DNA of 64,000 nt from a virus. The stretch lies in IMG/VR virus record IMGVR_UViG_3300020171_000003, positions 1 through 64,000 of that record; one strand, 5' to 3'. The position numbers and the translations under genes are program-made. The notes under the pieces were generated by a model, which made no database searches, was not told the origin of the DNA, and saw nothing but the letters and a program-made list of their open reading frames with translations. This document shows positions 1 through 64,000 of the stretch, piece after piece (within the stretch, counting starts at the first letter, position 1; each line of letters starts with the position of its first letter).

Positions 1-219
1 AATAGTAAACATAATATTTATCTTTCTAGAGCAGTAGATATTGCTCCATATCCTTATAATAAATATAAAAATGATGTAGCAAAACATTATGAAATGGCAG
101 CGTATGCTTTAGAGGTGGCTTCTGAAATGAAATTATCCGTTGTTTGGGGAGGAAACTATCAAATCCGAAAAGTTTCTAAATTAGTAGATTTACCACATTT
201 TAACCTTAAGGAGAAATAA
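1..219 (+). CDS. Endolysin, M15 L-Ala-D-Glu/D-Ala-D-Ala peptidase type (3' part only)
   Basis: The frame is open from the first base to the TAA at 217-219; the start lies outside the window. The visible 72 residues contain SRAVDIAPYP, which matches the zinc-site region of M15 peptidases (usual pattern SxHxxGxAxD), then a WGGNY stretch, and DLPHFNL, which supplies the last zinc histidine of that family. It should cut the peptide part of peptidoglycan during lysis. The holin-like gene starts 3 bp later, which supports a lysis cassette. Calling it T5-type is inference from these motifs. Confidence 0.85.
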   Translation, partial: NSKHNIYLSRAVDIAPYPYNKYKNDVAKHYEMAAYALEVASEMKLSVVWGGNYQIRKVSKLVDLPHFNLKEK

Positions 220-221
220 AT

Positions 222-464
222 ATGATTTTAGGTTCAATCGGTGTGAGTGTTATTATTAGTATTTTGTTACAATTGATTTTTGGAACTTTTATAATTAAAA
301 ATAAATTGAAACCTTTTATTTCTGTTTTTTTAGGCTTAGGTTTTGGTGTTGTTTGTTTTTATTATGATGCAGGTTCCGGATTTAAAATATTAATTGACTA
401 TTTAGTACAAGGTTTTATGACAGGAGCAACTGCTGTAGGTCTTTACGAAATGGTTAAAAAATAA
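222..464 (+). CDS. Holin-like small membrane protein
   Basis: An 80-residue, strongly hydrophobic protein with about three membrane-spanning stretches (roughly residues 3-25, 32-48 and 55-76) and a charged linker (KNKLK). It follows the endolysin directly with a good ribosome site (AAGGAGAAATAA then ATG). Size, topology and position fit a phage holin that permeabilises the inner membrane. I do not recognise a specific holin family, so the call rests on context. Confidence 0.65.
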   Translation: MILGSIGVSVIISILLQLIFGTFIIKNKLKPFISVFLGLGFGVVCFYYDAGSGFKILIDYLVQGFMTGATAVGLYEMVKK

Positions 465-473
465 GGAGAAGGT

Positions 474-794
474 ATGAGAAAATTAAATTATTTAGTTATT
501 TTATTTTTATGTGGAAGCTTAATTAGTTGTGCTACTTTGGGAATTGATCTGAATACTCCTCAAAAGAAATATCTTGCTGCCAGAGTAGAATTTAATGATA
601 TGATGGAGCAATATATTAAAGTAGCTGCTACTATTCCGATGGAAAAAAGAGTAAATATTCGTACAGCTTTAAAAGCAACGGATACAGCCCTTGATACTTG
701 GGAGAAGCATGTAATGGATAAGAATTATGATTTTACAAAGGATAGACAAGTTTGGCTTGATTGTAAAAATTTATTGTTGGAGGTGTTAAAATGA
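474..794 (+). CDS. Predicted outer-membrane lipoprotein of the lysis cassette
   Basis: 106 residues. The N-terminus is a lipoprotein signal: basic start, hydrophobic core, then the lipobox LISC with the cysteine near residue 19. The rest is helical and charged. In Gram-negative phages a lipoprotein at this position is often the outer-membrane spanin, but it is larger than typical Rz1-type subunits and no partner inner-membrane spanin is obvious, so spanin is only a possibility. The RBS is AAGGAGAAGG. Confidence 0.6.
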   Translation: MRKLNYLVILFLCGSLISCATLGIDLNTPQKKYLAARVEFNDMMEQYIKVAATIPMEKRVNIRTALKATDTALDTWEKHVMDKNYDFTKDRQVWLDCKNLLLEVLK

Positions 795-967
795 GTATGA
801 ACAGAGAAGAAATTATTAATGTTTCCGGAGTCCTTCTGGATGTGATTATTACTTTAATTGCTAAATACCAAAAGATTACTCAAATGAACTATGAAGAAGT
901 AATAAACATGATTAAAGAGGAATCATTGAGATCAAATAGACTTCTTAAGGAGGAGGAGGAAATATGA
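791..967 (+). CDS. Small unknown protein in lysis operon
   Basis: 58 residues, starting MSMNREEIINVSG. It overlaps the lipoprotein stop at its 5' end (ATGA) and overlaps the next start at its 3' end (ATGA at 964-967), the usual coupling in this genome. It is mostly helical with an acidic tail (LLKEEEEI). That acidic tail is produced by the GGAGGAGGAGGAAAT run which is also the ribosome site of the next gene. Function unknown. Confidence 0.6.
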   Translation: MSMNREEIINVSGVLLDVIITLIAKYQKITQMNYEEVINMIKEESLRSNRLLKEEEEI

Positions 968-1371
968 AAAAATCAATCATTGCAACATTGTTGTTCTTGG
1001 CCATGGCCTTTTCAGTTTCCGCAGCTTCTTTACAGTGGGATACCCCAACGGATTGGGACAAAATCACAGGTTATGTGGTTTACTTCAACGAAGCGGGACA
1101 AACAGACACGCCTTATTCTAAAACGGTTTTAAAGGCCTCTGTGGTAAAGACAACGGCCACGGTAACATTGGCGAACATGGACACCCTTTGCAATTTGCAG
1201 TACGGGCAGGATTATACGATGTGGCTGAAAGCGTATAATGCCGCTGGTGAGTCTGGAGCAAGTAATACCGTCGCTTTTGCTAAACCAGGATGGGCACCCC
1301 CTGGGGATATGTTGCCAGAGGGAAGTTTAATCACGATACCAAATGCAGCGGTCACGATTCAGATAAAATGA
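964..1371 (+). CDS. Secreted fibronectin-III-like protein
   Basis: 135 residues with a clear Sec signal peptide (MKKS, hydrophobic core, cleavage near VSAA). It is followed by one beta-sandwich-like domain with features of fibronectin type III (TGYVVYFN, YTMWLKAYNAAGES). Its codon use and GC are visibly higher than its neighbours (for example GGCCATGGCC and ACGGCCACGG). It is translationally coupled to 1368. It looks like a recently acquired late gene; it could be a surface or envelope protein made in the host or a virion accessory. Confidence 0.6.
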   Translation: MKKSIIATLLFLAMAFSVSAASLQWDTPTDWDKITGYVVYFNEAGQTDTPYSKTVLKASVVKTTATVTLANMDTLCNLQYGQDYTMWLKAYNAAGESGASNTVAFAKPGWAPPGDMLPEGSLITIPNAAVTIQIK

Positions 1372-1721
1372 AATGGCTATGGGCCTTAATATTTTTATGT
1401 AACTCGGTTTATGCAGACAGCTTGCCTCAGTCGCAGGTTGTCTCGCAGCCGAATAATGTACGATTTGAAGGAGAAGTAACACAAATGTCTTTTCCAACAA
1501 CAGGGATACTGGACAACTTTAACCGATCTGATACAGCACCCATGACAGGATGGTGGGATCATTCTGGTGGATTTAGTGCCAACGGCTCAACCTGTCAGCC
1601 AGTTGATGCCAGTTTTAATTTGATGGGTTACGACACTTATTTTTCCGGTCATGTGGAAATGTACTTGACCATGGCCACAAAACCTGGAGAAACTTTAACT
1701 TTGGCTTACGATGAGATTTAG
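1368..1721 (+). CDS. Signal-peptide protein, probably C-terminally truncated
   Basis: 117 residues from the ATG that overlaps the previous stop (ATGA at 1368-1371). The N-terminus MKWLWALIFLCNSVYADS is a Sec signal. The mature part has a pattern (LDNFNRSD...PMTGWW) seen at the start of jelly-roll-like domains in phage tail and lectin-like proteins, but the frame ends about 75 residues later, where base composition drops back to AT-rich. I infer the gene was cut by recombination near 1720. Function unknown. Confidence 0.5.
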   Translation: MKWLWALIFLCNSVYADSLPQSQVVSQPNNVRFEGEVTQMSFPTTGILDNFNRSDTAPMTGWWDHSGGFSANGSTCQPVDASFNLMGYDTYFSGHVEMYLTMATKPGETLTLAYDEI

Positions 1722-1797
1722 GTATTGAAAATATTTTTAATTTTTATTGACATATATAAAAGTTAATGTTGTATGCTTATTTAAAAGGTTTATATTT

Positions 1798-2097
1798 ATG
1801 ATCCAAGATAATTATATTTGGGAAGCTGAAAAGAAAGACGGGACTATTTTAACTACCGGAGAGTATTTAGAAGATGTTGTTCGTTTTTCTTTTATCCCCA
1901 CTAATTTTAATGTTCAAAGACATGACATTATCGGAGTACCTTTAATTAGAAGATTCAATAGAGGATTTATTAACGGTTTAGGTGGTGGTATGAAAGAATA
2001 CCTTCTTTGTGTAGTTTCTTCTACTTTTAGACTTTATGTTAAATCCAGTAATGGAGTTATTTTAATTACTCCTCCTGATTATGAACTTTATTTATAA
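1798..2097 (+). CDS. Conserved-looking phage protein, tail region
   Basis: 99 residues from MIQDNYIWEAEKKDG. I prefer this start to the upstream one at 1747 because AAAAGG lies about 10 nt before it and the upstream extension is uncharacteristic. There is no signal peptide. A TTGACA at 1747-1752 with a weak -10 could give it its own promoter after the acquired block. It probably belongs with 2108 as a virion accessory, but the function is unknown. Confidence 0.55.
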   Translation: MIQDNYIWEAEKKDGTILTTGEYLEDVVRFSFIPTNFNVQRHDIIGVPLIRRFNRGFINGLGGGMKEYLLCVVSSTFRLYVKSSNGVILITPPDYELYL

Positions 2098-2107
2098 AGG
2101 TGATTAT

Positions 2108-2407
2108 ATGGATACATTAAAAGTTTTTTCCCCTAAACAAGTAGATGAACAATACTTTTTAGGTTTTAATTTTACTGATGATATTGGTTCGGAAACAATA
2201 CAAAGTGCTACTGTTACCGCTATTTGTAATGGTGTGGACGTTACTTCTGATCTCATTACGACTTTAGATCAAATAATAGTAAATCCTTATGTTTATTTTT
2301 GGATAAAGGGGGGAGTAAAAGGTGAAACCTATAAAATAGATTGTCAAGTTGTTTGTTCGGAAGATAGTGTTTATGAAGTTACCGGATATATAAAAGTTAA
2401 AGATTAA
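2108..2407 (+). CDS. Small beta-rich protein, possible fibre/tail adaptor
   Basis: 99 residues from MDTLKVFSPKQVDE (AAAGGTGATTAT before the ATG). The layout is that of an Ig-like domain: alternating strands, ETIQSATVTA, VYFWIKGG, and a closing VTGYIKVKD. Small proteins of this kind in phages include the fiber-tail adaptor group, which fits its place at the end of the late operon; that assignment is inference. It overlaps the convergent minus-strand gene by 4 bp, and no terminator is visible between them. Confidence 0.5.
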   Translation: MDTLKVFSPKQVDEQYFLGFNFTDDIGSETIQSATVTAICNGVDVTSDLITTLDQIIVNPYVYFWIKGGVKGETYKIDCQVVCSEDSVYEVTGYIKVKD

Positions 2408-3021
2408 ACAACTGTTACAATACTTTCTTTTCCTTTTTTAGTAACTTTAAATATTTTATCAGCTTGGGCATGAATTTCTTCTTGATGAGACACCATAATA
2501 ATTTGTAGACCAATCTCTTTTGTTAATTTTTGAAGAAGCTCGGAAGCATTTTTATGTTTATCAGAACTAAGGTCTTTAAAAGGTTCATCCAAAGTTAAGA
2601 CAGGACTATTTGGATTTAAAGACCACATCATAATTCTATTACCAAATCCAGCAATGCCAAGAAGTCCTCCACCAGCTGAATCAATTGGTTTATCTAAATT
2701 ACCTTCTTCATCAAAATAAAAACAACATTCTACTTGATTCCTCTTTGTTGTTATTTCTGCTATTTGTTTTGGAGAAGAAGGATCAATAGCAAATAAAGCT
2801 GAGGTTGGTAATGTAGATAAATGAAATTCCAAGTTTTTTAAAGTTTCTTCTGCAATAACTTGGAGAAAAGAACGAGCCTCTTTAGTGTTTACCTCTTCGA
2901 TCTCTAAACTATATAGCAAAGTGTCTAAATCTTTTTTCTTTGTTTGGAGAAATCGAAAGGAGGCTTTCTCATCATTGAGTTTATCCACTATTCTTTCTTG
3001 TTCTTCTTTAGAAATTATCAT
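2404..3021 (-). CDS. Rad50/SbcC-like ATPase, separate C-terminal half
   Basis: 205 residues. It starts with a short coiled coil (1-70), then the C-terminal half of an SMC/Rad50 ABC head: signature-like SAGGG at 115-119, Walker B VLTLDEPF at 141-148, a D-loop-like DLSSDK at 150-155 and the switch histidine in MVSHQ (179). It has no Walker A. That motif is in the gene at 5866-7044, 2.8 kb upstream in transcription, so the two products probably join to make one ATPase acting with the SbcD-like nuclease at 5040. Confidence 0.8.
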   Translation of the reverse strand: MIISKEEQERIVDKLNDEKASFRFLQTKKKDLDTLLYSLEIEEVNTKEARSFLQVIAEETLKNLEFHLSTLPTSALFAIDPSSPKQIAEITTKRNQVECCFYFDEEGNLDKPIDSAGGGLLGIAGFGNRIMMWSLNPNSPVLTLDEPFKDLSSDKHKNASELLQKLTKEIGLQIIMVSHQEEIHAQADKIFKVTKKGKESIVTVV

Positions 3022-3027
3022 TTTTCC

Positions 3028-3261
3028 TTACCAATCATATTTTTCTTTTAATTGTTCATAGGATTTTGTAATTACGGCTTCTGCTGTAATAATTTCTTTA
3101 TTTAAGTTGGAGAGGTAAGAATCTACTTTTTTACTATCCACACCTAAATCTTTAAGTTGTTTTTCTAAAGAAGATATTTGACCATCTACCGTAGCTTCTT
3201 CTTTTTCTGCTCTTAATATTTCTTTATCCAATTTTTCAAAGTCTTCAATTATTTGTTTCAT
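3028..3261 (-). CDS. Small coiled-coil protein, possible Rad50 arm piece
   Basis: 77 residues, nearly all predicted coiled coil (heptad-like runs such as ISSLEKQLKDLG and YLSNLNKEI). It lies 6 bp upstream of the SbcC C-terminal half. Because the split Rad50-like ATPase lacks most of a descending arm, this piece may supply it; that is inference. No catalytic motif is visible. Confidence 0.6.
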   Translation of the reverse strand: MKQIIEDFEKLDKEILRAEKEEATVDGQISSLEKQLKDLGVDSKKVDSYLSNLNKEIITAEAVITKSYEQLKEKYDW

Positions 3262-3458
3262 GGTCGTTCTCCATTATGATAAAATATAGACATGTCACAG
3301 CATGGACATTCAATCACTGGCATAAATTCTCTTGTTTTGGAATCATATTCACTATTCCCTGGAATGCGCTCCTGTGAATCATGATCATGTGTTTCCGGTT
3401 CAAAAATTTTATTTGTGTCAAGAACTACTCCGCAGAAATCACACGATATTAATTTCAT
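3258..3458 (-). CDS. Small zinc-ribbon-like protein
   Basis: 66 residues with two paired cysteines, CDFC near the start and CPCC near residue 52, plus histidines (ETHDHD), so a single zinc site is likely. Start and stop overlap neighbouring genes by 4 bp. Function unknown. Confidence 0.6.
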   Translation of the reverse strand: MKLISCDFCGVVLDTNKIFEPETHDHDSQERIPGNSEYDSKTREFMPVIECPCCDMSIFYHNGERP

Positions 3459-3634
3459 ATTTCCTCCGCATTTAGAAAGGCAAACTGTTCTTCTTCTGTT
3501 AAGTTTTCAATACATTTAAAGGATTGGTGTGTAGAACAAAACCCATCACCAGGACCTCCGCATAGTATTCGATGATCTCCTATTTCTATAATTTCAGATG
3601 TATCTTGAGCAGTATAAACAACCTTTGCTTTCAT
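3455..3634 (-). CDS. Small unknown protein
   Basis: 59 residues, MKAKVVYTAQDTSE to AFLNAEEI. The ATG has GGAG upstream (AAGGAGTTAAAT), and its TGA overlaps the next ATG (ATGA at 3455-3458). It contains three cysteines and a glycine-rich CGGPGDGFC turn, perhaps a small metal site. Function unknown. Confidence 0.55.
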   Translation of the reverse strand: MKAKVVYTAQDTSEIIEIGDHRILCGGPGDGFCSTHQSFKCIENLTEEEQFAFLNAEEI

Positions 3635-3644
3635 ATTTAACTCC

Positions 3645-4109
3645 TTAGTAAATTAAAAGACCTGTTGCTGTTATTGTGTAAACTCCCCATTCTAAATTTT
3701 TATTTTCTCCTAACCAATCTCTATCACCTTTATTAAAAACTATTTCAGAAAAATTACCGAAGTCAACACCTTTTGTAAAGTAACTATCTCTTTTATAGAT
3801 GTTTAAAAATATTGAAGGAATAATTTGAGTAATAAAAGCACTTCTTACAAAAGCTTCTCTTTCTCCATTTGATATTGGTTCTTTTATATATTCTGTTAAT
3901 CCTCTTTGTTCCCATTCTAAACCTTTTGATTCAAGATATATTACATGACCAATATAATGAGTAGCAAAAGCGAAAAGAACACCTTCTCCAAACTCAATAT
4001 AATCTTGTTTTGTAGCTTCTTTAAATTTCAAAGATTCTACTTCGTTTATCTTCCACCCTGGACAACAAGAGGATAGAAATAATAGTGAACAAATAATAAA
4101 GGTTTTCAT
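3645..4109 (-). CDS. Predicted lipoprotein
   Basis: 154 residues from MKTFIICSLLFLSSCC, a lipoprotein signal with lipobox LSSC. This start overlaps the stop of the small gene upstream (ATGA), which decides it over two longer in-frame starts. The mature part contains HYIGHVIYLESKG, an HxxxH arrangement that could bind metal. An early-region lipoprotein could act in superinfection exclusion, but nothing in the sequence proves that. Confidence 0.6.
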   Translation of the reverse strand: MKTFIICSLLFLSSCCPGWKINEVESLKFKEATKQDYIEFGEGVLFAFATHYIGHVIYLESKGLEWEQRGLTEYIKEPISNGEREAFVRSAFITQIIPSIFLNIYKRDSYFTKGVDFGNFSEIVFNKGDRDWLGENKNLEWGVYTITATGLLIY

Positions 4110-4228
4110 TCTAAATCCCATATATCTTCCCAAGTTGAATAATAAATTCCGAAAAAGTATTTTCTATATGTAAGTTTATACATCTTATTTTGTATTATCC
4201 AAGAAAAAGTACAAGTAATTTCAAACAT
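4106..4228 (-). CDS. 40-residue unknown protein
   Basis: The ATG is preceded by AAAGGAGAAAAA, one of the stronger ribosome sites in the region, and its TGA overlaps the lipoprotein ATG. The product is rich in aromatic residues (YRKYFFGIYYSTW). Ribosome site and overlap support it as a real gene. Confidence 0.5.
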   Translation of the reverse strand: MFEITCTFSWIIQNKMYKLTYRKYFFGIYYSTWEDIWDLE

Positions 4229-4246
4229 TTTTTTCTCCTTTAAATT

Positions 4247-4393
4247 TCAAAGATTAGTTTTAAAAAATCCCTCGGCCTTCAATAGTCTATTTACCAATGC
4301 TGACTTGGAATCAGTATTTTTTTCTGCAAACTCGATCCTTTCTTTTTTGTTTTGAACAAAAGTTAATAAATAAGGCCGAGGGAAACTATTATA
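4247..4393 (-). pseudogene. Protein-like open frame with no start codon
   Basis: On the minus strand this frame reads protein-like (ERIEFAEKNTDSKSALV then NRLLKAEG) and resembles the end of a ribbon-helix-helix protein, but it has no ATG, GTG or usable TTG at its 5' end. It contains both arms of an 11-bp inverted repeat. It could be a decayed gene or be read by an unusual start. Confidence 0.3.
4269..4382. repeat. 11-bp perfect inverted repeat with 92-bp spacer
   Basis: CCCTCGGCCTT at 4269-4279 and its exact complement AAGGCCGAGGG at 4372-4382. The arms are GC-rich in an AT-rich area, so chance pairing is unlikely. They enclose the start-less frame at 4247-4393 and could form the base of a large stem-loop in the minus-strand transcript. 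Confidence 0.55.
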
Positions 4394-4632
4394 CTAATAA
4401 ATCTTTTTCCTTTATTTTCCTGATTTTCTTAATTGCTTTTCTTAACTCATCCTTATCATTATTACGTTTTATATTAAATACTGTCACACCTGATTTTCTT
4501 TGTAATGTGATTACAGTTGGAAATCTATCATAATTAAAATATTTACTTATTTTTTGGTTACCACTTGAACCTTCATTTTCTAAAGCGCAATAAAAAGCGG
4601 CAATTAAACCTTGTTTAGAATTTACTTTTATT
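4389..4632 (-). pseudogene. Start-less open frame, about 80 codons
   Basis: Begins right after the stop of the gene at 4628 and runs to TAA at 4389. The translation looks like a real protein (KYFNYDRFPTVITLQRKSG; basic C-terminus). No ATG, GTG or TTG occurs near its beginning. Sequence error, decay, a non-standard ATA/ATT start or frameshift from the upstream gene are all possible; the junction is not a classic slippery heptamer. Confidence 0.35.
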
Positions 4633-4810
4633 TGTTAAGTATTGAACTCCATTTTACACCTCGTCTTATTAATTTTTTGTTTACAGTTTCTTTTACTTCT
4701 TCTGGAACACTTTTTTCTTTACAAGCAACAATATGAGGACAAGTTCTACAACCTGACATGTGACTATCATATTTTCCAAATTTAAGAATAGGTTCACATA
4801 CACAAATCAA
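4628..4810 (-). CDS. Small cysteine-rich protein, TTG start
   Basis: About 60 residues. A TTG at 4808-4810 overlaps the previous TGA and has GGAGAA 6 nt upstream, so I prefer it over ATG at 4828 or GTG at 4837. The sequence has CVCEPIL, CRTCPH and a further cysteine, consistent with a small zinc or iron-sulfur site. Function unknown. Confidence 0.5.
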   Translation of the reverse strand: MICVCEPILKFGKYDSHMSGCRTCPHIVACKEKSVPEEVKETVNKKLIRRGVKWSSILNK

Positions 4811-5043
4811 TTTATTCTCCAATACCATAAAGGACACTTTTCTTTTTTACATACTAAAACATTATTCCAACCTCTTCTAATACAACAATCATTTTTAGTT
4901 TCTATCATTTTATCCGGACAACTTTTTGCTAATCTCTGAAACTTAATTTCATCTAAATCTTTCCAAGTAATAGGTTTATCAGAAATACTTTTTTCTATCT
5001 CTAATTCTTTTACTTCTTCAGGATATTTTATTTCTTCTGTCAT
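4807..5043 (-). CDS. Small cysteine-rich protein
   Basis: 78 residues: an acidic helical first half and a second half with CCIRRGW and CKKEKCPLW, so probably metal-binding. It overlaps the SbcD-like gene stop by 4 bp. It shares the C...RRGW/RRGVKW flavour with the next gene, possibly from duplication. Function unknown. Confidence 0.55.
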   Translation of the reverse strand: MTEEIKYPEEVKELEIEKSISDKPITWKDLDEIKFQRLAKSCPDKMIETKNDCCIRRGWNNVLVCKKEKCPLWYWRIN

Positions 5044-5954
5044 CCTAACCTCCTCAGCGCATCCGCTATTATATTGTTACTAATATTTTGAACTTCTTTC
5101 TTTAAGGTTACAATTTTAACAGAAACATTTTTCTTGAAATCTAATCCGTTTATTTTAGTTTTTGTTTTAATATTCTCTATAAATTTTGCCAAGTTCTCGT
5201 TCTGTTTTTTTTCTTTTTCATGACTTTCAAAAGAAAGAACATTACTCTTAATCGGAATTTCTACTTGTTCTGCTTCTCCAGTTTTTGTATTTAAAATCCA
5301 ACAACAAGGTTTATGATCTTTTTGTGTTACGTTTGAGCGAAGCATAGAACCAGGATTAATTAAAAGTTTATCTCCATCTTCAATATAAAAAGACTTATGA
5401 TTATCTCCAGATATAATATAATCAAACGGGAACTTTTTAAGAAAATGTTTTCCTTTATCAAAATCTTCTTGTCCTGGCCATAATTTTTCTGATTCTAAAA
5501 TCATTGAATGAATTGCAAGAATATTTATTTTACCTTTTTCAGGAGAAACTGTTTCTTCTCCCCAGGAACTTCCATAAAGATGAATGTTGCCTTCTACTAT
5601 TGCCGGAATTTCTGATAAAATACTAACAACTCCAGCGGCCTCTAAAATTGCTGTAGGTGTATTCAATTTATCAGAAGAATGGTATCGCAAATCATGTTGT
5701 CCGAAAACAGTAAAAATATGTATTCCATGTTCTTTCCATTTTCTAAAAAATCTTAGCATATCTTGTTTTACAAAATCAGATTCTTTCCAAGAGTCAAATA
5801 AATCTCCAGGTTGAATTACTACTTTGATTTTTTCTGCAATGCATAGATCAAAAACCCATTGTAATTTATACTTTACGGTTTCGTAGTAATTGTCTGTTCG
5901 GTTTTTGGGTTGATGATCCGTTATGTGAACATCCCCCATCGCTAATATTTTCAT
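5040..5954 (-). CDS. SbcD/Mre11-like nuclease (T4 gp47-type)
   Basis: 304 residues. Metallophosphoesterase motifs in order: GDVHITDH (7-14), GDLFDSW (about 50), GQHDLRYH (about 85, normally GNHD), and SGDNHKS (about 185). It should be a manganese-dependent exo/endonuclease that works with a Rad50/SbcC ATPase on DNA ends during phage recombination. The conserved start MKILAMGDVH lies 89 bp inside the end of the upstream SbcC-like gene. GGAG is 13 nt from the ATG, so translation may rely on coupling. Confidence 0.85.
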   Translation of the reverse strand: MKILAMGDVHITDHQPKNRTDNYYETVKYKLQWVFDLCIAEKIKVVIQPGDLFDSWKESDFVKQDMLRFFRKWKEHGIHIFTVFGQHDLRYHSSDKLNTPTAILEAAGVVSILSEIPAIVEGNIHLYGSSWGEETVSPEKGKINILAIHSMILESEKLWPGQEDFDKGKHFLKKFPFDYIISGDNHKSFYIEDGDKLLINPGSMLRSNVTQKDHKPCCWILNTKTGEAEQVEIPIKSNVLSFESHEKEKKQNENLAKFIENIKTKTKINGLDFKKNVSVKIVTLKKEVQNISNNIIADALRRLG

Positions 5955-7044
5955 TAGTATCGGTTATCTCCTTATTACAGAAAGGGCAAACTTTTAGCTC
6001 ATTAAACAATACTTTTCTCTTTTCTTTTAGTGTCTCCGTCAATTCTTTAGTGTCGTCCTTCAACGATCTATAAGAAAGTAACTCATTATGTATAGTCTTA
6101 ATTTTATCGTGCTGGATTTTGATGGTTTGAAGTGCTTTGCTTTTTTCAATTAAATCTTGGATAACTTCTCTTTTAGGAAATTTAGTTTGAAGGTCTTTCT
6201 GTTTGTTCTGCCATTTTACTAATTCATCTTTGAGTAATTCTATTTTATTATAAGAAGGATAAAGAGTTCCGGTTAAATGTGTAATTTCTTTTTTTATTTT
6301 TTGATATAAAGGAACAATATTTAACCATTCTTGAATTTCCTTTTTATCTTCTTTAGCAATCTGTAATCCTACAGATATTTTTTGGACTCTTTGAATTTTG
6401 TCGTTAGTTTCTTCTACAAACCGGATTTTATTTGTGATTTCCAATATGAGTTTTTCTACTGCATCTAAGTAGGATAGCTCTGAAAGTTTTTCGTTAGTAT
6501 CGGTTAACTCCCTTTCCACATTATTTTTTCTTGTGACCACTTTATCAAGATAGGTATTAGAAACAGTTTTTACGGAATCAATGATTTGAAGGTCAACAGC
6601 CTCAGATATTTTCTTACCAATTTCACCAGGCGTCCAGTCTTGTAGAAGATAAAATTTTTCATGTTGTCCTTGGATATTAATATCATTCAATCCAGATATT
6701 ATTTTTATTTCTTCCGGAACATCTGTCCTCAAAGCTTCTAATTTAAAAGCTGGAATAGAACTACTTTCTCCTTCATAACCATTAAATTTAGTATTTTTAA
6801 TTCTTTTAATATAACCATCTTTAAAATTAATTCTTACAAACATTTCAGTGGAAGCAGAAACATACCAGTTTCTAAATCCAGCAGATGGTCTATTTAAAAT
6901 ACACCATTTAATAGCTCTGATTAATGTAGATTTTCCTGCGTTAGTAGAACCAATTATAACATTAAAACCATCAACAAATTCAAATTTTGAATGAGTGTAT
7001 CCTTGAAAGTTCTTTATTTCTATTGATTCAATATATTGATTCAT
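5866..7044 (-). CDS. Rad50/SbcC-like ATPase, N-terminal half ending at the zinc hook
   Basis: 392 residues. N-terminal ABC half with Walker A GSTNAGKST (32-40) and a Q-loop-like NIQGQHEKF, then a long coiled-coil arm (about 180-345), then the zinc-hook CPFC at 353-356. The protein ends about 36 residues later with no return arm, signature motif or Walker B. Those are in the genes at 3028 and 2404. The last 29 codons overlap the SbcD-like gene in another frame. The break at the hook suggests a functional split rather than a random truncation. Confidence 0.85.
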   Translation of the reverse strand: MNQYIESIEIKNFQGYTHSKFEFVDGFNVIIGSTNAGKSTLIRAIKWCILNRPSAGFRNWYVSASTEMFVRINFKDGYIKRIKNTKFNGYEGESSSIPAFKLEALRTDVPEEIKIISGLNDINIQGQHEKFYLLQDWTPGEIGKKISEAVDLQIIDSVKTVSNTYLDKVVTRKNNVERELTDTNEKLSELSYLDAVEKLILEITNKIRFVEETNDKIQRVQKISVGLQIAKEDKKEIQEWLNIVPLYQKIKKEITHLTGTLYPSYNKIELLKDELVKWQNKQKDLQTKFPKREVIQDLIEKSKALQTIKIQHDKIKTIHNELLSYRSLKDDTKELTETLKEKRKVLFNELKVCPFCNKEITDTNENISDGGCSHNGSSTQKPNRQLLRNRKV

Positions 7045-7307
7045 TGCATCCTCTTTTTTATAACAATATCGGTAACAAAATCGTTATGTATTAATTTGGA
7101 ATTAATCTCAATATTGTTTTCAAAGGTTAGATAGCAGGGCGGACAATCAGCAACCACACATAATTCTTTTAAAAGATCAGTTGGAATTATAATTATTTGA
7201 TCATCAAAAACCTCATCTTCTATAAAGTCATTGATTAAAGATTTTCGGAATGATCTTGATAAGGTTCTTTTTTTGTTTGTTTCAAGAGAAGGGTGTTTAA
7301 TTACCAT
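7041..7307 (-). CDS. Unknown protein beside recombination genes
   Basis: 88 residues, basic N-terminus (KKRTLSRSFRKS), a hydrophobic strand (DQIIIIPTDLL) and two cysteines (CPPC). It overlaps the SbcC-like start by 4 bp, so it is probably co-translated with it. No family recognised. Confidence 0.55.
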   Translation of the reverse strand: MVIKHPSLETNKKRTLSRSFRKSLINDFIEDEVFDDQIIIIPTDLLKELCVVADCPPCYLTFENNIEINSKLIHNDFVTDIVIKKRMQ

Positions 7308-7643
7308 TTATTTTTTCCTTATGTTATTAACACTTTTGGGATTAGCTAATTTATCCCAATCTCTAAATCGCATATGGACAATATCATTTTCATGACGTTG
7401 ACCTGTAATATGCACTATAACAACAGGTATTTTATTTTCAGGACAATTGGCTTCTGCTTGTTTCATGGCTGCTTCGCCTCTGTATGCTTTATAAGCTTTT
7501 GCTTCAATGCTGTAAGTGTGGTGTTTAATATCTTCTCCACCAAGTGTCCCTACGTTCATTCCGTTTGTCATTTTGGAAAGTTTGGCTTGGAAAGCTCGTC
7601 CTCTCCTTTTATTTTGGATTACTATTTTTCTTTTATCGGCCAT
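7308..7643 (-). CDS. Putative PD-(D/E)XK nuclease, resolvase-like
   Basis: 111 residues. The core GGEDIKHHTYSIEAK has an Asp, then a strand with ExK, the arrangement of PD-(D/E)XK nucleases such as Hjc-type resolvases and VRR-NUC proteins. VVIVHITGQRHEND follows as the next strand. In a recombination cluster it may cut branched DNA. The assignment is from motif spacing only. Confidence 0.55.
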   Translation of the reverse strand: MADKRKIVIQNKRRGRAFQAKLSKMTNGMNVGTLGGEDIKHHTYSIEAKAYKAYRGEAAMKQAEANCPENKIPVVIVHITGQRHENDIVHMRFRDWDKLANPKSVNNIRKK

Positions 7644-7797
7644 GATTATATAGTTTCTTAGTTAATTGGTATAATTTTCTTTTTTCATCAGAAATAATAT
7701 TACCTGATTTAGTATCTCTAAAATATTTTCTAAATTTAGGGGAGAAATCTTCACCATAAACTATTTTTCTAATCTTTTTCGCTACTTTTCCATTCAT
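7633..7797 (-). CDS. Small basic unknown protein
   Basis: 54 residues, very basic (KVAKKIRKIVYG ... KRKLYQLTKKLYNHGR). GGAGGT lies 7 nt before the ATG. Both ends overlap neighbours (29 bp and 11 bp). It may bind nucleic acid; function unknown. Confidence 0.6.
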   Translation of the reverse strand: MNGKVAKKIRKIVYGEDFSPKFRKYFRDTKSGNIISDEKRKLYQLTKKLYNHGR

Positions 7798-8119
7798 CTA
7801 TATTACCTCCTAAATCAGCAATTATGTTATTATTATAAAAATTTTGGCTTTCTCCATAAGTGTAAGTGCAAGCATATTCAAAGACTTCATAAAATTGCAT
7901 CATTCCATTATATAGACCATCGAAATTTTTTGAATGCATAATATCAAAAATAGGATCAAAAGAATAAGTGGCTGCTAAAACTTTTAATTTAAAACGGTAA
8001 GCTTCTTCATCAGAATTATCTTCAAGAACCTTAACGATAGCAATAAAATCTTCTTCTTTATATTGGTACTTCTTTCCGACTTTAACGAAATCCCATCCCC
8101 TTCTACCTGATCGTGCCAT
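7769..8119 (-). CDS. Unknown protein
   Basis: 116 residues, starting MARSGRRGWDFVKVG with a GGAGGTAAAAT ribosome site. Mixed alpha/beta, aromatic-rich, acidic C-terminus. No recognisable motif. It is co-transcribed with 8121 from the promoter at 8361-8392. Confidence 0.55.
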   Translation of the reverse strand: MARSGRRGWDFVKVGKKYQYKEEDFIAIVKVLEDNSDEEAYRFKLKVLAATYSFDPIFDIMHSKNFDGLYNGMMQFYEVFEYACTYTYGESQNFYNNNIIADLGGNIDEWKSSEKD

Positions 8120-8120
8120 T

Positions 8121-8318
8121 TTATTTTACCTCCTCCCAACCTATACTTTTTAAAACAAGTTGAGCGTCATGTGAATACCATTCAAATCCTATTTCATCAG
8201 CTTTTAACATTTCCAAAAGAATTTCTAAAGAATCAATAACCTCAAGTCTTTTTGCTTCCCATTGATCTTCTGTAAAATTTTCAGGTAAAGTTGCAGGAAG
8301 TGTTGCCGTTGTGTACAT
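8121..8318 (-). CDS. Small acidic unknown protein
   Basis: 65 residues, acidic and helical. First gene after the promoter at 8361-8392, with AAAGGAGAATAAAA before the ATG. Function unknown. Confidence 0.55.
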   Translation of the reverse strand: MYTTATLPATLPENFTEDQWEAKRLEVIDSLEILLEMLKADEIGFEWYSHDAQLVLKSIGWEEVK

Positions 8319-8360
8319 TTTTATTCTCCTTTTGTTTAAACTATCTATTTGTTTTTATTA

Positions 8361-8392
8361 GATAATATAACATGAACCTTTCTTTAAGTCAA
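8361..8392 (-). promoter_or_regulatory. Sigma70-type promoter
   Basis: On the minus strand: TTGACT (8387-8392), 17-bp spacer, TTATAT/TATATT (8361-8369). It sits at the 3' end of the exonuclease gene and would drive 8318 leftward. Confidence 0.65.
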
Positions 8393-9217
8393 GTTAAAAT
8401 TTGTTGTCCATTCAAAATTCTTTTCAGAAGAAAGAAAGTACCTGAAATTCAATTCTTTAAAAACGTGTAAGAAGTCTTTAGAATACAAGGTCTCGCTTTG
8501 TAGTTCAAATGTAGCGGTTCCTTCTATCGGTAATTTTAAGAATGATTCATTTCTTTTTATCAGTTCATCATACGCACCACTGACAATACTTTTAAACTTT
8601 TTGGAACCAGGTGAAAGAGTTCCTTTTAAATACGATATAGCAGAAACATGACCAACATCTGGAACACCTTTCAAACCTTTTGCTGCATAATCCCCTGCAA
8701 TAGATTTTACTTTCCACCATAGAGAAGGATCTATTCCGTGTTTCTTAATAAAATCTGATTTATTAAAATACTTTTTATTTATGATAGAATAGGAAAAAAC
8801 AAGATCATTAAGAAGTTGGTACATATCATTATCAGAAGTAACTATAGTTATCTGGTTATTTGGATGAGATTTTACAAAGGATGCAATAACATCATCCCCT
8901 TCAAATCCTTTCTGATACAATATATTTTTAAATCCTAAAGCTGGTAAAATTATTTCTCTAATTTGATCAAATTGCTTATAGGCACTAAGATCATTTTCAG
9001 TTGGTGTTTCCTTTTCTTTGTAATCAGTAAGGAGAGTTTTTCGTTTACTCTCCTTACTATCCCAAGCGAAAACAAAATTGTCTGTAGGTATCGTTTTAGC
9101 ATAAGAAAGAAGTCGATCTAAAAATCCAAAGATTATTCCTCCTTTTCTCAGGAAAGCTTCATCTAAAGAGTGTTTAACAGTATGGCAGACACCGTTACAG
9201 TCAATTATTGTAATCAT
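8384..9217 (-). CDS. FEN-type 5'-3' exonuclease (T5/PolA exonuclease family)
   Basis: 277 residues. MITIIDCNGV gives the first metal Asp. FVFAWDSKES and FEGDDVIASF carry further acidic sites, then TIVTSDNDMYQLL, then the helix-hairpin-helix IAGDYAAKGLKGVPDVG. This matches stand-alone phage 5' nucleases that remove primers and process flaps. Its length is normal for the family. It overlaps the RecA-like gene by 1 bp. Confidence 0.85.
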   Translation of the reverse strand: MITIIDCNGVCHTVKHSLDEAFLRKGGIIFGFLDRLLSYAKTIPTDNFVFAWDSKESKRKTLLTDYKEKETPTENDLSAYKQFDQIREIILPALGFKNILYQKGFEGDDVIASFVKSHPNNQITIVTSDNDMYQLLNDLVFSYSIINKKYFNKSDFIKKHGIDPSLWWKVKSIAGDYAAKGLKGVPDVGHVSAISYLKGTLSPGSKKFKSIVSGAYDELIKRNESFLKLPIEGTATFELQSETLYSKDFLHVFKELNFRYFLSSEKNFEWTTNFNLT

Positions 9218-10299
9218 TATTCAAATCGTCCTGGTCGTTTAAATTCTCGTTCTTTTTCCTGTTCTTTCCAAACTTCACCTACTATGTTTCGTATATCATT
9301 ATGTAGTTGATTTTCTTCGGCAAACTTTACAAAGTTAGAAGGTAGACCTTTGAAATTCCATTCCGGGACAATAAGAGAATTAACTGCTTTTTTCCAGAAA
9401 CCAGCATCCATTAAAAAGAAAACATTACTTGTTAGATCATCAATTCCATATCCATCATAAACAGGAAAATATGCAGTTCTCTTTTTACCGGTTATTTTAT
9501 TCTTGGTCACCCTTGCTTCTACATCATGACCTAGTTCTACTTTTGCTCTACCTATTCCAGTAGTTATTTTTTGGTCAACTGCAAGCCACATAATATGAGT
9601 ACAATAAAAAGTAAGAGCATCACCTCCTGTTCTTATTTTTGGTCTGAACATAGCACCAGGACCAATATTTGATCTTGTTTGTGAAATGAAAGAAACATGA
9701 CCTTCAACCTTTTTAATATCTTTTTTAATTACTCGTAACATTTCACTTATTAATTTCGGTTTTTCCATTTTATAACTGCCTTTAGTTTCTTCTCCTCCTT
9801 TCTCTTTTAATATTTTTTGATCGACTCTTTTCATTTCTTCCTCACAAGTTAAGGAATCTAAAGAGTCTTGGAAGTAAATAAAAGGTTCTCCTTTTCTGAT
9901 CAATGTTAAAAGTAAACCATAAACTTCTTCCACTGTATTAGATTCTTCTATTATTATTCTATCATTCAATTTACTTCCGAACATTTTTTTAATATCAAAA
10001 GAACAAGCGGCTTCTGCATCATCATAAATCAATTGGAAATCTTTAAATCTTTTTCTATTGGCACATTCTGCTAAGGAAGTTAATGCAAGGACAGTTTTAC
10101 CTGTAAAGCTGTCCCCTACTATGTTTGATACTTTTCCGATGCCATATCCACCGTTAGGTTCATCTGATAAACAACAATTAAGATGAGTTGACCCTGATGG
10201 AATTAGATGATCAGGGTCAAGTTTTTCAACTTCTTCTTCCTCTTCTTTAGGGTTATCTATTTGGTCAACTAAATCGGATCTTTTCTTTAATTGGGACAT
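9217..10299 (-). CDS. RecA/UvsX-like recombinase
   Basis: 360 residues. Walker A GDSFTGKT at 62-69, Walker B-like FIYFQDSLDSL at 140-150, and a RecA-type region with SFISQTRSNIG and MFRPKIRTGGDAL, where RecA-like proteins place their DNA-binding loops. Acidic extreme N-terminus. It should form filaments on single-stranded DNA and promote strand exchange. It lies next to the SSB gene, 1 bp apart. Confidence 0.8.
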   Translation of the reverse strand: MSQLKKRSDLVDQIDNPKEEEEEVEKLDPDHLIPSGSTHLNCCLSDEPNGGYGIGKVSNIVGDSFTGKTVLALTSLAECANRKRFKDFQLIYDDAEAACSFDIKKMFGSKLNDRIIIEESNTVEEVYGLLLTLIRKGEPFIYFQDSLDSLTCEEEMKRVDQKILKEKGGEETKGSYKMEKPKLISEMLRVIKKDIKKVEGHVSFISQTRSNIGPGAMFRPKIRTGGDALTFYCTHIMWLAVDQKITTGIGRAKVELGHDVEARVTKNKITGKKRTAYFPVYDGYGIDDLTSNVFFLMDAGFWKKAVNSLIVPEWNFKGLPSNFVKFAEENQLHNDIRNIVGEVWKEQEKEREFKRPGRFE

Positions 10300-11337
10300 T
10301 TATTCTCTCCTTTTAATAACCCTTCGTAATCCTGTTTTTACAACAGGCTTTACTTCTTCTTCCTTCGGTTCTTCTTTCGGTTCTTCTTCTTTCACAGGAG
10401 GTGTGTCAATGTCTCTTTCTCCTTGATACTCTACATCAGCATCCATTTGTTTTTTCAATCTCTGTAATCTATTATCAATGTTAGAATCTCTTTCTTTTTC
10501 CTGGGAAGGATCATCATTCTCTTGTGAATGCTTTGTTGACGGAGCCCCTTCTACATAAGGTTCTCCATAAAAAGCTTCATAAATTTCTTCATAAGAAGGA
10601 TGGAGAGTAATAACAGATTCTAATGGAAAGATTTGTTCTAAAATCCTGTCTGGAATATCTGCATCTCTATCAACAAATTGGTGACCTGTATATTCTAAAC
10701 TGTCTTGAGCTTTTCCATCTTCATTTTGAAAAGATCCACTTTTTTTAATCCTAAAGAAAACACTTTTACCCAATTCTTTAGAATAATCAGAATATAGAAC
10801 AGCTCCGCCACCTCTGGGTTTTTTAGCAAGTTCTTCAATCTTTGCACCAAAGAACCAATTAGCCACTTCCCAAACTTGAACGCCTTTTGCTTCTTCTTCT
10901 GCTGTATCATGAACCCAAACAAGATAAAACAATCTTCTTTTTGCACTATTGCTTTTCCAAGTAGCTTTATCTCTATTTGTTCTTAGAAATTCAGCAATAG
11001 GATCTTTTTTCTTGTAAGTAAGTGAAGGAGAAACAAAATCATCCGCATTTGATCCTACCCCTTTATACACCCATAAATCAAGAAAAGGAACAGGATCATC
11101 TTCTTTAATTGAATCTGAAGGATAATCTTTTGTTGCAAACCAAGCAAGAACATCAATAAGGTGATCATCCGGTTTAGGATTCCATATTCCTACTCCTTCA
11201 GGAAGTTTTTCTTTAATAATAACACTCCCTCTACTGAACTGCTTTTTATCTTTATTTTCAATAGCTGATTGATGGGAACTTTCCAACTCTTGTTTCTTTT
11301 TTGCCATTTTTCTTCTGAGTTCTTCGGCTGTTGCCAT
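10300..11337 (-). CDS. gp32-like single-stranded DNA-binding protein
   Basis: 345 residues. A basic N-terminal tail (MATAEELRRKMAKKKQE), a central OB-like core (about 90-240) and a long acidic, proline-rich C-terminal tail with repeated EEPKEEPKEEE. This is the three-part plan of T4 gp32-type SSBs. An extra basic tip (GLRRVIKRRE) follows the acidic tail. The position beside RecA supports the call. Confidence 0.7.
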   Translation of the reverse strand: MATAEELRRKMAKKKQELESSHQSAIENKDKKQFSRGSVIIKEKLPEGVGIWNPKPDDHLIDVLAWFATKDYPSDSIKEDDPVPFLDLWVYKGVGSNADDFVSPSLTYKKKDPIAEFLRTNRDKATWKSNSAKRRLFYLVWVHDTAEEEAKGVQVWEVANWFFGAKIEELAKKPRGGGAVLYSDYSKELGKSVFFRIKKSGSFQNEDGKAQDSLEYTGHQFVDRDADIPDRILEQIFPLESVITLHPSYEEIYEAFYGEPYVEGAPSTKHSQENDDPSQEKERDSNIDNRLQRLKKQMDADVEYQGERDIDTPPVKEEEPKEEPKEEEVKPVVKTGLRRVIKRRE

Positions 11338-11338
11338 G

Positions 11339-11509
11339 TTACTTTTCCTTTCGTTTTTTAATGTTTTTGACTATGTTATTAAATACCTTTTCTATTTCTA
11401 TGCATTCTTCATCAGATAAACCGGTAATATGTTGAATTTCAAATCTTTTAGAATTACCTACAAGTATTGCAAAAAGTATATCCTCTAATTTTGCAGTATA
11501 TTCGTTCAT
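11339..11509 (-). CDS. Small unknown protein between SSB and 11509
   Basis: 56 residues: MNEYTAKLEDILFAILVG to IKKRKEK. The ATG overlaps the upstream stop (TAATG) and the stop is 1 bp before the SSB ATG. Short helical protein with a basic end. Coupling on both sides supports it as a real gene. Confidence 0.6.
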   Translation of the reverse strand: MNEYTAKLEDILFAILVGNSKRFEIQHITGLSDEECIEIEKVFNNIVKNIKKRKEK

Positions 11510-12024
11510 TACGTCCTCTTTTTTAAAGTAGTTTTTAAACCAGTCACTTGATCATCAAGCCCTGAATTTTTAGTTCCTACAGTAGTTGCATAATATTCTT
11601 TTAAATATAAATTAGTAATATTTAAGAGAGAATCTTTCCTGTGAACAAAGCTCCAAGAAGCGGCATTTAAAGCCCTTGCTTCATAACTAGCGTCTGCTAA
11701 TCGTTCTTGGATATCAAAATATTCATCATATAGTTTTTTAATACTGTCTTGGGTTAAAACAATAGCTCGTACTGCTGAATCTGTAGGTTTAGATATTCCG
11801 TATGCTTCAGGATCTTTTCTAATTTTTAATTCAATTTCACACCGTTCAATTTTAATTTTTCTATCCAGTTTACTTGCTTGTGCAATCAGAAGTTCTTTAT
11901 CCTTTTCTCTTTTAGAATGTTCCACTTCATAATCATAATATAGAACAGATTGATTATTCCATTCTTCTATAAGATTTAACGGATCAATTTTAACATCTTC
12001 ATGAAAATTTAATTCTTTTGGCAT
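11509..12024 (-). CDS. Unknown helical protein of recombination operon
   Basis: 171 residues, almost all helical, with a charged middle (KLDRKIKIERCEIELKIRK) and a conserved-looking ARALNAASWSFVHRKDSL near residue 115. First gene of the SSB/RecA/FEN operon, behind the promoter at 12043-12071. A recombination mediator role would fit but cannot be shown. Confidence 0.6.
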   Translation of the reverse strand: MPKELNFHEDVKIDPLNLIEEWNNQSVLYYDYEVEHSKREKDKELLIAQASKLDRKIKIERCEIELKIRKDPEAYGISKPTDSAVRAIVLTQDSIKKLYDEYFDIQERLADASYEARALNAASWSFVHRKDSLLNITNLYLKEYYATTVGTKNSGLDDQVTGLKTTLKKRT

Positions 12025-12042
12025 TTTCTTCTCCTTTACAGT

Positions 12043-12071
12043 ATAATATCATATTTTATAACTATCCACAA
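12043..12071 (-). promoter_or_regulatory. Sigma70-type promoter of the recombination operon
   Basis: Minus strand: TTGTGG (12066-12071), 17-bp spacer, TATTAT (12043-12048). Located between the clamp-loader stop and the ATG of 12024. A ribosome site AAAGGAGAAGAAA follows. Confidence 0.6.
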
Positions 12072-12081
12072 TAACTACCTT

Positions 12082-13041
12082 TTAGAATAAGTCTTCCTTC
12101 GTAATCGCCATATAAAGCAATAAGTGTAAACCTGTTACTCCATTTCCATACGTTTTTGTTGAATCTGATAAAGTATGAATAGCTTTAGCAATATCTTTTC
12201 TTCCAGAATTTAACAGAACTGCGCCTAAGTAACCTACTATAGCTCGTCTGTTTGTTTCAGCATCTCCTTTCAGATTTTTAACAAAGTCTCTTGCTTTTTT
12301 CCAATCGGTTTCTTGATCAATAAATAGTTTGCAAATATCCCGTATTGTAACATCGGATGAAGAACTTTCATTGATTTTTTCCAACATTAAATCTACATCA
12401 TCCATTTCAATGATAGTATCAAGCAAACTCAATGCTTCTCCTGGAGAACCTCCTGAACATGTAATTATTTTATCTATAACAGGAGAAAGTAGTTCTATTG
12501 AATCAGTTTCAAAACCTTCTTGATCTAAAATCCAATTTAATTGTTTACGCATTTCCGGAACATTCAATAGATTAACTTCAAATACCGCACATCTTCTATG
12601 AATAGCTTTTTTAAGAATTTCTCCTATTCTTTCAAATTCAGAAGTACAGAAGGCGAAGAAAGTATTTCCTGGAGGATGTTCTAATAGATCAAGAAAACAA
12701 TTCCAAGCTTCTGGAGTTAAGCCGTGAGCTTCTTCAAACAGATACATCTTTGCTTTTCCAGCAGATGCTCCATATAAACAATCTTCTGCTATCTTTCGTG
12801 CTGTGTCGATTCCTCTGGTATTTGAAGTATTATATTTATAGAAATCAAAGTCTACAATTCCTAAGGCCTCTTTTACAATTCTTGCAAGAGTTGTTTTACC
12901 ACATCCCGGAGGTCCTGTAAATAGATAAGCAGGTCTTGGATCTTCCCTTGTAAGAATTTTTTCAAGACTTTCCTTAACAGAAGTATTTCCCCAAAGTTCT
13001 TCAATTGTTTTTGGTCTATATTTAATTGGTAAACTATCCAT
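12082..13041 (-). CDS. Clamp-loader ATPase, DnaX/RfcS/T4 gp44-like
   Basis: 319 residues. Begins IKYRPKTIEELWG, typical of RFC/DnaX subunits. Walker A GPPGCGKT at 43-50, Walker B LFEEAH at 101-106 (Glu replaces the usual Asp of DEAH/DEVH), sensor-1 region FFAFCTSEFERI, and an arginine-rich HRRCAVFEV where SRC motif proteins have SRC. It should load the clamp encoded at 16611. No separate small subunit is evident. Confidence 0.85.
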   Translation of the reverse strand: MDSLPIKYRPKTIEELWGNTSVKESLEKILTREDPRPAYLFTGPPGCGKTTLARIVKEALGIVDFDFYKYNTSNTRGIDTARKIAEDCLYGASAGKAKMYLFEEAHGLTPEAWNCFLDLLEHPPGNTFFAFCTSEFERIGEILKKAIHRRCAVFEVNLLNVPEMRKQLNWILDQEGFETDSIELLSPVIDKIITCSGGSPGEALSLLDTIIEMDDVDLMLEKINESSSSDVTIRDICKLFIDQETDWKKARDFVKNLKGDAETNRRAIVGYLGAVLLNSGRKDIAKAIHTLSDSTKTYGNGVTGLHLLLYMAITKEDLF

Positions 13042-13291
13042 GATGAAGTGTTCCCCTTTTCACATAAGATTTAAAGTTATTTGCAAGACACCATTTATTT
13101 ACTGAATTAGGACATTTTTTTATATCTGGTTCATAAAATTCACACGTTTCACATTTGGTTTCTTTTGTATCAGTAAAAATCCATTTAGCTTCTTTATATG
13201 GGAAAAAAGCACATTTAACAGGTTTATTGTTTGGAGGAATTTCTGTTTCAATGCTACATTTTAGAAGACATTTATGGCATTTATAACTCAT
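13034..13291 (-). CDS. Cysteine-rich small protein
   Basis: 85 residues with eight cysteines, including CHKC, CETC and CPNS...WC pairs, enough for two zinc sites. It overlaps its neighbours by 4 and 8 bp. Function unknown. Confidence 0.6.
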   Translation of the reverse strand: MSYKCHKCLLKCSIETEIPPNNKPVKCAFFPYKEAKWIFTDTKETKCETCEFYEPDIKKCPNSVNKWCLANNFKSYVKRGTLHHG

Positions 13292-13551
13292 TTCTTTTCT
13301 CCTTTGTGAAAAGCTATTCCAGCAATATGGGCAATTTTTAGAAAATCAAGTTGATCCTGTCCTTCTCTTGCATTTTTACCGTTTCTTTTGCAATATTTTT
13401 CAATTGCTCTAACACAATCTTTCACAGTCCATTCAGTAATAGGATCATTGGGATAATCTCCGTATTGAGGTACTGTATAATTTTTTACATGTTCTTTCAC
13501 AATACCTGAAATTCTTTCCCATTCTTCCTCTCTATAAGAATTTTCCCCCAT
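13288..13551 (-). CDS. Unknown protein next to MazG-like gene
   Basis: 87 residues with HVKNYTVPQYGDYPNDPITEW and a helix DFLKIAHIAGIAF. Coupled to both neighbours by overlaps. It looks like a conserved phage family, but I cannot name it or give a function. Confidence 0.55.
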   Translation of the reverse strand: MGENSYREEEWERISGIVKEHVKNYTVPQYGDYPNDPITEWTVKDCVRAIEKYCKRNGKNAREGQDQLDFLKIAHIAGIAFHKGEKK

Positions 13552-13867
13552 GACGAAACTCCCTTATTTTATTATATTCGTGTTTAATCAAAAGTGCTTC
13601 TTCTAAATCAATCCCTTTGCCTTGACAAAAATCCATAATTCTTATGATAACATCTGCTAATTCTATTGCAATTCCTTCTGGTTTATTTGGTTTTTCTGGA
13701 TTAGTATAAATTTCTTTTAATGCTTTTCCTTTTCTAAATTCTTCAAATGCTTCCGATATTTCTGAATGATATAAAGAACATTCATCACCAAACCATTTTT
13801 CTTTTTCCCACCATCCTTTATCTTTTGAATTAGTATGAACCAATCTCATAATTTCACTAAAATCCAT
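13532..13867 (-). CDS. MazG-like nucleotide pyrophosphohydrolase
   Basis: 111 residues. Two helices carry the MazG-type acidic metal motif: YHSEISEAFEEFR (ExxE) and IAIELADVIIRIMD (ELADV). Proteins of this type split dNTPs or ppGpp-like nucleotides and could adjust nucleotide pools for replication or base modification. Length fits single-domain MazG-like proteins. Confidence 0.75.
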   Translation of the reverse strand: MDFSEIMRLVHTNSKDKGWWEKEKWFGDECSLYHSEISEAFEEFRKGKALKEIYTNPEKPNKPEGIAIELADVIIRIMDFCQGKGIDLEEALLIKHEYNKIREFRHGGKFL

Positions 13868-14016
13868 TATTTCTCTTCCTTTCTTAATTCTGTAAATCGT
13901 TTCATTAATATTTGACCTATTTCCATATACACACCGTACATTCTTGCTACTTTATCCGGATGCTTTAATTTATCTGATAATTTTTCTATTTCCTCAGCTA
14001 TTGTTTCGTATGTCAT
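13867..14016 (-). CDS. Small helical unknown protein
   Basis: 49 residues, MTYETIAEEIEKLSDKLK to ELRKEEK. Its stop overlaps the MazG-like ATG (TAATG) and GAGGAT lies before its ATG, overlapping the end of the polymerase gene. Function unknown. Confidence 0.6.
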   Translation of the reverse strand: MTYETIAEEIEKLSDKLKHPDKVARMYGVYMEIGQILMKRFTELRKEEK

Positions 14017-14017
14017 T

Positions 14018-16600
14018 TTAATCCTCAAAAATTATAGGTTTTTTATCTACCCAACTTCCGTTTATTTCAGTAATTTCAATATCAAATTTTAATGGAAGAA
14101 AAATCCAAGGGTGAGTTTCTACAACTTCAATAGTGGTAATATCCAACAAAGTGTTTACAACATCGTCTTCTTCTTCCGGCCACACATGCATACAACCTGA
14201 GTCATGAACATTCCCAGCAAAACGAGACTTCCATTTATTCTTCTCTATTTCTTCTTGCATTCTATTGAGTGCCCACATTAAAATATGGTGAGCAGTTCCT
14301 TGAATGCCTAAATTTGTAACATCTTTCTCTTGCATGTAACCAGAAAACTTAAATCCAAAGAATGTTTCAATGTATCCGTGTTTTCTGTAAAAAGCATTAA
14401 TATCTTTTCTCCATTGATCATATTCAAAGAAACGATCTCCCCAGAATATTTCTTCCACTGCTTTACAATGATCTTCAAATGCTTTATATGTTTTTATTCC
14501 TTTGGATGCTAAATGATCTCGCATAGGTGTGCCATCCATTAAACACATTTCATGCGTATCCATAAAATTATTCCACAAATTCTTAGCACAAGATTTGAAA
14601 TAAGAACCATAGAATTGAGGAAATACCCAACCATTTTTCCCTGAATGTCGTATTTGTTTTGTTATTTCATTTTTATTTAGAATCCAAATATCTGAGGCTG
14701 TATCTCTATGCATATCAGTAGTAGAATCTTGAAGGTACTTAATCATGTTTTTATCTTTGTGATAGAAACATCCGGTGTACACTTCGATTCCACTATAATC
14801 ACCTTCTAAAAACTTATATCCATCTAAAGCTTTCAATCCTTTTCTTATAATTTGTTTTGCTTCTTCATCTCTTGCAGGTATATTCTGAAAGTTCGGATCA
14901 CTGGATTCTGATCTCAAAGAAATAGCTTTTGAGTGACTGAAACTTGGATGAATCTTACCGTTTACTGTAACATCTAAAAATCCTCTTAAATAAGTTCCTG
15001 CAATTTTTTCAAGCTTTCTACAATCTAAAAGATCGGAAACAAAGAATGAGTCTATTTTATCCAGAGCTTCTTTATCTACTGAATAATTTTTCTCTGTTTT
15101 GTCGGTGTAAACTTTTGGGAAATTCATTACTTCATAGAAAAGTAAACCTAAATCTTGATTAGAAGTAAGCAAAGGTGTTCTTTTAAATTTCTTTTCAAAT
15201 GCTTTTACTTCTTTAGACTGGAGCATATTTTCTTCCAGTTTCTTTATCCGTTTTTCTATCTTTTCAATTGAAGAATGAAAATATTCCTCATCTACTCTCA
15301 TTCCTGTTTCTGTCATACCAGAAAAGTTAATAGATGATTCAGCCAAAATCTTTCTACCTTCGTCACAAGATTTTGGAAAGTTTTGTACTTGCTTCTGAAA
15401 TAATTGAAATCCGTATAATGAATCGTATGCTCCGTATTCTAACAATTCTTTTAACGGAATTTGTTCTACTTTATTAAAAGGTTTTCCTTTTAAATATCCT
15501 TCAATGTGTTTATCATACGGACGAATACCAAACTCACGATATACTTGATATTTTAATCCACTTCCTGCTCGTCTATTATCTGTGCATCTTGCTGTCAATT
15601 GAGTACACCAATGCCAATTAGCAGGTTTTGTTTTTAAAAGAACACTACTCCATAAATCTTCAAATTGAATATTTTGTGCCACTTTCTTTATATCAGGATT
15701 TAAAAGAATTTTTGTCCATCGTGTTTTTATTGCTTCTTTTTCTTTTTCTGTAAAAATAGAAGTGTGATCATAAGGAAAAGAATAAGCACGGTACAGTTCA
15801 GTTGCAAAGGACATTGAAACAATTTTGTGTCCTGGATAGAACGGTTTTAGTCCTGTTGTTTCATAATCAAAGAAGAAATATTCAGGAGATACTTTTATCA
15901 CTTTATCTAGCGTTTCACATATATCATCACAATCTGTTAAAATATCAATATCCGACGTTGTAGAATCGAGGATATCGAACGGTCTCCTGTCAAGACACTC
16001 AACAGCATGTCTCAGATCATGTTGAAAAAAGGATTTAAAATTTTCTTCTCTACTTTTAGACAATGCAAGAGAAGGATGAAACATTGGTAAGATATAAGTT
16101 TGATATTTTTTATCAGGTATGCATAATCCTCTCCACCTTTCCATAGTTTTGTTTTTAAAATCATCTCCAAGTAAACATTCTAACGCACTTGTTCCAAATG
16201 TCCAAATAAAAGTAGGCTTTAGATATTGAATTGCTCTTTCTATTTCAGGTTTACAAAAGTATATTTCTTCTTTGCTCGGTTTTCTATCTGTATCTTTGGT
16301 ATGAGTTCTGCAAGCAACTGTGTTTATTTTCCAACAATCTTTTTCTAAATCAATTCCTAAATCTTGCAAACTGTTTTTTAAAAAGTTTCCGTCTGAACCT
16401 GATAATACTTTTCCGTAACTATCTTCTTGTTTACTCGGTGACTCTGATAAGATAAGGATTCTTTTCTCACCTTTACCAGAGTGTTTCATTTTAGGAGTGT
16501 TTGCATAACGATACAGACCACATTGCAAACACTCCGGTTCTTTACTGTTAAAGAAAACCTTTGTTTTCTTTTCAAGAAATTCTTTGGAAAAAAGTTCCAT
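14018..16600 (-). CDS. Family A DNA polymerase with N-terminal UDG-like domain
   Basis: 860 residues, three domains. First, 1-205: family-4-type uracil-DNA-glycosylase-like domain with four iron-sulfur-type cysteines (C24, C27, C97, C116) and HPS at 175-177; the usual GEAPG motif is changed to SESPSKQED, so glycosylase activity is doubtful. Second, 240-400: 3'-5' proofreading domain with FDYETTG (D245, E247). Third, the polymerase: motif A GDYSGIE (D601), motif B R651-K655-YG664, motif C HDS 799-801 (usual HDE). It is the replicative polymerase and sits just after its clamp. A similar N-terminal domain is known in SPO1-like phage polymerases. Confidence 0.9.
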   Translation of the reverse strand: MELFSKEFLEKKTKVFFNSKEPECLQCGLYRYANTPKMKHSGKGEKRILILSESPSKQEDSYGKVLSGSDGNFLKNSLQDLGIDLEKDCWKINTVACRTHTKDTDRKPSKEEIYFCKPEIERAIQYLKPTFIWTFGTSALECLLGDDFKNKTMERWRGLCIPDKKYQTYILPMFHPSLALSKSREENFKSFFQHDLRHAVECLDRRPFDILDSTTSDIDILTDCDDICETLDKVIKVSPEYFFFDYETTGLKPFYPGHKIVSMSFATELYRAYSFPYDHTSIFTEKEKEAIKTRWTKILLNPDIKKVAQNIQFEDLWSSVLLKTKPANWHWCTQLTARCTDNRRAGSGLKYQVYREFGIRPYDKHIEGYLKGKPFNKVEQIPLKELLEYGAYDSLYGFQLFQKQVQNFPKSCDEGRKILAESSINFSGMTETGMRVDEEYFHSSIEKIEKRIKKLEENMLQSKEVKAFEKKFKRTPLLTSNQDLGLLFYEVMNFPKVYTDKTEKNYSVDKEALDKIDSFFVSDLLDCRKLEKIAGTYLRGFLDVTVNGKIHPSFSHSKAISLRSESSDPNFQNIPARDEEAKQIIRKGLKALDGYKFLEGDYSGIEVYTGCFYHKDKNMIKYLQDSTTDMHRDTASDIWILNKNEITKQIRHSGKNGWVFPQFYGSYFKSCAKNLWNNFMDTHEMCLMDGTPMRDHLASKGIKTYKAFEDHCKAVEEIFWGDRFFEYDQWRKDINAFYRKHGYIETFFGFKFSGYMQEKDVTNLGIQGTAHHILMWALNRMQEEIEKNKWKSRFAGNVHDSGCMHVWPEEEDDVVNTLLDITTIEVVETHPWIFLPLKFDIEITEINGSWVDKKPIIFED

Positions 16601-16610
16601 GAGTGTTCCT

Positions 16611-17690
16611 TTATTTAAATGGTAGTATATGTTGGAATTTAGATCCGGAAGTGAATAAAGCTTTTTTTATCTCTGTGTCAATTTCAACAGAAGAAGAGGT
16701 TGAAAGAATTTCTTTAAGAAAATCAGGATTAAGAGTGATTTCCATTTTCTCATCCTTTTGCAGAACAGTATCACAAGTGATTTCATAAGATGATTCACCT
16801 TTTGCTTTCTTTCCAAAGCAAGTGATTTTCTTATCTTCAAAAATAATCCGAATTAATTTCTCCTTTGCTACTTCTGATTCCGACATAATAGAAGTAACAT
16901 TTATTGCTTTAATGAAATCATCAGCAGGTAAATTGAATTTCTTACCTTTTACTTTTTCCATTAATCCAACAACATCATCAACAGGATATTCACCTTCTGT
17001 ATTTCTTGCACTTAATACAGCTTGATTATCATCCATAAAATGCAACCAATTATCTTTTAATAGATAAGCAACTGGTTTAAATTTAGCAACTTCTTTAACC
17101 GCTTTGTTTTTGATCATGAAATAATCGGAAGTAATTTCCTCATCCATTTCATAAAAAGAAGCTCGTCTACCGTCACAAGAAATAACAGAACATCCGGTAA
17201 CATAAAGATTTGTGAGTGTGTTTTGAAGTTCATCACCTCCAACACTAAATTGGCAAAGAGCTAAACCGTTTACAAAGTCTTTCGGCAAAGGTAACCATTC
17301 TGCTTCTTGATCAAAAATACTATCCTCAATCTTGTCTAAGGCTTCTCCTAAATCATTTGATACAACAACATTGAAAGACGCTTTAGCTTTACCACTCTTT
17401 ACATTAATAATACCTTCGGCTGTTTTGATCAGTTGGATATCTTCTTCACTTGCAGACACAAAAGACAGGAACTCTTTTGCTGGTACAGAAAATGGAAAAT
17501 CAGTTTTAAAAGGATAGTGATAACTGATTCTATCATTATAGGTTATTACATCTTCACCGGTGAAAATGAAATGAGTCATTTGCTCGATGACCTCTTTTGC
17601 GGCTAAGCCTGGCGAAACCTTCCTCAAAGCTGATTCGAGGAGACTCTTTTGGAACTGTGTTGACTGAATTTCTTTTTGTAATTTTGGCAT
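16611..17690 (-). CDS. Sliding clamp (DnaN-like)
   Basis: 359 residues. The N-terminal pattern (TYNDRISYHYPF then VPAKEFLSFV) and later sections with repeated beta-alpha-beta layout fit a beta-type clamp; GRRASFYEM and LPADDFIKAI are typical strands and helices of domains 2 and 3. It keeps the PolA-type polymerase on DNA. GGAG lies at good spacing before the ATG, although the start is inside the end of the DpdA gene. Confidence 0.8.
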   Translation of the reverse strand: MPKLQKEIQSTQFQKSLLESALRKVSPGLAAKEVIEQMTHFIFTGEDVITYNDRISYHYPFKTDFPFSVPAKEFLSFVSASEEDIQLIKTAEGIINVKSGKAKASFNVVVSNDLGEALDKIEDSIFDQEAEWLPLPKDFVNGLALCQFSVGGDELQNTLTNLYVTGCSVISCDGRRASFYEMDEEITSDYFMIKNKAVKEVAKFKPVAYLLKDNWLHFMDDNQAVLSARNTEGEYPVDDVVGLMEKVKGKKFNLPADDFIKAINVTSIMSESEVAKEKLIRIIFEDKKITCFGKKAKGESSYEITCDTVLQKDEKMEITLNPDFLKEILSTSSSVEIDTEIKKALFTSGSKFQHILPFK

Positions 17691-18684
17691 CTGGTCTTTC
17701 TCCTTTTTTCAAACATAAAATGTTTTCAGAATTGTTTTCAAACCAATATGAAATTAATCTACGATATGTACCATCTATTTCTATAACTTTTCCGGACACC
17801 TCCACTTCTCTGTCATAGTTTAACATTTGAGGAAAGTTTCCTGCAAAAAACAAATTTAAATCCATTTGTTTTCCTGCTTCAAGATAAAAAAGCATATTAA
17901 TGAAATCTCGCTGACTACCATCATTACATACTCCTGGTTCTATTATTTCTTCTTTACCGTTATTCATTACAGAAGAACCAACTTTAAATCCTAAACTTTC
18001 AATGTATTCTTTAAAATATCTTTTTTCTATTTTTGAGGAAGTTTGATAGTGTTTATTTTGTTCATTTCTTCTTGGACTTCTTTCTGACATTGTTACTATC
18101 CAAGGGATCTCATTAAACACATATTTATTTTTTCGTGTTTTCGGAATAATAATGAGGCCGTATCTTGAGAACTGGACCCAAGAACTTGAATCAACAGAGT
18201 ACCAAGGATATCTATTCATAAGAGGTAAAGAAGTCATGGCAAAACCGTGAGTATTCTTTTTGCCAATCATACTGAAAACTTTGTCACCGAAAGATATGTA
18301 ATCTTTTTTTGACATATCTTGACCGAGTCCTCCTATACCGATATATTCATAATTATCAATATAGTGTTTCAAGTATTTAAAATCTTCTTTAGGGTGAAAG
18401 ACAGGTAAAGGGTTTAAATGATGTTTTTCTTCCAAATACTTCTGAACTTTTAAGGTTCCTTCTGCATTAAAGATTACGTCAATATTAACATATAATTCTA
18501 ACAAGTCAACATTTTTCTTTACATATTCCGCATAGTTATCAACGTAGGTCCAAAACTCTTCGGAGTCATAAAAGGAAAAATCAAGTGTAGAAACATCTTT
18601 CCTTTCTTTTTGTTTGTTAATAACATGTTCGGTGTAAAGGGAATGCGCTCCTGAATCAAGAAATACTTTTATATTTGGATTCAT
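17554..18684 (-). CDS. dpdA: DpdA-like DNA transglycosylase (TGT family) for 7-deazaguanine insertion
   Basis: 376 residues. Start set at MNPNIKVFLDSGAHS, just after the glycosyltransferase stop. TGT-like barrel features: FLDSGAH (8-14), LYVNIDVI (64-71), PVFH (94-97), GIGGL (116-120) and SVDSSSW (163-169), the last being typical of phage DpdA proteins. It should swap guanine in DNA for a 7-deazaguanine base. FolE, QueE and QueD genes upstream supply that base. The last 45 codons overlap the clamp gene in another frame and look unlike the rest. Confidence 0.85.
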   Translation of the reverse strand: MNPNIKVFLDSGAHSLYTEHVINKQKERKDVSTLDFSFYDSEEFWTYVDNYAEYVKKNVDLLELYVNIDVIFNAEGTLKVQKYLEEKHHLNPLPVFHPKEDFKYLKHYIDNYEYIGIGGLGQDMSKKDYISFGDKVFSMIGKKNTHGFAMTSLPLMNRYPWYSVDSSSWVQFSRYGLIIIPKTRKNKYVFNEIPWIVTMSERSPRRNEQNKHYQTSSKIEKRYFKEYIESLGFKVGSSVMNNGKEEIIEPGVCNDGSQRDFINMLFYLEAGKQMDLNLFFAGNFPQMLNYDREVEVSGKVIEIDGTYRRLISYWFENNSENILCLKKGERPDAKITKRNSVNTVPKESPRISFEEGFARLSRKRGHRANDSFHFHR

Positions 18685-18685
18685 T

Positions 18686-19777
18686 TTATTTCTTTTTATA
18701 AAGTGGGTTCTCTGTTTTTCCTGTAAACATGATATCCAAGCATCTTTCAAAAGATTGATCAAAAGATGTATAAAGATAATCCCACTTTCTTGGGATTTCA
18801 TCAATATGCCGCATTATCATTTTTGCTGCCGATCTTACATCTTTTTTAACATAAAGAAATTCTTGGGGTAAACATTCCGGAAACGATCTGAAATAAGGAT
18901 AAACAGGACGACAATCACAAGTAAGTGCTTCAAGTAAGGTCCAAGAAACCCAATCCTGATCTGCACAATTGAATTGAATTTTAGATTCCAATAAATTGAA
19001 ATAGTATTCTTCTTTGGTTAAATTTGTTTTGACTTCAATATAATCTTTTAAATAAGAAGGTATAGAAGGCTCTTTACTGCTTGAAGTTGTGACAAGAAAC
19101 TTTGGCGGATCCTGATACATTTGATTCATATAAGATACCACATTGAGAAAAAACTTAGGATCTTTTTCAGTATCCCATCTACTTGTAAAGATAACTTGTC
19201 TTTTCTTTTTCGGCAATACTTCTGGAAAGTGTGTTTTCACTTCTAAAGATTGATAAGGAAGACCTGTTAGATAAACTTTTGGTCCTATATTATTCATTTT
19301 ACAAAGGTCTTGAAGTTCAGTACTTGTTACAAATATTCCGTTAAATATTTTACCATACCCTACTTCTAAAGGACGCATCCAACTTCTCATGCTGTAAGTG
19401 AAATCAAAAATATCAACGGATTGAGCATGAAGCATGGAAAAATATTTTAAATTTAAATCGGTTAGTTCATCTGCATATTTAATCGCTTCAATTCCTGGAG
19501 TCCAGAAATCATCGAAATAAAGAATATCGCCACGCCTTACTATACCGTTATGCATTGCTTCAAGAAAATAAGCTACTTGGGTTAAAGACCAGATACCTCT
19601 GCCGTGTGCATCAAGAACAGAACCTTGTTTAATTTCATCAGTAAAACGCTTACCCTCTACTCTTGTATAAGCAATATCTCTTTTTTTAAGAACAGATTCA
19701 ATCCAACCATCATCTTTTCTTGATAGTTGCATAGTGTATCTTTCTTTATACGGTTCTAACGGAAAGTACCAGAGCAT
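18686..19777 (-). CDS. GT-B glycosyltransferase inside DNA-modification cassette
   Basis: 363 residues. The C-terminal half is GT4-like: VIFTSRWDTEKDPKFFL starts a Rossmann-like domain, and DWVSWTLLEAL provides the donor-binding helix seen before the usual conserved Glu. The N-terminal half has HGRGIWSL and DILYFDDFW. It lies 1 bp upstream of dpdA and downstream of folE, so a sugar could be added to the modified base or to another target. Phage-encoded glucosylation of modified bases is known for 5-hydroxymethylcytosine; a 7-deazaguanine target would be new and is inference. Confidence 0.75.
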   Translation of the reverse strand: MLWYFPLEPYKERYTMQLSRKDDGWIESVLKKRDIAYTRVEGKRFTDEIKQGSVLDAHGRGIWSLTQVAYFLEAMHNGIVRRGDILYFDDFWTPGIEAIKYADELTDLNLKYFSMLHAQSVDIFDFTYSMRSWMRPLEVGYGKIFNGIFVTSTELQDLCKMNNIGPKVYLTGLPYQSLEVKTHFPEVLPKKKRQVIFTSRWDTEKDPKFFLNVVSYMNQMYQDPPKFLVTTSSSKEPSIPSYLKDYIEVKTNLTKEEYYFNLLESKIQFNCADQDWVSWTLLEALTCDCRPVYPYFRSFPECLPQEFLYVKKDVRSAAKMIMRHIDEIPRKWDYLYTSFDQSFERCLDIMFTGKTENPLYKKK

Positions 19778-19788
19778 AACTTTTCTCC

Positions 19789-20256
19789 TTATAAGATTGT
19801 TTTATCTTGTTTATATAACGGATCATCCAAGCGGGTAACTTTACCTTTTAGGTGATGAACACTCCACCATTTCAATCTGTCTTTAAATACCAATTTAAAA
19901 TCTGTGATATACAAAGTTTGGGATTTAGATTTATAAGTATAAGGTAAAGCAAGAACTACCCGCATGAATGTCCTATCAAAAAACTTTTCAGGAATAAAAT
20001 CTAATTGTTTGGGATATTCTATTTCAATTACAATTTCATATTCATGGTCTTTCAAAAAAGAAAAAATTTCCTCAGCATTGTAAGGAGGCCCTGGATTATT
20101 ATCAGCCCCAAAATAAATTCTTCTAATATCCCGGTTATCTTCTAATGCTTTAATTATCTCCAAAAGTTTTATATATCTATCACCAACAAAAAGAGTTTTT
20201 GTCTTTCTTTTTGGACCTTCTACTTCTATTCCTGTGAAAAGTCGTCTCTTAATCAT
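19789..20256 (-). CDS. Unknown protein of the 7-deazaguanine cassette
   Basis: 155 residues from MIKRRLFTGIEVEGPKRKT. The start overlaps the previous stop and has GAGGTG upstream. Contains TLFVGD, RRIYFGADN and EYEIVIEIEYP, an alternating strand/helix pattern. No catalytic motif I can name. Being locked between folE and the glycosyltransferase suggests a role in making or attaching the modified base. Confidence 0.6.
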   Translation of the reverse strand: MIKRRLFTGIEVEGPKRKTKTLFVGDRYIKLLEIIKALEDNRDIRRIYFGADNNPGPPYNAEEIFSFLKDHEYEIVIEIEYPKQLDFIPEKFFDRTFMRVVLALPYTYKSKSQTLYITDFKLVFKDRLKWWSVHHLKGKVTRLDDPLYKQDKTIL

Positions 20257-20596
20257 AAAACACCTCAGCTCCGTTCTCACCATCCTCCATTACACAAACG
20301 TAAACAACATGATATCCAATGCCTTCTTTCATATCTGCATAAAGTTCATTACATAAATGCTCACAAGATAAGCCGGAATAATTTCTATTCACATAACTTT
20401 CTCCGATAATACTATCCAGATCATTTTTAGCTGTTATAAATTCCACATCTCTATTTTCATGCTCTACTCTGATTTTCATTGTTACATGAAACTCATGTCG
20501 GTGAATGCTTCTAAGATAATGTACTTCTTGAGGAGCATCAGGCCAATTATGAAATGCAGGGAATCTTGTGTTAATAATTACGTTTGTTGGATTCAT
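20249..20596 (-). CDS. Possible T-fold (QueD-like) protein
   Basis: 115 residues with FHNWPDAP then RSIHRHEFHVTMKI, resembling the HxHNF zinc strand of QueD/6-pyruvoyl-tetrahydropterin synthases. SCEHLCNELYADM resembles their TAENL helix, and VVYVCVMEDGE the closing strand. It lacks the catalytic Cys of the true QueD at 22821. It may be a diverged second T-fold enzyme or a partner; low certainty. Confidence 0.5.
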   Translation of the reverse strand: MNPTNVIINTRFPAFHNWPDAPQEVHYLRSIHRHEFHVTMKIRVEHENRDVEFITAKNDLDSIIGESYVNRNYSGLSCEHLCNELYADMKEGIGYHVVYVCVMEDGENGAEVFYD

Positions 20597-20599
20597 TGT

Positions 20600-21199
20600 T
20601 TACTCCTTATGAAGCAAAGAAATTTTAATAAGTTCATAACCTTTCATTTCTAAATGGCTATGTTGTTTGAAAATACCACGTACAGCAGAAGTGCTAAATC
20701 CGTTTCCACTTTGTTTTATTCCTCGAGACTGCATACAATCATGATGACCACGAATAACAATCATTACACCCTTAGGTTTAACATGAGTCACAAAGTTTTC
20801 TATGATCTGATGGCAAAGTCTTTCTTGTGTTTGCGGTCTTCTTGAATAATGATCAATCAATCGGGCGAATTTAGAAGCCCCGATAATCTCTTTGCTTGGA
20901 ATATACATCATCCAAGCAAGAAATTTAAAAGGAAGTAAATGATGAGAACACATGGAAACGAGTTCAATTTTATCAGAACAAATAATTTCATCATAACCTT
21001 CTATATTCGGTTGTAAGGAGTATTCTTCTTTGGTAAATTCAGAATTGATATTTTTGAAAAACTCCCGAGAGTACATTTTTGCCACACGCTCGGGAGTTTC
21101 CCTTAAATGAGTATCGTTCAAGTCTAAACCTAACTCGTAAAGAAGTTCTCCTATGTGATGAGCCACGCTGAGTTCATTCTCTGTTAGATCCGGAGTCAT
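20600..21199 (-). CDS. folE: GTP cyclohydrolase I
   Basis: 199 residues, normal length for FolE. Active-site sequences: MCSHHLLPF (zinc Cys and His), SKFARLIDHYSRRPQTQERL, and RGHHDCMQSRGI with the second zinc Cys. It converts GTP to dihydroneopterin triphosphate, the first step of 7-deazaguanine synthesis, feeding QueD. Such a copy lets the phage raise precursor supply during infection. Confidence 0.93.
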   Translation of the reverse strand: MTPDLTENELSVAHHIGELLYELGLDLNDTHLRETPERVAKMYSREFFKNINSEFTKEEYSLQPNIEGYDEIICSDKIELVSMCSHHLLPFKFLAWMMYIPSKEIIGASKFARLIDHYSRRPQTQERLCHQIIENFVTHVKPKGVMIVIRGHHDCMQSRGIKQSGNGFSTSAVRGIFKQHSHLEMKGYELIKISLLHKE

Positions 21200-21210
21200 T
21201 AAACTTATCC

Positions 21211-21834
21211 TTATTTTACGAGCTTATATACACCATCTTTAGAAGGAATACTGAAACCTTTAGTAATCAAATGTTTAATGTGGCTATGAACTCTTGAAGG
21301 TGTAGTATCCAATTTTGCTGCCGCATCTTTCAGAGTAAGACCAGTAACTACCATAAGGTCAATATCGTATGCTTGAGAACCTTTTCTTGAACCCAACGGA
21401 GACAATTCATACTCTTTTTTGGGCTTATCTACTTTCTCTTTTACTACTTTCTCTTTCTTGGGCTTAGGTTCTTTTGCAGGTCCTTTTGGGCGTCCTTTTC
21501 CTTTTTTACCTTCAGGAGGAACATCCGTCACTTCTTCCTTTTCAACTTCATCCTTGGAATCGTCTGTCGGGTTTCCATAATCGTTTTCGTCAAGTCCGTC
21601 CTCATTTTCTTCTTCTTCTACTTCATTCTTAATCAAACCGTCATTGTAAAAAGCAATGATAGCTTCATCAAGAACAATACCATCTTCATCCAACTTTTCT
21701 ACAGTTGCAATAAACCATTCACAGATAGCATCTTTCTTTGTTCCGATCAGTTTAATTTGTTCGGTTACTTCTTCCATTTCGTTCAACATTGTGCATACTT
21801 TTTTCAACTCTTTAAAATCGGTTTTATCGTACAT
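21211..21834 (-). CDS. AT-hook plus helix-turn-helix protein
   Basis: 207 residues from MYDKTDFKE. Helical N-terminus (1-65), acidic linker (EVEEEENEDGLDEND), a lysine-proline stretch with an AT-hook-like core GKGRPKGPAKEP, and a C-terminal winged/HTH domain (LTLKDAAAKLDTTPSRVHSH then IKHL). The HTH resembles the C-terminal part of the protein at 41286 (LTIKEIAEKAATKESRVNSH). It likely binds DNA. It sits inside the modification cassette, where it may be a regulator or a DNA-organising protein. Confidence 0.6.
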   Translation of the reverse strand: MYDKTDFKELKKVCTMLNEMEEVTEQIKLIGTKKDAICEWFIATVEKLDEDGIVLDEAIIAFYNDGLIKNEVEEEENEDGLDENDYGNPTDDSKDEVEKEEVTDVPPEGKKGKGRPKGPAKEPKPKKEKVVKEKVDKPKKEYELSPLGSRKGSQAYDIDLMVVTGLTLKDAAAKLDTTPSRVHSHIKHLITKGFSIPSKDGVYKLVK

Positions 21835-21851
21835 TTTTAACACCTTTCCGG

Positions 21852-22511
21852 CTATTTACAGCCAATTAGTTTGTGAATCTGATAATTAAATTTGACATGA
21901 AATAATGAATCTTTTTCCATTTTATTATATAACATGGATGCCTGCATTACATTTTTTTCTATATCTTCGGACAAACACGGACTGAATACATGATTGAATT
22001 GTTTATACACTATAGCTTTTTCTTTGGCAAATTGGTAATCTCCTTCATTTAAAATTACATGTTTGATTAAATCTTTCTCCCTTAGACAATTTAAATTTTT
22101 ATAATTAAAAACATCTTCACTTATTGCGCTCGGACCTTTCCAATCAACAATGAAACAATCTACATTAGGAATTAAATTCTCAACACAATGTGTACCGTTA
22201 GTTTCTACTGAAATAAAATAACCTGAATCTTTTAGTAATCTACATAGTAAAGACAAATCGCCTTCTTGTTCAAATGGTTCACCTCCTGTGATTAAAATAT
22301 TTTGACAATGTAACTGCTGGACTGCTTTATGAATTTCTTTAGAAGAACACTCTGAACCCAATTCTCCATCTTGAGCTTGCTTGGTGTCACAATAAGAGCA
22401 TCCACCTATACCTAAAGTGCATCCTTGCATTCGGATAAAAGTAGCCCAACTTCCTTGACCAAATAAGTTCCACTCACCATTAATGCTTCTGAAAATTTCA
22501 TTGATTTTCAT
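21852..22511 (-). CDS. queE: 7-carboxy-7-deazaguanine synthase, radical SAM
   Basis: 219 residues. INGEWNLFGQGSWATFIRMQGC matches the QueE N-terminus, with the radical-SAM cysteines in GCTLGIGGCSYCDT, then LITGGEPFEQ and SVETNGTH. It turns carboxy-tetrahydropterin into CDG. GGGAG precedes the ATG, and the start overlaps the upstream gene by 14 bp. Size is normal. Confidence 0.9.
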   Translation of the reverse strand: MKINEIFRSINGEWNLFGQGSWATFIRMQGCTLGIGGCSYCDTKQAQDGELGSECSSKEIHKAVQQLHCQNILITGGEPFEQEGDLSLLCRLLKDSGYFISVETNGTHCVENLIPNVDCFIVDWKGPSAISEDVFNYKNLNCLREKDLIKHVILNEGDYQFAKEKAIVYKQFNHVFSPCLSEDIEKNVMQASMLYNKMEKDSLFHVKFNYQIHKLIGCK

Positions 22512-22824
22512 AACCGTTCTCCCTTAAGAAATCAAAAACCTCTTTTTTTGGAACAGTACAGTTTGCCCAACTGTTAATTGTTCCCCCGCAAATACACATA
22601 TCACCTGTTTTTATATTATTTTTTAAAAGATCAGAAATGTAATAACTTTCATATCCAGTAGGTCCGCCTTCAAATTTTAATATATCCTTATTCTTTTCTT
22701 TTGCTTTTATAATAATCATTTCCAATTCTCTATTTGATATGAGCAAAAATTTTCTGTTAATATATTTATTTGTGGCCTTGTCCCAATTACCTGTTTCTTG
22801 TGTCCATTTACTTTTGATTTTCAT
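22498..22824 (-). CDS. Unknown protein between queD and queE
   Basis: 108 residues from MKIKSKWTQETGNWDK, whose ATG overlaps the queD stop (ATGA). It has a CICGGTINSWANCTV patch and a final helix KKEVFDFLRENGY. Its place between queD and queE suggests a linked role, but I see no family. Confidence 0.55.
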   Translation of the reverse strand: MKIKSKWTQETGNWDKATNKYINRKFLLISNRELEMIIIKAKEKNKDILKFEGGPTGYESYYISDLLKNNIKTGDMCICGGTINSWANCTVPKKEVFDFLRENGYENQ

Positions 22825-23204
22825 GCTGTTAGCTCCGCATAACATTTATCGGTTTCATATAATCTTACTTTTTCTAAAACAATGTGTTTCGGAAATTTAT
22901 TTAAAAGAAGATAATAAATCCATCTACACATATTTTCGGCTGTAGGGTTATCAAAAAGATCATTTAAATGGGTGTGGTCTAATTTATTAATTATCCAGGT
23001 ATTAACTACTTCTGACATTCTTTGAAAATCAAGAATCATTCCAAACTCAGGATCATTCACATCTTGAACAGTATTCTCCTTATCTGAAACAGTTATTTCT
23101 AACCGAAAATTATGGCCATGCGGATTTTTACACCTTCCCTGATGATTCGGTAAAAAATGTGAAGCCGCAAAGTCAAAGCTTTTACAAACAGTCATTGTTG
23201 GCAT
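22821..23204 (-). CDS. queD: 6-carboxy-5,6,7,8-tetrahydropterin synthase
   Basis: 127 residues. FDFAASHFLP and PHGHNFRLEITV give the zinc histidines, CKNPHGH the catalytic Cys, PTAENMCRWIYYLL the conserved helix, and VRLYETDKCYAEL the end. It converts dihydroneopterin triphosphate to carboxy-tetrahydropterin. First of the pathway genes in transcription order. Confidence 0.92.
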   Translation of the reverse strand: MPTMTVCKSFDFAASHFLPNHQGRCKNPHGHNFRLEITVSDKENTVQDVNDPEFGMILDFQRMSEVVNTWIINKLDHTHLNDLFDNPTAENMCRWIYYLLLNKFPKHIVLEKVRLYETDKCYAELTA

Positions 23205-23213
23205 ATTTCCTCC

Positions 23214-23399
23214 TTATTCTTGTTTCAATAATTTTAATCTGATTCCGAAAGGTGTAATTTCTTTCACCTTAAACTTGCTACCTTTGATTTCCAACAGTTC
23301 ACCAATAGTGAAAATTCCTTTAGATTTAGGATACTTTTTACGCATAATTGCTTCTTCTGGAGGTACTAAATATTCAAAACGTCCTTCGCCTGTATCCAT
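23214..23399 (-). CDS. Small beta-rich unknown protein
   Basis: 61 residues. ITPFGIRLKLL at the end and FTIGELLEIKGSKFKVKEI suggest a small SH3- or OB-like barrel. It follows 23409 by 9 bp. Function unknown. Confidence 0.55.
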   Translation of the reverse strand: MDTGEGRFEYLVPPEEAIMRKKYPKSKGIFTIGELLEIKGSKFKVKEITPFGIRLKLLKQE

Positions 23400-23408
23400 A
23401 CTTCCTCC

Positions 23409-23843
23409 TTAAAATTCTATATTATTTAATTTATGCAATGTGAAAGTGAGATTCTCAATACCTTGGGTAACATCATCAACATCCTCCCATAAAGAAGAAT
23501 TACCATTTTCAATCGCTTCTAAAATAGCTTCTAAAATATTAATGGCATTACGGACTTTGTCTTTTCTGGATATAATGGGTTTTTGATTTTGAGAATATTT
23601 AATTTTGGGGAAGTGGACAAAGAGTTCGTTTATTAAATCATCTATTTCGGATAGTTCACAAAGAGCATCATCAACTTCACCTAAAGCATCTTCTACCTTT
23701 TCTGCTTTTGCTCCTGAAGCTAACTTTGTTGATTGAACAGAACCTAACCATTCGTCTAACTCATCCTTCAAGTTTTCTAAGATTTCTTCTGCATCACTAA
23801 AAGCTGTTTCCATATTGTTTGTTACTGAATTGAATTTAGGCAT
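23409..23843 (-). CDS. Acidic helical unknown protein
   Basis: 144 residues, acidic and coiled-coil-like. First gene behind the promoter at 23888-23916 and probable head of the queD/queE/folE/dpdA operon. The ATG is preceded by GAAAGTGAGACTTT rather than a GGAGG site; the same leader occurs before 41822 and 41218. Function unknown. Confidence 0.6.
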   Translation of the reverse strand: MPKFNSVTNNMETAFSDAEEILENLKDELDEWLGSVQSTKLASGAKAEKVEDALGEVDDALCELSEIDDLINELFVHFPKIKYSQNQKPIISRKDKVRNAINILEAILEAIENGNSSLWEDVDDVTQGIENLTFTLHKLNNIEF

Positions 23844-23887
23844 AAAGTCTCACTTTCTTTTACAAGATTGAAAAACAAGTTGATTTC

Positions 23888-23916
23888 ATAATAAACATAA
23901 TTATGAGGGCTGTCAA
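23888..23916 (-). promoter_or_regulatory. Strong sigma70-type promoter of modification operon
   Basis: Minus strand: TTGACA (23911-23916), 17-bp spacer, TATTAT (23888-23893). Start expected near 23881, followed by a leader with GAAAGTGAGA before the ATG at 23843. It probably drives 23843 to at least dpdA and perhaps the clamp and polymerase. Confidence 0.7.
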
Positions 23917-23933
23917 TAGTTTTTTTAGGTTAT

Positions 23934-25490
23934 TTAATCTTTTTTTACTATTTTTATGAGGGAATCTAAATGTGTTTGTCCAACGTGAATATTCTGGAGA
24001 ATAGTGACTTGCTTGTTTTCATCAAAGTACTTATGTCGATGGGCGATCAAACCAACTCGCATCCGGCCTGCTTTCTTTTCTTCATTACTTTGGTTCAATC
24101 CAAATAGCACATCGACATGACCAAGCTTACCAATCCATCTTGCTGAATGCTTTGATTTAATGCTTTCAGCTTCTAAGCCTTCTCTTGTTACTTGAGTAGG
24201 AGTAATAACGGTCATTTTTTTATCTTGACCTAAAGAAGACAAAGCCATCCAAGATTGATCTTCTTTTTCTACACCAACAAGATTGTCTCGTTCTGCTTTT
24301 AAAATATCTACATAATCAATAATGAGAATATCCGGAATAAAGTTTTCATACTTTTCAAGTTGGGATAGCGATTGATATATATCCTTCACATTTGCAGTAA
24401 ATTTAGGAAAAGACATGAACCGTATTCTATTACCGTATATTTTATTAATTTGCTCTATTTTCTTAGCTACCGTAGGGTAAAGAAAATCATCCCATTCTTT
24501 TTCTATGAACCAAGAATCAAGTTCAAATTCATTTTTATATTCTGGATGATCTTTACAAAAAGTACAAGGCTCATACGTTGAGGAACCAAAATTGAATTTC
24601 TCAACATCTGGTTTAATACTATCGACCAATAAAGAAACTCTACTGAATCTACCCGGCTTTATACAAGATCCTATTTGGTTCTTAGCACAATCCCACACAG
24701 GCATCAAATTCATTTCTTTTTTTATTTTTAAAACAGGATCAATAGAAGGAGAAAGTCTTTTTATTAAACGTCCGGTCATTTCTGTAGGAGACATTTCAAG
24801 CGATATGAAAGCAACACGTTTGCCGGATAGTAATCCTATTACACCCAAATCTAACGCAAAGAATGTTTTGCCTCTTTTAAATGGAGCAGATATACCAACT
24901 AACCAACCTCTTTTAATATTCCCAAGAAACTCACCAAGATCACCAGGCATTAATAAAAATTCGTCTTTATCTTCTTCAAACACTTTGAAAACTTCATCAT
25001 CAGACAAAGGGTTTATCCATCTGTTCGTTAATTTTACAATAGGTTTGATATTCAAGAATACTGCTTCTGCTTCTTTAACTCGGTCTTGCTCTAATAAATA
25101 GCTGATTTCTTTCATGCGCTGTTCCATCTCCTGCTTTGTGAAATATTCAATAGCAGTATCAATGGCTGAAGGAGCGTTAATTGCTTTACCAGAAGCTTCA
25201 TATAATTCATTTAGTTCTAATAGGATTGTTTCAATTGCTTCCACATCTTCTGATTTTAATTGGGTACTTTTTTTAATAAACACATTGTTCATATCATTTT
25301 CAGGAACTTCTCCATAAAGTTCATAATATGATTTAACCCATTTAGCAATTGTTTTCAAGTGAGGGTTTAAAAAATAATTTATATTGAAACTTTCGTATAT
25401 ACCAGTGAAAAATTCTTTTGATACAATCATGCTTAGGATTATCCGCTTCTCTATAACAACATCTATCTTTTTCCGTTGAATAAGGGCCAT
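23934..25490 (-). CDS. DnaB-like replicative helicase
   Basis: 518 residues. Helical N-terminal part (1-150), then a RecA-type domain with Walker A APFKRGKT (202-209), VAFISLEMS, Walker B ILIIDYVDIL (about 388-397) and VITPTQVTREGLE as the DNA-contacting loop. Between Walker A and B is an unusual insert with cysteine pairs (CAKNQIGSC, CTFC) that could bind zinc. It unwinds the fork with the primase at 27401. Confidence 0.82.
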   Translation of the reverse strand: MALIQRKKIDVVIEKRIILSMIVSKEFFTGIYESFNINYFLNPHLKTIAKWVKSYYELYGEVPENDMNNVFIKKSTQLKSEDVEAIETILLELNELYEASGKAINAPSAIDTAIEYFTKQEMEQRMKEISYLLEQDRVKEAEAVFLNIKPIVKLTNRWINPLSDDEVFKVFEEDKDEFLLMPGDLGEFLGNIKRGWLVGISAPFKRGKTFFALDLGVIGLLSGKRVAFISLEMSPTEMTGRLIKRLSPSIDPVLKIKKEMNLMPVWDCAKNQIGSCIKPGRFSRVSLLVDSIKPDVEKFNFGSSTYEPCTFCKDHPEYKNEFELDSWFIEKEWDDFLYPTVAKKIEQINKIYGNRIRFMSFPKFTANVKDIYQSLSQLEKYENFIPDILIIDYVDILKAERDNLVGVEKEDQSWMALSSLGQDKKMTVITPTQVTREGLEAESIKSKHSARWIGKLGHVDVLFGLNQSNEEKKAGRMRVGLIAHRHKYFDENKQVTILQNIHVGQTHLDSLIKIVKKD

Positions 25491-25501
25491 TGAGTATCTT
25501 T

Positions 25502-26854
25502 CTATGCTGTTTTATGATAGGAACTGTCATACCAATCCTGATTCTCCAATATAAGTCTTTGTCTTTCTTTTTCTTCTCTTTCCATATCTTGCTTGATAAC
25601 TTCCGGATCTATTTTTTGTGTTGGTACTGCTTTACTCAATAGTCCACGCTTTTCACAGAAATCAGGGAAGACTCTTTTCCAGGTTCTTTCTGAACATAGA
25701 TGGCCAGGAGAAGGTTTAACTGTATCAGGCAAGCTTTCTGCTATAGAAAGAAAATATAATTCTGCCATTTCATATAAATTACGAGTAGTTATGAATCTGT
25801 TTTGATTTTCATTATACCAACGATGGAATTGATTTGAAGCTAAACGGAGTTTTTCTTCTTCTGTTGCAAGGAAGATATGATTTTTAGTCCATTGATTTTC
25901 TTTTATAAGTAATTCAGTAAGATAGGCTGTTAATTTAGGATTAATATCTGTATAAAGTTTCTCAATCGGCTTTGGTTTATACTGTAAGTATCGAATGAAT
26001 GGACATTTTAGTGAAGTAGCATTCCAATTCCATAGAAAGGACAATAATGTATATTTAATGGGTTTTCTATCAGGAGAAGCACCGTGATCTATTTGCATTG
26101 CTAATTTATAATTATCTACTGACGTTTGGAAATCTTCTAAAGACAATGTATATCCTGGCATTACATTTTTATTATCAAAGAATGAGCCGGAAATCATTGT
26201 ACGCAATGTTTGAGTGATTTGATCAAATGTTTTTGAGACCCTTCTTGTTTTACTATAATGTTCTTCCCAATAATTTACATATGGAGCAATATCTTCTGGA
26301 CAAGAATCTACTGTATTATTATTTAAATAATCATCCCGGGATTCTTTTAGACAATGTGTTAATTTTGTTTCACAAGAAGGCTCGCTTTGCGTACTCTTTT
26401 CTTTAGAAAAGACTATGCAGTCTTTTAGATTTTGATTAAGTCTTTTTCTAGTATACGAGGGAGCAAGTTGCGAGGTGATTTCAGTTTTAGAAGTAGCAGG
26501 ATGCGAGGTGATTTCTTCACAGTCTTCTAATATCGGATGAGCTAAAATATAATATCTGTTTGTTACATGAAGTCTATGGTTAGATCCTTCTGCTTTTTCT
26601 TTCCATATAAAATCTTGTTCTTCTAATCTTTTAATGCATCGAATTACTTGATCGGTACTTAATCCTACTGTATCAGCAATTGTTATTTGTTTAGGCCAAG
26701 CTATACCTTTATCATTTGAAAAGTTGTAAAGACAAGCCCAGACTAATTTATCACTACTGTTTAATTCTTTATAGGCTGATAAAGATTTAGGTAATCTAAG
26801 AAAATGACGCATTGTTTTTTTATTAATATTAGGATATTTGGGTTCTGTTTTCAT
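25502..26854 (-). CDS. Winged-helix replication-initiation-like protein
   Basis: 450 residues. N-terminal winged helix (LVWACLYNFSNDKGIAWPKQ then ITIADTVGLSTDQVIRCIKRL), a long poorly conserved middle, and a C-terminal helical part. Length and place, just before the helicase gene, fit a DnaD/O-type initiator or helicase loader. The wHTH is clear; the replication role is inference. An alternative is a transcription regulator. Confidence 0.6.
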   Translation of the reverse strand: MKTEPKYPNINKKTMRHFLRLPKSLSAYKELNSSDKLVWACLYNFSNDKGIAWPKQITIADTVGLSTDQVIRCIKRLEEQDFIWKEKAEGSNHRLHVTNRYYILAHPILEDCEEITSHPATSKTEITSQLAPSYTRKRLNQNLKDCIVFSKEKSTQSEPSCETKLTHCLKESRDDYLNNNTVDSCPEDIAPYVNYWEEHYSKTRRVSKTFDQITQTLRTMISGSFFDNKNVMPGYTLSLEDFQTSVDNYKLAMQIDHGASPDRKPIKYTLLSFLWNWNATSLKCPFIRYLQYKPKPIEKLYTDINPKLTAYLTELLIKENQWTKNHIFLATEEEKLRLASNQFHRWYNENQNRFITTRNLYEMAELYFLSIAESLPDTVKPSPGHLCSERTWKRVFPDFCEKRGLLSKAVPTQKIDPEVIKQDMEREEKERQRLILENQDWYDSSYHKTA

Positions 26855-27213
26855 TTTGTCCTTTCTATAGAGTTATTCGGGTCTATTCCGTCAGGCCATC
26901 CTCCTTTATAAATATCATGATCATAAAAGTCAAAATGGATTTTAGAATTATTTTCAAGACAGGGTTCGGTAGTAATAAATAATTTATCTTCTAAAACAGA
27001 AATACATTTGAGGATTGTTGTTACAGGAAGACCAGAAAATTTACTAATTTCCTCTAAGGACAGATCTAAAGATTCTTGCAGGTAAAGGGCAACTAATACA
27101 AATTTTTCATCACTGGTTAAAATATTGGTTTGGAATAAAGCTTTGGGAAAATCGACACAAAACATAATATCATTTGGGGGAATAATTGGATATTTCGGAC
27201 CTTGTTTTGCCAT
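26851..27213 (-). CDS. Second winged-helix protein, coupled to 25502
   Basis: 120 residues. FPKALFQTNILTSDEKFVLV then LSLEEISKFSGLPVTTILKCISVL is a winged helix of the same kind as the N-terminus of 25502, and both begin with a similar KYP-containing start. Probably a duplicated or split DNA-binding module. First gene behind the promoter at 27247-27276. Confidence 0.6.
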   Translation of the reverse strand: MAKQGPKYPIIPPNDIMFCVDFPKALFQTNILTSDEKFVLVALYLQESLDLSLEEISKFSGLPVTTILKCISVLEDKLFITTEPCLENNSKIHFDFYDHDIYKGGWPDGIDPNNSIERTK

Positions 27214-27246
27214 TTTTATCTCCTTTTTTATTTATTTGTTACTGTG

Positions 27247-27276
27247 ACTATACTTTAAAAAATAAACTTTTGTCAA
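27247..27276 (-). promoter_or_regulatory. Early promoter, divergent from 27291
   Basis: Minus strand: TTGACA (27271-27276), 18-bp spacer, TATAGT (27247-27252) followed by CA. The -10 extension TATAGTCA is shared with the promoters at 38504 and 38689. Drives 27213, 25502 and 23934. Confidence 0.65.
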
Positions 27277-27290
27277 GATAAAAAAAGTTC

Positions 27291-27319
27291 TTGACAAACC
27301 AATTTAGTTTTTGTAATAT
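27291..27319 (+). promoter_or_regulatory. Plus-strand promoter for a short transcript
   Basis: TTGACA (27291-27296), 17-bp spacer, TAATAT (27314-27319). It faces the 3' end of the minus-strand primase gene, where no plus-strand gene exists, and is followed after about 40 bp by a terminator. Back-to-back with the promoter at 27247. Confidence 0.55.
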
Positions 27320-27325
27320 GTAATC

Positions 27326-27402
27326 ACATTTTGTTTCTTTTTATTTATTTGTTCCATTCATCCTAAGAGGGTCTGTGTCAAAGCAGGCCCTCTCCTCTTT
27401 TT
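27326..27402 (+). ncRNA. Candidate small RNA (about 77 nt)
   Basis: Lies between the promoter at 27291-27319 and an intrinsic terminator at 27366-27402: stem AGAGGGTCTG (27366-27375) with CAGGCCCTCT (27384-27393), one G-T wobble, an 8-nt loop, then CCTCTTTTT. No plausible reading frame inside. Its target is unknown; the last base or two reach the primase stop codon on the other strand. Confidence 0.45.
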
Positions 27403-28336
27403 AATAGATTTTTCCAAATATCATTTTTCTTAAACTCTTTACATCTTCTAATGAAAGTTCACCTGGATCGCCTTCTGATAATAAAAGTAGTTCAACATCT
27501 GTTATAGCATTAATTTGGTGAAGTAGATTGGTAGCTGGAATTTCTGCATCTTTATCAAACAAAATAAAGACCTTTTTATGTTTTCTTATTAATGAAACTT
27601 GATAATCAGTAAATTTTGTTCCAAAAGTACAAACAAATCCGTCTCCTGTATTCCATACATCACCAGGTCCTTCTGTAACAATTATTATTTCTTTTGCTGT
27701 ATCATAATTATAAAGTAATTCTTTAATATCTTGGACACTATATTCTACCGGAGCATTTTTGTATGGTAATTTAGGATTTTTGTTTGTTGCCCTTGTTGTA
27801 TAAGAAAGTATTTTACCTCTTTGTATAACTGGAATGTATAAACGATTTGACCAGTCTCTTTCACCAGGTCCTATACAATTCAATTTAAATTTATTATAGA
27901 TATATTCTGCATCAAGATTTCTGGATTCTAAATATCGTTTATGGATTGTTTGTAATTCTGAAATAAGCTTGAAGTCATGCTTCAAATTCCTCACAAGGAC
28001 CGCATCTGTCCTGTCATAGTTCTTTAGATTTTCAAGTGAAAGAGTGTTTGCATACGTTTTCACTAGACTAATGATTTGGGAAAAAGATTTACGCTCAATT
28101 TTCATTATATACTTAGTGATACTTCCCTTGGCAGGACACCTCCAACAGTTAATTCCTTTTGAATATAGGTTTATTCCCAAATGCTGTGAGGGATCTCCAT
28201 CAGGACAAAAAGGACAGTTAACACCAATCCATCCCTCAGCAATATTCTTCTCACCCTCTTGTTGATAAAGAATATGTTTATCATCAAGGTATTTTTCTAC
28301 ATCAAATTTCTCTATGTCAAAAGGAGTGAGTTCCAT
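27401..28336 (-). CDS. DnaG-type primase
   Basis: 311 residues. N-terminal zinc finger with CPFC (about 38-41) and CWRC about 25 residues on. The TOPRIM core has IIVTEGPGDVW (catalytic Glu) and VFILFDKDAE (metal Asp pair). It is shorter than bacterial DnaG and lacks a clear helicase-binding C-terminal domain. It makes primers for the fork; grouped with the UvsW-like helicase in one operon. Confidence 0.82.
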   Translation of the reverse strand: MELTPFDIEKFDVEKYLDDKHILYQQEGEKNIAEGWIGVNCPFCPDGDPSQHLGINLYSKGINCWRCPAKGSITKYIMKIERKSFSQIISLVKTYANTLSLENLKNYDRTDAVLVRNLKHDFKLISELQTIHKRYLESRNLDAEYIYNKFKLNCIGPGERDWSNRLYIPVIQRGKILSYTTRATNKNPKLPYKNAPVEYSVQDIKELLYNYDTAKEIIIVTEGPGDVWNTGDGFVCTFGTKFTDYQVSLIRKHKKVFILFDKDAEIPATNLLHQINAITDVELLLLSEGDPGELSLEDVKSLRKMIFGKIY

Positions 28337-28701
28337 TAGATTTCAATTTTCAACAACATGTTTAAAATATTTCTGGCGGCTCTTTTAGTTTCCTCTTCCT
28401 CGCTTGCGTTCATCCATTTTCTAAAAAGATTTGTTGAACCGTGTTGACATCTAATCCTTTGATTTTTATCTCCAGGCCATAAGCATTCTTGGCAACCCGC
28501 TATATCTGCTTCATCATCTTCATTTCTTAGATATTCACAAAAAGGACATTTATAGTTATAGACATGTTTCCATAATTTACCTTCTACCCAAAGATCGTTT
28601 ATTATCCATCCTTTACTAGAAGAACCCGTCTCAGCAAGTCTATCCCACAAAATACAGCATTCAGTTAACGCCAAAATCTTTGTTTCTTCATTGATTTTCA
28701 T
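28336..28701 (-). CDS. Cysteine-rich protein next to primase
   Basis: 121 residues with CPFC, AGCQEC and CQHG, likely one or two zinc sites, and helical ends. It ends 1 bp into the primase ATG, so the pair is co-translated. It could be a primase accessory; function unknown. Confidence 0.55.
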   Translation of the reverse strand: MKINEETKILALTECCILWDRLAETGSSSKGWIINDLWVEGKLWKHVYNYKCPFCEYLRNEDDEADIAGCQECLWPGDKNQRIRCQHGSTNLFRKWMNASEEEETKRAARNILNMLLKIEI

Positions 28702-28713
28702 TTCATTTCTCCT

Positions 28714-30084
28714 TTACATCCATCCCATGTTAAAGTAAGTTGTTAAACGATTGCCAAAATGCTCCACAAAAAATCTATGTGAGTTATCAAAAAAGTCCAC
28801 AACAGTAAAAGACTTCTTTGTTTCCGTGACTCTAAATCCTCTTCCTATAAACTGAATAGTTTGAATTTCACTCTTACCTCCAGCTGCATTTATAACAACA
28901 TCAAGAGAAGGCATATCAACTCCTTCTTTCCAAATAACAGAAGATACCACACAAAGATTATCCTTATTTTGTAAACTGTCTTTGATTTCATCCCTAACTT
29001 TTTCAGTAGAAGAACCCCAGACAAAAGGACAACCAATCATCCGACTTAAAATTTCTCCATGTTCAACTCTTGTAACAAGAATGAGAACTGATTCTTTTTT
29101 AGCCATAAACTCTTTGGTTACAGAAACAATTAAATTATTTCTGATTTCGTTATTCACAATTCCAGAATTGTAAATTTCTGCATACTTTCCAAATGAAGCA
29201 CTTATTTTATGATCGTAAGGAACTTTATACAATTTTATGTACGGTTTTGCTATAATACCTTTTTCTATAGCTTCTTTGTTGGTAAGTTCTCCTAATATCG
29301 GTCCTAATAGTCCTTCACAACTCAATTCTTTTTCTCTTTCAGAAGGCTTTGTAGCTGTGAAACCAATCTTCATAGGAGCATCTAATTGTAATAGCAACTT
29401 ACCATATTCACTATTAACAGAATTTACATGGTGAGCCTCATCAATTATTATTACATCAAACCAGTCTTCAAGTTCCTTTAGATTTTGCTTTTCAAAAGTC
29501 TGTATAGTAGAAACAGTTAACCGATAATCTTTACTAAAAGCAGAATCACCTCCACCAAGAACTTGAATTTTATCTTTAAAAAATGGAATTTCTTTTACAA
29601 TCTTTTTACTCGTTTGTTTCACAATATCTATGGTATGAGCCAACAATAAAATATTGTAATATTTCATTGCACTTATTACCCCCATAGTTATGATAGTTTT
29701 GCCTGAACCAGTAGGACTAATTATGACTCCTTGTTTTTCTTCAAGACCTTTTCGTATCAACCGGATTTGGTCTTCCCGAGGCAATAGCGTTTCAAGTTCA
29801 ACTTTCGTTTCTTCAAAGTCGCAGATCTCTTCCTCAAACTCGCAAGGGATTTTCTTTTCTATCAGATAAGAAAGGACTCTATTCATATTACCGGATAAGA
29901 TATATTTATTATTAGCATCTCCTGGGAACATAAAAGGTATTTCGGAAACTCTTTTCTCTTTTCGGAACGGTCCTTTAACCCAGAAGGCTTTTTGATACAT
30001 CAAAACCGGTGCAACTAAAACAGAGTCTTTTCTGTCCACTGAGTAGTAGTTATTGTTTACTTTTTTAAATTTTATGGTTCTCAT
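28714..30084 (-). CDS. UvsW-like superfamily-2 DNA helicase
   Basis: 456 residues. Motif I SPTGSGKT (123-130), motif II DEAHH (215-219), motif III FTATKPSE, and motif VI QFIGRGFRV near residue 415. A small N-terminal domain precedes the helicase core, as in T4 UvsW. It likely processes branched recombination and replication intermediates. Confidence 0.82.
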   Translation of the reverse strand: MRTIKFKKVNNNYYSVDRKDSVLVAPVLMYQKAFWVKGPFRKEKRVSEIPFMFPGDANNKYILSGNMNRVLSYLIEKKIPCEFEEEICDFEETKVELETLLPREDQIRLIRKGLEEKQGVIISPTGSGKTIITMGVISAMKYYNILLLAHTIDIVKQTSKKIVKEIPFFKDKIQVLGGGDSAFSKDYRLTVSTIQTFEKQNLKELEDWFDVIIIDEAHHVNSVNSEYGKLLLQLDAPMKIGFTATKPSEREKELSCEGLLGPILGELTNKEAIEKGIIAKPYIKLYKVPYDHKISASFGKYAEIYNSGIVNNEIRNNLIVSVTKEFMAKKESVLILVTRVEHGEILSRMIGCPFVWGSSTEKVRDEIKDSLQNKDNLCVVSSVIWKEGVDMPSLDVVINAAGGKSEIQTIQFIGRGFRVTETKKSFTVVDFFDNSHRFFVEHFGNRLTTYFNMGWM

Positions 30085-30404
30085 GCTCTCCTTTTTAATT
30101 GGGATTTAACTATAATCCCATTGGTAGATCGTCTTCTTGCGGATTGAATTAAATCCTTTCCTTGTTTACATTTACATTGTCCTTTATTCTGTCTATGCAA
30201 GCAAACAGAAACATCTAACCAAGCATTGTCTGTATTGCACCAGAAGTTTTTTGATACACTAAACATGTCACAAATAGAATTATCACCGGTAATATACTTT
30301 GTTTTTATATCACAAAATCTTTCCGAATAAACCGTTTTATCATTTTGTTTTACCAACTTTCTATCTACTGCTTTTTGAAAGGCAGTACAATATTGGCATT
30401 TCAT
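30081..30404 (-). CDS. Cysteine-rich protein
   Basis: 107 residues with CQYC, an internal FCDIK...CDMF, and CLHRQ...CKCKQ clusters, and a very basic C-terminus (SARRRS, QLKRRA). Probably a zinc-binding nucleic-acid protein. ATGA overlaps at both ends. Confidence 0.55.
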   Translation of the reverse strand: MKCQYCTAFQKAVDRKLVKQNDKTVYSERFCDIKTKYITGDNSICDMFSVSKNFWCNTDNAWLDVSVCLHRQNKGQCKCKQGKDLIQSARRRSTNGIIVKSQLKRRA

Positions 30405-30571
30405 TGATAAGACCTCCTTACTAAAACCTCAATGAATTTTGACATGCTTCGATTATCCAATTTTGATTCTTTTCTAATAATTTGGGCAACTTCTTTGGTA
30501 AGATAAAATGTAAGTCGCTCCGTTGTTTCTTGATAACCAGGCTTCTTTATTACAATATTGTTTTTCAGCAT
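30401..30571 (-). CDS. Ribbon-helix-helix regulator
   Basis: 56 residues. RLTFYLTKEVAQII as the strand and first helix, and NRSMSKFIEVLVRR as the second helix, make a short RHH (Arc/CopG-type) DNA-binding fold. CTAAAGGAGAAAAAT precedes the ATG. First gene after the promoter at 30615, so it may control its own operon. Confidence 0.65.
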   Translation of the reverse strand: MLKNNIVIKKPGYQETTERLTFYLTKEVAQIIRKESKLDNRSMSKFIEVLVRRSYQ

Positions 30572-30614
30572 ATTTTTCTCCTTTAGTTAGTTTGTTTTTT
30601 TTTCTATCATATTG

Positions 30615-30643
30615 ATACTACACGATAATCATAGGTTTGTCAA
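30615..30643 (-). promoter_or_regulatory. Sigma70-type early promoter
   Basis: Minus strand: TTGACA (30638-30643), 17-bp spacer, TAGTAT (30615-30620), preceded by AAAATAACTG as at 33247, 35521 and 37151. Drives the RHH/helicase/primase operon. Confidence 0.65.
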
Positions 30644-30692
30644 CAGTTATTTTCAGTCTATAGAATTTCTATAAAAATCAGATATTTCCTAT

Positions 30693-30729
30693 TAAAACCG
30701 ACTCTCTACAATCGAGGAGAATCGACGGT
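30693..30729. repeat. 37-bp dispersed repeat, copy A
   Basis: Identical to 38567-38603. It begins TAAAACCGACTCTC and ends GAGAATCGACGGT, with internal complementarity (ACCG/CGGT outside, CTCTC/GAGGAG inside). Similarity continues weakly for about 25 bp (ATCAAGACAT). This copy lies about 50 bp upstream of the -35 at 30638 and is followed on the right by AAGCAC...GTGCTT complementarity. Confidence 0.8.
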
Positions 30730-30781
30730 AAGCACTTGACGCATATCAAGACATGCATGTTTTTCTGACCGTGCTTTTTCA

Positions 30782-31093
30782 TTAATCATTCTCCTGTTCG
30801 TATAAATCATATAATATTTGAATTTCTTCGGAATTTTTTTTAATAAACTCCCTGGCTTCTTTTTCTGTGTTACATCGTTTTTTTAGTTCTATCCATCTAA
30901 AAGGAGCAGGTTCTTCTTTTGTTATTTCTTTTTTAATTTGAAAGTGGATACGGTATCTTTCTTCCCATAATCCTTTCCTTGATTCTCCTATAAAACCTAC
31001 TACTTTCTTATTCCTTTTAATATCTGTGTGATCTAATTCAAAGGATCTATATCTTCCTTCCGGTATATGTTTTTTAAAAGTAAAATTCTTCAT
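30782..31093 (-). CDS. Unknown protein of small-gene belt
   Basis: 103 residues from MKNFTFKKHIPEGRYRS. The start overlaps the upstream stop (TAATG) with GGAGG before it, which decides it over a longer frame. Charged, mixed alpha/beta, with a helical acidic end. Function unknown. Confidence 0.55.
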   Translation of the reverse strand: MKNFTFKKHIPEGRYRSFELDHTDIKRNKKVVGFIGESRKGLWEERYRIHFQIKKEITKEEPAPFRWIELKKRCNTEKEAREFIKKNSEEIQILYDLYEQEND

Positions 31094-31263
31094 TAATCCT
31101 CCTTCTCTATCCAACCATCTTTAATTAGTAACTCCTCTACTTTATCAAAAGCTTTATCACCATAGATATGACAAGGACACTCAAAGAGTTTTAATTCAGG
31201 AAATAAAATACCACAAAATTCTTCACAAGGCAGTCCTAAATCATCCGGACAACAGTTTTCCAT
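31093..31263 (-). CDS. Small cysteine-rich protein
   Basis: 56 residues from MENCCPDDLGLPCEEFCG. Six cysteines including CPCH. The longer frame that begins at 31329 is not used because a better small gene (31241-31360) occupies it. AAAAAAGG is close to the ATG. Confidence 0.5.
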   Translation of the reverse strand: MENCCPDDLGLPCEEFCGILFPELKLFECPCHIYGDKAFDKVEELLIKDGWIEKED

Positions 31264-31360
31264 ATCCTTTTTTATTGTTTTTATTAAAATGAATATAAAA
31301 AGTAGCAAACAATTCCTTTTTTTCTTCACTTAATCCGTTCCAGTTTGTTTTCATAATCAT
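31241..31360 (-). CDS. 39-residue basic unknown protein
   Basis: MIMKTNWNGLSEEKKELFAT to KKGYGKLLSG. The ATG overlaps the upstream stop (ATGA) and has GGAG before it. It overlaps the next gene by 23 bp. Short helix with a basic end. Confidence 0.5.
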   Translation of the reverse strand: MIMKTNWNGLSEEKKELFATFYIHFNKNNKKGYGKLLSG

Positions 31361-31554
31361 TCTCCTACCAATTCTTTATACTCTGTTTTAGATAAACTTT
31401 TATCTATAGCCATATTTATTTCAATTAATTCTTCTTCTATTGAATCTGGACCTTCTTCTGAAGTAGAAAAACAAAAGGAACAACCGTAATATTTTTTAGA
31501 ATGAATATATCTTGTTTCACATTCACAATCCCAAAAATTAGGATTTGTAATCAT
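31357..31554 (-). CDS. Small protein with cysteine pairs
   Basis: 65 residues: CECETRYIHSKKYYGCSFC near the start suggests a zinc ribbon, followed by an acidic helix. AGGAGG precedes the ATG. Function unknown. Confidence 0.55.
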   Translation of the reverse strand: MITNPNFWDCECETRYIHSKKYYGCSFCFSTSEEGPDSIEEELIEINMAIDKSLSKTEYKELVGE

Positions 31555-31562
31555 AATTCCTC

Positions 31563-32021
31563 CTATTTTCCTAAGTAGATAACAGTTTCTTCTTGTTTTC
31601 CAAAGTTTTTAGCATAAACATGATCACCAGTATAAATATCAATTGCCTTTTTAAATCTAGAGTTCATCAAGTCATTAACTCTCCGAACACCTACTCCTTT
31701 AATATAAACTCTACCGCCGAGCCAATGCATTAGATCTTCACTAACTGCACAAGTCCATCCTGATACAGGTTTCTCCATGATAGCAGTATTATCAGGATCA
31801 TTGTTTGTTTCAGCTATACGGTTAGTATAAGCTGTTACTTTACATTGCTCTTTAATGGTATTTTTATTAATACCTTGTAAAATAACTGTTTGTTCCGGTT
31901 GTCTATTTTCTAAATAGATTATTCTATCTTCCAATTTATTAATTTTTGTATTCAAAATTCCTGTGATTATTGTTACATATATGGTTAATATCAAAATTGT
32001 AAAAACAGTAACCTCTTTCAT
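31563..32021 (-). CDS. Membrane-anchored 3D-domain (double-psi barrel) protein
   Basis: 152 residues: an N-terminal membrane helix (5-22), a short coiled coil (INKLEDRIIYLENRQ), then a domain with CKVTAYTNRIAET, GGRVYIKGVGVRRVNDLM and KAIDIYTGD, the layout of the 3D domain found in MltA-type lytic transglycosylases and relatives. Probably faces the periplasm and acts on the cell wall or binds there. An early-expressed version is unusual. Confidence 0.6.
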   Translation of the reverse strand: MKEVTVFTILILTIYVTIITGILNTKINKLEDRIIYLENRQPEQTVILQGINKNTIKEQCKVTAYTNRIAETNNDPDNTAIMEKPVSGWTCAVSEDLMHWLGGRVYIKGVGVRRVNDLMNSRFKKAIDIYTGDHVYAKNFGKQEETVIYLGK

Positions 32022-32042
32022 TTCGGTATTCCTCCTTTATGA

Positions 32043-32066
32043 GAAAAGGACCCGAAGGCCCCTTTC
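32043..32066 (-). terminator. UUCG-capped hairpin between two genes
   Basis: On the minus strand a 10-bp stem (GAAAGGGGCC with GGTCCTTTTC, two G-T wobbles) closes on a TTCG tetraloop. It stands right after the DUF932-like gene and before 32021. No T-run follows, so partial termination or mRNA stabilisation is as likely as full termination. Confidence 0.5.
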
Positions 32067-32070
32067 CTGA

Positions 32071-32925
32071 TTAAGCTGCCATTTTATGAAAAATATTACT
32101 GACTTCTTTTCCTTTTTCAATCTTCACTAATTCACTTTCTACTTCATGGCTCAGGAACTGTGTGTGAATATTGTAGAACTTCCAATAATTTACCTTATTG
32201 TTTTCAATCCATTGTGATAAAGTTTCACCTGTTCCTGTCTCCGGCAAACTCAAAATCTTTTCTTTGTGTTTCTCACCGAAAGGTAATGCTTCCATCATTT
32301 CAAATGTTCTTTTTCTGTCAATGTTTAAGTTCGTCCATTTCTTCCATTCTGTTAATTGATCTCCCATCATAGATGCTCCAGTTAACAGAGCGTCTTTCTG
32401 TTTGTCTAAATCTAAAGTTTGAACATGCCTATGGGACATATATTTTTCAATAACACCAGAAGTCATTCCGTTTGTGCATACTAATCTTAATGCACCGAAG
32501 AAAGGAGTATGTTCCCAACCCATATCATACGAGGATTGAAAACCCAAAGAAGTGATTATATCATCTCCTTTTTTTACAGGCTTTTTATCTGTCTTGAACT
32601 CTGACCAAGTCCTTAAACGTGAACCATTTTTTAATAAAGAAATGTGAACTTCATAAGGACCGTTTTTCTGTTCAACTTCATCCGAAGCTTCGATAAGCTT
32701 TTTAACTGTGATTTCAAAAGGAGTAAGACTGTAGGAATCAGTACAGATTGCACTAACGAATGGATTAGAACCTTCAAACTCAATAACTATTGCTTTCTTG
32801 TCTGGAATTTGAAACACTTCTCTTCTTCCAAATTGTAAGGGTTGAATAGAAACATTAGGGAATTTTACATCTGGAAATCTTTCCCTGATCTCTGTCTGAA
32901 TATCTTGAATTTCATTGTGTTCCAT
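32071..32925 (-). CDS. DUF932-like protein
   Basis: 284 residues. FFGALRLVCTNGM near the middle with upstream GFQSSYDMGWEHT, and a helical end, fit the phage/plasmid DUF932 family of unknown biochemical function. Such genes are often expressed early from phages and plasmids. AAAGGAGAAAGAAA precedes the ATG. Confidence 0.65.
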   Translation of the reverse strand: MEHNEIQDIQTEIRERFPDVKFPNVSIQPLQFGRREVFQIPDKKAIVIEFEGSNPFVSAICTDSYSLTPFEITVKKLIEASDEVEQKNGPYEVHISLLKNGSRLRTWSEFKTDKKPVKKGDDIITSLGFQSSYDMGWEHTPFFGALRLVCTNGMTSGVIEKYMSHRHVQTLDLDKQKDALLTGASMMGDQLTEWKKWTNLNIDRKRTFEMMEALPFGEKHKEKILSLPETGTGETLSQWIENNKVNYWKFYNIHTQFLSHEVESELVKIEKGKEVSNIFHKMAA

Positions 32926-32942
32926 TTTCTTTCTCCTTTTGT

Positions 32943-33176
32943 TTATCTTTCTATTTTTATATTTTTAACAGGTGTTCCTATTGGGTCACCATCAAAGTCT
33001 CTTCCAAAGTAAGTTAAATCTTTTTCAGATATAGAATCAAGAACTTCCTTTGGAGAAACATTGCTATTAAATAAAATATCAGTTGAACCGTAAAAGTTTT
33101 GATTTTTATCTACAAACACCGGTCTATTCCAATAATCAATCCCATAAAATTTAACTGTTATTTTTTCCCCTGTCAT
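32943..33176 (-). CDS. Unknown protein behind duplicated promoter
   Basis: 77 residues, beta-rich start (KITVKFYGIDYWNRPVFV). First gene after the 85-bp promoter/operator copy at 33178-33262. Function unknown. Confidence 0.6.
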   Translation of the reverse strand: MTGEKITVKFYGIDYWNRPVFVDKNQNFYGSTDILFNSNVSPKEVLDSISEKDLTYFGRDFDGDPIGTPVKNIKIER

Positions 33177-33177
33177 G

Positions 33178-33262
33178 TTCTTTCTCCTTTTTTTAAAGTT
33201 CGTGTTAAAATCAATTAAATAGATAATAACACGAACCTCATATATCTGTCAACAGTTATTTT
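33178..33262 (-). promoter_or_regulatory. 85-bp promoter/operator module, copy 1
   Basis: Identical base for base to 35452-35536. Minus strand: TTGACA (33247-33252), 17/18-bp spacer, TTATTA or TATTAT (33223-33229). Inverted repeat GTTCGTGTTA (33198-33207) and TAACACGAAC (33227-33236) straddles the expected start and overlaps the -10, as an operator would. A ribosome site (AAAAGGAGAAAGAA) is part of the copy. Confidence 0.75.
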
Positions 33263-33473
33263 AAAGACCCTTAAGATTATTTATTATACTGTCAAAAAAT
33301 TCTATTAATTCCTCTTTATCACCGTTCATTTCAATAATCTTCCTTGGATTTGCTCTTGACGGGTCAATTTGAACAAAAGCTATTTTTGGATCTATGCTTG
33401 AAACATCAAGAAATCCTCCCTTAGTATTCCGATCAATAAACCATTCTTCCTTATTGATTCTTATCTGAATCAT
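33261..33473 (-). CDS. Small unknown protein
   Basis: 70 residues, IRINKEEWFIDRNTKGG then IAFVQIDPSRANPRKIIEM. Beta-rich with a final helix. Its 3' end reaches into the 85-bp promoter copy. Coupled to 33470. Confidence 0.5.
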   Translation of the reverse strand: MIQIRINKEEWFIDRNTKGGFLDVSSIDPKIAFVQIDPSRANPRKIIEMNGDKEELIEFFDSIINNLKGL

Positions 33474-33685
33474 TCTATTGCCTCCGTTCCTTTAAATCTA
33501 TTGTGAAAATAGCATTTTCCATTAATTATTCTTGTTCTGAAAAAGTGTCCAATATAAGTTCCTTCCTTATACTTTCTATTATCCGGAAAATCATTTTTAT
33601 GAAAAGTCTGTTTTTTGGCTTTCAATCTGTCTTCTCTTTCCGTTTCTGCTCTTTGATAGCATCCCATATGAGTGCATGTTCCCAT
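33470..33685 (-). CDS. Small basic protein
   Basis: 71 residues, MGTCTHMGCYQRAETEREDRL then basic and aromatic (TYIGHFFRTRIINGKCYFHNRF). Cysteines and histidines may bind zinc. AGGAGAACTATT precedes the ATG. Confidence 0.55.
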   Translation of the reverse strand: MGTCTHMGCYQRAETEREDRLKAKKQTFHKNDFPDNRKYKEGTYIGHFFRTRIINGKCYFHNRFKGTEAIE

Positions 33686-33702
33686 AATAGTTCTCCTTTT
33701 GT

Positions 33703-33873
33703 TTATTCTGCCATTTCTAAGATTTTACCTGTAGCAAGGTCTTCAACTTCCCACCAAGTAATTGACGTACTTCTTCTTACATTACCTGTTTTTACCAATC
33801 CTTTAGGGTATGCTACTTTTGATAGATCAGTAATCTTTTTTCCTTTTTCCTTTTCGTCAAATTCTGTTTTCAT
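33703..33873 (-). CDS. Small basic unknown protein
   Basis: 56 residues, MKTEFDEKEKGKKITDLS to GKILEMAE. The start overlaps the upstream stop region (ATGA-type coupling at 33870-33873). Function unknown. Confidence 0.5.
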   Translation of the reverse strand: MKTEFDEKEKGKKITDLSKVAYPKGLVKTGNVRRSTSITWWEVEDLATGKILEMAE

Positions 33874-34070
33874 ACTTTCTCCTTTTCAATTTTATTAGAA
33901 GTTATTTTTATTTTAACCACACTACCTAAGTACTCAAAAGATATTTCTCCTTTAGAAGCTTCAACAAATTGCTCCTCTATGTCTTTAATTAAAATTTGAG
34001 GAAACAATTTGTTTTTTAATAGCGTATCATAAATCCTATTTGTTATTTCTTTATTATCCACTTCTTTCAT
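33870..34070 (-). CDS. Small unknown protein
   Basis: 66 residues from MKEVDNKEITNRIYDTLL. ATAGGAGGAGTT precedes this ATG, better than the longer in-frame start at 34121. Mixed alpha/beta with basic end. Function unknown. Confidence 0.5.
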   Translation of the reverse strand: MKEVDNKEITNRIYDTLLKNKLFPQILIKDIEEQFVEASKGEISFEYLGSVVKIKITSNKIEKEKV

Positions 34071-34078
34071 AACTCCTC

Positions 34079-34276
34079 CTATGTATCGTCTTCGCTTATA
34101 TATTGATTGATGAAATCCCAATGGGCATCCATGGCTGCGGATATAGATTTCTTGGCTAAAACAATTTTCTCTTTATGTGGGCAATTACGGAATGAGGTTA
34201 TAGAGTTCATTACCTCATGCGCTGCTTTTAATTGGCCCAACATCTCAATATAGTGTAACTCAGATTCTTTTATCAT
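34079..34276 (-). CDS. Small helical unknown protein
   Basis: 65 residues, helical (LHYIEMLGQLKAAHEVMNSI), with one Cys-Pro-His turn. ATG overlaps the previous stop. Function unknown. Confidence 0.5.
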   Translation of the reverse strand: MIKESELHYIEMLGQLKAAHEVMNSITSFRNCPHKEKIVLAKKSISAAMDAHWDFINQYISEDDT

Positions 34277-34533
34277 GGCTTATCCTTTAGTAAGTGTGTT
34301 TCGTAATAAGCAAGTCCATCCATTAATCCTCTTAAATATGAACTGAACTCCGGTCCTGAAATGTGAGATTCATGAGGCAGAGTTCTTATCAATTGACCTT
34401 TTTCATCAAGGATTTCAATTTGATACCTTTTTTGATCTCCAGGATTATAAGAGTCAAGAACAATTTCTCCTTCCTTAATATAGATTTTTAGTATTTTAAC
34501 CCTTTGCAGAAAATTTGCTGCTGTGTTTCTCAT
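34273..34533 (-). CDS. Small unknown protein
   Basis: 86 residues: beta-rich first half (VKILKIYIKEGEIVL) and a helical end (FSSYLRGLMDGLAYYETHLL). ATGA overlaps at both ends. Function unknown. Confidence 0.55.
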   Translation of the reverse strand: MRNTAANFLQRVKILKIYIKEGEIVLDSYNPGDQKRYQIEILDEKGQLIRTLPHESHISGPEFSSYLRGLMDGLAYYETHLLKDKP

Positions 34534-34724
34534 ATCTCCTCCACTATTGTAAAAAGGACGTTTAAAGTATTAGTAAATTTCCAGATAAAAGAATCTTTTT
34601 CTCCATTCGGATTTATACAATGGAGTATATCTGGAAATTTACTATTAAATCCGGTAACAGTATAATATTCTTTTTCTTCTTTGAATTTTAGTTTTTCACC
34701 AATTTTAGGTTTTCTTGTTAACAT
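34530..34724 (-). CDS. Small beta-rich unknown protein
   Basis: 64 residues, PKIGEKLKFKEEKEYYTVTGF suggests a small barrel. AAGGAGGAATAAT precedes the ATG. Function unknown. Confidence 0.5.
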   Translation of the reverse strand: MLTRKPKIGEKLKFKEEKEYYTVTGFNSKFPDILHCINPNGEKDSFIWKFTNTLNVLFTIVEEI

Positions 34725-34733
34725 TATTCCTCC

Positions 34734-35450
34734 TTACCCAAGTTGTGCTGACTGTCTATTGTTGTTTGAAATCGGACGAGAAATATTTATATCATGTCCG
34801 TCCTTTGTTCCTTTCTGATAAGCATTCCAATTTTTTGCATGTGCGTTTAAATTTTTTAGTCTAAGATTCGGAAACATTTGATTCATTTTTAGATCCACAG
34901 CTCCTTTTTTAGTTACTACTAAAGCTGTGCAAGTAGAATCCATCATTTGTTGTTTCTTTTTATACATTTCTTCTAACCGTTCTTTCAATGTATCAACAAT
35001 TCCATAACAGTAACTATCCTGATCCTTTTTCTTAGAAAAAGTTGTTCTTGCCATTCCCCATGTGTGTCTTCTTAAAAATTTATGAAAGTAAACACATAAT
35101 TCCACATCGTTCTTATGACCGATAAAACAAATCTGCCATTGTTTTGTATATCCTTCATATCTTGAGGTCATAATAATTTGGGAATCAAAAGCATTTGAAA
35201 TTGCCAATCCTAATAAATCTTCCCATGTTCTTCTTGTTTCTCCAATTCCGTCAATAGTGATGCTTTCAATTTCACTATTTATGGATTTACCTGACGCTTC
35301 TCTGATTTCAGCAATAGAGATTTCATACTTTGCCATCAACTCTCCTGCCTTATCCATTGCTAATTTAGCTTCTGCTTCGACTGGACTTGCTGATAAAGCG
35401 ATTAGCTTTTGGATCTTATCAATGATTTTGTCAAGTTCTAATTGGGTCAT
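34734..35450 (-). CDS. DUF2786-like protein
   Basis: 238 residues. The N-terminal KIQKLIALSASPVEAEAKLA then MDKAGELMAKYEIS is the DUF2786 pattern. The middle has FDSQIIMTSR and CFIGHKNDVELCVYFHKFLRR, as in the extended members of that family. Function of the family is unknown. It stands first behind the second copy of the 85-bp promoter module. Confidence 0.7.
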   Translation of the reverse strand: MTQLELDKIIDKIQKLIALSASPVEAEAKLAMDKAGELMAKYEISIAEIREASGKSINSEIESITIDGIGETRRTWEDLLGLAISNAFDSQIIMTSRYEGYTKQWQICFIGHKNDVELCVYFHKFLRRHTWGMARTTFSKKKDQDSYCYGIVDTLKERLEEMYKKKQQMMDSTCTALVVTKKGAVDLKMNQMFPNLRLKNLNAHAKNWNAYQKGTKDGHDINISRPISNNNRQSAQLG

Positions 35451-35451
35451 T

Positions 35452-35536
35452 TTCTTTCTCCTTTTTTTAAAGTTCGTGTTAAAATCAATTAAATAGATAA
35501 TAACACGAACCTCATATATCTGTCAACAGTTATTTT
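35452..35536 (-). promoter_or_regulatory. 85-bp promoter/operator module, copy 2
   Basis: Same 85 bp as 33178-33262, 2274 bp away: TTGACA at 35521-35526, -10 at 35497-35503, inverted-repeat arms at 35472-35481 and 35501-35510. It drives 35450. Full identity including the spacer indicates recent duplication or selection for the whole module. Confidence 0.75.
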
Positions 35537-35811
35537 TAATTACCTTTTAATTCTTTTCTGTATAGTTCTTCTGCCATGTGTGTAAAATTTCTTGAACCAA
35601 TATCTAATCGTCTTAACAATCTTTTTTGTGCATCAATCACCGTGAAAGGACCTAAAGCATACGGTAATCCTGAACATCTTGCAAACAAATAAACAATCTC
35701 ACCAAATATAATATCTTCCCATTTACATTTGTAAACAGTTTGTTTACCACTTGCTGTTTTTAATTGTAAAGGTAACTTTATTTTATTGGCTCTTTTTCTA
35801 AACAGTTCCAT
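35536..35811 (-). CDS. Small basic unknown protein
   Basis: 91 residues from MELFRKRANKIKLPLQ; GGAGGGAGAACAAT before the ATG decides this start. Strand-rich middle and helical end. Overlaps the upstream gene by 34 bp. Function unknown. Confidence 0.5.
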   Translation of the reverse strand: MELFRKRANKIKLPLQLKTASGKQTVYKCKWEDIIFGEIVYLFARCSGLPYALGPFTVIDAQKRLLRRLDIGSRNFTHMAEELYRKELKGN

Positions 35812-35978
35812 ATTGTTCTCCCTCCACATTCCGGACAAAGTGGACATTCCGGACAAGTATTAAATTTACCAAATGACCAACAGTCTTTATAATGGTTAGT
35901 TTTAATCAGTTTTATATAACCACACTCTTTACATTTATACTTTTTTTCTTTTGATGGATATGTTGCTGTTATTGTCAT
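35778..35978 (-). CDS. Zinc-ribbon protein
   Basis: 66 residues with CKEC, CPEC and PLCPECGG plus CLEK: enough for two zinc knuckles. Basic. GGAGAGGAGAAATG gives the ribosome site. Likely binds nucleic acid or protein. Confidence 0.6.
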   Translation of the reverse strand: MTITATYPSKEKKYKCKECGYIKLIKTNHYKDCWSFGKFNTCPECPLCPECGGRTIWNCLEKEPIK

Positions 35979-35993
35979 TTCTCCTCTCCTTTT

Positions 35994-36416
35994 TTAGATT
36001 TCTCTGAAATATTTGATAATATCTTGCCATTTGCCTTGAAGTAACGGTTTTTCAAACTCATTTTCTTTTCCCCAAATATAAGCTAATCCTTTTAATGAAG
36101 TATGACCAGAAGCCGGCGTTATTGTGTAAATTACTTCTCTTGTTTTTAGATCACAAATTCTAAAATCATCATACAGACTACCGTTCATCGGACAATTGTT
36201 CTTGAAAAATACATAGGTTTTATCTATGTCAAATTTATAAGTTGGAATAATCTGTAATAGTTTATTATAGAGCTTTTCGGTTTTTCCTGCTAAGTGTGTA
36301 TCTTTACAGAACCAATCATACCATCCAGCATCACATTGAGTACCTGTATCTTTAGCATAGTATTTACCAGATAAAAACTCTTTAATCATTTCCCTTGTTG
36401 TTTTCTGATTATTCAT
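35994..36416 (-). CDS. Unknown protein
   Basis: 140 residues from MNNQKTTREMIKEFLSG, chosen because AAAGGAGATAAAA precedes it. Contains CDAGWYDWFC and ICDLKTREVIYTITP. Globular, no motif I know. Confidence 0.55.
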   Translation of the reverse strand: MNNQKTTREMIKEFLSGKYYAKDTGTQCDAGWYDWFCKDTHLAGKTEKLYNKLLQIIPTYKFDIDKTYVFFKNNCPMNGSLYDDFRICDLKTREVIYTITPASGHTSLKGLAYIWGKENEFEKPLLQGKWQDIIKYFREI

Positions 36417-36430
36417 AATTTTTATCTCCT

Positions 36431-36673
36431 TTAAGTAAAATATTTTTTCCAATATTTCTTTGCTGTTTCTATTTCTTTATCCGTTAGTCTTGGAGATACC
36501 ATACAAAGGGCTTCTCCCATTAACATATCTTCATCTTCCTTGGAAAACTCCTTTTCACCACTGCTCATCATTTCTGCTCCTTCTTCTCCCCATATTTGCT
36601 GTGCATATTCATAACAAATATCACCATAAAAATTCAGAGCAGAAAGGACAATCTTTTCACTATTATCTTTCAT
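36431..36673 (-). CDS. Small acidic unknown protein
   Basis: 80 residues, acidic helices (EGAEMMSSGEKEFSKEDED) and a KYWKKYFT end. Overlaps the upstream gene by 11 bp. Function unknown. Confidence 0.55.
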   Translation of the reverse strand: MKDNSEKIVLSALNFYGDICYEYAQQIWGEEGAEMMSSGEKEFSKEDEDMLMGEALCMVSPRLTDKEIETAKKYWKKYFT

Positions 36674-37079
36674 TTTTTTCCCTCCTCCATTGACTTTTAA
36701 TTGATCGAGTATAGTTTTCCAAAATTTCTACACTTTGACCTTTATCTACTTTCTTAAATTTATTACCATCAAAGTAAAGAGCCTCTTTTGTATCATAGTT
36801 CTTCCACACATATTCTAATGTGAGCATCTTATCCCGGAGTATTTTATTCTTGTCTGCATGACCAAATAGATAAGGAACTTGTCCTACTGGATACCATTCT
36901 GCTTCATAAAAACAGATTATTGTAGTACCAGTAGGGCGTGTGAAGTGAAGAAAAGGACGATCAGGATTATCTGCAATGGCAAGATAATCCCATTTATTTA
37001 AATCCTGATGATAATGGGTTATGTGCTTCATGCTTCTTGAATGTAAATCCTGATATACTCTTGATAGTTTGGTTTGCAT
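36663..37079 (-). CDS. Unknown protein, first of minus-strand belt
   Basis: 138 residues from MQTKLSRVYQDLHSRS (AAAGGAGAAAGATT before it). Has FLHFTRPTGTTIICFYE and a basic C-terminus. It heads the leftward operon behind the divergent promoter region at 37124-37156. Confidence 0.55.
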   Translation of the reverse strand: MQTKLSRVYQDLHSRSMKHITHYHQDLNKWDYLAIADNPDRPFLHFTRPTGTTIICFYEAEWYPVGQVPYLFGHADKNKILRDKMLTLEYVWKNYDTKEALYFDGNKFKKVDKGQSVEILENYTRSIKSQWRREKNER

Positions 37080-37126
37080 AATCTTTCTCCTTTGTTTAAA
37101 GTTCATTCATTTTTAAATCTGAATTG

Positions 37127-37156
37127 ACAGTACAATATACCTCTTATATATGTCAA
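37127..37156 (-). promoter_or_regulatory. Overlapping divergent promoters
   Basis: Minus strand: TTGACA (37151-37156), 18 bp, TACTGT (37127-37132; weak). Plus strand: TTGACA (37124-37129), 17 bp, TATATG (37147-37152). The two -35 boxes face each other as a TTGACA...TGTCAA dyad, so polymerases or a regulator could not use both at once. Confidence 0.5.
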
Positions 37157-37190
37157 CAGTTATTTTCATGCCCAACAAAAATACTTTTTA

Positions 37191-37228
37191 AATTTCTGAA
37201 TCCAAAATTTCTACATGAAATTTCTACA
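37191..37228. repeat. 38-bp AATTTCT element, copy 1
   Basis: Matches 40179-40216 at 35 of 38 positions. Each copy holds three AATTTCT units (AATTTCTGAAT, AATTTCTACATG, AATTTCTACA). It lies upstream of the promoter for 37323. Confidence 0.65.
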
Positions 37229-37245
37229 TCCGAATGACTATCCGT

Positions 37246-37276
37246 TTGACTTTTGTTTTTGCATCTATTATATAAT
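37246..37276 (+). promoter_or_regulatory. Promoter for 37323
   Basis: TTGACT (37246-37251), 17 bp, TATATA (37269-37274) or 19 bp to TATAAT (37271-37276). Start would be near 37283, about 40 bp before the gene. Confidence 0.6.
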
Positions 37277-37322
37277 GAAGTAACAGATCATAAAACATAA
37301 TTTTAAACGAAAGGATATGCAA

Positions 37323-37685
37323 ATGGACGAACGGTTTATACAGCAAGAGTCAAAGAGCATCATTTCTATTTTAGGAGATGAAATTTCATACGAGAAGGCT
37401 CTTGACGAAACAACGGTTTCTATAGTTGGTTTTCAAATTCTTTTAGGTCAAGTATATTCAAAAAAAGTAAAAGAAATTGAAATGGTAGGAGGAACAACAA
37501 AAGAAAAGGTTAAAACACTCCTATTTAAATTAAATGATAAAATTATTGCTAAAATGGAAATAAAAATAAATATTGATTTAAAAACAAAGGTAGTTACCCG
37601 AAAACTTGATTACTTTTTAACAGAGGAAACAAATGAAGCAACAAAGGATCTTATATCTACTTTAGGAAAAGGAAAGATTAAATAA
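37323..37685 (+). CDS. Unknown early protein
   Basis: 120 residues from MDERFIQQESKSIIS. AAAGGAT is 8 nt before this ATG, while the ATG two codons upstream is too close. Charged, mixed alpha/beta (TKVVTRKLDYFLTEE). Function unknown. Confidence 0.55.
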   Translation: MDERFIQQESKSIISILGDEISYEKALDETTVSIVGFQILLGQVYSKKVKEIEMVGGTTKEKVKTLLFKLNDKIIAKMEIKINIDLKTKVVTRKLDYFLTEETNEATKDLISTLGKGKIK

Positions 37686-37802
37686 GGAAACAGAGAATAC
37701 TTTGTTTAAGGAATATTGATTTGTTTTAGATTCAGGATTTGTTGTCTGTTTCATGCAGATGGTAGCAGAGATAGATATTTGAATAGGTATTTAGTTCAAC
37801 AC

Positions 37803-37831
37803 CACCGGAGGTATTTCACTTTCCCATATGA
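37803..37831 (+). repeat. 29-bp repeat CACCGGAGGT..., copy 1
   Basis: Identical to 40790-40818: CACCGGAGGTATTTCAC then TTTCCCATATGA. It carries a good Shine-Dalgarno (GGAGGT) 14 nt before ATGA but opens no conserved frame (21 codons here, 6 codons at the other copy). Both copies stand downstream of plus-strand early genes. Confidence 0.7.
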
Positions 37832-37911
37832 AAAAAGTTCTTTGTAACCTTCTATCGTACCTTCCTACAGGAGTTTCCTTCGATTGTGTTTGACCGTCCT
37901 GATGAAATAGA

Positions 37912-37945
37912 AAAACAGATAGATTATTCCTAACCTATCTGTTTT
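37912..37945. terminator. Bidirectional terminator
   Basis: AAAACAGATAG (37912-37922) pairs with CTATCTGTTTT (37935-37945), with TTTTCCTTTT following on the plus strand and TTTTTCT on the minus strand. It separates the convergent genes 37323 (+) and 37960 (-). Confidence 0.75.
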
Positions 37946-37959
37946 CCTTTTCCTTTTAT

Positions 37960-38106
37960 TTATAATTCCGAAAGTTTTTCGTCTACCACTTTCCTCAATT
38001 CTATTAAATCCTCTTTCTTTAGATCCAATTCAAAGATCATTTCCTCAAGACTTTCTTTCCAAGTAAAATCCCATTTTGTTTTTTCTATTGCTTGTGTGTC
38101 AGTCAT
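37960..38106 (-). CDS. Small protein, short paralogue of 38124
   Basis: 48 residues from MTDTQAIEKTKWDFTW; the second of two in-frame ATGs fits GGAG spacing. Its last 35 residues resemble the end of 38124 (both close with VDEKLSEL or DAVDEKLSEL), and the two share about 30 identical bases at the 3' end. A tandem partial duplication. Confidence 0.6.
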   Translation of the reverse strand: MTDTQAIEKTKWDFTWKESLEEMIFELDLKKEDLIELRKVVDEKLSEL

Positions 38107-38123
38107 GATCATTCTCCTTTTAT

Positions 38124-38450
38124 TTATAATTCCGAAAGTTTTTCGTCTACCGCATCCTTAAATGATGCAAGATCATCCTTATCCATTTTTAGTTTTTTAA
38201 TTAATACTTCTGTAATTTCTTTCCAATTAATTTGTTCTTTGACAAGGCTTTCCTTTTCCTTAAAGTTATGAATATACTTCCTTGCTTCATCACATTCCTC
38301 TTCAGTTGTTTCCTTATATAAATTTCTATACCTTACTCCTTCAACATATCCGGCATACCATGCTGTATAGATAACCTCTTGTGTTATTTTTTCCTTTTCA
38401 TCAACTTCTAATCCTTCTTTAATATCTTCTAACAATTTTTTGTCAGTCAT
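38124..38450 (-). CDS. Acidic unknown protein, paralogue of 37960
   Basis: 108 residues from MTDKKLLEDIKEGLEV. Acidic helices; YTAWYAGYVEGVRYRNL in the middle; C-terminal WKEITEVLIKKL module shared with 37960. First gene behind the promoter at 38504. Confidence 0.6.
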   Translation of the reverse strand: MTDKKLLEDIKEGLEVDEKEKITQEVIYTAWYAGYVEGVRYRNLYKETTEEECDEARKYIHNFKEKESLVKEQINWKEITEVLIKKLKMDKDDLASFKDAVDEKLSEL

Positions 38451-38503
38451 AATCATTCTCCCTTTTTCTATTTATTAAACTATTAATATAATTGAACAAA
38501 TTG

Positions 38504-38533
38504 ACTATACAATAATCCTAATAGTACTGTCAA
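38504..38533 (-). promoter_or_regulatory. Early promoter with TTGAC/GTCAA dyad
   Basis: Minus strand: TTGACA (38528-38533), 18 bp, TATAGT (38504-38509) followed by CAA. Same -10 extension as 27247 and 38689. Drives 38450 and 38106. Confidence 0.7.
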
Positions 38534-38566
38534 GCGAAAAAAAGACTATTTTACAGATAACCTCAC

Positions 38567-38603
38567 TAAAACCGACTCTCTACAATCGAGGAGAATCGAC
38601 GGT
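38567..38603. repeat. 37-bp dispersed repeat, copy B
   Basis: Identical to 30693-30729 and in the same orientation. This copy sits between divergent promoters (38504 leftward, 38689 rightward), 34 bp from the leftward -35, in DNA that neither promoter would transcribe. This argues for a protein-binding DNA site rather than an mRNA element. Confidence 0.8.
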
Positions 38604-38688
38604 CGTTGATCAAGACATAGCAAGACAAGCGTTCATATATAGATAAAAGAGTGACCAAAAATAACTTAAAATTACCTTAAAATATATC

Positions 38689-38718
38689 TTGACAAGTGTA
38701 TGAGGTATAGTGTATAGT
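38689..38718 (+). promoter_or_regulatory. Early plus-strand promoter
   Basis: TTGACA (38689-38694), 18 bp containing TATGAGGTAT, TATAGT (38713-38718) then CAA. Start near 38725; drives 38756 to 40653. Confidence 0.7.
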
Positions 38719-38755
38719 CAAAATAAAACAGTAAATCAAACAAAGGAGAAGCAGA

Positions 38756-38962
38756 ATGGTAATCGTAAAAAACATTGAAACAGGCAAAGTGACACGTTGT
38801 GCCGGGGTTTACAGAAATTCGCAAGGTTACATGATTGATGTTTTAAACACACACGAATATCCAGAAATCTTTAAGAAATCCGGAGATGTTTTCAAAGAAC
38901 TGTTTCAAGAACAGTTCATGCCAAGATTTTTGTCAAGTAACTACAAAGTGATTGCGGTGTAA
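38756..38962 (+). CDS. Small unknown early protein
   Basis: 68 residues, beta-rich (VIVKNIETGKVTR, YMIDVLNTHEYPE). AAAGGAGAAGCAGA precedes the ATG. The ending YKVIAV is repeated as YKVISV in 39321, with TAAAGGAGAAT after both. Confidence 0.6.
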   Translation: MVIVKNIETGKVTRCAGVYRNSQGYMIDVLNTHEYPEIFKKSGDVFKELFQEQFMPRFLSSNYKVIAV

Positions 38963-38974
38963 AGGAGAATTAAA

Positions 38975-39115
38975 ATGGAACATTGGACAGAGTATAGAGC
39001 AGAGGAAATTGACAGTAATGATTTATCATTATATTTTACTTGTTCTCGTAGATTGTGGAAAGCTTTGCTGAAAAACAGATTTGTTGGTTATCAAAAATTT
39101 TATAAAGGAGAATGA
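38975..39115 (+). CDS. 46-residue unknown protein
   Basis: MEHWTEYRAEEIDSNDLSLY to KFYKGE. AAAGGAGAATTAAA precedes the ATG; the stop is 1 bp before the next ATG. Function unknown. Confidence 0.55.
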   Translation: MEHWTEYRAEEIDSNDLSLYFTCSRRLWKALLKNRFVGYQKFYKGE

Positions 39116-39116
39116 A

Positions 39117-39305
39117 ATGAATAAGGCAGAAAAATTAGTAAAAAGGATCGCGGAAGAAAACAAAAATTTAAATAGAGGAGAAATTATGCATCAAGTATAT
39201 GATGCGGTACAAAAAAAGATAGGCAAAACAGAAGATGGATTTTATCACTATCCTCCGGAGTATGACAAAGCACTTCGGGAATTGGAATATAAATTAGGAT
39301 TCTAA
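39117..39305 (+). CDS. Small helical unknown protein
   Basis: 62 residues from MNKAEKLVKRIAEENK (AAAGGAGAATGAA before it). Contains HQVYDAVQKKIG and ends KALRELEYKLGF. Function unknown. Confidence 0.55.
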   Translation: MNKAEKLVKRIAEENKNLNRGEIMHQVYDAVQKKIGKTEDGFYHYPPEYDKALRELEYKLGF

Positions 39306-39320
39306 AAAAGGAGAAGAATA

Positions 39321-39542
39321 ATGGAAAATCAAGAAATAATTGACAGGATTGTGTTTGCATACAAAATGGAAGAAGGGTCAGATTTAGAGCATGAAGGTTT
39401 TGTCTTCAAGGAAGAAGAGTTCAAAAATTTCTTTCAAGGATTTCTTGTTGCTCATGAGGAAATGGGTTCTATTACAGCAGATCAGTATAAGGAATTGACG
39501 GATTTTGTCAAGGAAGCAAAATACAAAGTGATTTCGGTGTAA
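39321..39542 (+). CDS. Small acidic unknown protein
   Basis: 73 residues, acidic, helical; ends AKYKVISV like 38756. Followed by a TAAAGGAGAATGAAA ribosome site. Function unknown. Confidence 0.6.
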   Translation: MENQEIIDRIVFAYKMEEGSDLEHEGFVFKEEEFKNFFQGFLVAHEEMGSITADQYKELTDFVKEAKYKVISV

Positions 39543-39554
39543 AGGAGAATGAAA

Positions 39555-40187
39555 ATGGAATTAGAAAACAATTATTGGGTGGACAGTAATAACAATAGCT
39601 GGAATAAAAGTTTATACTCAAAAGAAGAGGCAGAGAAATATAGCAATACTTTACGGAATTGTCGGTATTGTCAGGGTTGTCAGGATTGTCAGGATTGTCA
39701 GGATTGTCAGAATTGTCAGGGTTGTCAGGATTGTCGGAATTGTCGGTATTGTCTGGATTGTCAGAATTGTCAGGGTTGTCAGGATTGTCTGGATTGTCAG
39801 AATTGTCAGGGTTGTCAGGATTGTCGGAATTGTCAGGATTGTCGGAATTGTCTGGATTGTCAGAATTGTCAGGATTGTCAGGATTGTCAGGATTGTCAGA
39901 ATTGTCAGGGTTGTCAGGATTGTCGGTATTGTCAGGGTTGTCAGGATTGTCAGAACTTTAAAACAAATCCCCAAAGGATCTTTTCAGAAAAACAAGGCTC
40001 CCGAAAAGATCAAACAGAAATTTATTGGGACGATTTACACACACAAGTTAATTGCGGATGTTTTCATGGAAACTTAGCGGAATTTGAAAACAGAGTTATT
40101 GAGGTTCATGGGGATAATAAATTTGGAATAGAGTATTTAGCATGGATTAAACGAGTAAAACTATATATTGGAATTAAAAATTTCTGA
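39555..40187 (+). CDS. Cysteine tripeptide-repeat protein
   Basis: 210 residues from MELENNYWVDSNNNSW; this ATG has better spacing than one two codons earlier. Residues 34-134 are about 33 tripeptides of the form C-x-x, with x drawn from Q, D, N, G, R, Y and L. The last 75 residues are a normal globular domain (TEIYWDDLHTQVNCGCFHG). A regular Cys every third residue could form a tight helix binding metal clusters or a disulfide ladder. Function unknown. Confidence 0.75.
   Translation: MELENNYWVDSNNNSWNKSLYSKEEAEKYSNTLRNCRYCQGCQDCQDCQDCQNCQGCQDCRNCRYCLDCQNCQGCQDCLDCQNCQGCQDCRNCQDCRNCLDCQNCQDCQDCQDCQNCQGCQDCRYCQGCQDCQNFKTNPQRIFSEKQGSRKDQTEIYWDDLHTQVNCGCFHGNLAEFENRVIEVHGDNKFGIEYLAWIKRVKLYIGIKNF
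39658..39955 (+). repeat. 9-bp tandem repeat (TTGTCAGGA type)
   Basis: About 33 units of a 9-bp sequence with variation in the last bases (GGA, GGG, GAA, GGT). It is a coding microsatellite in 39555, in which length changes by 9 bp keep the frame. Slippage is expected. Confidence 0.9.
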
Positions 40188-40216
40188 ATTGAAAATTTCT
40201 ACATGGAATTTCTACA
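40179..40216. repeat. 38-bp AATTTCT element, copy 2
   Basis: 35 of 38 positions match 37191-37228. It overlaps the stop codon of 39555. An orphan strong Shine-Dalgarno (AAGGGAGGTGAT, about 40220-40231) follows with no ATG in range. Confidence 0.6.
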
Positions 40217-40308
40217 AAGAAGGGAGGTGATAAGTAAACAGATACAAAAGGAATAAAAACTTAAAATAAGATCAATCATAAACTGAAAATAAAGAAGGGA
40301 TAATAAAC

Positions 40309-40653
40309 ATGAAAAGGACAGAAATAGAATATGTGAAGAAAAATGACGGTAAGATCTATGTAGTAGGTTTTAAGAATGTTGCCACAAGGAAGGATTTGTT
40401 TTTAGAAGTTGGTTTAGCAATATATAATGAGTATATAAATTCAGGTGAGTATTATTTTTTAAGTGGCTCGGATAAAGATCAAATAATAGTAAGACATCCT
40501 CATTCCTGTTATCTGTATTTTATTTATAAGGATTGTTCTTATGAACCAAAGGAATTTTATAATAGAATACAATGGATAAAGAATGCAGGTGAGAATCTAA
40601 AGAAGATAAAGGATAACATTGCTAATAGAAAGGTTCAGACAATCATTATCTAA
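40309..40653 (+). CDS. Unknown early protein
   Basis: 114 residues. Starts MKRTEIEYVKKNDGKIYVVG. Beta-rich, then helical with a basic end. The ribosome site is weak (AAGGGATAATAAAC). Last gene before the terminator at 40680. Confidence 0.55.
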   Translation: MKRTEIEYVKKNDGKIYVVGFKNVATRKDLFLEVGLAIYNEYINSGEYYFLSGSDKDQIIVRHPHSCYLYFIYKDCSYEPKEFYNRIQWIKNAGENLKKIKDNIANRKVQTIII

Positions 40654-40679
40654 ACCAAGCAATAAACAGAGAAAAGAAC

Positions 40680-40720
40680 AAGGAATTAAATAATAACCAA
40701 AATTAATTCCTTTTCTTTTT
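40680..40720 (+). terminator. Intrinsic terminator
   Basis: AAGGAATTAA (40680-40689) pairs with TTAATTCCTT (40703-40712), followed by TTCTTTTTC. It ends the plus-strand early operon 38756-40653. Confidence 0.75.
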
Positions 40721-40789
40721 CATATTTTAAACCATTTATTAGAATTCCATAACCTGGTTAAGAAAATTAATATAGGAATATTACAAAAA

Positions 40790-40818
40790 CACCGGAGGTA
40801 TTTCACTTTCCCATATGA
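40790..40818 (+). repeat. 29-bp repeat CACCGGAGGT..., copy 2
   Basis: Identical to 37803-37831. Here the ATG opens only MTKTTS then stop, so conservation is not for a peptide. Confidence 0.7.
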
Positions 40819-40873
40819 CCAAAACTACTTCCTGATCCTCATTATCGAATAGTATTTAAACATTGAATAAGCT

Positions 40874-40963
40874 TCAGTTAATGAATACCATTCAGAAAAT
40901 GAATAAGCCTCAGAAAATGAATAAGCCTCAGAAAATGAATACCATTCAGAAAATGAATAATCC
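40874..40963. repeat. Five 18-bp iteron-like tandem repeats
   Basis: Units TCAGAAAATGAATAAGCC at 40892, 40910, 40928 and 40946, with small changes, and a more diverged unit at 40874. Further ATGAAT/ATTCAT palindromes continue to about 41135. Iterons of this size bind replication initiators in plasmids and phages; that role is inference. Confidence 0.7.
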
Positions 40964-41143
40964 TCGAAAATATTCAGAAAATAAATACCGTTCATTTAAT
41001 TATCACCATTCAGAAAATGAATTGCCTTTAGTAAACACCATTTATTCATTAAATATCATAAATATAATAAATGAACTTCATTCATTAAATAAGCCAAAGA
41101 TAATGAATGACATTCAACTAATGAATATCATTCATTTTTACTT

Positions 41144-41218
41144 CTACATGCAAAAAACTATAATCATTTCCAGATATAAAATAGAAGTGATTAAAACAGC
41201 ATAAAAAAACATTTTCAT
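41144..41218 (-). CDS. 24-residue hydrophobic peptide
   Basis: Starts MKMFFYAVLITS and ends IIVFCM; a single membrane span. The ATG follows GAAAGTGAGATACT, the same leader as before 41822 and 23843, which is the main reason to call it. It could be a small membrane toxin-like or regulatory peptide. Confidence 0.35.
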   Translation of the reverse strand: MKMFFYAVLITSILYLEMIIVFCM

Positions 41219-41239
41219 AGTATCTCACTTTCTGTTTGA

Positions 41240-41888
41240 AGTTTATTTTTAAATAGTCTCTTGCTTGATAATTAATAAAAACAATTTACTTACTTTCATT
41301 CACTTTCAATGCTGTAAAATAATCATTGAATTTCTTTTCATGTTCTGTTCTCAGAACAACAAACACTTTTTTATTTTCTTTCAAGACTCGCATTTTGTGT
41401 GACTGTTTGCTTTTGAGATAAGACAAATGTGAATTGACACGACTTTCTTTTGTAGCAGCTTTTTCTGCTATTTCTTTTATTGTCAAACGACTGAAAAGCA
41501 AGCAATCATTGATAACATGTGCATTGCTCGTCAAGCTGTTATCAAAAAAATCAATCTCACGACTTGACGTTTTTGACGCTTTTTCTTTTACTTTTTCAGC
41601 TTGCTTAATATCGAAAAAATACTTACATGCTGTTTTCATTTCAATGTTATCGCACGTTGAACATTGACTATCTTTTTCATCAAAAAAAGAAAATGCTTTA
41701 CAATAATTTATAGCATTTTCAAACGTAAAATCTTGAACGTCTGTTACTTTTTCAACGTCTTTTTCAACTTCAATATTCTTATCTTTATTCTTATCTTTTT
41801 TTGCTATATTTTTTGGATTCATAATAGTCTCACTTTCTATGCTGTTAAGCACGTTTAAATGAAGCAAGAGACTATTTAAAAATAAACT
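41240..41888. repeat. Perfect 27-bp inverted repeats framing one gene
   Basis: 41240-41266 and 41862-41888 are exact reverse complements (AGTTTATTTTTAAATAG then TCTCTTGCTT). They enclose 649 bp with one HTH gene. No target-site duplication is evident. The right arm overlaps the -10 region of the gene's promoter. Options: termini of a mobile element, paired operators, or a long RNA stem. Confidence 0.75.
41286..41822 (-). CDS. HTH regulator with cysteine cluster
   Basis: 178 residues from MNPKNIAKKDKNKDKN. Basic/acidic N-terminus, a CSTCDNIEMKTACKYF cluster (three cysteines; metal site possible), and a C-terminal HTH (LTIKEIAEKAATKESRVNSH then LSYLKSK) like that of 21211. The leader GAAAGTGAGACTATT precedes the ATG. 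Probably a DNA-binding regulator of the adjacent repeat-rich region. Confidence 0.6.
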   Translation of the reverse strand: MNPKNIAKKDKNKDKNIEVEKDVEKVTDVQDFTFENAINYCKAFSFFDEKDSQCSTCDNIEMKTACKYFFDIKQAEKVKEKASKTSSREIDFFDNSLTSNAHVINDCLLFSRLTIKEIAEKAATKESRVNSHLSYLKSKQSHKMRVLKENKKVFVVLRTEHEKKFNDYFTALKVNESK

Positions 41889-41898
41889 GATATGTCAA
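41871..41898 (-). promoter_or_regulatory. Promoter overlapping right inverted repeat
   Basis: Minus strand: TTGACA (41893-41898), 16 bp, AATAGT (41871-41876). The -10 lies inside the 27-bp repeat, so a protein bound there would block it. Confidence 0.45.
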
Positions 41899-43098
41899 AG
41901 AACAAATTTTCTAACAAGAGTCAAAAGCAGCTAATTTCTGTTTTGTTGCTTTTTTCATCATGTTAGTAATCTAAAAGATCATATAAATAACTTGATTACA
42001 GAACTATCATACTTTTATCAACAGAGTCAAGACTTTTTTTTAATTAATATCACTTTTTTTTTAATTAATATCATTTTTCTGCATTCACTCAATGAATACA
42101 AGCTTAATCAATCAAATAACACTAAAAAAATGTAATAAAATCAATAACAACTTATTCAGATGAACGACATGACACGATAATCACATAGTCAATACTAACA
42201 CAAGCATAATTTCTATGCCCGAAATAACTATCTATAATCATAGTACTATTAATCATACGTTTATCAATCATTCTCATATATCGTCAATTCTCGTTCATTA
42301 AAATATAATTAATAATAATAAACTAAATAAAACAAATTAATAAACTATTAATCAATCATTGAATATAATTCATTCTATTACTCATTCATTATTACTTAAC
42401 TCATTCTATATTGCTTCATGCATTGTCTAACACTCTGTTCATTTATTAATTGAATGATATTCATTATTGCTTTCTACATAGATTAATACTTTCTATATTA
42501 TCTGAATGTCATTCATTTGTTCGTGCGGTTTACGGGCGGTAGGATAAGAGAAGGTGAGTTGGTAGTGGAGCGCGGATAGTAATATGATATGACTATCATG
42601 TATCATGACTATCATGCATCATCTGATTGACTCATTCAATCAGTTGTCTCAGGTTGTTATACGAGACGGTATTGTCTCAATATGATACAGTTTTTTTTAT
42701 CTAATAATATCAATAGGTTATGAAAGTAGTTTACATAATACTCGTTATCAGACGTACAAAAAAACAGTCAAAACCCCCCTGGTTTCATCTCAAAAAGTTC
42801 GGAAAATAGTGATTTGGGGACCACGCCGAAATATTTATACCAGATGCAAAAGTGAAGCATAGCCGTGACGAATAGCAGCAGACCATTATCATTTTAAAAC
42901 GAATCCTGTTAAACCATTAATTAAAAATAACGAATATAGAAAAACAGGGATTTAATAAAAGGAAACCTGAAAAAATGCAATCCGGATGAGTAAAAGTGAA
43001 GCATAGACCATCCAAACATGAAAAACCATGAAAACAATTCAAAAACACAAAGTTTCCTATGCTCTGAGTCTTTTTTACATGCCAACCGAAACTATTTC
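41889..43098. other. 1.2-kb non-coding region
   Basis: No supportable gene. 41889-42530 is extremely AT-rich with many ATTCAT/ATGAAT half-palindromes. 42530-42680 has a GC-richer stretch, direct repeats of TATCATG and GACTATCATG, a hairpin CTGATTGA-CTCAT-TCAATCAG (42623-42643), and GTCTC/GAGAC pairs. 42848-42862 and 42992-43006 are direct repeats AAAAGTGAAGCATAG upstream of the packaging genes. Candidate origin and/or pac/cos region. Confidence 0.5.
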
Positions 43099-43127
43099 TT
43101 GACATTTATAGATGAATATCATAGAAT
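43099..43127 (+). promoter_or_regulatory. Promoter of packaging/structural operon
   Basis: TTGACA (43099-43104), 17 bp, TAGAAT (43122-43127). Start near 43134, 19 bp before the first ATG region. Likely a main start for late genes unless a phage factor is needed. Confidence 0.6.
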
Positions 43128-43152
43128 AATAGATATGAAAGGAGTACAAAAG

Positions 43153-43758
43153 ATGGCAATAAAAGCAATGCAAAGCGTAACCAGAGTACCAACCACATAC
43201 GATTCACTCATATCCGGATTAGCCGTGAATGAAGAAAAGCAATCCGTAGTCCGTCCGTTATACACTTGGGATTACGTCCAAGAATGCACGGAACGCTGTC
43301 CGGCTTATGAAGGAACCACATGTCATTTCAATAAGGATGTCCGGACGAATAAGCGGTGTAAGGTGATGGACATGTATTTGAAAGGTGTAGCGGATACGGT
43401 GATGTTAGCATACCCGAAGGATGAGATAATTGACCCAAGAACATTGTGGAGAGTCGGAATGCATCTCATGCCGTTGTACCAGATGTTAGGACGGATGAAG
43501 ATAGAGGAGGCCACGTTTCATACTGTTATATTTACGGATGATAAAGGCCGAAGGAAAGCCAACCCAATATATAAGGAGATACGGGAGACATTGAAACAGA
43601 TTGAAAGTGCTTGGAGGGACTTGAATCTCGGAGGAAGTTTGGGGGAAGGTTATCTGGACTTCGGAGATAAGAGTCCGTCGGGCAGAGGTGCTAATTTAAC
43701 TGATCCGGATGATTATTATACCCGGATGCAGAAAGGCGGGAGGCAGGTGAAGACATGA
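43153..43758 (+). CDS. Possible terminase small subunit or packaging protein
   Basis: 201 residues from MAIKAMQSVTRVPTTYDS; GAAAGGAGTACAAAAG precedes this ATG. CTERCPAYEGTTC and KRC near residue 55-80 suggest a metal site; the helical end RRKANPIYKEIRETLKQ then IESAWRDL resembles P27-type small terminases (NPI.. motif). Position at the head of the packaging genes supports that. Codons are rich in CGG, CCG and CGA, unlike most of the window. Confidence 0.45.
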   Translation: MAIKAMQSVTRVPTTYDSLISGLAVNEEKQSVVRPLYTWDYVQECTERCPAYEGTTCHFNKDVRTNKRCKVMDMYLKGVADTVMLAYPKDEIIDPRTLWRVGMHLMPLYQMLGRMKIEEATFHTVIFTDDKGRRKANPIYKEIRETLKQIESAWRDLNLGGSLGEGYLDFGDKSPSGRGANLTDPDDYYTRMQKGGRQVKT

Positions 43759-44273
43759 GAAATCCTTGTTTGAAGTGTAAACGGCATTTGAAGGGTTTGG
43801 ATAAGAATGGACCGGAGTGTACGGAGTGTTTGCTTCGGCTTCAATATGCCCATAGTATTGAAGTGAAGGATGAGGATGAGACCCTTCAAGTACGGAATTG
43901 GAGAAAGTGTAAGGTGTGCGGTACGGAAAAGATATTGGAAGAGGAATATAATCGGAAGGGTAGAAAGAAAGGTGAGTATGTTGACACCTGTAAGGAGTGT
44001 ATGGGTGAATCAATTATGCGGGCACGGGAAGAAAAAGCCGTAGCGAAGGTTACTATTATGATTAAGGATAAAGGACTGCATACATGGTTGAAAGAAAGAG
44101 CGGGTAAGGAATTCCGAACAGTAGAGAACCAGATATTGTTCTTTCTTACTATGGTGAAGGACTTAGAGAATACGACCGTGATTGAAAAGAAAACTTTGTT
44201 TGAAGACGGACGGAAGCCCCAGCCTGTGTATAGAAGTTTTGACGAGATTGGTAAAATAGATAAGGAGGAGTAG
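43755..44273 (+). CDS. Zinc-finger protein of packaging module
   Basis: 172 residues. Two cysteine groups: CLKCKRH/CTECLL (about 5-31) and CKVCG/CKECMG (about 52-82), each able to hold zinc. The second half is helical with a possible RHH-like part (VTIMIKDKGLHTWLKERAG). It shares the CGG-rich codons of 43153. Function unknown, DNA binding likely. Confidence 0.55.
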   Translation: MRNPCLKCKRHLKGLDKNGPECTECLLRLQYAHSIEVKDEDETLQVRNWRKCKVCGTEKILEEEYNRKGRKKGEYVDTCKECMGESIMRAREEKAVAKVTIMIKDKGLHTWLKERAGKEFRTVENQILFFLTMVKDLENTTVIEKKTLFEDGRKPQPVYRSFDEIGKIDKEE

Positions 44274-44277
44274 AAAA

Positions 44278-44538
44278 ATGATTAGAGGACAAAAATATTT
44301 AGTGACTACGGAAGAATATTTTGTAACCCCAAACGGGAAACAATATAAAGCTGCTTTTGGTGAATATAAAGGTAAGGCGGCTTTCGGTGTTGATTTTACT
44401 TACATCGGAAATATTGCTTTAAAAACGGATAAAATTTATTCTGCGGTAAAGACGGATGAAGTTGATTTTGGAAATAAGCAAGATGAATGGAGTGAAAAAG
44501 GAGAAATGCGAGATACTTGGATTTATAATGCAGAATAA
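44278..44538 (+). CDS. Unknown beta-rich protein
   Basis: 86 residues with repeated strands (QKYLVTTEEYFVTPNGKQ, AAFGVDFTYIGNI). AAGGAGGAGTAGAAA precedes the ATG. Codon use is back to the window norm. Function unknown. Confidence 0.55.
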   Translation: MIRGQKYLVTTEEYFVTPNGKQYKAAFGEYKGKAAFGVDFTYIGNIALKTDKIYSAVKTDEVDFGNKQDEWSEKGEMRDTWIYNAE

Positions 44539-44544
44539 TTAGTT

Positions 44545-44625
44545 TCCTCCGACTTGTAAAAGGGTAATGGTAAAAAGCCCAGGTGATAGTTCGGGAGTGC
44601 TAAAGCACAAGTCGGAGGATTTTTT
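44545..44625 (+). ncRNA. Candidate structured RNA with terminal T-run
   Basis: TCCTCCGACTTGT (44545-44557) pairs exactly with ACAAGTCGGAGGA (44607-44619), followed by TTTTTT. The 49-nt interior has further pairings: GTGC-TAAA-GCAC (44597-44608, competing with the last 2 bp of the outer stem) and GGG/CCC options. It may be an elaborate terminator within the late operon or a functional RNA. It is not a tRNA. Confidence 0.5.
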
Positions 44626-44637
44626 AAAGGAATATAA

Positions 44638-45033
44638 ATGATTAAACTGTGCCCAAAATGTAGAGGAACACTCATATTAGAAGATCGTGTCCTTTTTTGC
44701 ATAGATTGTTTGTATGTAGTTGATCGCTTTTTAAAAAGGGAAAAGCTTGACGATGATATCCGTTCGCTAAGGAGTAAAGGATTATCGTGGGCCTCAATAG
44801 GAAAACGAGTAAACAGAACAGCAATGGCAGTTAGACGACGGTTCATCATTGCTTTTGGTAAAGATCATGAGTTAATGCAGGATATTCAGAAAGTGAAGGA
44901 TCAGAAAGAAACAACATTGCTTTCTTATCTAATGAAAGAAGATGGGTTATCCTATTCTTTTATTTCAAAGGAACTTGGCATAAGTATAAATGCTTGTAAG
45001 CAGAAGGTCAGGAGAGAAAGGATGAAATTATAA
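44638..45033 (+). CDS. Zinc-ribbon/HTH protein, candidate small terminase
   Basis: 131 residues. N-terminal ribbon CPKC...CIDC (5-24), then two helix-turn-helix units: RSKGLSWASIGKRVNRTAMA (about 45-65) and KEDGLSYSFISKELGISINA (about 98-118). Just upstream of the large terminase, so it could recognise the packaging site; a late regulator is the alternative. Confidence 0.55.
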   Translation: MIKLCPKCRGTLILEDRVLFCIDCLYVVDRFLKREKLDDDIRSLRSKGLSWASIGKRVNRTAMAVRRRFIIAFGKDHELMQDIQKVKDQKETTLLSYLMKEDGLSYSFISKELGISINACKQKVRRERMKL

Positions 45034-45036
45034 ATT

Positions 45037-45225
45037 ATGGATTGGAAAACAAAAGAAACAGCAAAGGCAATTATAACGTCACTTAATGTAGGTGATAAAT
45101 TAAAAGACCTCACAAATAAGCATTTAGCAGACCTTCTTTTAAAACACATTTGGTCGAAATATGATGTTTTCAGCCATGAAAGTGATTTGTTAGAGGAAGT
45201 TATTGAAAGATTAAGGAAAGGATGA
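45037..45225 (+). CDS. Small helical unknown protein
   Basis: 62 residues, MDWKTKETAKAIITS to VIERLRKG. Helical; 3 bp after the previous stop and 4 bp before the terminase start. May be a packaging accessory; function unknown. Confidence 0.55.
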   Translation: MDWKTKETAKAIITSLNVGDKLKDLTNKHLADLLLKHIWSKYDVFSHESDLLEEVIERLRKG

Positions 45226-45229
45226 AAGA

Positions 45230-47107
45230 ATGTCGGTAAACGGTTTACGGAAGGCTGTTAAAGAAGTAGAAGAAATTACATATAGATCAGGCGGAGAGGG
45301 AATGATTGCTTGGTGTGATGATAAGGTTAGGTTACCTATTTACCCGACTGAATCAGAAATAGCAATTTGGTGGCCGTTAGGTGATTTACCCCAAGAGAAG
45401 AATCCTAAGACAGGAAGGAGTTATCAAGACCTCTGGGACTTTCATAAGATGGTTCTTAAAGAAGCTTTGCAGATGGATGATCATCATAGATTTCTTTATA
45501 GACTTATTGTTTTTTGTTGGATGCGTGGTGAAGGTAAATCAATTCTTGCGGTTCTTATTCAATTATGGAAATTCTTTAACTGGCCAAGACAATTAATAAC
45601 TCTTGGTGCAAATAGTAAGGATCAGATCAAGTTTGTCCATTTTGAATGGATGAGAGATATTATTTTAAACTCACCAGAACTTTTAAACGATATTGGTGGG
45701 AAAATGAATATTAAGGAGAAATATATTCAGATGAAAGATAGTAGAGGACGTATCCAGTCAACAATTCGTCCTATCTCAACTGCTACAGGTATTGTGTCAA
45801 ACATTACTGGGTACACTTTCTCTGAAATCTTTGCTATGAAGAAACCAGACTTCTTCACCCAGTTAGATGGTTCCATTCGTAATATTCCAAATGCTTTAGG
45901 TGTTATTGATTCTACTGTTTCCTCAAAAAAGCATGTTCTCTATCAGTTATATAGTAATGTTCTTTTAGGTAAAACAAAGAATGTTTATTTTTCTTATCGG
46001 TGTTCCCCTGCTGGTAATTATGAAGATTTTTCTCATCCACATATGGATCAAGATCAGTTAGATGATTATGAAATCAAGTTTCCTTTTGGTGAGTTTGATA
46101 AATACTTTAAGAATACTTGGTCAGCAGGTTCTCATAAAGTTTTTTCCCATACGATGGTTGAAGAAATGAGTATTATTTCAGCAAAAGGTTCTTTTTATGA
46201 TCATGCTCAAATTAAAGAGTTATTGGATAAGAAAGAACATTTGATTGATATGCGGACGAGTGTTGAGCAGAAAACATTTAGTAATGAAAGAAGTTTAGAA
46301 GGCATTGCGAAACGATTAGGAGATATAATTGATTGTTTTGAACCAGTTGATACTTTATACACCCTTTCAGATGGACAAGGAAGACCTAAAGCAGCTACTT
46401 TAGATGATTTAATGTTTTTAGGAGAAAGATTTGATACTGATTGGGTTATTCTTGCAGGAACAGACTTTGGAGATCCTTACTCAACTGCGAGTAATGCAAG
46501 AACCATTGGAGTAGTCCTTGCAAAAGGTTTACCTGGTTCTAAATCTGATCCTTCTCTTTATTTGAGAACACCTACAGCACCTCAATATATTTATTTTTTA
46601 TTAGTCCTTTCTGTTTCTTCTGAGCATTCTATTAATACTATAAAGGAAAGTATGGAATATGCTCACAATGAGTTCTTAGGAATTGATTCTTTATGTAGTG
46701 AGCATTACGGAGCTTGGGATATAGGACAATGGTCTGAAGATAGAGAAATACCGTTTACTCCTATTCATCCTAATTATGAAAAACAAAAAGATTGTTTTAA
46801 AGCTTTGCTTGAATGCGGGAAAGAAGGACGAATTAAATTTCCATCTAAGATAGGTATTCCTGGTTCTAAATCAAACAATATATTAATAGAAGAACTTGAA
46901 GAATTTGATCATGATGTAGATTTAAAATGGTTCGGAAGTACAGAAAAGAGTGAAAGATATGGTATTCAGGATGATGTTGTTTATGCAATAGGGTGGGGTT
47001 TATATGGCGGAAGAATGCTCGGGGTTGATGATTTTAGAATACGAGTTCGTAAAAGAAGTTTCGGTGAAATGTCAGTTCCTTCAGGGTTGTTAGGTAGATA
47101 TACCTAG
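45230..47107 (+). CDS. Terminase large subunit
   Basis: 625 residues. ATPase: deviant Walker A MRGEGKS (98-104), strand-end acidic motif GYTFSEI (194-200) as Walker B/catalytic Glu, coupling-like DSTVSS (228-233). Nuclease: LAGTDFGDP (408-416) with the first metal Asp, and DD near 588-592 as the last. It pumps and cuts DNA at the portal. GGAAAGGATGAAAGA precedes the ATG. Confidence 0.85.
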   Translation: MSVNGLRKAVKEVEEITYRSGGEGMIAWCDDKVRLPIYPTESEIAIWWPLGDLPQEKNPKTGRSYQDLWDFHKMVLKEALQMDDHHRFLYRLIVFCWMRGEGKSILAVLIQLWKFFNWPRQLITLGANSKDQIKFVHFEWMRDIILNSPELLNDIGGKMNIKEKYIQMKDSRGRIQSTIRPISTATGIVSNITGYTFSEIFAMKKPDFFTQLDGSIRNIPNALGVIDSTVSSKKHVLYQLYSNVLLGKTKNVYFSYRCSPAGNYEDFSHPHMDQDQLDDYEIKFPFGEFDKYFKNTWSAGSHKVFSHTMVEEMSIISAKGSFYDHAQIKELLDKKEHLIDMRTSVEQKTFSNERSLEGIAKRLGDIIDCFEPVDTLYTLSDGQGRPKAATLDDLMFLGERFDTDWVILAGTDFGDPYSTASNARTIGVVLAKGLPGSKSDPSLYLRTPTAPQYIYFLLVLSVSSEHSINTIKESMEYAHNEFLGIDSLCSEHYGAWDIGQWSEDREIPFTPIHPNYEKQKDCFKALLECGKEGRIKFPSKIGIPGSKSNNILIEELEEFDHDVDLKWFGSTEKSERYGIQDDVVYAIGWGLYGGRMLGVDDFRIRVRKRSFGEMSVPSGLLGRYT

Positions 47108-47168
47108 TTTTTTACCTTTGAGTTTTTCTGTTGTAGTATCAGGTCACTTTAAATTTTAAAAGGATACT

Positions 47169-48803
47169 ATGGCTGAAAAACTTTTACCAGATGAAATCCA
47201 AACTTATTTAAGAGACATTCCGGAAGAAGTTCTGGAAAAAATATCCTTCGCTGTTCCTTGGCAATATTATTCAGATTCAAGACCTGCTACTGATGCTGAT
47301 GGGTTTTCTCTTGCAACCACAAAAGAAGTTGATGCCAATAGAGAAGCCCTTCAGAAAGAATGTTGGAATAAATTTCATGAGAATCCTCAAGTTAATACAG
47401 CTATTCGAGGATTACAAGGTCGTTTAACAGGTTTTGGTTTTGATATTTTTTCTGAGATTCCTGAAATTCAGGATGTTTTAGATGAAATTATTTATGATAA
47501 AAGAAATAGATTATACCATTTTTTACCTAAATATGTTGGAAGAACTTTTATTGAAGGAGAACTTTTCCTTAGTTTGACTTTACATAAAGACGGTTTTGTT
47601 GAAGTTGATTTTGTTGGTCCGGAAGTTATTGCAAATGGTGGGGATGATGGATCGGGGATAATCTATCACCCCACTAAACCTTCTTTTCCTCTTTATTTTA
47701 ATGTTGGGACAGAAACAAATAAGTATGATCAAGTCCCAAGTGTTAATCTTGCCTTTTATCCAGAACTCCGTAATGTATCCGGTTTAAATGATTTTAGTCT
47801 TTCTTTTCAAAAAAGTAGTAAATCTGCTGTTCCTATATTTAAACAGTTCGGTGGATTTAGAAGATTTATTCTTTATTGGGACAGGGGATTTTTAACCAAG
47901 CGTTCTATTTCTTATTTAAGAACTGTTTTAGAATGGTTGAATCATTATGAAAATTTGAAAAAATATGAAATAGATCATAAGAAGTCAGCTGGAGCTTATT
48001 TGTGGACATTCTCTATTGAAGATGCTCGTTCTTTTAAATTATGGATGAGTTTAACAGATGAGGAGAAAAAGAAGACAGGTATAATGGCTCCTAAAGTACC
48101 TGGTGGAAGTTTAGTACTACCTCCGGGGATGAAGTTAGAAGTTCATAATCCTAAATTAAATACTATTTCAAATCAAGATACAGATATTCTTGAAATGGTG
48201 GGGAGTGGATTGAATGAGCCTTCTGATATTATGACAGGTTCAGCAAAAGGAACATTTGCTTCTGTAAAAGCTTCTAGAGGACCTATGTCAGATCGTGTTT
48301 CGGATGAAGTTGCTTTTTTTGATAGATTTTTGAAACATGATTTTTGGTCAGCTATTTTCTTTTTTAAAAGTCGATTAACATCCTTTCCTAAAACTTTTCC
48401 TGTTAGAAGAGCCGTTGGATGGAAAAAAGTAGGAGAAGAAAAAGAACCTATCTTTAAGGAGGTTCAAGTCCTTCCTGAATTTTTAATTGATATTGATTTT
48501 CCTATATCAGAAACTTTAGATTTAGAAGCAAGAGCAAAAGGTTTACTTGGAACAAAACATGGACCGTTAAATGCGAGTTTAGGTATTCCGAATAAAACTA
48601 TTGCTAAGAAAATAGGTATTTCTGGTTATGGAACTGCTCGTTTACGAAAAGCAGAGGAAGATGATAAGTATCCGCCTTTGCAAGTAGAAACGGATGCACT
48701 TGCGGCAGAATCCAGACAAGAAATTATAGAAGGTGAAAAACCCAAGTCAGGTGTTAATAAATTGAAAAAGAAAGGAGGTAATAGTGATAGTTCCGATAAA
48801 TAA
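47169..48803 (+). CDS. Portal protein
   Basis: 544 residues. Follows terminase; has NPQVNTAIRGLQGRLTGFGF near residue 75, DFVGPEVIAN, a long stem helix region around 250-300 and GSGLNEPSDIMTG, as in phage portals. It forms the dodecameric DNA channel at one vertex. C-terminus is basic. AAAAGGATACT precedes the ATG. Confidence 0.82.
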   Translation: MAEKLLPDEIQTYLRDIPEEVLEKISFAVPWQYYSDSRPATDADGFSLATTKEVDANREALQKECWNKFHENPQVNTAIRGLQGRLTGFGFDIFSEIPEIQDVLDEIIYDKRNRLYHFLPKYVGRTFIEGELFLSLTLHKDGFVEVDFVGPEVIANGGDDGSGIIYHPTKPSFPLYFNVGTETNKYDQVPSVNLAFYPELRNVSGLNDFSLSFQKSSKSAVPIFKQFGGFRRFILYWDRGFLTKRSISYLRTVLEWLNHYENLKKYEIDHKKSAGAYLWTFSIEDARSFKLWMSLTDEEKKKTGIMAPKVPGGSLVLPPGMKLEVHNPKLNTISNQDTDILEMVGSGLNEPSDIMTGSAKGTFASVKASRGPMSDRVSDEVAFFDRFLKHDFWSAIFFFKSRLTSFPKTFPVRRAVGWKKVGEEKEPIFKEVQVLPEFLIDIDFPISETLDLEARAKGLLGTKHGPLNASLGIPNKTIAKKIGISGYGTARLRKAEEDDKYPPLQVETDALAAESRQEIIEGEKPKSGVNKLKKKGGNSDSSDK

Positions 48804-50214
48804 AGCTCTTTCTTTAGAACGTGTTTCAAACAAATTGATGGACATGCTTCCTGAAAGTCTATCCTTGCTTGTAAACCGTTTTGTTAAAGAGTTTGCTGTT
48901 GCTGAAATTAAAGAAGATGTTGTTATTTTAAACGGTCAATCTTTTAGTATCGGTTCAGATTCTAATTTTAAACCAAGATTAGAAGTTAGAGAATCAGTAG
49001 GAATTATTCCTGTTGAAGGTCCTATTTTTAATAAATCAGCCGGATGGTTTGATCAGCGTTTTGGTTTTTCTTCTTATGAAGAAATGAAGATGGCTTTTAT
49101 TGAAGCGAATACTGATCCTAATATTCAAGCAATTGTTTTTCAAGCAAATAGTCCAGGTGGTGAAGCAGCCGGGATGGTTGATTTTGTTGATTATATTCAT
49201 GAAAATAAAAGTAAGCCGGTTTATGCTATTATTGATGATGCGGCTTATTCTGCCGCATATGGTGTTGTTTCTTCGGCAGATGAGATTTTTACAACAAGAT
49301 CAGGAGGAGTTGGTTCTGTTGGTACTATAATTCAGCATGTTGATTTTTCAAAAGCTGATGAGAAAAATGGATATACTGTAACGGAGGTTTATGCAGGTGC
49401 AGAGAAAACATTATTTTCCCCGAATAAACCATTGTCGGAGAAAGCTAAAGAACGACTTCAAGAGATGGTGGATTCACATTACCTTGATTTCGTTGGAGCA
49501 GTGGCTAAGGGTAGACGAATGGAAAGCGGAGATGTTGTTAAAACACAGGCTAGAACATTTAAAGGGCAGGAAGGAGTAACCGCAGGATTTGCAGATAAAG
49601 TAATGTCTGTGGATGATGCGTTTTTATATATAAAATCTAAGTTAACAAAAAAGGAGGTGAAAACAACTATGGATCTTAAAGAAATGCAGGACAAACACCC
49701 GGAACTATACGCTCAGATTGTAGAAAGTTCTAAAGTTGCCGCAGAAGCCGAGAAACAAATTGCGGTAGATGCTGCGAAAAAAGAACTGGAAGATAAGATT
49801 ACGTCTCTTGAAAAAGAGAATCTTATGAAAGAAGCGGCAGTTAAGGGAATGGATGTAAGGATGCAGACTTTAGAAAAAACTCAAATTGAAACTTTGTCGA
49901 AGTCAATCTGGAAAGAAGTTTTGAATGATAGCGAACTTCCGGATGATGATTTCAAATCAAAGGTTCAGGGTATTTCTAAAATTGATGCAAAGACTTTCAT
50001 TATTGAAGGTGTATTTAATGAAAGTGGTTTTAAAGAAGCGGTAAAAGCAGAAGTTTCGGATTGGGAAGCCCATACAGGAAAATTTAAAGTATTGGGTATG
50101 GGAAAAACTGGTAGAAATGAATCAGAAGGAGAAGCAACGGATGAAGCATGGTTGAGTTCTATGTGGAATCTTTCTAATCCGCCTGATTATGAAAAAACAG
50201 CTTATAAAGTATAA
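48784..50214 (+). CDS. S49/SppA-type capsid protease fused to scaffold
   Basis: 476 residues starting at GTG with AAAGGAGGTAATA upstream, 20 bp inside the portal gene. Protease part (about 70-290): GIIPVEGPIF, FQANSPGGEAAG and DDAAYSAAYGV with the likely catalytic Ser, and a lysine-bearing later segment. The rest (296-476) is a helical scaffold. As in lambda C/Nu3, a second in-frame start gives the scaffold alone. Confidence 0.85.
   Translation: MIVPINKALSLERVSNKLMDMLPESLSLLVNRFVKEFAVAEIKEDVVILNGQSFSIGSDSNFKPRLEVRESVGIIPVEGPIFNKSAGWFDQRFGFSSYEEMKMAFIEANTDPNIQAIVFQANSPGGEAAGMVDFVDYIHENKSKPVYAIIDDAAYSAAYGVVSSADEIFTTRSGGVGSVGTIIQHVDFSKADEKNGYTVTEVYAGAEKTLFSPNKPLSEKAKERLQEMVDSHYLDFVGAVAKGRRMESGDVVKTQARTFKGQEGVTAGFADKVMSVDDAFLYIKSKLTKKEVKTTMDLKEMQDKHPELYAQIVESSKVAAEAEKQIAVDAAKKELEDKITSLEKENLMKEAAVKGMDVRMQTLEKTQIETLSKSIWKEVLNDSELPDDDFKSKVQGISKIDAKTFIIEGVFNESGFKEAVKAEVSDWEAHTGKFKVLGMGKTGRNESEGEATDEAWLSSMWNLSNPPDYEKTAYKV
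49669..50214 (+). CDS. Internal scaffold protein (nested, same frame)
   Basis: 181 residues from MDLKEMQDKHPELYAQI. AAGGAGGTGAAAACAACT stands immediately before this in-frame ATG, a very strong internal ribosome site placed exactly between protease and scaffold. Coiled-coil middle (AAKKELEDKITSLEKEN). Expected to guide capsid assembly and then be degraded. Confidence 0.75.
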   Translation: MDLKEMQDKHPELYAQIVESSKVAAEAEKQIAVDAAKKELEDKITSLEKENLMKEAAVKGMDVRMQTLEKTQIETLSKSIWKEVLNDSELPDDDFKSKVQGISKIDAKTFIIEGVFNESGFKEAVKAEVSDWEAHTGKFKVLGMGKTGRNESEGEATDEAWLSSMWNLSNPPDYEKTAYKV

Positions 50215-50233
50215 TGAAGGGAGGTGAAATAAT

Positions 50234-50902
50234 ATGAGTCGAGGAGATGCTCCGCATGTTTATCATAATGACCAGGTAGATTACCAGGCATTATTTTTCA
50301 GTAACCCTGAAGCTTGTCTTGAAATTCCTATGACAATGCAAAGAGGTTATGGTCTTATTAAAGTAGGGACAGTTGTTGGTGTTAACACCAGTGCCAGTAG
50401 CACAAATAAAGGAAAGTACATTCCGTATGATCCTCATGCTACTATTACTGGAGCAGAAGACGCTCCGGGCAGAGCTTATATAGTGTCTAATCATACATCC
50501 GGTGCTTATACTGTTATTGTTACTATGGAGGACAGTTATAAGTTTATTGTTGGTGATGATCTGTTGCTACAAGGTTCTGGAGAGGCTGTTGAGAATGTGG
50601 GTGCAATTACCACTATTGATAGAACAACTTACGGTCATATTGCAACTATTACTTTCACAGTTGCTTCTGGTAAGAATTACACTACGGCAAATTTTGCTTA
50701 TGCATGTGTAGAAGGTTCTGAAACTGCTGTAGGTGTTTTAAAAGCGGCAAGAGATACTGGAGTAGGTACTGATTCAGTCGGTGCTCTGGGCAATCTGGTT
50801 ATTGGTAATGCTCTGTTTTATACTGGAGTATTGCTCAATATGGATTCTAATGCAAGAACGGATGTTAGTGCGTCCTTAATTAGTCAATACACTAAAATTT
50901 AA
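50234..50902 (+). CDS. Head decoration protein, lambda gpD-like
   Basis: 222 residues. LIKVGTVVGVNTSASSTNKG then KYIPYDP, and later SETAVGVLKAARD, follow the lambda-D-type decoration family; between them is a beta-rich insert (about 80-150) not present in the small D proteins. GAAGGGAGGTGAAATAAT precedes the ATG, suggesting high expression. Confidence 0.75.
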   Translation: MSRGDAPHVYHNDQVDYQALFFSNPEACLEIPMTMQRGYGLIKVGTVVGVNTSASSTNKGKYIPYDPHATITGAEDAPGRAYIVSNHTSGAYTVIVTMEDSYKFIVGDDLLLQGSGEAVENVGAITTIDRTTYGHIATITFTVASGKNYTTANFAYACVEGSETAVGVLKAARDTGVGTDSVGALGNLVIGNALFYTGVLLNMDSNARTDVSASLISQYTKI

Positions 50903-50920
50903 GAAGGGAGGTGATTTAGT

Positions 50921-52162
50921 ATGCCTAGAGGTGCAAGTGATATACCTGATCTAAGATTGTCGAGGATTAATAAACTTATCCAAAAGTTTATGACACCCCC
51001 TTCAATGCTTTTTTCTAATTTGTTTGGTACGGATAATGCTGATTCTGATACGATTAAATGGGAAAGTCAAATAGGAAATAGAGGTGTTACTCCTATGAAG
51101 GCTCCTGGTTCTCCTTCACAAGTTACCGCTCCGGTTGGTGTTTCTCAGAATGAAGCGGTTGCTGCTTTTTGGGGAGAAAAAGAGTATCATGACGAGGAAT
51201 TTTTGAATAACCTTAGAGAGGAAGGAACTGCTTCTACTTATCTTTCCGCCAAAAGACGTATTGCAAGAGAGTTTAGAAGTATGCGTAATAGGTGTGATAG
51301 GCGTCTTGAACTTTTGTTTGCTCAGATGCTTATTAATGGTGAAATTACTTATAGCGATAAAGGCGGGGTAAAACTATCTATTGATTATGCAATTCCTTCT
51401 GAAAATCAAGTTACTTTGGGTGCTAATTACTATTGGACAAACGGGACTCAACGGAATATTGTTGGGGATATTATGGATGCTAAAATCGTAGTGTCTGACT
51501 CTTGTACTGGTATTATTGATCACATGGTGATTAATAGCAATACGCTTAAAGTGATGGCAATGGATTCTTCTATTCAGACTTTGCTTTCTAAATCTAATTT
51601 TGGGAACGGTGATCTTTTCGGAAAATCAGCCGGAGGTATTATTGGAGTTCGTCCTAGGGTTCTTGGCGAATTGCTTGGTATTCCTAATATTGTTGTTTAT
51701 GATGAGAAGTATGTTATTGAGCAGACTTTGACAGCCGCGGTTGCTGCGGGTGGGACAACGGTTTATGTTGGTAATGCCGCTGATTTTACCACTGGTACTG
51801 CTGTTCTTCATGATATTTCTGCTGGTACTTCTGAATCAGTTACAGTTTCAGCGGTTAGTACAGAAGCAGGTACTCTTACTATTGGAGCAACCACTGCTGC
51901 GTTTAGGGCTGGAGAAGATAAGATTACGCAAACCCTACCGTTTATGCCTAATAACAAAACTCTGTTGATGGCTTCTACAGTAGAAGGTTCTAAGATTGCG
52001 GAATTTATTCAAGCTCCCTACGGGTTAAATAGAGCATATGGTCTTTTTGCTGATACAAAAGAAAACTGGGATCCTGATGGAATCTGGCTGCGTGTGCAGA
52101 ATAAAGGTCTTCCCGTCTTGTATCATCGGGATGCTATTTATTCATTAACATTTGCAGCCTAA
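50921..52162 (+). CDS. Major capsid protein, lambda gpE-like
   Basis: 413 residues. HK97-fold gpE features: N-terminal PSMLFSNLF, middle RRIAREFRSMRNRCDRRLE helix, LGIPNIVVYDEKY and the ending DGIWLRVQNKGLPVL. An Ig-like or beta insert (about 265-325: TLTAAVAAGGTTVYVGNA...) stands out and may project from the capsid. GAAGGGAGGTGATTTAGT precedes the ATG. Confidence 0.85.
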   Translation: MPRGASDIPDLRLSRINKLIQKFMTPPSMLFSNLFGTDNADSDTIKWESQIGNRGVTPMKAPGSPSQVTAPVGVSQNEAVAAFWGEKEYHDEEFLNNLREEGTASTYLSAKRRIAREFRSMRNRCDRRLELLFAQMLINGEITYSDKGGVKLSIDYAIPSENQVTLGANYYWTNGTQRNIVGDIMDAKIVVSDSCTGIIDHMVINSNTLKVMAMDSSIQTLLSKSNFGNGDLFGKSAGGIIGVRPRVLGELLGIPNIVVYDEKYVIEQTLTAAVAAGGTTVYVGNAADFTTGTAVLHDISAGTSESVTVSAVSTEAGTLTIGATTAAFRAGEDKITQTLPFMPNNKTLLMASTVEGSKIAEFIQAPYGLNRAYGLFADTKENWDPDGIWLRVQNKGLPVLYHRDAIYSLTFAA

Positions 52163-52177
52163 AAAGGAGGTGGATAG

Positions 52178-52651
52178 ATGAATAGACCAAATCCTTCAGT
52201 GGCTTTTGTGGAAGATGTTTCTTTATACAATGAACCTCCCTTGATGGCTGTTGTCTCAGGGGAGCTTCTTGTATCGAGAATGAATCATGTTTTAGGAACC
52301 GCACATTTTCCTGGTAGGGTTAGAAATATTTGGTTGTCTGTTGGTAATTGTGGAACAGACAAAACAGATGCTTTGAATATAAGCGGGGAAGTTTATATTA
52401 ATGGATCAAGTTGTTTGACAACTACTCCAAAAATTGCAGGTGTATCAGGAGAAGCAGGAGCACAAAAAACTACTAAAGTTATCGGTGATACTGCTATTGT
52501 CCAAGCGGTTGTGAACGCTTCTGCTAATTCATACAATGCAGGTGATATTTTTACTTGTAATTTCAAAATTCAGAGAACTACTCCGGAAGACGAAATTGAA
52601 TCAATTGTTCTTGTGGTTGATCTTTTTCCGAACACACCGGTATCAGTTTAA
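52178..52651 (+). CDS. Probable head-associated structural protein
   Basis: 157 residues, beta-rich (GRVRNIWLSVGNCG, GDIFTCNFKIQR). AAAAGGAGGTGGATAG precedes the ATG, as strong as for the capsid genes, so it is probably abundant: a second decoration or fibre-like head protein. No family recognised. Confidence 0.6.
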   Translation: MNRPNPSVAFVEDVSLYNEPPLMAVVSGELLVSRMNHVLGTAHFPGRVRNIWLSVGNCGTDKTDALNISGEVYINGSSCLTTTPKIAGVSGEAGAQKTTKVIGDTAIVQAVVNASANSYNAGDIFTCNFKIQRTTPEDEIESIVLVVDLFPNTPVSV

Positions 52652-52664
52652 AAGGAGGGCAATC

Positions 52665-53135
52665 GTGATTATCGAAAAGCTTAAATTACATGGAACACTT
52701 AAATGCGGGGATACTGTTTTTCATCCAGGTGAATACAGTATCCCTAATATTCCTAAAGAGCTTGTTTTAGAAGCCCGGATGGGAGCAAAAATTATAACGA
52801 TTCTTGCTCCCATTATAGGGACAATTGATTTTACAAAACAAGCAGAAGAACGAAAGAAAGAAGCGGATGATTTTAGTGCCTCTTGGAAAGCTATGGAACC
52901 AGATGCTTTTAAATCTTTTGTTTCTCAAGTAGAAAATAGAACAATTTTAGTAGCGCATGGACAGTATGATAAAGTCCTTGCAAAATGGTTTAGATACTTT
53001 CCTACTGATCCTTTTCCTGGAACAGAAAAGAAAGAAGAACCGTCTGCACCTGCCGCAGAAAGTGAGAAGGCAGGAAAAGCGAAAACAAAAATTGAGAAAA
53101 AACCTAAATCTAGATTAGTAAAGAGAAAGGTATAA
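52665..53135 (+). CDS. Unknown structural-operon protein, GTG start
   Basis: 156 residues from GTG (MIIEKLKLHGTLKCGDTVFH); AAAAGGAGGGCAATC decides this start. Begins with a small beta domain, then a helical part and a lysine/alanine/proline-rich basic tail (KAKTKIEKKPKSRLVKRKV). May be a head completion protein. Confidence 0.55.
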   Translation: MIIEKLKLHGTLKCGDTVFHPGEYSIPNIPKELVLEARMGAKIITILAPIIGTIDFTKQAEERKKEADDFSASWKAMEPDAFKSFVSQVENRTILVAHGQYDKVLAKWFRYFPTDPFPGTEKKEEPSAPAAESEKAGKAKTKIEKKPKSRLVKRKV

Positions 53136-53136
53136 A

Positions 53137-53586
53137 ATGGATGATTCTGCATTAAAAGTACTTTTATATTCAGAAATGAAAGGTTTATCGGATAGATTTA
53201 TTGATTCTGATTATGATAATGCTATTGATGATGCAGAGCGTGAAACTTGGAGTTTGCCTGTAACCACTAATTTTAGAATTTTTTGGTTAAAACGTCGAGC
53301 GAAACGCCATTTACTTTCATATCTTCAAAATGAGTATATTGATAAGATACAGCACGGGGAAACTAAATTTCAACAAAGATTTGACCATCTTGTTGCTGTT
53401 TTAAAAAGTGAGGATGATGCGTTTACCGCTGTTCAAGATGAAAGACCTGATGAGTTTGCTAATGTATCAGCTACTCATTTATTTGGTACATATATAAAAA
53501 CAGGTTTTCAATATGATTCTGTGGGAAACGATTTGACTTATGAAGAAAGCAACGAACCGGAGTTTTCTCCTTCTGATGAGGACTAA
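53137..53586 (+). CDS. Head-tail connector-like protein
   Basis: 149 residues, helical: DSDYDNAIDDAERETW then FRIFWLKRRAKRHLLSYLQ. The pattern of an acidic helix followed by a basic one and its position fit gp6/HK97-type connectors. 1 bp after the previous stop. Confidence 0.55.
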   Translation: MDDSALKVLLYSEMKGLSDRFIDSDYDNAIDDAERETWSLPVTTNFRIFWLKRRAKRHLLSYLQNEYIDKIQHGETKFQQRFDHLVAVLKSEDDAFTAVQDERPDEFANVSATHLFGTYIKTGFQYDSVGNDLTYEESNEPEFSPSDED

Positions 53587-53590
53587 TTAA

Positions 53591-54208
53591 TTGTCCATTG
53601 CTTTAGACATAAAAGGTATTTTAAATGAGACCGGATACTCTTTGTCTATTATTAGAGATAAAGAAATCTCCGGAGAAAAGGGTGAATTTAAATCCAATTC
53701 TCAGATTACAAAACCTTTTGTAAGACAGCATTTTTTAGAAGGTGTTTTACCTTATGATACAAAGATTATTCCTGGTGATGTTGTTAAAACAGTAGTAAAT
53801 TCTGAATTTTTTCTTGCAATGAATGTTACGGATGTAGTTTTAGAAAATACCTGTATAAAGAAAGAAACTGTTTTTTATAGATGCAATGTGAGCGGTGAAG
53901 TTTTGCGAGTTAGCGGGGAAGAAAGAAACTTGCAGACATACGCTTTACAGCCCATATATCAATCAATAAGCAATTTATGTTATGCTGTGATTGCAGATAC
54001 AGACGCAGGTACAGATATTTTGCAAGAAGAAAGAATTGGACAGATAGAAACGAATAAATTGTTTTTATTTATTCCGCATTCTGTAGGAATACGTCCTTTA
54101 GATATTTATATTCCTTATTCAGGAGAGTATTATAAAGTTGAGTCTGTTGAAAAGTTTCGTTTTCCGGCTGTAGATTATTGTATTTTATCTGAAAATACCA
54201 TAGACTAA
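53591..54208 (+). CDS. Head-tail joining-like protein, TTG start
   Basis: 205 residues; the TTG at 53591 has GAGGAC upstream and no ATG is better placed. Beta-rich (IIPGDVVKTVVNSEFFL, YYKVESVEKFRFP). Position between connector and tail genes suggests a neck protein. Last gene before the modification island. Confidence 0.5.
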   Translation: MSIALDIKGILNETGYSLSIIRDKEISGEKGEFKSNSQITKPFVRQHFLEGVLPYDTKIIPGDVVKTVVNSEFFLAMNVTDVVLENTCIKKETVFYRCNVSGEVLRVSGEERNLQTYALQPIYQSISNLCYAVIADTDAGTDILQEERIGQIETNKLFLFIPHSVGIRPLDIYIPYSGEYYKVESVEKFRFPAVDYCILSENTID

Positions 54209-54233
54209 ACTATTTAATCAACTGAGGTTGAAA

Positions 54234-56294
54234 ATGAAAAAAAAGATATTATTTGTAGGTGAAGCACCTTACGCATTTACTGGTAATTCTAATATGATGA
54301 ATGCTTTACTTTCATCTGTTGATACTGATAAATACGAGGTGTGTTGTTTTGGTTCAGGTGAGTCTCAAATAAAAGGAGATTCTATATTTCATTCTATGCC
54401 TTTTACTATTATCCCTTCTTTCAAACACGGTGATTTTTGGGGTAATGTCCATTTGTTAGAAGTTATTAATTCAAGTTCTTTTGATGTATTATTTATGGTA
54501 GGAATAGATTTGTGGAGATATGCTTCTATTTTTCCTGAAATAGTGAAATTAAGACAAGTTAAAAAATTTAAATGGGTATTTCTTTTTCCTTACGATTTTG
54601 AAAATTACAGACGAGAATGGGCAGGTTGGATTAATGCAATAGATATTCCGTTAGTTTATTCCCAGTATGGAGAAGATCTTTTAAAAGAATATCATCCTAA
54701 TATTACTTACTTTAGACCACCTTTGTTTGGCTCAGAGATTTTTACTTCTTTCCCTGTTGAGCAAAAGAAGATGGAAAAAAGTAAAATATTTTCTCAAGTA
54801 GCAAACAAGTTTATTTTTGGTTTTATTGGTCAGAATCAATTACGAAAAGATCCTTTAAGAGTTTTAGAAGCTTTCTCTTTGTTCCATAAAAAGAATCCAA
54901 ATACTGCTTTATATCTTCATACAGAAAATCAAGGTCCAAAAGGGGTTTATAATATAAATCAAGCTGTGTTTGATCTTGATTTTCCTCCACATACAATTTT
55001 ACTTAAAAAAGAAGGTCAAATTTACAGTCAATTGGATATGATCCGAATTTATAATGCAATTGATTGTTTAGTGAATGCTTCTTTTCAAGAAGGTTTATCT
55101 TGGACAGTTTTAGAAGCAATGTTATCAGGATGTCCTGTTATTGCTTCGGATACAACCGCTCATCCTGAGTTATTATGGGATGCAGGCATTCTTGTTAAAA
55201 GAACGGATCGAGTTCTTTTACCAATAGGAGGTATTACTGAAGGTGTTGTTTATGCTTCTACTCATGCGTGTAATACTGAAAAATTAGCGGAAGCAATGGC
55301 TACTATGTATTTAAATGATGAATATAGATTAGAATGTTCTGAACAAGGTTTACTTAGAGGAAAAGAATGGTTAGCAAGTGTTTCTAATGTGAATGATGTT
55401 TTAGATGTTGTTTCTATAGAGAAACCGGTTCAAAGAGTAGAAAGAATAAAAGGTGTTTTATTTGGTCAAAAAGCAAGTGCTGGTGACATTCTAATGACTA
55501 CACAATGTTTGAAAGGACTGAAAGAACTTCATCCGGATTTGCCTTTAAATTACATGACTTCTCAAAAATATATGAATATTTTAGAAGGGAATCCGTATAT
55601 TGAAAATATTTATTCTTGGGATGATTCTTTGCCTGCTCGTTTTGATTTTTATTACAATCCACATGAGCAACGTATTTTACCAGGACATTGGGGTAGAAAC
55701 TCAAATTCCCTATTGTCGGACTTTTATTGGAAAATTTTAAAAGTAGAACCTGGTTCGTTTTTTATTTATCCTCAAGAAATTCCTTCTGAATTTTCAGTTA
55801 AAATTCTTTCAGTAGATAGACCCATTGCTGTTGTTTATTCCGCAGGAGCAGATAGACCTTTTAGAGAATACCAATATTTTGGAATAGTATGCAATGAGAT
55901 TAAAGATAGATATGTTACAATTCAATTAGGAGGACATGATGATTATCCTGCAGGAGCAGAAATTGATCTAAGAGGACAACTAACTTATAGACAAGAAGCT
56001 TGGGTAGTCCAGAGAGCTTCACTTGGTTTAACTGTGGATACTTTTGGAGCACATTTAGTAGGTGCTTTAGGTGTTTCTCAAGTTACTTTACCAGGTTCAA
56101 GTAATAGCAGGGTAGTTCAACCAAAACAAACAGCAGGTGATCTTATTATATTAGATCCTGATTATGTAAAAGTGTGTCCTGGTTTAGGGCCTTGTTCTGC
56201 AAGTGTTAGAGATTGTCCTTTGCCTTGTATTGGTTCTATTTCTCCTAAAAAAATTATAGAGTCAATTGATTTTATAGAAAGGAAGGGTTTATGA
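54234..56294 (+). CDS. Two-domain glycosyltransferase (GT4-like + GT9-like)
   Basis: 686 residues from MKKKILFVGEAPY (TGAGGT before the ATG). First domain (1-400): GT-B fold with FGFIGQNQLRKDP and EGLSWTVLEAMLSGCPVIAS, the GT4 donor site. Second (405-680): FGQKASAGDILMTTQCLKGL, AVVYSAGADRPF and VDTFGAHLVGALGV, as in heptosyltransferase-like GT9 proteins. Fusion of these two is uncommon. It should add two sugars, or build and transfer a glycan. Confidence 0.75.
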   Translation: MKKKILFVGEAPYAFTGNSNMMNALLSSVDTDKYEVCCFGSGESQIKGDSIFHSMPFTIIPSFKHGDFWGNVHLLEVINSSSFDVLFMVGIDLWRYASIFPEIVKLRQVKKFKWVFLFPYDFENYRREWAGWINAIDIPLVYSQYGEDLLKEYHPNITYFRPPLFGSEIFTSFPVEQKKMEKSKIFSQVANKFIFGFIGQNQLRKDPLRVLEAFSLFHKKNPNTALYLHTENQGPKGVYNINQAVFDLDFPPHTILLKKEGQIYSQLDMIRIYNAIDCLVNASFQEGLSWTVLEAMLSGCPVIASDTTAHPELLWDAGILVKRTDRVLLPIGGITEGVVYASTHACNTEKLAEAMATMYLNDEYRLECSEQGLLRGKEWLASVSNVNDVLDVVSIEKPVQRVERIKGVLFGQKASAGDILMTTQCLKGLKELHPDLPLNYMTSQKYMNILEGNPYIENIYSWDDSLPARFDFYYNPHEQRILPGHWGRNSNSLLSDFYWKILKVEPGSFFIYPQEIPSEFSVKILSVDRPIAVVYSAGADRPFREYQYFGIVCNEIKDRYVTIQLGGHDDYPAGAEIDLRGQLTYRQEAWVVQRASLGLTVDTFGAHLVGALGVSQVTLPGSSNSRVVQPKQTAGDLIILDPDYVKVCPGLGPCSASVRDCPLPCIGSISPKKIIESIDFIERKGL

Positions 56295-56986
56295 GACCTT
56301 TAGTAATTGCTTCAAATATGTTAATGGAAGCGAACAATGATTTAGAAGGTTGGATTGAGAATATGCAACAAGTTACTGATTTGGGCATTCTTGTTGTGGA
56401 CGGCGGTTCTACTGACGGAACAAAAGAGATTTTAGAGGCTGCTGGAGTTATTGTTATTACAGATAATATAATTCAAAGAGAAGGATACGGACCTGCAAGA
56501 AATCAATTAAGAAAACTTTGTAAAGAGAACTTTCCAGAAGCTCATTGGATGGCTTATTTTGATGCTGATGAAAGAATCAATGAAAAAGACATTCATTTTT
56601 TGAAATGGGTTCAAAACTATTTAAATGAAAGCGTTTCTGATGTTGTTGCTTTTCCAAGAATTGATTGGTTTGATAAAGAGAAAACTAAATCAAATAATGA
56701 TATACGGATAGTTCCGGATTTTCAAGCAAGAATGACAAGATTAAATGCTCCTTTGGAATATATAAGAATTTGTCATGAACAGATTGTAACAACTAAAGGC
56801 ATTTTTTGTAATATAGATGTTTGTCCGCCTATTCATCATTTTCATAGGTCAGCAAGTAAAGATAAGCGTGATTACATTGGTAAGGTCTGTGCTATGCTTC
56901 ATTCTAAAGATCCATATGGACATACTTATCCGAAACACCATAAAGAAGATTATTATTTTGATTTGTATCAGAAAGAAGGTTTATGA
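56291..56986 (+). CDS. GT2 glycosyltransferase
   Basis: 231 residues. VVDGGSTDGTKEIL near residue 36 and the metal-binding YFDADERI near 94 are GT-A/GT2 hallmarks; HFHRSASKDKRDY follows. ATGA overlap with the previous gene. Works on an activated sugar in the cytoplasm. Confidence 0.8.
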   Translation: MRPLVIASNMLMEANNDLEGWIENMQQVTDLGILVVDGGSTDGTKEILEAAGVIVITDNIIQREGYGPARNQLRKLCKENFPEAHWMAYFDADERINEKDIHFLKWVQNYLNESVSDVVAFPRIDWFDKEKTKSNNDIRIVPDFQARMTRLNAPLEYIRICHEQIVTTKGIFCNIDVCPPIHHFHRSASKDKRDYIGKVCAMLHSKDPYGHTYPKHHKEDYYFDLYQKEGL

Positions 56987-57615
56987 AGGAAGAAATTTTT
57001 ATTTTTGGAAATTCTATGTGCTGTACTCCTTCTAAGGAATCTTATCTTGATTTACTGAAACAAGATTATGATGTTAACGGTATGTGGATGAGAGGAATGA
57101 CAATTTGGCATGTTAATAAATATCTAAGAAATATTGTTAGAGGAGATAATTCTTGGATAATTATTAATGTAGGAATAGTTGAGGCTGTTACTAGAAAATC
57201 CTATCATGTTTTATACTATTGGTTAAATGAATTACTTTCACATGATGCTGATGAACTGTTTAAAGAAACTATTTTACCATACTTGCAAAATATTTCTTTA
57301 AGTATGGATAAAGAAGATGTTTCTTTTTGGAATATAATTCCATCCGGTTGTTTTTTACGGTTGTTTGAACTTTGTTTAAAAAAATTAGAAAGTTATAGAA
57401 TCATTGTGGTAGGACCTGCTTATCCAAAACCTTTAGAAAATACTTCAAGATTTTCTATTTGTATTAATTATGCTTCTATTCTAAAAAATTTAGAAAAAAT
57501 TTATTTTATTGATACTTGGAACAAGTGTAAAGAGGATTCTATTGATGATGCTCATTTGAATGCAAATGGACATAAAAAGATTTACAATCTCATAAAGGAG
57601 AAAATTAATGGATAA
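56983..57615 (+). CDS. SGNH/GDSL-like hydrolase
   Basis: 210 residues. FIFGNSMCC near the start is a block-I Ser candidate, IIINVGIVEAV a block-III-like Asn strand, and DDAHLNANGHKKI the block-V DxxH. SGNH enzymes in glycan loci add or remove acetyl groups. ATGA-coupled to the GT2 gene. Confidence 0.65.
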   Translation: MKEEIFIFGNSMCCTPSKESYLDLLKQDYDVNGMWMRGMTIWHVNKYLRNIVRGDNSWIIINVGIVEAVTRKSYHVLYYWLNELLSHDADELFKETILPYLQNISLSMDKEDVSFWNIIPSGCFLRLFELCLKKLESYRIIVVGPAYPKPLENTSRFSICINYASILKNLEKIYFIDTWNKCKEDSIDDAHLNANGHKKIYNLIKEKING

Positions 57616-58558
57616 AAGAAATGTGTTTACCTCTACAGGAATAAAATTATTACAACATCCGGAAGTCATACATTTTTTACAGAGAGGACGATTTATTCCT
57701 GTTTCATTACAAGTTGCCCCTACTTCAAGATGTAATTTGAATTGTTCCTTTTGTTCTAACAGCAAAAGGAGTAAACATGAAGATTTGGATAGAAATGAAT
57801 TGTTTTATTTTATTGATGTTTTACAAAGAACAGGACTTAAAACAGTAGAAATCACTGGTGGCGGTGATCCTACAATGTATCATAGCATTAATGAGTTGAT
57901 AGAGTGTATTTATGAATCTGATCTGGAAGTCGGATTAATTTCAAATGGTATTTTACTTAAAGAGAAAATTAGTCCTAGAAATTTAAATTCATTAACTTGG
58001 TTAAGAGTCTCTTTAAACTCGTTGGAGTATTGTGACGATATTGATTTACCTAAAATTAATGGTACACTGGGATTCAGTTTTGTAATTCATTCTAAAAATA
58101 TAAATAACATATTAAAATATGGTAAAAGAATAAGAAAATTGGTGGATAAGTACCATGCTTCTTATGTCCGCATTGTTCCGGATTGTTTACCTGGAGAAGA
58201 TGAAAAAAGATTGAATGTAATCTGTGAAGCTTTTGTTCGTGAATTTGGGGAACCGTTTTTCTTTCAAGAGAAGATTTTTAGGAAACCAGATAACTGTTGG
58301 TGGGGATATTTAAAACCGTTTCTTCTTCATGATAAGTTTGTTTATCCTTGTAGTTCTGTTGTTCTTAATTCAGGATCTGAAGGAGTATTTCATGAAAAAT
58401 TTAGAGTAGCTACTATGGATGATTTTCTTTTAAATTATAGACAAGGTTTTAAAGTAAATTCTTTTCCTACAGCTAATTGTGATAGGTGTGTTTTTGCAAA
58501 TCAGAATGATATGGTAGATTCAATTTTGAATCCTAATAAAATGAGGAATTTTTTATAA
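57608..58558 (+). CDS. Radical SAM enzyme
   Basis: 316 residues. SRCNLNCSFCSNSK holds CxxxCxxC for the 4Fe-4S cluster, TVEITGGGDPTM the SAM-binding GGE-like motif (here GGGDP), and the C-terminal cysteines (CWWGY, YPCSS, NCDRC) are SPASM/twitch-like. Radical SAM enzymes in such loci modify sugars or peptides. Its presence inside a phage virion operon is unusual. Confidence 0.8.
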   Translation: MDKRNVFTSTGIKLLQHPEVIHFLQRGRFIPVSLQVAPTSRCNLNCSFCSNSKRSKHEDLDRNELFYFIDVLQRTGLKTVEITGGGDPTMYHSINELIECIYESDLEVGLISNGILLKEKISPRNLNSLTWLRVSLNSLEYCDDIDLPKINGTLGFSFVIHSKNINNILKYGKRIRKLVDKYHASYVRIVPDCLPGEDEKRLNVICEAFVREFGEPFFFQEKIFRKPDNCWWGYLKPFLLHDKFVYPCSSVVLNSGSEGVFHEKFRVATMDDFLLNYRQGFKVNSFPTANCDRCVFANQNDMVDSILNPNKMRNFL

Positions 58559-59088
58559 TGAGAAAATTACAAATAGGTCCAGGAAAAGCTTATTTCCCCG
58601 GATGGGACAATGTGGATATATTTTCAAATGTTCGGGCAGATCTTTATGCCTCTGCTCTTGCTTTACCTTACGAACCTGAAACTTTTGATTTGTTATATAG
58701 TTCACATGTCCTTGAGCATATAAATAGAAACATGACAGTAGCAGCATTGAGTCATTGGCATTCGTTGTTACGCAAAGGAGGGGTGCTTCGTTTAGCGGTT
58801 CCCAGTTTCTCTGCTGTTGTTGAGTACTATAATAAAGAAAAAGATTTGGTTCCTTTACTTGGTCTTCTATTTGGAGGACAAAGGTTTATTTTAGATTCTC
58901 ATTGTTGTGTCTTTGATGAAATGTTTTTAACCAAGTTATTAAAACAAGTAGGATTTACTGAAATAAGAAAATGGGATTGGAGAAAGACGGAACATGCTCA
59001 ATTTGATGATTATTCCCAAGCGTATCTTCCCCATATGGATAAAGAAGAAGGTCTTCTAATGTCTTTGAATATGGAGGCCGTAAAATGA
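58558..59088 (+). CDS. SAM-dependent methyltransferase
   Basis: 176 residues. LQIGPGKAYFPGWDNVD is the degenerate motif I, and FDLLYSSHVLEHI with LLRKGGVLRLAVP marks a class I enzyme, as in small methyltransferases of surface-glycan clusters. Overlaps the radical SAM gene by 1 bp and the next gene by 4 bp. Confidence 0.75.
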   Translation: MRKLQIGPGKAYFPGWDNVDIFSNVRADLYASALALPYEPETFDLLYSSHVLEHINRNMTVAALSHWHSLLRKGGVLRLAVPSFSAVVEYYNKEKDLVPLLGLLFGGQRFILDSHCCVFDEMFLTKLLKQVGFTEIRKWDWRKTEHAQFDDYSQAYLPHMDKEEGLLMSLNMEAVK

Positions 59089-60362
59089 AAAATATTTATA
59101 TTTATGATCCAGAACCTTTTCTTCATGATTATGTTTCTCATAAATTTTTAACTCCTTTATTGAAGTATGGTACTACTAAAGGAATGACTATTAAAAAGAT
59201 AAACTCTTTTGATGAAGCGAAAAACGGAATAGTTTTATCTTTCAGTGGACATTTAAAATCAGATGTTATTAAGAAATTAAAAGAGGATAATAACTTTATT
59301 GGTTCTTTTGATATTACAGATAGCACATGGTTAAGTGAAGCTTATAGATGGGATCATGAAGCTTGTTCTTCTTTAGATGCTATTTTTAAATTTAGCGGAA
59401 TTCCAAAGTATCAATATTCACAAGAACTCCAGATAGGTGAAGATTTAACTTATTATAAACATGATTATCCTTACATGGAAGATAAAGAATGGCAGTATTT
59501 TTGTAACTTGAAAGAAAACAATAAAATTATACCTATGCCTCATATTCCGTGGCAGCAATATAATATTGTTCCTATTCACTATTTAAAGAAAAGAGACGTT
59601 CTTGTAAGGGGAGGAAATCATTATTTACGTTTTCATTTGTTTCTTAATTTTTTAAAATTTGGATTAACAAGTAAATGGTCCGGTTTCTTTATGGCTGATT
59701 ATCATAAATCTAAAATGGATGCAGATCATAGATTTTGTGATAATTGTTGTGAAATATGGAACAGAAATAATAATAGATTTCCTTATGAAGAATACTTAAA
59801 TATTCCTATTTATGAGAAATGTAATAATGGTCATATTCCTTGGCCTATTACGGATGAAACCACTTTTCAGAATAAGAACAATCATAGATGGAATAATAAA
59901 TGTATTCCTATTTATTATTGGTTAACAGAAACTTTTGTTAATAAACACGGATATGTGGACATGAAGAAAGTAGAGGATTGTTTCTCTATTTTTTATCTTC
60001 ATCCGGATGATTTAGGGAATGTTTTAGCTCACCATTTATTTACAGCAGATTATAAATGGATTTATAGCATTGATATTCCTCCAAGATTTTGGGAATGTAG
60101 TGCGGCGAAAACAGTAAGCTTAATGCCAAGATGGACAAGAAATCAAACTCATTTTCCAAATTTGATTGAGAATGAGCATTATATTACTTTTGATGAGGCT
60201 TTTGAAGACCTTGAATTAGTAATGGACACAAAACAAGAACAATATGACCATATAACAAATAATTGTTATAATTTATATCAAAAATGGATTAAAGGTGAAG
60301 AATACGGAATATCAATTAATTTGATGAATCATATATTTAATCAGATTGAAGAAAGGATATAA
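59085..60362 (+). CDS. Putative GT-B glycosyltransferase, CgeB-like
   Basis: 425 residues. Cysteine/tryptophan-rich middle (RFCDNCCEIW), and near the end FWECSAAKTVSLMP then FPNLIENEHYITFDEAFEDLE, which resembles the donor end of CgeB-type glycosyltransferases (ECxAA/G...L..). The rest is divergent, so the substrate cannot be guessed. Confidence 0.5.
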   Translation: MKNIYIYDPEPFLHDYVSHKFLTPLLKYGTTKGMTIKKINSFDEAKNGIVLSFSGHLKSDVIKKLKEDNNFIGSFDITDSTWLSEAYRWDHEACSSLDAIFKFSGIPKYQYSQELQIGEDLTYYKHDYPYMEDKEWQYFCNLKENNKIIPMPHIPWQQYNIVPIHYLKKRDVLVRGGNHYLRFHLFLNFLKFGLTSKWSGFFMADYHKSKMDADHRFCDNCCEIWNRNNNRFPYEEYLNIPIYEKCNNGHIPWPITDETTFQNKNNHRWNNKCIPIYYWLTETFVNKHGYVDMKKVEDCFSIFYLHPDDLGNVLAHHLFTADYKWIYSIDIPPRFWECSAAKTVSLMPRWTRNQTHFPNLIENEHYITFDEAFEDLELVMDTKQEQYDHITNNCYNLYQKWIKGEEYGISINLMNHIFNQIEERI

Positions 60363-60962
60363 ATGCATTACGATATTGATTACTTTGAAAACGGATTAGA
60401 AACAGGTAAAAGTTGCTATCAGAATTACCGTTGGTTACCTGAAGAAACTCTTTCCTTAGCTATGCGTTTCATTGATCATTTTAATTTAACTCCTGAGGAT
60501 ACTATCTTGGATTACGGATGTTCCAAAGGATATTTAGTGAAAGCTTTTCGTTTACTTCATAGAAAAGCTTTTGGTTATGATATAAGTCCTTATGCTTTAT
60601 CTTGTGCTCCTCCGGAAGTAAAAGATTTTTGTTTTGATTATCTACCAAGAAGACCTTTTAATTTTTGCATTGCTAAAGATGTTTTTGAACATATTTCTTT
60701 ACCAGATTTGCAAAGACTTTTAACAGGAAATTTAAATACAAATACTCTCTTTGCAATTATTCCTCTTGGTGATAATAAAATTTATAGATCTTCAATAAAT
60801 AATCTTGATCCCTCTCACATTGTCTGTTATAGTGAGGTAGAATGGATGAAATTTTTCGGAAAATGTGGTTGGATTGTGAAAGATTTTACTTTTAGTTTTC
60901 CAGGATTAAAAGAACATCATCCTGAAAGATCACACGGTTTTTTTACTTTGGTGGAAGTATGA
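60363..60962 (+). CDS. SAM-dependent methyltransferase
   Basis: 199 residues. TILDYGCSKGYLVKAF is motif I, AFGYDISPYAL motif II, FCIAKDVFEHI motif IV. Class I, similar to small-molecule or sugar methyltransferases. Abuts the GT gene without spacing. Confidence 0.8.
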   Translation: MHYDIDYFENGLETGKSCYQNYRWLPEETLSLAMRFIDHFNLTPEDTILDYGCSKGYLVKAFRLLHRKAFGYDISPYALSCAPPEVKDFCFDYLPRRPFNFCIAKDVFEHISLPDLQRLLTGNLNTNTLFAIIPLGDNKIYRSSINNLDPSHIVCYSEVEWMKFFGKCGWIVKDFTFSFPGLKEHHPERSHGFFTLVEV

Positions 60963-61357
60963 ATGAATTTAAATTAGATTTATTTGTTCTTAATTCGGAA
61001 AGAAATCTTAACCAACCTTTTATTTGGGAAGATTTTTCAAAACACCATATATTAGGTGATGTATATTTAGTCAATAATAATTTACAGATAAATAGTACCA
61101 AGAAGTATAGTCCTTACTTCTTTTTGATTTATGATGATGAGATGATAGAAGAACAAGCGACCGTAGCTCTCCGTTCATTTGCTGATGCGGAGTATGATGT
61201 TGTAAAGCTATATAAGAAAGAGAAAGATGATAAAATAAGTATACAACCGAGATTTTTTAAATCAAGTATAGTTTTACCTGAATTTGGGTTATTACCAAAT
61301 AATTGGAAAGAATTAAATATGGAGACTTGTTTAAATGGCTTTCTCTTTACAGTTTGA
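60959..61357 (+). CDS. Unknown, possibly GT-A-like fragment
   Basis: 132 residues. FFLIYDDEMIEE could be a DxD-type site, and PRFFKSSIVLPEF with a late METCLNG recalls the second half of GT-A enzymes. Shorter than a full enzyme. ATGA-coupled to 60363 and overlapping the tail gene start by 23 bp. Confidence 0.45.
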   Translation: MNEFKLDLFVLNSERNLNQPFIWEDFSKHHILGDVYLVNNNLQINSTKKYSPYFFLIYDDEMIEEQATVALRSFADAEYDVVKLYKKEKDDKISIQPRFFKSSIVLPEFGLLPNNWKELNMETCLNGFLFTV

Positions 61358-61889
61358 GTTAAATCCGAATGATAAAAGGAAGTTTCTTACCGCTTGTGAT
61401 AGATTGATGGCTAATATACCACACGCAAGCAGAAAGATTAATCAGGATTCAGCTTATGCTTTGCAACAAAATTTGATTTCCAATATTTCAAGTCAAAAGT
61501 TTTCTTATCCGGCTCATAATGAGCGTTACTCAGAATGGAAACAACAATACGGTAAAGGTAAAGGTAAATCAGATTTCTGGAATTTATATGGTGATTTATT
61601 AAAAGCTATTCAAGTGAAAATAGTACAATGGAAAGATCAGTCTGAATTTTTTGTAGGGATTCCTCCTAAGATTCAAGATTCTGGAGGGAAATCTTGGTTT
61701 GGTGTAGGGGAAAAAGGAGCAACAAAAGAAATTTTAAGTTATGCACTTATTATGGAAAAAGGCGGTCAGAATGGGAAACAACCGCCCAGACCTTTATTCG
61801 AACCTACAGAAGGAGAATTTGGAGCTTCTGATAGAAGATCAAGAATTGCTAACCAAGGACTAATAAGGATTTTACAATCATGGAGATAA
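61335..61889 (+). CDS. Tail/neck component, HK97-gp10-like
   Basis: 184 residues, basic. N-terminal helix with NPNDKRKFLTACDRL, middle ending in YALIMEKGGQ, and PPRPLFEPTEGEF near the end, the usual ending of gp10-type tail-completion proteins. Its position just after the modification island resumes the structural order. Confidence 0.6.
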   Translation: MAFSLQFELNPNDKRKFLTACDRLMANIPHASRKINQDSAYALQQNLISNISSQKFSYPAHNERYSEWKQQYGKGKGKSDFWNLYGDLLKAIQVKIVQWKDQSEFFVGIPPKIQDSGGKSWFGVGEKGATKEILSYALIMEKGGQNGKQPPRPLFEPTEGEFGASDRRSRIANQGLIRILQSWR

Positions 61890-62233
61890 ATATTGAAGAA
61901 GCTGAAAAGTATTTAGATTTTATTGATGTAAAGTATTTTGAAGCAAAGAAGAATGGTATGTCCAGATTTGATGTAAAATGGGGTGTTTGGTCTGTTGTCA
62001 TGAATAGAGAACTCCGAAATAAAGAGAAAGAAAATCCTTTATTAGTTTCTGTTTTTATGTATTGGGTAGCAGCCTCTCAATTATTGCAGTTATGTTTTAA
62101 ACATAAGGTTTTAAAGAATTTAGCAAAAAAGAAATTGAGACAAGAGATGGAGAGTCTTAAAAATAGGATAAAAGAAGGTATTGCACCTGAGGAATCTATT
62201 CAAGAATTTGTTATTAAAGGAATTAAGAAATAA
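61880..62233 (+). CDS. Unknown tail-region protein
   Basis: 117 residues, helical, basic C-terminal half (KNLAKKKLRQEMESLKNRI). Overlaps both neighbours. Function unknown. Confidence 0.5.
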   Translation: MEINIEEAEKYLDFIDVKYFEAKKNGMSRFDVKWGVWSVVMNRELRNKEKENPLLVSVFMYWVAASQLLQLCFKHKVLKNLAKKKLRQEMESLKNRIKEGIAPEESIQEFVIKGIKK

Positions 62234-62460
62234 TGGAACTTATTGATAAGAAAATAATAAAGATGGATTTTCTTATTGGATTATCTTCTGATGATATAGA
62301 AAATCTTTTCTATATTTTACAGAGGACAGAAGTACTTTTGGACGAAAAAGATCCTTTAAGTGTAAAAGCTCATCACTTTTTTGTCCATACATTTTTTAAA
62401 TTTATTTTAGATTTGAAAGAGGAGATTGATTCTAATGGCATTGGATCCGACCGCTCGTAA
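62233..62460 (+). CDS. Small helical unknown protein
   Basis: 75 residues; the TAATG coupling with the previous gene supports the start. SSDDIENLFYILQRTEVLL and a histidine pair follow. Function unknown. Confidence 0.5.
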   Translation: MELIDKKIIKMDFLIGLSSDDIENLFYILQRTEVLLDEKDPLSVKAHHFFVHTFFKFILDLKEEIDSNGIGSDRS

Positions 62461-62896
62461 AGCAAATGTGAAGGATTCTATAAAGAAGTATTTTATAGAT
62501 ACAGTTCAAACCATAGAAGGTGTACCTGTTTCTTTTGATACTTCGGCAAGAACGCCTAAATTGACAGGGCAACCTAAAGAAGTCTTACAATGGGTCGGGA
62601 TTGATCTTGGTTCTTTTTCAATATCAGATTGGACAGAATTTTATATTATGATCTTTTGTTGTACGAGAAAAGATTATGAAGGTTTTAAATTAGCACAATT
62701 AAGAGATAAGGTGGTTGGATATTTAACAGCGAATAGTGGAAGTATTCCTTTTTATAGAAGCTATTCAGATCAAGCTTGGACATTACTTGGCGGTATGACA
62801 GTTTTAAATGTATTAGAATCAGAAGAAATGCAAGCTCCGGACGAAACCAAGTATGTAATGCTAACCTGTAGAATAGGATTTGTGAGCAAATTATGA
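62435..62896 (+). CDS. Tail terminator-like protein
   Basis: 153 residues from MALDPTARKANVKDSI; GAGGAGATTGATTCTA decides this start. VPVSFDTSARTPKL, then DWTEFYIMIFCCTRKDYEG, and a late VMLTCRIGF strand. The length and alpha/beta layout match lambda gpU-type tail terminators, two genes before the tail tube. Confidence 0.6.
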   Translation: MALDPTARKANVKDSIKKYFIDTVQTIEGVPVSFDTSARTPKLTGQPKEVLQWVGIDLGSFSISDWTEFYIMIFCCTRKDYEGFKLAQLRDKVVGYLTANSGSIPFYRSYSDQAWTLLGGMTVLNVLESEEMQAPDETKYVMLTCRIGFVSKL

Positions 62897-63162
62897 GCAA
62901 TCAAAAAGTTTTTTTACAATGTGATGTGTGTGGTAAAAATATTATTGAAAGATTGCCAAACGGTCTTTTTAGATTTATGTTTGGAAAAAAAGGAGAGGAA
63001 GATTTTCCTCCTGTAGAAATTTTGATTCATGGAAATATTAAAATGAGATGTTTAAGGAGAAGTTGCAAAGAATGGAATGTTTTCAACTTTTTACCTTTTG
63101 CCGAAATCCAATCGGAAACGAAGTTCTCCGTAGATAATTCAAAAAGAAGGGAGGTGAAATAA
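62893..63162 (+). CDS. Zinc-ribbon protein (Com-like)
   Basis: 89 residues: CDVC near residue 10 and CLRRSC near 54, with an IHGNIKMRC strand, resembling small Com/zinc-ribbon proteins. ATGA-coupled to the tail terminator-like gene. Its 3' end carries the strong ribosome site of the tail tube gene. Function unknown. Confidence 0.5.
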   Translation: MSNQKVFLQCDVCGKNIIERLPNGLFRFMFGKKGEEDFPPVEILIHGNIKMRCLRRSCKEWNVFNFLPFAEIQSETKFSVDNSKRREVK

Positions 63163-63163
63163 T

Positions 63164-63757
63164 ATGGCTATTACTGGACCTGTTACAAAAAATACAACCA
63201 CTCCTGTTATAGGATTGGCGCAAATTCGTTTAGGATCGTCTGGAACCAATATTGCAAGTGTTGCTCCTGTTTTGACTGCTAGCAATTCAATTGGTTCTGT
63301 GGCAAGTACTAAATTTGTATCTGCTATTGACTTTTTCAGATTGGAGTCTGGTTATCCTTTAATGGAGGATGCTGCTTATCCGATTCGTGAGAAAGCTTCA
63401 ATGGAAGTTGCTTTTAAAGAAATTACCCCGGCTAACATTGCTTATGCTCTTGGTTTAGATGGTGCTTCTGGAGAATATTCTGCGGCTCATTCTGGTGAAA
63501 TTTCTTTAGGAACTGTCAAAACTCCAGCTTTTATTCGTTTGGAGTCTGTTTATACTTATCCTGATGGAAGTAATAAAATGCAGATCATTTTCCCCAGGGC
63601 TCAGATTTTGTCTAATGTTGAGTTAGATCATAATGCAGAGGAGCCTTTGGCTACTCCTATGATGATTGAAGCAAAACGGGCAGATTCTAATGTTGATGGT
63701 GGGAATGCTGTTTGGGATAATAAACCTTATGGACGAATTTTTTGGTCCGTTTCATAA
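63164..63757 (+). CDS. Major tail tube protein
   Basis: 197 residues. AIDFFRLESGYPLMEDAAYP and VAFKEITPANIAYALGLD match tail-tube proteins of phages with this head type, and PRAQILSNVELDH is a typical late strand. GAAGGGAGGTGAAATAAT before the ATG predicts high output. One ring-forming subunit of the tail tube. Confidence 0.75.
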   Translation: MAITGPVTKNTTTPVIGLAQIRLGSSGTNIASVAPVLTASNSIGSVASTKFVSAIDFFRLESGYPLMEDAAYPIREKASMEVAFKEITPANIAYALGLDGASGEYSAAHSGEISLGTVKTPAFIRLESVYTYPDGSNKMQIIFPRAQILSNVELDHNAEEPLATPMMIEAKRADSNVDGGNAVWDNKPYGRIFWSVS

Positions 63758-63777
63758 GTAAGTAGAAGGAGTTTAAA

Positions 63778-64000
63778 ATGAAAACCGTGGAGAACGAGTT
63801 AAATCAACTTAATCCGAGGATTTTGAATGTCACAGTAGGCATAAGAAATCCTCGGAAAATTAAAATGTATCCTTTATCATTGAAGGATGAAACAGACTTA
63901 TTAGATTTGATTAAAGAAGGGATGGAAGGTTTAGCAAAGTTAGGTGAAGCAGAAACCGATACCCTTGAAGTAGTAGATTTTGTTTCATTTCTTATTCAGT
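63778..64000 (+). CDS. Tail assembly chaperone-like protein (5' part only)
   Basis: 74 residues before the window ends. MKTVENELNQLNPRILNVTVG then IKMYPLSLKDETDLLDL. Position right after the tail tube and the alpha/beta start suggest the tail assembly chaperone, which often uses a programmed frameshift; that site would lie beyond the window. AGAAGGAGTTTAAA precedes the ATG. Confidence 0.55.
   Translation, partial: MKTVENELNQLNPRILNVTVGIRNPRKIKMYPLSLKDETDLLDLIKEGMEGLAKLGEAETDTLEVVDFVSFLIQ

What the first reader, a model, noticed from the sequence alone, without database searches (positions are those of the whole stretch)
17554..23204. 7-deazaguanine DNA-modification cassette with an embedded glycosyltransferase
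folE, queE, queD and dpdA are readable from active-site motifs and lie in one leftward operon with three unknown proteins and a GT-B glycosyltransferase 1 bp upstream of dpdA. Phage 7-deazaguanine DNA modification (DpdA family) is established; a linked sugar transferase is not something I know for this pathway. A glycosylated deazaguanine in phage DNA is the simplest new hypothesis.
Basis: partly seen in the sequence, partly recalled or inferred. Interest (0 to 1): 0.85.

Follow-up and report, generated by a model that had tools for sequence, protein, structure and literature searches.

The report
Phage cassette predicted to sugar-coat deazaguanine DNA
A virus of bacteria carries genes to make an unusual guanine, swap it into DNA and, very probably, attach a sugar to it; the sugar-adding gene occurs in many unrelated phages but, as far as I could find, only together with this pathway, which would make it a new way for phages to disguise their DNA.

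Summary
The GT is a GT4-type GT-B enzyme (model pLDDT 95; best PDB match BshA, E 1.7e-12). In IMG/VR, 410 relatives were found by GT sequence alone. Of 62 clusters (70% identity) with at least 5 kb on both sides, 60 have deazaguanine genes in the fetched stretch, and the other two have one elsewhere on the contig. In named phages the GT occurs in five unrelated lineages, all with these genes. Two 'unknown' genes also belong: a QueD paralogue lacking QueD's catalytic Cys and Asp-His (PTPS2), and hyp164. GT cassettes lack QueC (no full-length match in 50 records), while 6 of 6 ordinary dpdA phages have it, so the base probably derives from 7-carboxy-7-deazaguanine rather than preQ0. Many relatives encode GalE beside the GT; a minimal version is hyp179-GT-dpdA plus a YhhQ-type transporter. 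Best reading: DpdA installs a deazaguanine and the GT glycosylates it in DNA. Sugar, attachment atom and virion chemistry are untested. I found no published description, but two key papers were not readable.

The parts
17554..18684 (-). dpdA, DNA-guanine transglycosylase (376 aa): swaps guanine for the deazaguanine base
   Evidence: phrog_887 E 2.2e-38; DSG, HGFA and SVDSSSW motifs invariant or nearly so across 20 relatives; relatives in 180 named phages including 9g and CAjan
18686..19777 (-). GT, GT4-type GT-B glycosyltransferase (363 aa), the finding's key gene
   Evidence: profile hits WlaC and other GT4 enzymes; model pLDDT 94.8, Foldseek BshA 1.7e-12; R200, E204, K205 and E283 conserved in 40 relatives
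19789..20256 (-). hyp164 (hyp179 family): conserved partner of the GT, no known fold; start taken at the second ATG
   Evidence: same family in 94 of 110 DpdA540-type loci, 12 of 55 window-type and 3 of 30 DpdAp-type; in named phages only in GT phages
20249..20596 (-). PTPS2: QueD/PTPS-fold paralogue with Zn site but without QueD's catalytic Cys and Asp-His
   Evidence: phrog_17812 1.2e-19; hhalign to QueD probability 95, E 2.8e-8; conserved residues; with the GT in 57 of 62 clusters
20600..21199 (-). folE, GTP cyclohydrolase I
   Evidence: PF01227 1.8e-51
21211..21843 (-). basic protein with a C-terminal winged-helix-like segment; role unknown, perhaps a regulator
   Evidence: weak HTH hits; relatives in several cassettes close to the window's
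21852..22511 (-). queE, 7-carboxy-7-deazaguanine synthase (radical SAM)
   Evidence: PF04055 6.4e-9; phrog_2076 1.2e-27; TIGR04349 3e-36
22498..22845 (-). unknown 115-aa ORF, probably starting at 22824 (ATGA overlap with the queD stop)
   Evidence: ORF between queE and queD; no family hit, no relative in the first 86 loci
22821..23204 (-). queD, 6-carboxytetrahydropterin synthase
   Evidence: PF01242 4.5e-33

Best explanation
This is a phage DNA-hypermodification cassette. FolE, QueD and QueE make 7-carboxy-7-deazaguanine (CDG) from GTP (assigned by homology). PTPS2, a Zn-binding QueD paralogue that has lost QueD's catalytic Cys and Asp-His, replaces the usual QueC step and tailors the base (inferred). 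DpdA exchanges guanine in DNA for that base (assigned by homology to proven DpdA enzymes). The GT then transfers a sugar from a nucleotide-sugar onto the deazaguanine in DNA, with hyp164 as an accessory in many phages (inferred from near-exclusive genetic linkage and the GT4 fold). In many relatives a phage-encoded GalE and sometimes a sugar aminotransferase alter the donor; the window phage has neither and would use the host's NDP-sugars. The likely benefit is protection from host nucleases, as for plain deazaguanines and for T4 glucosyl-hydroxymethylcytosine. The acceptor atom is unknown: the carboxylate, the exocyclic N2 (precedent: huimycin and dapiramicin) or a group made by PTPS2.
For: GT fold. 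Linkage: the GT pattern scan used no deazaguanine information, yet 60 of 62 clusters carry deazaguanine genes in the fetched stretch, PTPS2 57, DpdA 54. All 206 PTPS2 and 194 DpdA genes near it lie on the GT strand. The two apparent exceptions carry PTPS2 elsewhere, and one also a DpdA. Named phages: five unrelated lineages, all in queE/folE clusters, against 0.04% of records having PTPS2. The four hits in 84,980 prokaryote genomes are all MAG contigs with the same cassette. Minimal loci L203 and L205 keep only hyp179-GT-dpdA plus a Vut_1/YhhQ-type transporter, so the GT follows DpdA, not the pterin enzymes. GalE above the curated cut-off beside the GT, DegT aminotransferases. QueC: no full-length match in 50 GT records, present in 6 of 6 other dpdA phages. 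hyp179 is confined to GT phages even where it lies about 27 kb from the GT. The window operon is the folE-dpdA-clamp order of 9g, CAjan and MiCath with PTPS2-hyp164-GT inserted between folE and dpdA.
Against: No chemistry: no mass spectrum of any such phage was available. Plain CDG or 7-deazaguanine has no hydroxyl, so the acceptor is unexplained. The GT of the window has D instead of the first E of the EX7E motif (shared by 134 of 221 relatives). The sugar genes are concentrated in a few lineages (10 of 62 clusters) and are absent from window-type cassettes. DpdA was not found on some fragmentary contigs. Absence on fragments, and of QueC in particular, is not proof: the host's QueC could still supply preQ0.
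Confidence: 0.62

Rival explanations
1. The GT glycosylates the free base or nucleotide before DpdA inserts it, so DpdA transfers a ready-glycosylated deazaguanine.
For: Huimycin shows a GT acting on a free 7-deazaguanine (PMC7439116). A phosphoribosyltransferase accompanies 18 of 62 clusters, which hints at free-base or nucleotide handling.
Against: DpdA and TGT pockets hold small bases; known large additions to Q in tRNA are made after insertion. These are points from general knowledge, not tested here.
Confidence: 0.13
2. The GT makes a pterin glycoside: FolE and PTPS2 feed a BGluT-like pterin glycosyltransferase, and the linkage to dpdA is indirect.
For: A tetrahydrobiopterin glucosyltransferase (9v0l) is among the 50 best fold matches. 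PTPS2 is a PTPS-fold protein.
Against: L203, L205 and L214 keep GT and dpdA but have no FolE, QueD or PTPS2 in the fetched 20 kb. The fold match ranks below many unrelated GT4 enzymes. PTPS2 lacks the catalytic residues of pterin synthases.
Confidence: 0.06
3. The GT acts on another target (cell-surface glycan or a phage protein), and only shares the operon.
For: GT4 enzymes mostly build surface glycans, and phages often carry such genes; the window itself has a separate GT4/GT2 gene cluster at 54-57 kb.
Against: An unrelated target would not give near-exclusive linkage to deazaguanine genes in over 60 clusters, with every linked DpdA and PTPS2 on the same strand.
Confidence: 0.09
4. The cassette modifies tRNA, not DNA: the TGT inserts a deazaguanine into tRNA and the GT glycosylates it, as QTMAN and QTGAL do for queuosine.
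For: TGT homology is shared by the tRNA and DNA enzymes; glycosylated queuosine in tRNA is known (own knowledge).
Against: The window DpdA belongs to phrog_887, the family of the proven DNA enzymes of 9g and CAjan, and sits next to the sliding clamp as they do. No phage has QueA, QueG or QueH (PMC6884629).
Confidence: 0.05

Closest known systems
DpdA 7-deazaguanine DNA modification of phages (9g dG+, CAjan dPreQ0; Hutinet 2019, PMC6884629)
   Same: dpdA, folE, queD, queE; folE-dpdA-clamp gene order; phage-encoded base replacement
   Different: No QueC, amidotransferase or QueF in the cassette; a PTPS2-hyp164-GT insert between folE and dpdA; predicted sugar on the base
T4 glucosyl-hydroxymethylcytosine system (alpha- and beta-glucosyltransferase)
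   Same: Works alike if the reading is right: modified base first, then a sugar added in DNA by a phage GT-B enzyme
   Different: Different base, and base exchange by transglycosylase instead of hydroxymethyl nucleotide incorporation; no T4 glucosyltransferase among the 50 best fold matches
Huimycin biosynthesis (HuiG glycosyltransferase, PMC7439116)
   Same: FolE, QueD and QueE plus a GT that puts a sugar on the exocyclic amino group of a 7-deazapurine
   Different: Free small-molecule antibiotic that uses QueC and a methyltransferase; no DpdA. Sequence similarity of HuiG to this GT was not tested
QTMAN/QTGAL glycosylation of queuosine in animal tRNA
   Same: GT acting on a transglycosylase-inserted deazaguanine
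   Different: Acts on the cyclopentenediol of Q in tRNA; phages lack the Q-making enzymes
Phage dPreQ0/dCDG/dDG/mdPreQ1 variants (Cui 2023, from memory, paper not readable here)
   Same: Phage-specific tailoring of the deazaguanine base
   Different: As I recall, the derivatives listed there carry no sugar; whether PTPS2 equals the proposed CDG decarboxylase DpdL could not be checked

Membership tests
DpdA-type 7-deazaguanine DNA modification | DpdA transglycosylase with TGT catalytic motifs | tested here: met
   phrog_887 2.2e-38; conserved DSG, HGFA, SVDSSSW; tblastn to 9g and CAjan DpdA
DpdA-type 7-deazaguanine DNA modification | FolE, QueD and QueE to make the base | tested here: met
DpdA-type 7-deazaguanine DNA modification | QueC to make preQ0 (typical, not universal) | tested here: not met
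   no PF06508 match in the window's contig; none full-length in 50 GT records, present in 6 of 6 controls
DpdA-type 7-deazaguanine DNA modification | Deazaguanine nucleoside in virion DNA | not testable with these tools
   metagenomic contig, no sample
GT4 retaining glycosyltransferases | GT-B fold with GT4 relatives | tested here: met
GT4 retaining glycosyltransferases | EX7E motif and R/EK donor-phosphate site | tested here: inconclusive
   R200, E204 and K205 invariant; E283 in at least 90% of relatives; first E of EX7E is D in the window and in 134 of 221 relatives
T4-type DNA glucosyltransferases | Closest fold match is T4 AGT or BGT | tested here: not met
   top 50 PDB matches are GT4 and related enzymes
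QueD / 6-carboxytetrahydropterin synthase (for PTPS2) | Zn-binding His triad | tested here: met
QueD / 6-carboxytetrahydropterin synthase (for PTPS2) | Catalytic Cys and Asp-His | tested here: not met
   Cys, Asp and His invariant or nearly so in QueD, not conserved in PTPS2
Pteridine glycosyltransferases (BGluT) | Acts with pterin-making enzymes | tested here: not met
   GT retained without FolE, QueD and PTPS2 in L203, L205 and L214
Queuosine glycosyltransferases (QTMAN/QTGAL) | Queuosine acceptor (needs QueA, QueG or QueH) | not tested
   PMC6884629 reports no such genes in phages

The most novel reading that the evidence does not exclude
A separate, widespread DNA-hypermodification pathway: PTPS2 replaces QueC and turns CDG into a so far unknown 7-substituted deazaguanine, DpdA puts it into DNA, and a dedicated GT4 enzyme, in some lineages fed by phage-made UDP-galactose or amino sugars and in some with a second GT, glycosylates it. 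To my knowledge it would be the first glycosylated purine in DNA.
Probability: 0.4. Interest if true: 0.92.

Novelty: new variant of a known kind. Interest (0 to 1): 0.82.

Why it matters
To my knowledge, sugars on DNA bases are known only on pyrimidines. A sugar on a transglycosylase-inserted deazaguanine would be a new DNA chemistry, would explain why many dpdA phages drop QueC, and predicts resistance to nucleases that recognise guanine sites. It can be tested now: cultured phages carry it on lab hosts (Synechococcus phage BUCT-ZZ01 on S. elongatus PCC 7942; Pseudomonas phage Paride on PAO1), and in Paride the DpdA, GT and PTPS2 genes are still annotated as hypothetical proteins. It also assigns probable roles to two unnamed protein families.

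Tried and rejected
Single-sequence scans of viral contigs with the window DpdA and with the PhiXhv GT found nothing, so the intended negative-control GT family could not be sampled; the base rate from named phages was used instead. Reading hyp164 as a QueE without its radical-SAM motif: only weak support (hhalign E 0.002, probability 13%; E. coli QueE at rank 23 of the fold search, not significant) and kept as a lead. DpdA profiles hit no TGT in the PDB by sequence; motifs, PHROG and TIGR00449 were used instead. Weak GT hits in Xanthomonas PhiXhv phages sit beside GlmS and a deacetylase, not deazaguanine genes, and were set aside as distant paralogues. An 'Appr-1-p' label next to PTPS2 in RHph_I1_18 was not confirmed by Pfam. 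Ordinary defence association: PADLOC gave no hit beyond a weak viperin-like match of QueE. Papers Cui 2023 and the 2024 MMBR review are not in the library.
Full report
What is there. The window lies in an 80.5-kb IMG/VR virus contig. Between 17554 and 23204, on the minus strand, nine genes follow each other with gaps of -25 to +11 nt: queD, an unknown 115-aa ORF, queE, a basic protein with an HTH-like end, folE, a second PTPS-fold protein (PTPS2), hyp164, the GT and dpdA. The next gene downstream is a sliding-clamp-like ORF (my reading of its sequence) that overlaps dpdA by 137 nt. FolE, QueD, QueE and DpdA are secure by family models. In ordinary dpdA phages such as 9g, CAjan, MMDA13 and MiCath, folE, dpdA and the clamp lie in the same order. 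The window operon is that order with PTPS2-hyp164-GT placed between folE and dpdA.

The GT is a glycosyltransferase. It has no Pfam or PHROG hit of its own, but a profile of six relatives hits PDB glycosyltransferases (WlaC 6eji, 2.4e-5), and closely linked relatives hit PF00534. The AlphaFold model (pLDDT 94.8, pTM 0.92) matches retaining GT4 enzymes (BshA 1.7e-12, MshA, PglA, PimA). E8, R13, Y14, T15, R200, E204 and K205 are invariant in 40 diverse relatives and E283 is nearly so.

Linkage test. A scan of 2.9 million viral contigs with a pattern from the GT alone gave 410 relatives, and a second scan led by the ACP17 GT gave 397; the best 80 of each were kept. Profiles for the pathway genes were then run on all loci. 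After clustering at 70% identity, 62 clusters had at least 5 kb on both sides: 60 carried deazaguanine genes in the fetched stretch, 57 PTPS2, 55 FolE, QueE or QueD, 54 a DpdA. All 206 linked PTPS2 and 194 linked DpdA genes were on the GT strand. Both exceptions (L196, L244), and a third contig of the L244 type (L239), carry PTPS2 elsewhere on the contig, and L196 also a DpdA. In 50,697 named phage records the GT occurs in five unrelated lineages (Synechococcus BUCT-ZZ01, Sinorhizobium Phosso, Xanthomonas X1, Acidovorax ACP17, Pseudomonas Wroclawvirus), all in queE/folE clusters. PTPS2 is in only 21 of those records. Among 84,980 prokaryote species genomes only four hits occur, all in metagenome-assembled contigs with the same cassette.

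Partners. PTPS2 is homologous to QueD (hhalign probability 95, E 2.8e-8) and keeps the Zn-binding histidines and the base-anchoring Glu, but not QueD's Cys or Asp-His. It also occurs in a few phages without the GT, so it most likely belongs to base making. hyp164 belongs to the hyp179 family, seen in 94 of 110 cassettes of one DpdA type, 12 of 55 of the window's type and 3 of 30 of the third; in named phages it is found only in GT carriers, in Wroclawviruses about 27 kb from the GT. Its model (pLDDT 79) has no significant PDB match. In many relatives the gene after the GT is GalE (TIGR01179, 293.8 bits against a cut-off of 262.3), with DegT aminotransferases and HldE-like nucleotidyltransferases in some. 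These sit in few lineages (10 of 62 clusters), so they support sugar chemistry but are not general. One group of cassettes has a second GT.

Which base. PF06508 (QueC) had no full-length match in 50 GT-carrying records (three marginal partial hits), against strong full-length matches in 6 of 6 other dpdA phages. Hutinet 2019 likewise lists phages with DpdA and base-making genes as having QueC, with two exceptions. So these cassettes probably stop at CDG and tailor it differently. Loci L203 and L205 have only hyp179-GT-dpdA plus a Vut_1 (YhhQ-family) transporter; there the base would be salvaged. They show that the GT goes with DpdA rather than with the pterin enzymes, which counts against a pterin-glycoside reading despite a fold match to a tetrahydrobiopterin glucosyltransferase.

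Mechanism, marked. By homology: CDG synthesis and base exchange in DNA. By fold: sugar transfer from a nucleotide-sugar. Inferred: that the acceptor is the deazaguanine, that transfer happens in DNA after insertion, that PTPS2 tailors the base, and that the purpose is protection from nucleases. Unknown: sugar and acceptor atom. Huimycin shows that a GT can glycosylate the exocyclic amine of a 7-deazapurine (PMC7439116).

Novelty. No paper in the searchable library describes a sugar on deazaguanine DNA. The relevant genes in Paride are annotated as hypothetical proteins, although a jumbo-phage survey noted a deazaguanine system in PA5oct. Two papers that might bear on this (Cui 2023; the 2024 MMBR review) could not be read, so novelty is probable, not certain. 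I rate it a new variant of a known kind.

Noticed in passing
window 54228-60962, + strand: A separate rightward cluster beyond the structural-like genes: a GT4 protein (688 aa), a GT2 enzyme, a radical-SAM protein and two methyltransferases. Possibly a surface or virion glycosylation set, unlinked to the cassette.
   Followed up: partly
L203, L205, L208, L214: Minimal cassette hyp179-GT-dpdA without base-making or PTPS2 genes; in L203 and L205 a Vut_1/YhhQ-type transporter follows dpdA: an apparent salvage version.
   Followed up: partly
L001 7001-8341; L039, L041, L045 and others: A second, distinct GT subfamily upstream of dpdA in 18 cassettes of the ACP17/BUCT DpdA type, suggesting a disaccharide or a second modification.
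   Followed up: partly
L089 7179-8363; L091 7404-8309: PTPS2 lies at the C-terminal end of longer proteins (Vibrio phage Bakedbeans, Chryseobacterium phage MA9V-3), in phages where no GT was found.
   Followed up: no
L005, L046, L172 and relatives: Two divergent DpdA groups (phrog_10773 type and a ~520-aa type) are unnamed in PHROGs but show TGT motifs; one hits TIGR00449 at 4.6e-7.
   Followed up: partly
L070, L001, L005 and others: A xanthine/hypoxanthine-type phosphoribosyltransferase recurs in these cassettes (18 of 62 clusters), and an IMPDH-like protein in two; role in base handling unknown.
   Followed up: no
window 16611-17690 and 17554-18684: dpdA overlaps the downstream sliding-clamp-like gene by 137 nt in another frame.
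   Followed up: no

What the first reader, a model, noticed from the sequence alone, without database searches (positions are those of the whole stretch)
54234..61357. Glycan/radical-SAM/methyltransferase island inside the virion operon
Eight coupled genes between the neck and tail genes encode a GT4-GT9 fusion, GT2, SGNH hydrolase, radical SAM enzyme, two methyltransferases, a CgeB-like GT and a possible GT-A fragment. They are co-oriented, with 4-bp overlaps, so are made with the structural proteins. This looks like a complete pathway that builds and trims a methylated or acylated sugar on virion proteins or on the host surface. Capsid and tail glycosylation is known in some mycobacteriophages; a radical SAM member is not familiar.
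Basis: partly seen in the sequence, partly recalled or inferred. Interest (0 to 1): 0.78.

Follow-up and report, generated by a model that had tools for sequence, protein, structure and literature searches.

The report
Phage island for building virion glycans
A group of uncultured phages carries, at one fixed spot among its particle-building genes, a swappable set of sugar-attaching and sugar-modifying enzymes (including radical enzymes) that most likely decorates the virus particle; one branch of the group has lost the set and instead shows Ser/Thr-rich tags on its particle proteins together with an enzyme that resembles the animal enzyme which puts sugars on such tags.

Summary
Eight co-oriented genes (54228-61357) lie between the head genes and the first connector gene of an 80.5-kb IMG/VR phage. 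Seven of the eight assignments are supported to some degree; the 'CgeB-like' one is not supported by any tool. The segment is a lineage-wide variable island at a fixed site (orf0 to neck). A GT4-GT9 fusion anchors its 5' end. A conserved 132-aa protein anchors its 3' end, and its model is a miniature GT-A fold. The cargo between them runs from nothing to more than 8 kb: twitch-type and B12-type radical SAM enzymes, methyltransferases, GTs, aminotransferase and pyruvyltransferase. Natural empty sites exist. The radical SAM gene is not unprecedented: with its methyltransferase partner it forms a module found in marine phages and bacteria, and it recurs in eight distinct islands here. No nucleotide-sugar genes were found, so this is not a complete pathway. 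Best reading: late-expressed synthesis and tailoring of a glycan on virion proteins, as in mycobacteriophage Corndog. Indirect support: a nested clade that lost the island carries Thr/Ser C-terminal tags on MCP, orf0 and the putative tail tube, plus a polypeptide-GalNAc-transferase-like enzyme. The target in island phages is unproven, and host-surface modification remains a serious rival.

The parts
50921..52162 (+). major capsid protein (HK97-type), upstream context; no Ser/Thr C-terminal tail
   Evidence: phrog_29 1.3e-31; tail test
52178..52651 (+). g157, small virion-operon protein found only in genomes with the GT4-GT9 island; possible acceptor (inference)
53591..54208 (+). orf0, conserved left boundary gene of the island; its homologs in the sister clade carry Thr/Ser tags
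54228..56294 (+). GT4-GT9 fusion glycosyltransferase (TTG start 54228 or ATG 54234); 5' anchor of the island
   Evidence: PF13692 7e-12; heptosyltransferase III 1.9e-11 on residues 401-688; fusion conserved in A3 and 33 loci
56291..56986 (+). GT2 glycosyltransferase
   Evidence: PF00535 2.6e-9; second gene of most islands
56983..57615 (+). SGNH-like hydrolase or transferase (Ser11, Asp188, His191 invariant; block-III Asn replaced)
   Evidence: alignment with L197 and L214 homologs
57608..58558 (+). radical SAM enzyme with a C-terminal 4-Cys twitch-like auxiliary-cluster domain
   Evidence: PF04055 1.5e-12; invariant C42/C46/C49 and C230/C248/C291/C294 in 51 homologs; AF2 pLDDT 90.7; top structural match DesII, Z 20.3
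58558..59088 (+). class I SAM methyltransferase MT1
   Evidence: PF13489 2.8e-8
59085..60362 (+). orphan 425-aa protein P6 (one homolog, L197 island); GT-B/CgeB assignment unconfirmed
60363..60962 (+). class I SAM methyltransferase MT2, conserved partner of the radical SAM gene
   Evidence: phrog_27380 5e-20; adjacent to rSAM relatives in dozens of loci
60959..61357 (+). P8, miniature GT-A-fold protein; 3' anchor of the island
   Evidence: 28 HMM hits; AF2 pLDDT 88.3; Foldseek SunS 4e-5, STIV A197
61335..61889 (+). tail completion/Neck1-like protein, right boundary
   Evidence: phrog_26 6e-5; synteny
63164..63757 (+). g197, putative major tail (tube) protein by synteny (two ORFs ahead of the 1178-aa tape-measure-sized ORF)

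Best explanation
A variable virion-glycosylation island. Shown: the genes, the fixed site, the anchors, the variable cargo, the empty sites, the rSAM-MT2 module. Inferred: the whole segment is transcribed late with the head and tail genes. The GT4-GT9 fusion, GT2 and the mini GT-A protein build a short glycan on one or more virion proteins from host-supplied activated sugars (possibly heptose-like, given the GT9 half). The twitch radical SAM enzyme alters a sugar carbon (epimerisation, dehydrogenation or deoxygenation). MT1 and MT2 methylate the glycan, and the SGNH-like enzyme adds or removes an acyl group. Cargo is exchanged between phages so that particles carry changing surface glycans.
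For: Fixed orf0-to-neck position inside the virion operon across the phage group, with GT4-GT9 and P8 as conserved ends and cargo from 2 bp (L253) to more than 8 kb. Cargo families are sugar-tailoring types: Methyltransf_24, B12-binding radical SAM, CmcI/rhamnosyl O-methyltransferase, pyruvyltransferase, DegT aminotransferase, GT8. The rSAM-MT2 pair sits in sugar clusters of other phages. rSAM fold nearest DesII (Z 20.3, 305 aligned), a sugar enzyme, with SkfB (19.9) tied and BlsE 18.4. A GT4/MT/GT2 set also lies between MCP and neck genes in phiPsal1, and a GT4 gene does in Mae-JY09. Corndog carries an O-MT and GTs between portal and protease, suggested to modify the capsid (PMC4351075), and virion glycosylation is reported for it (PMC12363180). 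A nested clade without the island has Thr/Ser C-terminal tags on MCP, orf0 and g197 and a GALNT-like GT2; the enzyme-tag pairing recurs in unrelated phages on decoration, major tail, adaptor and minor tail proteins.
Against: No acceptor is identified in island phages: none of 73 island loci has a tagged ORF. GT9 is an LPS-type family, and the rSAM-MT2 relatives lie in clusters read as host-surface (O-antigen) genes. GT4-GT9 divergence does not track MCP divergence (Spearman 0.09 versus 0.57 for portal), so the island recombines independently of the capsid. The tag/island swap is a single event on the MCP tree. No expression or mass data.
Confidence: 0.58

Rival explanations
1. The island remodels the host surface glycan (LPS or capsule) late in infection, for superinfection exclusion or to stop progeny binding to debris, and sits in the virion operon only for timing.
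For: GT9/heptosyltransferase-like half; rSAM-MT2 relatives lie beside heptose-pathway or UDP-glucose-dehydrogenase genes in cyanophage and pelagiphage clusters and among GT and epimerase genes in bacterial genomes; PMC7029224 reads such phage GTs as O-chain modification.
Against: Constant location next to head/neck genes across the group; no membrane flippase, polymerase or anchoring enzyme was seen in the island; replacement in a nested clade by tags on virion proteins.
Confidence: 0.27
2. The enzymes hypermodify phage DNA with a sugar.
For: Phages do glycosylate DNA, and this genome encodes a DNA-base modification pathway (QueD, QueE, GTP cyclohydrolase, Tgt/DpdA-like).
Against: That pathway is elsewhere, on the opposite strand among replication genes; the island lies in the late region; cargo is sugar-tailoring, and no hydroxymethyl-pyrimidine enzyme was listed.
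Confidence: 0.04
3. The radical SAM enzyme acts on a peptide (RiPP-like or protein maturation) rather than on a sugar.
For: Structural ties with SkfB and SuiB, peptide-modifying enzymes.
Against: No precursor-peptide gene noted and no RiPP recognition domain in the 316-aa model; neighbours are GTs and methyltransferases in phage and bacterial loci.
Confidence: 0.11

Closest known systems
Corndog (cluster O) and Che8/Myrna mycobacteriophage virion glycosylation
   Same: GT and O-methyltransferase genes inside the virion operon (Corndog: between portal and protease, PMC4351075); glycans on capsid and tail tube, at their C-termini (PMC12619734, PMC12363180)
   Different: Here 8 genes between the head genes and neck; a GT4-GT9 fusion, a mini GT-A gene and radical SAM enzymes; cargo highly variable; no sequence relation to the mycobacteriophage genes appeared in the searches; modification not shown
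Pontimonas phage phiPsal1 and Microcystis phage Mae-JY09 GT cassettes
   Same: GT4 (26% and 28% identity) with MT/GT2 (phiPsal1) or unannotated genes (Mae-JY09) between MCP and neck/adaptor genes
   Different: 1-4 genes, no GT9 fusion seen, no radical SAM annotated; unrelated capsids by tblastn
Sugar clusters of Pelagibacter phage HTVC008M and Synechococcus phage SynMITS9220M01
   Same: homologous radical SAM plus the adjacent MT2 homolog
   Different: Located in a metabolic/hypervariable region, not the head-neck interval; include NDP-sugar enzymes
DesII / BlsE / SpeY radical SAM enzymes
   Same: fold and twitch/SPASM-type C-terminal cluster domain; sugar substrates
   Different: about 15% identity; reaction here unknown

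Membership tests
Virion glycosylation cassette (Corndog/Che8 type) | GT and methyltransferase genes co-oriented inside the virion structural operon | tested here: met
Virion glycosylation cassette (Corndog/Che8 type) | glycan on capsid or tail-tube proteins | not testable with these tools
   needs MS or glycan stain
Virion glycosylation cassette (Corndog/Che8 type) | recognisable Thr/Ser C-terminal acceptor tail (seen in the sister clade; not established as required for the mycobacteriophage type) | tested here: not met
   no Thr/Ser tail in the window phage or 73 island loci; present in the island-less sister clade
Radical SAM superfamily | CxxxCxxC motif and partial TIM-barrel fold | tested here: met
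   C42/C46/C49 invariant; model and fold matches
Twitch (half-SPASM) radical SAM subclass | four C-terminal cysteines for one auxiliary cluster | tested here: met
   C230, C248, C291, C294 invariant in 51 rows; cluster itself not shown
Full SPASM radical SAM | SPASM domain (PF13186) | tested here: not met
   no PF13186 hit; only four invariant C-terminal Cys
Prokaryotic viperin | score over NCBIfam viperin cut-off (180 bits) | tested here: not met
   51 bits
GT9 heptosyltransferase (C-terminal half of gene 1) | profile match over family cut-off | tested here: inconclusive
   TIGR02201 1.9e-11 but 43.6 bits against cut-off 170; no PF01075 hit listed
SGNH hydrolase | Ser (block I), Gly (block II), Asn (block III), DxxH (block V) | tested here: inconclusive
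   Ser, Gly and DxxH invariant; block III reads VGxxE without Asn; no Pfam or PDB hit
CgeB-like GT-B (59085-60362) | PF13524-type profile match | tested here: inconclusive
   no significant Pfam, PDB or hhalign match
GT-A glycosyltransferase (P8) | GT-A fold with acidic DxD-like motif | tested here: inconclusive
   fold matches SunS/ThuS/A197 at E 4e-5 to 4e-3; Y58 and E61 invariant in a YDDE-like motif; half the usual size, activity unknown

The most novel reading that the evidence does not exclude
This phage group can build its particle glycan by two interchangeable systems at the level of the virion: (a) a recombining head-neck island that makes a glycan tailored by radical chemistry (twitch and B12-type radical SAM plus methyltransferases); and (b) a mucin-like system in which a polypeptide-GalNAc-transferase-like enzyme O-glycosylates short Thr/Ser tags grafted onto capsid, decoration, adaptor and tail proteins. 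Radical SAM-modified glycans on virus particles and prokaryotic mucin-type tags would both be new.
Probability: 0.33. Interest if true: 0.86.

Novelty: new variant of a known kind. Interest (0 to 1): 0.68.

Why it matters
Phage virion glycosylation has been shown for only a handful of mycobacteriophages. If right, it is a lineage-wide, fast-recombining trait in uncultured phages, with radical enzymes tailoring the sugars. The sister clade gives a testable tag-plus-enzyme rule (GALNT-like GT2 with C-terminal Thr/Ser tails) for predicting glycosylated virion proteins from sequence. It also offers enzymes for putting designed glycans on protein tags.

Tried and rejected
Single-protein scans of IMG/VR for rSAM, protease and P6 found nothing; profiles were needed. 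DNA-level comparison with isolated phages: no match; the MCP and the GALNT-like GT have no match in isolated phages, so no cultured member was found. Viperin and MoaA membership rejected on score. 'P8 is a decaying GT fragment' rejected: conserved, same position, intact in many genomes. 'Poly-Thr tails are DNA slippage' rejected: 6-11 distinct codons per 18 residues. 'Tail/island exclusion is many independent events' rejected: one change on the MCP tree. P6 as CgeB: no support by profile, hhalign or PDB sequence search. Promoter/terminator scans: promoter-like sites at shuffle level (56 against 53), terminator-like 9 against 5.5, uninformative. One fetch from genomes failed on region length and was repeated within limits. 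Literature searches found no paper in the held library on GALNT-like enzymes or Thr-rich capsid tails in phages.
Full report
OBSERVATION. The window lies in an 80,532-base IMG/VR virus record. The eight ORFs are present, on one strand, with tight junctions. Upstream: terminase, portal, S49-type protease (phrog_53, 1e-77), decoration-like protein and HK97-type MCP (phrog_29, 1e-31), then g157, g199, g149 and orf0. Downstream: a phrog_26 tail-completion/Neck1 protein. Assignments supported by profile: GT4 (7e-12), GT2 (3e-9), radical SAM (1.5e-12) and two class I methyltransferases. The C-terminal half of gene 1 is GT9-like. The SGNH reading rests on invariant Ser and DxxH in three homologs, with an atypical block III. 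The 132-aa last gene (P8) is conserved across the group; its model (pLDDT 88) matches GT-A enzymes such as SunS/ThuS and the small STIV A197, so it is a miniature GT-A-fold protein rather than a fragment. The 425-aa gene (P6) has a single homolog, and no tool supports CgeB.

THE RADICAL SAM ENZYME. The first full-length relatives found are in Pelagibacter phage HTVC008M and Synechococcus phage SynMITS9220M01 (30% and 26%), both in sugar-gene clusters. In both, the next gene is a homolog of MT2 of the window. Profile scans gave 94 viral and 208 cellular matches passing tblastn, 80 kept from each. Among 80 loci with near-full-length matches, the MT2 family is found in about 60, in 45 of them directly downstream of the rSAM gene. 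Fifty-one aligned members keep CxxxCxxC and four C-terminal cysteines. The AlphaFold model (pLDDT 90.7) is closest to DesII (Z 20.3, 305 aligned residues), with SkfB tied and BlsE, SuiB and viperin below. Fold alone does not fix the substrate; neighbours and the DesII/BlsE/SpeY matches favour a sugar.

THE ISLAND IN ITS LINEAGE. A GT4-GT9 profile found 33 loci, and an MCP profile, blind to the island, found 237 matching contigs (80 kept). The order TerL-portal-protease-decoration-MCP-(g157)-g149-orf0-[island]-neck-g156-g89-g197 is conserved. GT4-GT9 is the first island gene and P8 the last. Between them lie 2 bp (L253) to more than 8 kb of co-oriented cargo. Cargo families: Methyltransf_24 (14 of 63 proteins scanned), B12-binding radical SAM (7), DegT aminotransferase, CmcI/rhamnosyl O-methyltransferase, pyruvyltransferase, GT8, GNAT and hexapeptide acyltransferases. 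The twitch rSAM family occurs in 13 of 69 loci with orf0 and GT4-GT9, by my count seven distinct islands besides the window. L197 repeats the window order GT4GT9-GT2-SGNH-rSAM-(HNH)-MT1-P6. L090, a contig binned with an alphaproteobacterial MAG, carries GT4GT9-GT2-rSAM-cytidylyltransferase-MT1-MT2-P8 at the same site, with MT1 seen in part. Two further head-operon placements of rSAM exist: L010 (GT2-rSAM-portal, same phage group by portal) and L012 (rSAM-portal, GT4-GT9 fusion after MCP, different portal family). GT4-GT9 identity does not track MCP identity (Spearman 0.09; portal 0.57), so the island recombines.

EMPTY SITES AND THE TAG SYSTEM. Several phages pass from orf0 straight to neck (L238, L241, L259, L264, L268, L271, L278, L283 and others). 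Their MCPs end in a Thr/Ser tail such as TSTTTTSSSTTTTTTA. 47 of 47 distinct island-bearing MCPs lack it, and 11 of 12 island-less ones have it; the twelfth, L270, has neither. The same kind of tail is on orf0 and on g197 in that clade, and on no ORF of 73 island loci; codons are mixed, so it is not slippage. On the MCP tree the tail is one change and its holders form one clade nested among island-bearing phages (SH-aLRT 100, quick tree). The swap is therefore one evolutionary event in this group and the correlation must not be counted as many. All five large records of that clade carry an orthologous GT2 (44-60% identity). Its best PDB relative is polypeptide GalNAc-transferase 10 (profile E 1.2e-6), with matching DxHC and GGE motifs. 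Island genomes lack it. A scan with this GT found further phages, including records with a distant MCP (G081) or no MCP match (G085). These have tagged proteins identified as head decoration (phrog_49, 1e-23), major tail protein with Ig-like domain (phrog_807, 4e-31), head-tail adaptor Ad1 (phrog_477, 2e-16) and minor tail protein (phrog_290, 3e-47). One GT-bearing fragment, G084 (52 kb), has none. Control genomes G000, G024, G025 and G041 have none, G028 has one marginal 81-aa ORF, and 80 background viral loci (1.15 Mb) have none. Thus the enzyme-tag pairing has some replication outside the group.

MECHANISM. Most likely late co-expression with the particle genes, glycan assembly on a virion protein by GT4-GT9/GT2/P8 from host nucleotide sugars, and tailoring by rSAM, MT1, MT2 and the SGNH-like enzyme. 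Shown: genes, position, conservation, cargo, absence of epimerase and NTP-transferase families. Inferred: transcription, acceptor, sugar identity, order of steps. The main rival is late host-surface modification.

KNOWN PARALLELS. Corndog has an O-methyltransferase and GTs between portal and protease, suggested to modify the capsid (PMC4351075). Capsid and tail-tube glycosylation in Che8, Corndog and Myrna, and its C-terminal position, are cited in PMC12363180 and PMC12619734. Radical-SAM cassettes in pelagimyophage hypervariable regions: PMC7029224. The kind is therefore known; the GT4-GT9/P8-anchored radical-SAM island is a new variant, and the tag system found on the way is the more novel lead.

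Noticed in passing
L238, L241, L250, L259, L264, L271, L274, L278, L283 (MCP, orf0, g197); L322, L326, L329: C-terminal Thr/Ser tags (ending TTTTTTA) on several non-homologous virion proteins in phages that encode a polypeptide-GalNAc-transferase-like GT2; candidate mucin-type virion glycosylation.
   Followed up: yes
window 2404-37106 (mostly minus-strand early genes): QueD, QueE-like radical SAM, GTP cyclohydrolase and queuine tRNA-ribosyltransferase-like (DpdA-type) genes: a 7-deazaguanine DNA-modification pathway, separate from the island.
   Followed up: partly
L010:352-3090: In the same phage group (portal E 6e-172) GT2 and the radical SAM gene (51% identity) lie directly upstream of the portal gene instead of in the orf0-neck site.
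   Followed up: partly
window 52178-53135: g157 and the downstream 199-aa ORF overlap by 116 bases; g157 homologs occur only in genomes with the GT4-GT9 island, and the 199-aa ORF has no detectable homologs (its start may be further downstream).
   Followed up: partly
L250, L254, L274, L275: P8 (mini GT-A) persists between orf0 and neck in Thr/Ser-tag phages that lack GT4-GT9; L274 has a 729-aa ORF of unknown function beside it.
   Followed up: no
L197:11740-12264 and L012:40-672: HNH endonuclease genes next to the radical SAM gene inside two islands, possible agents of cargo exchange.
   Followed up: no
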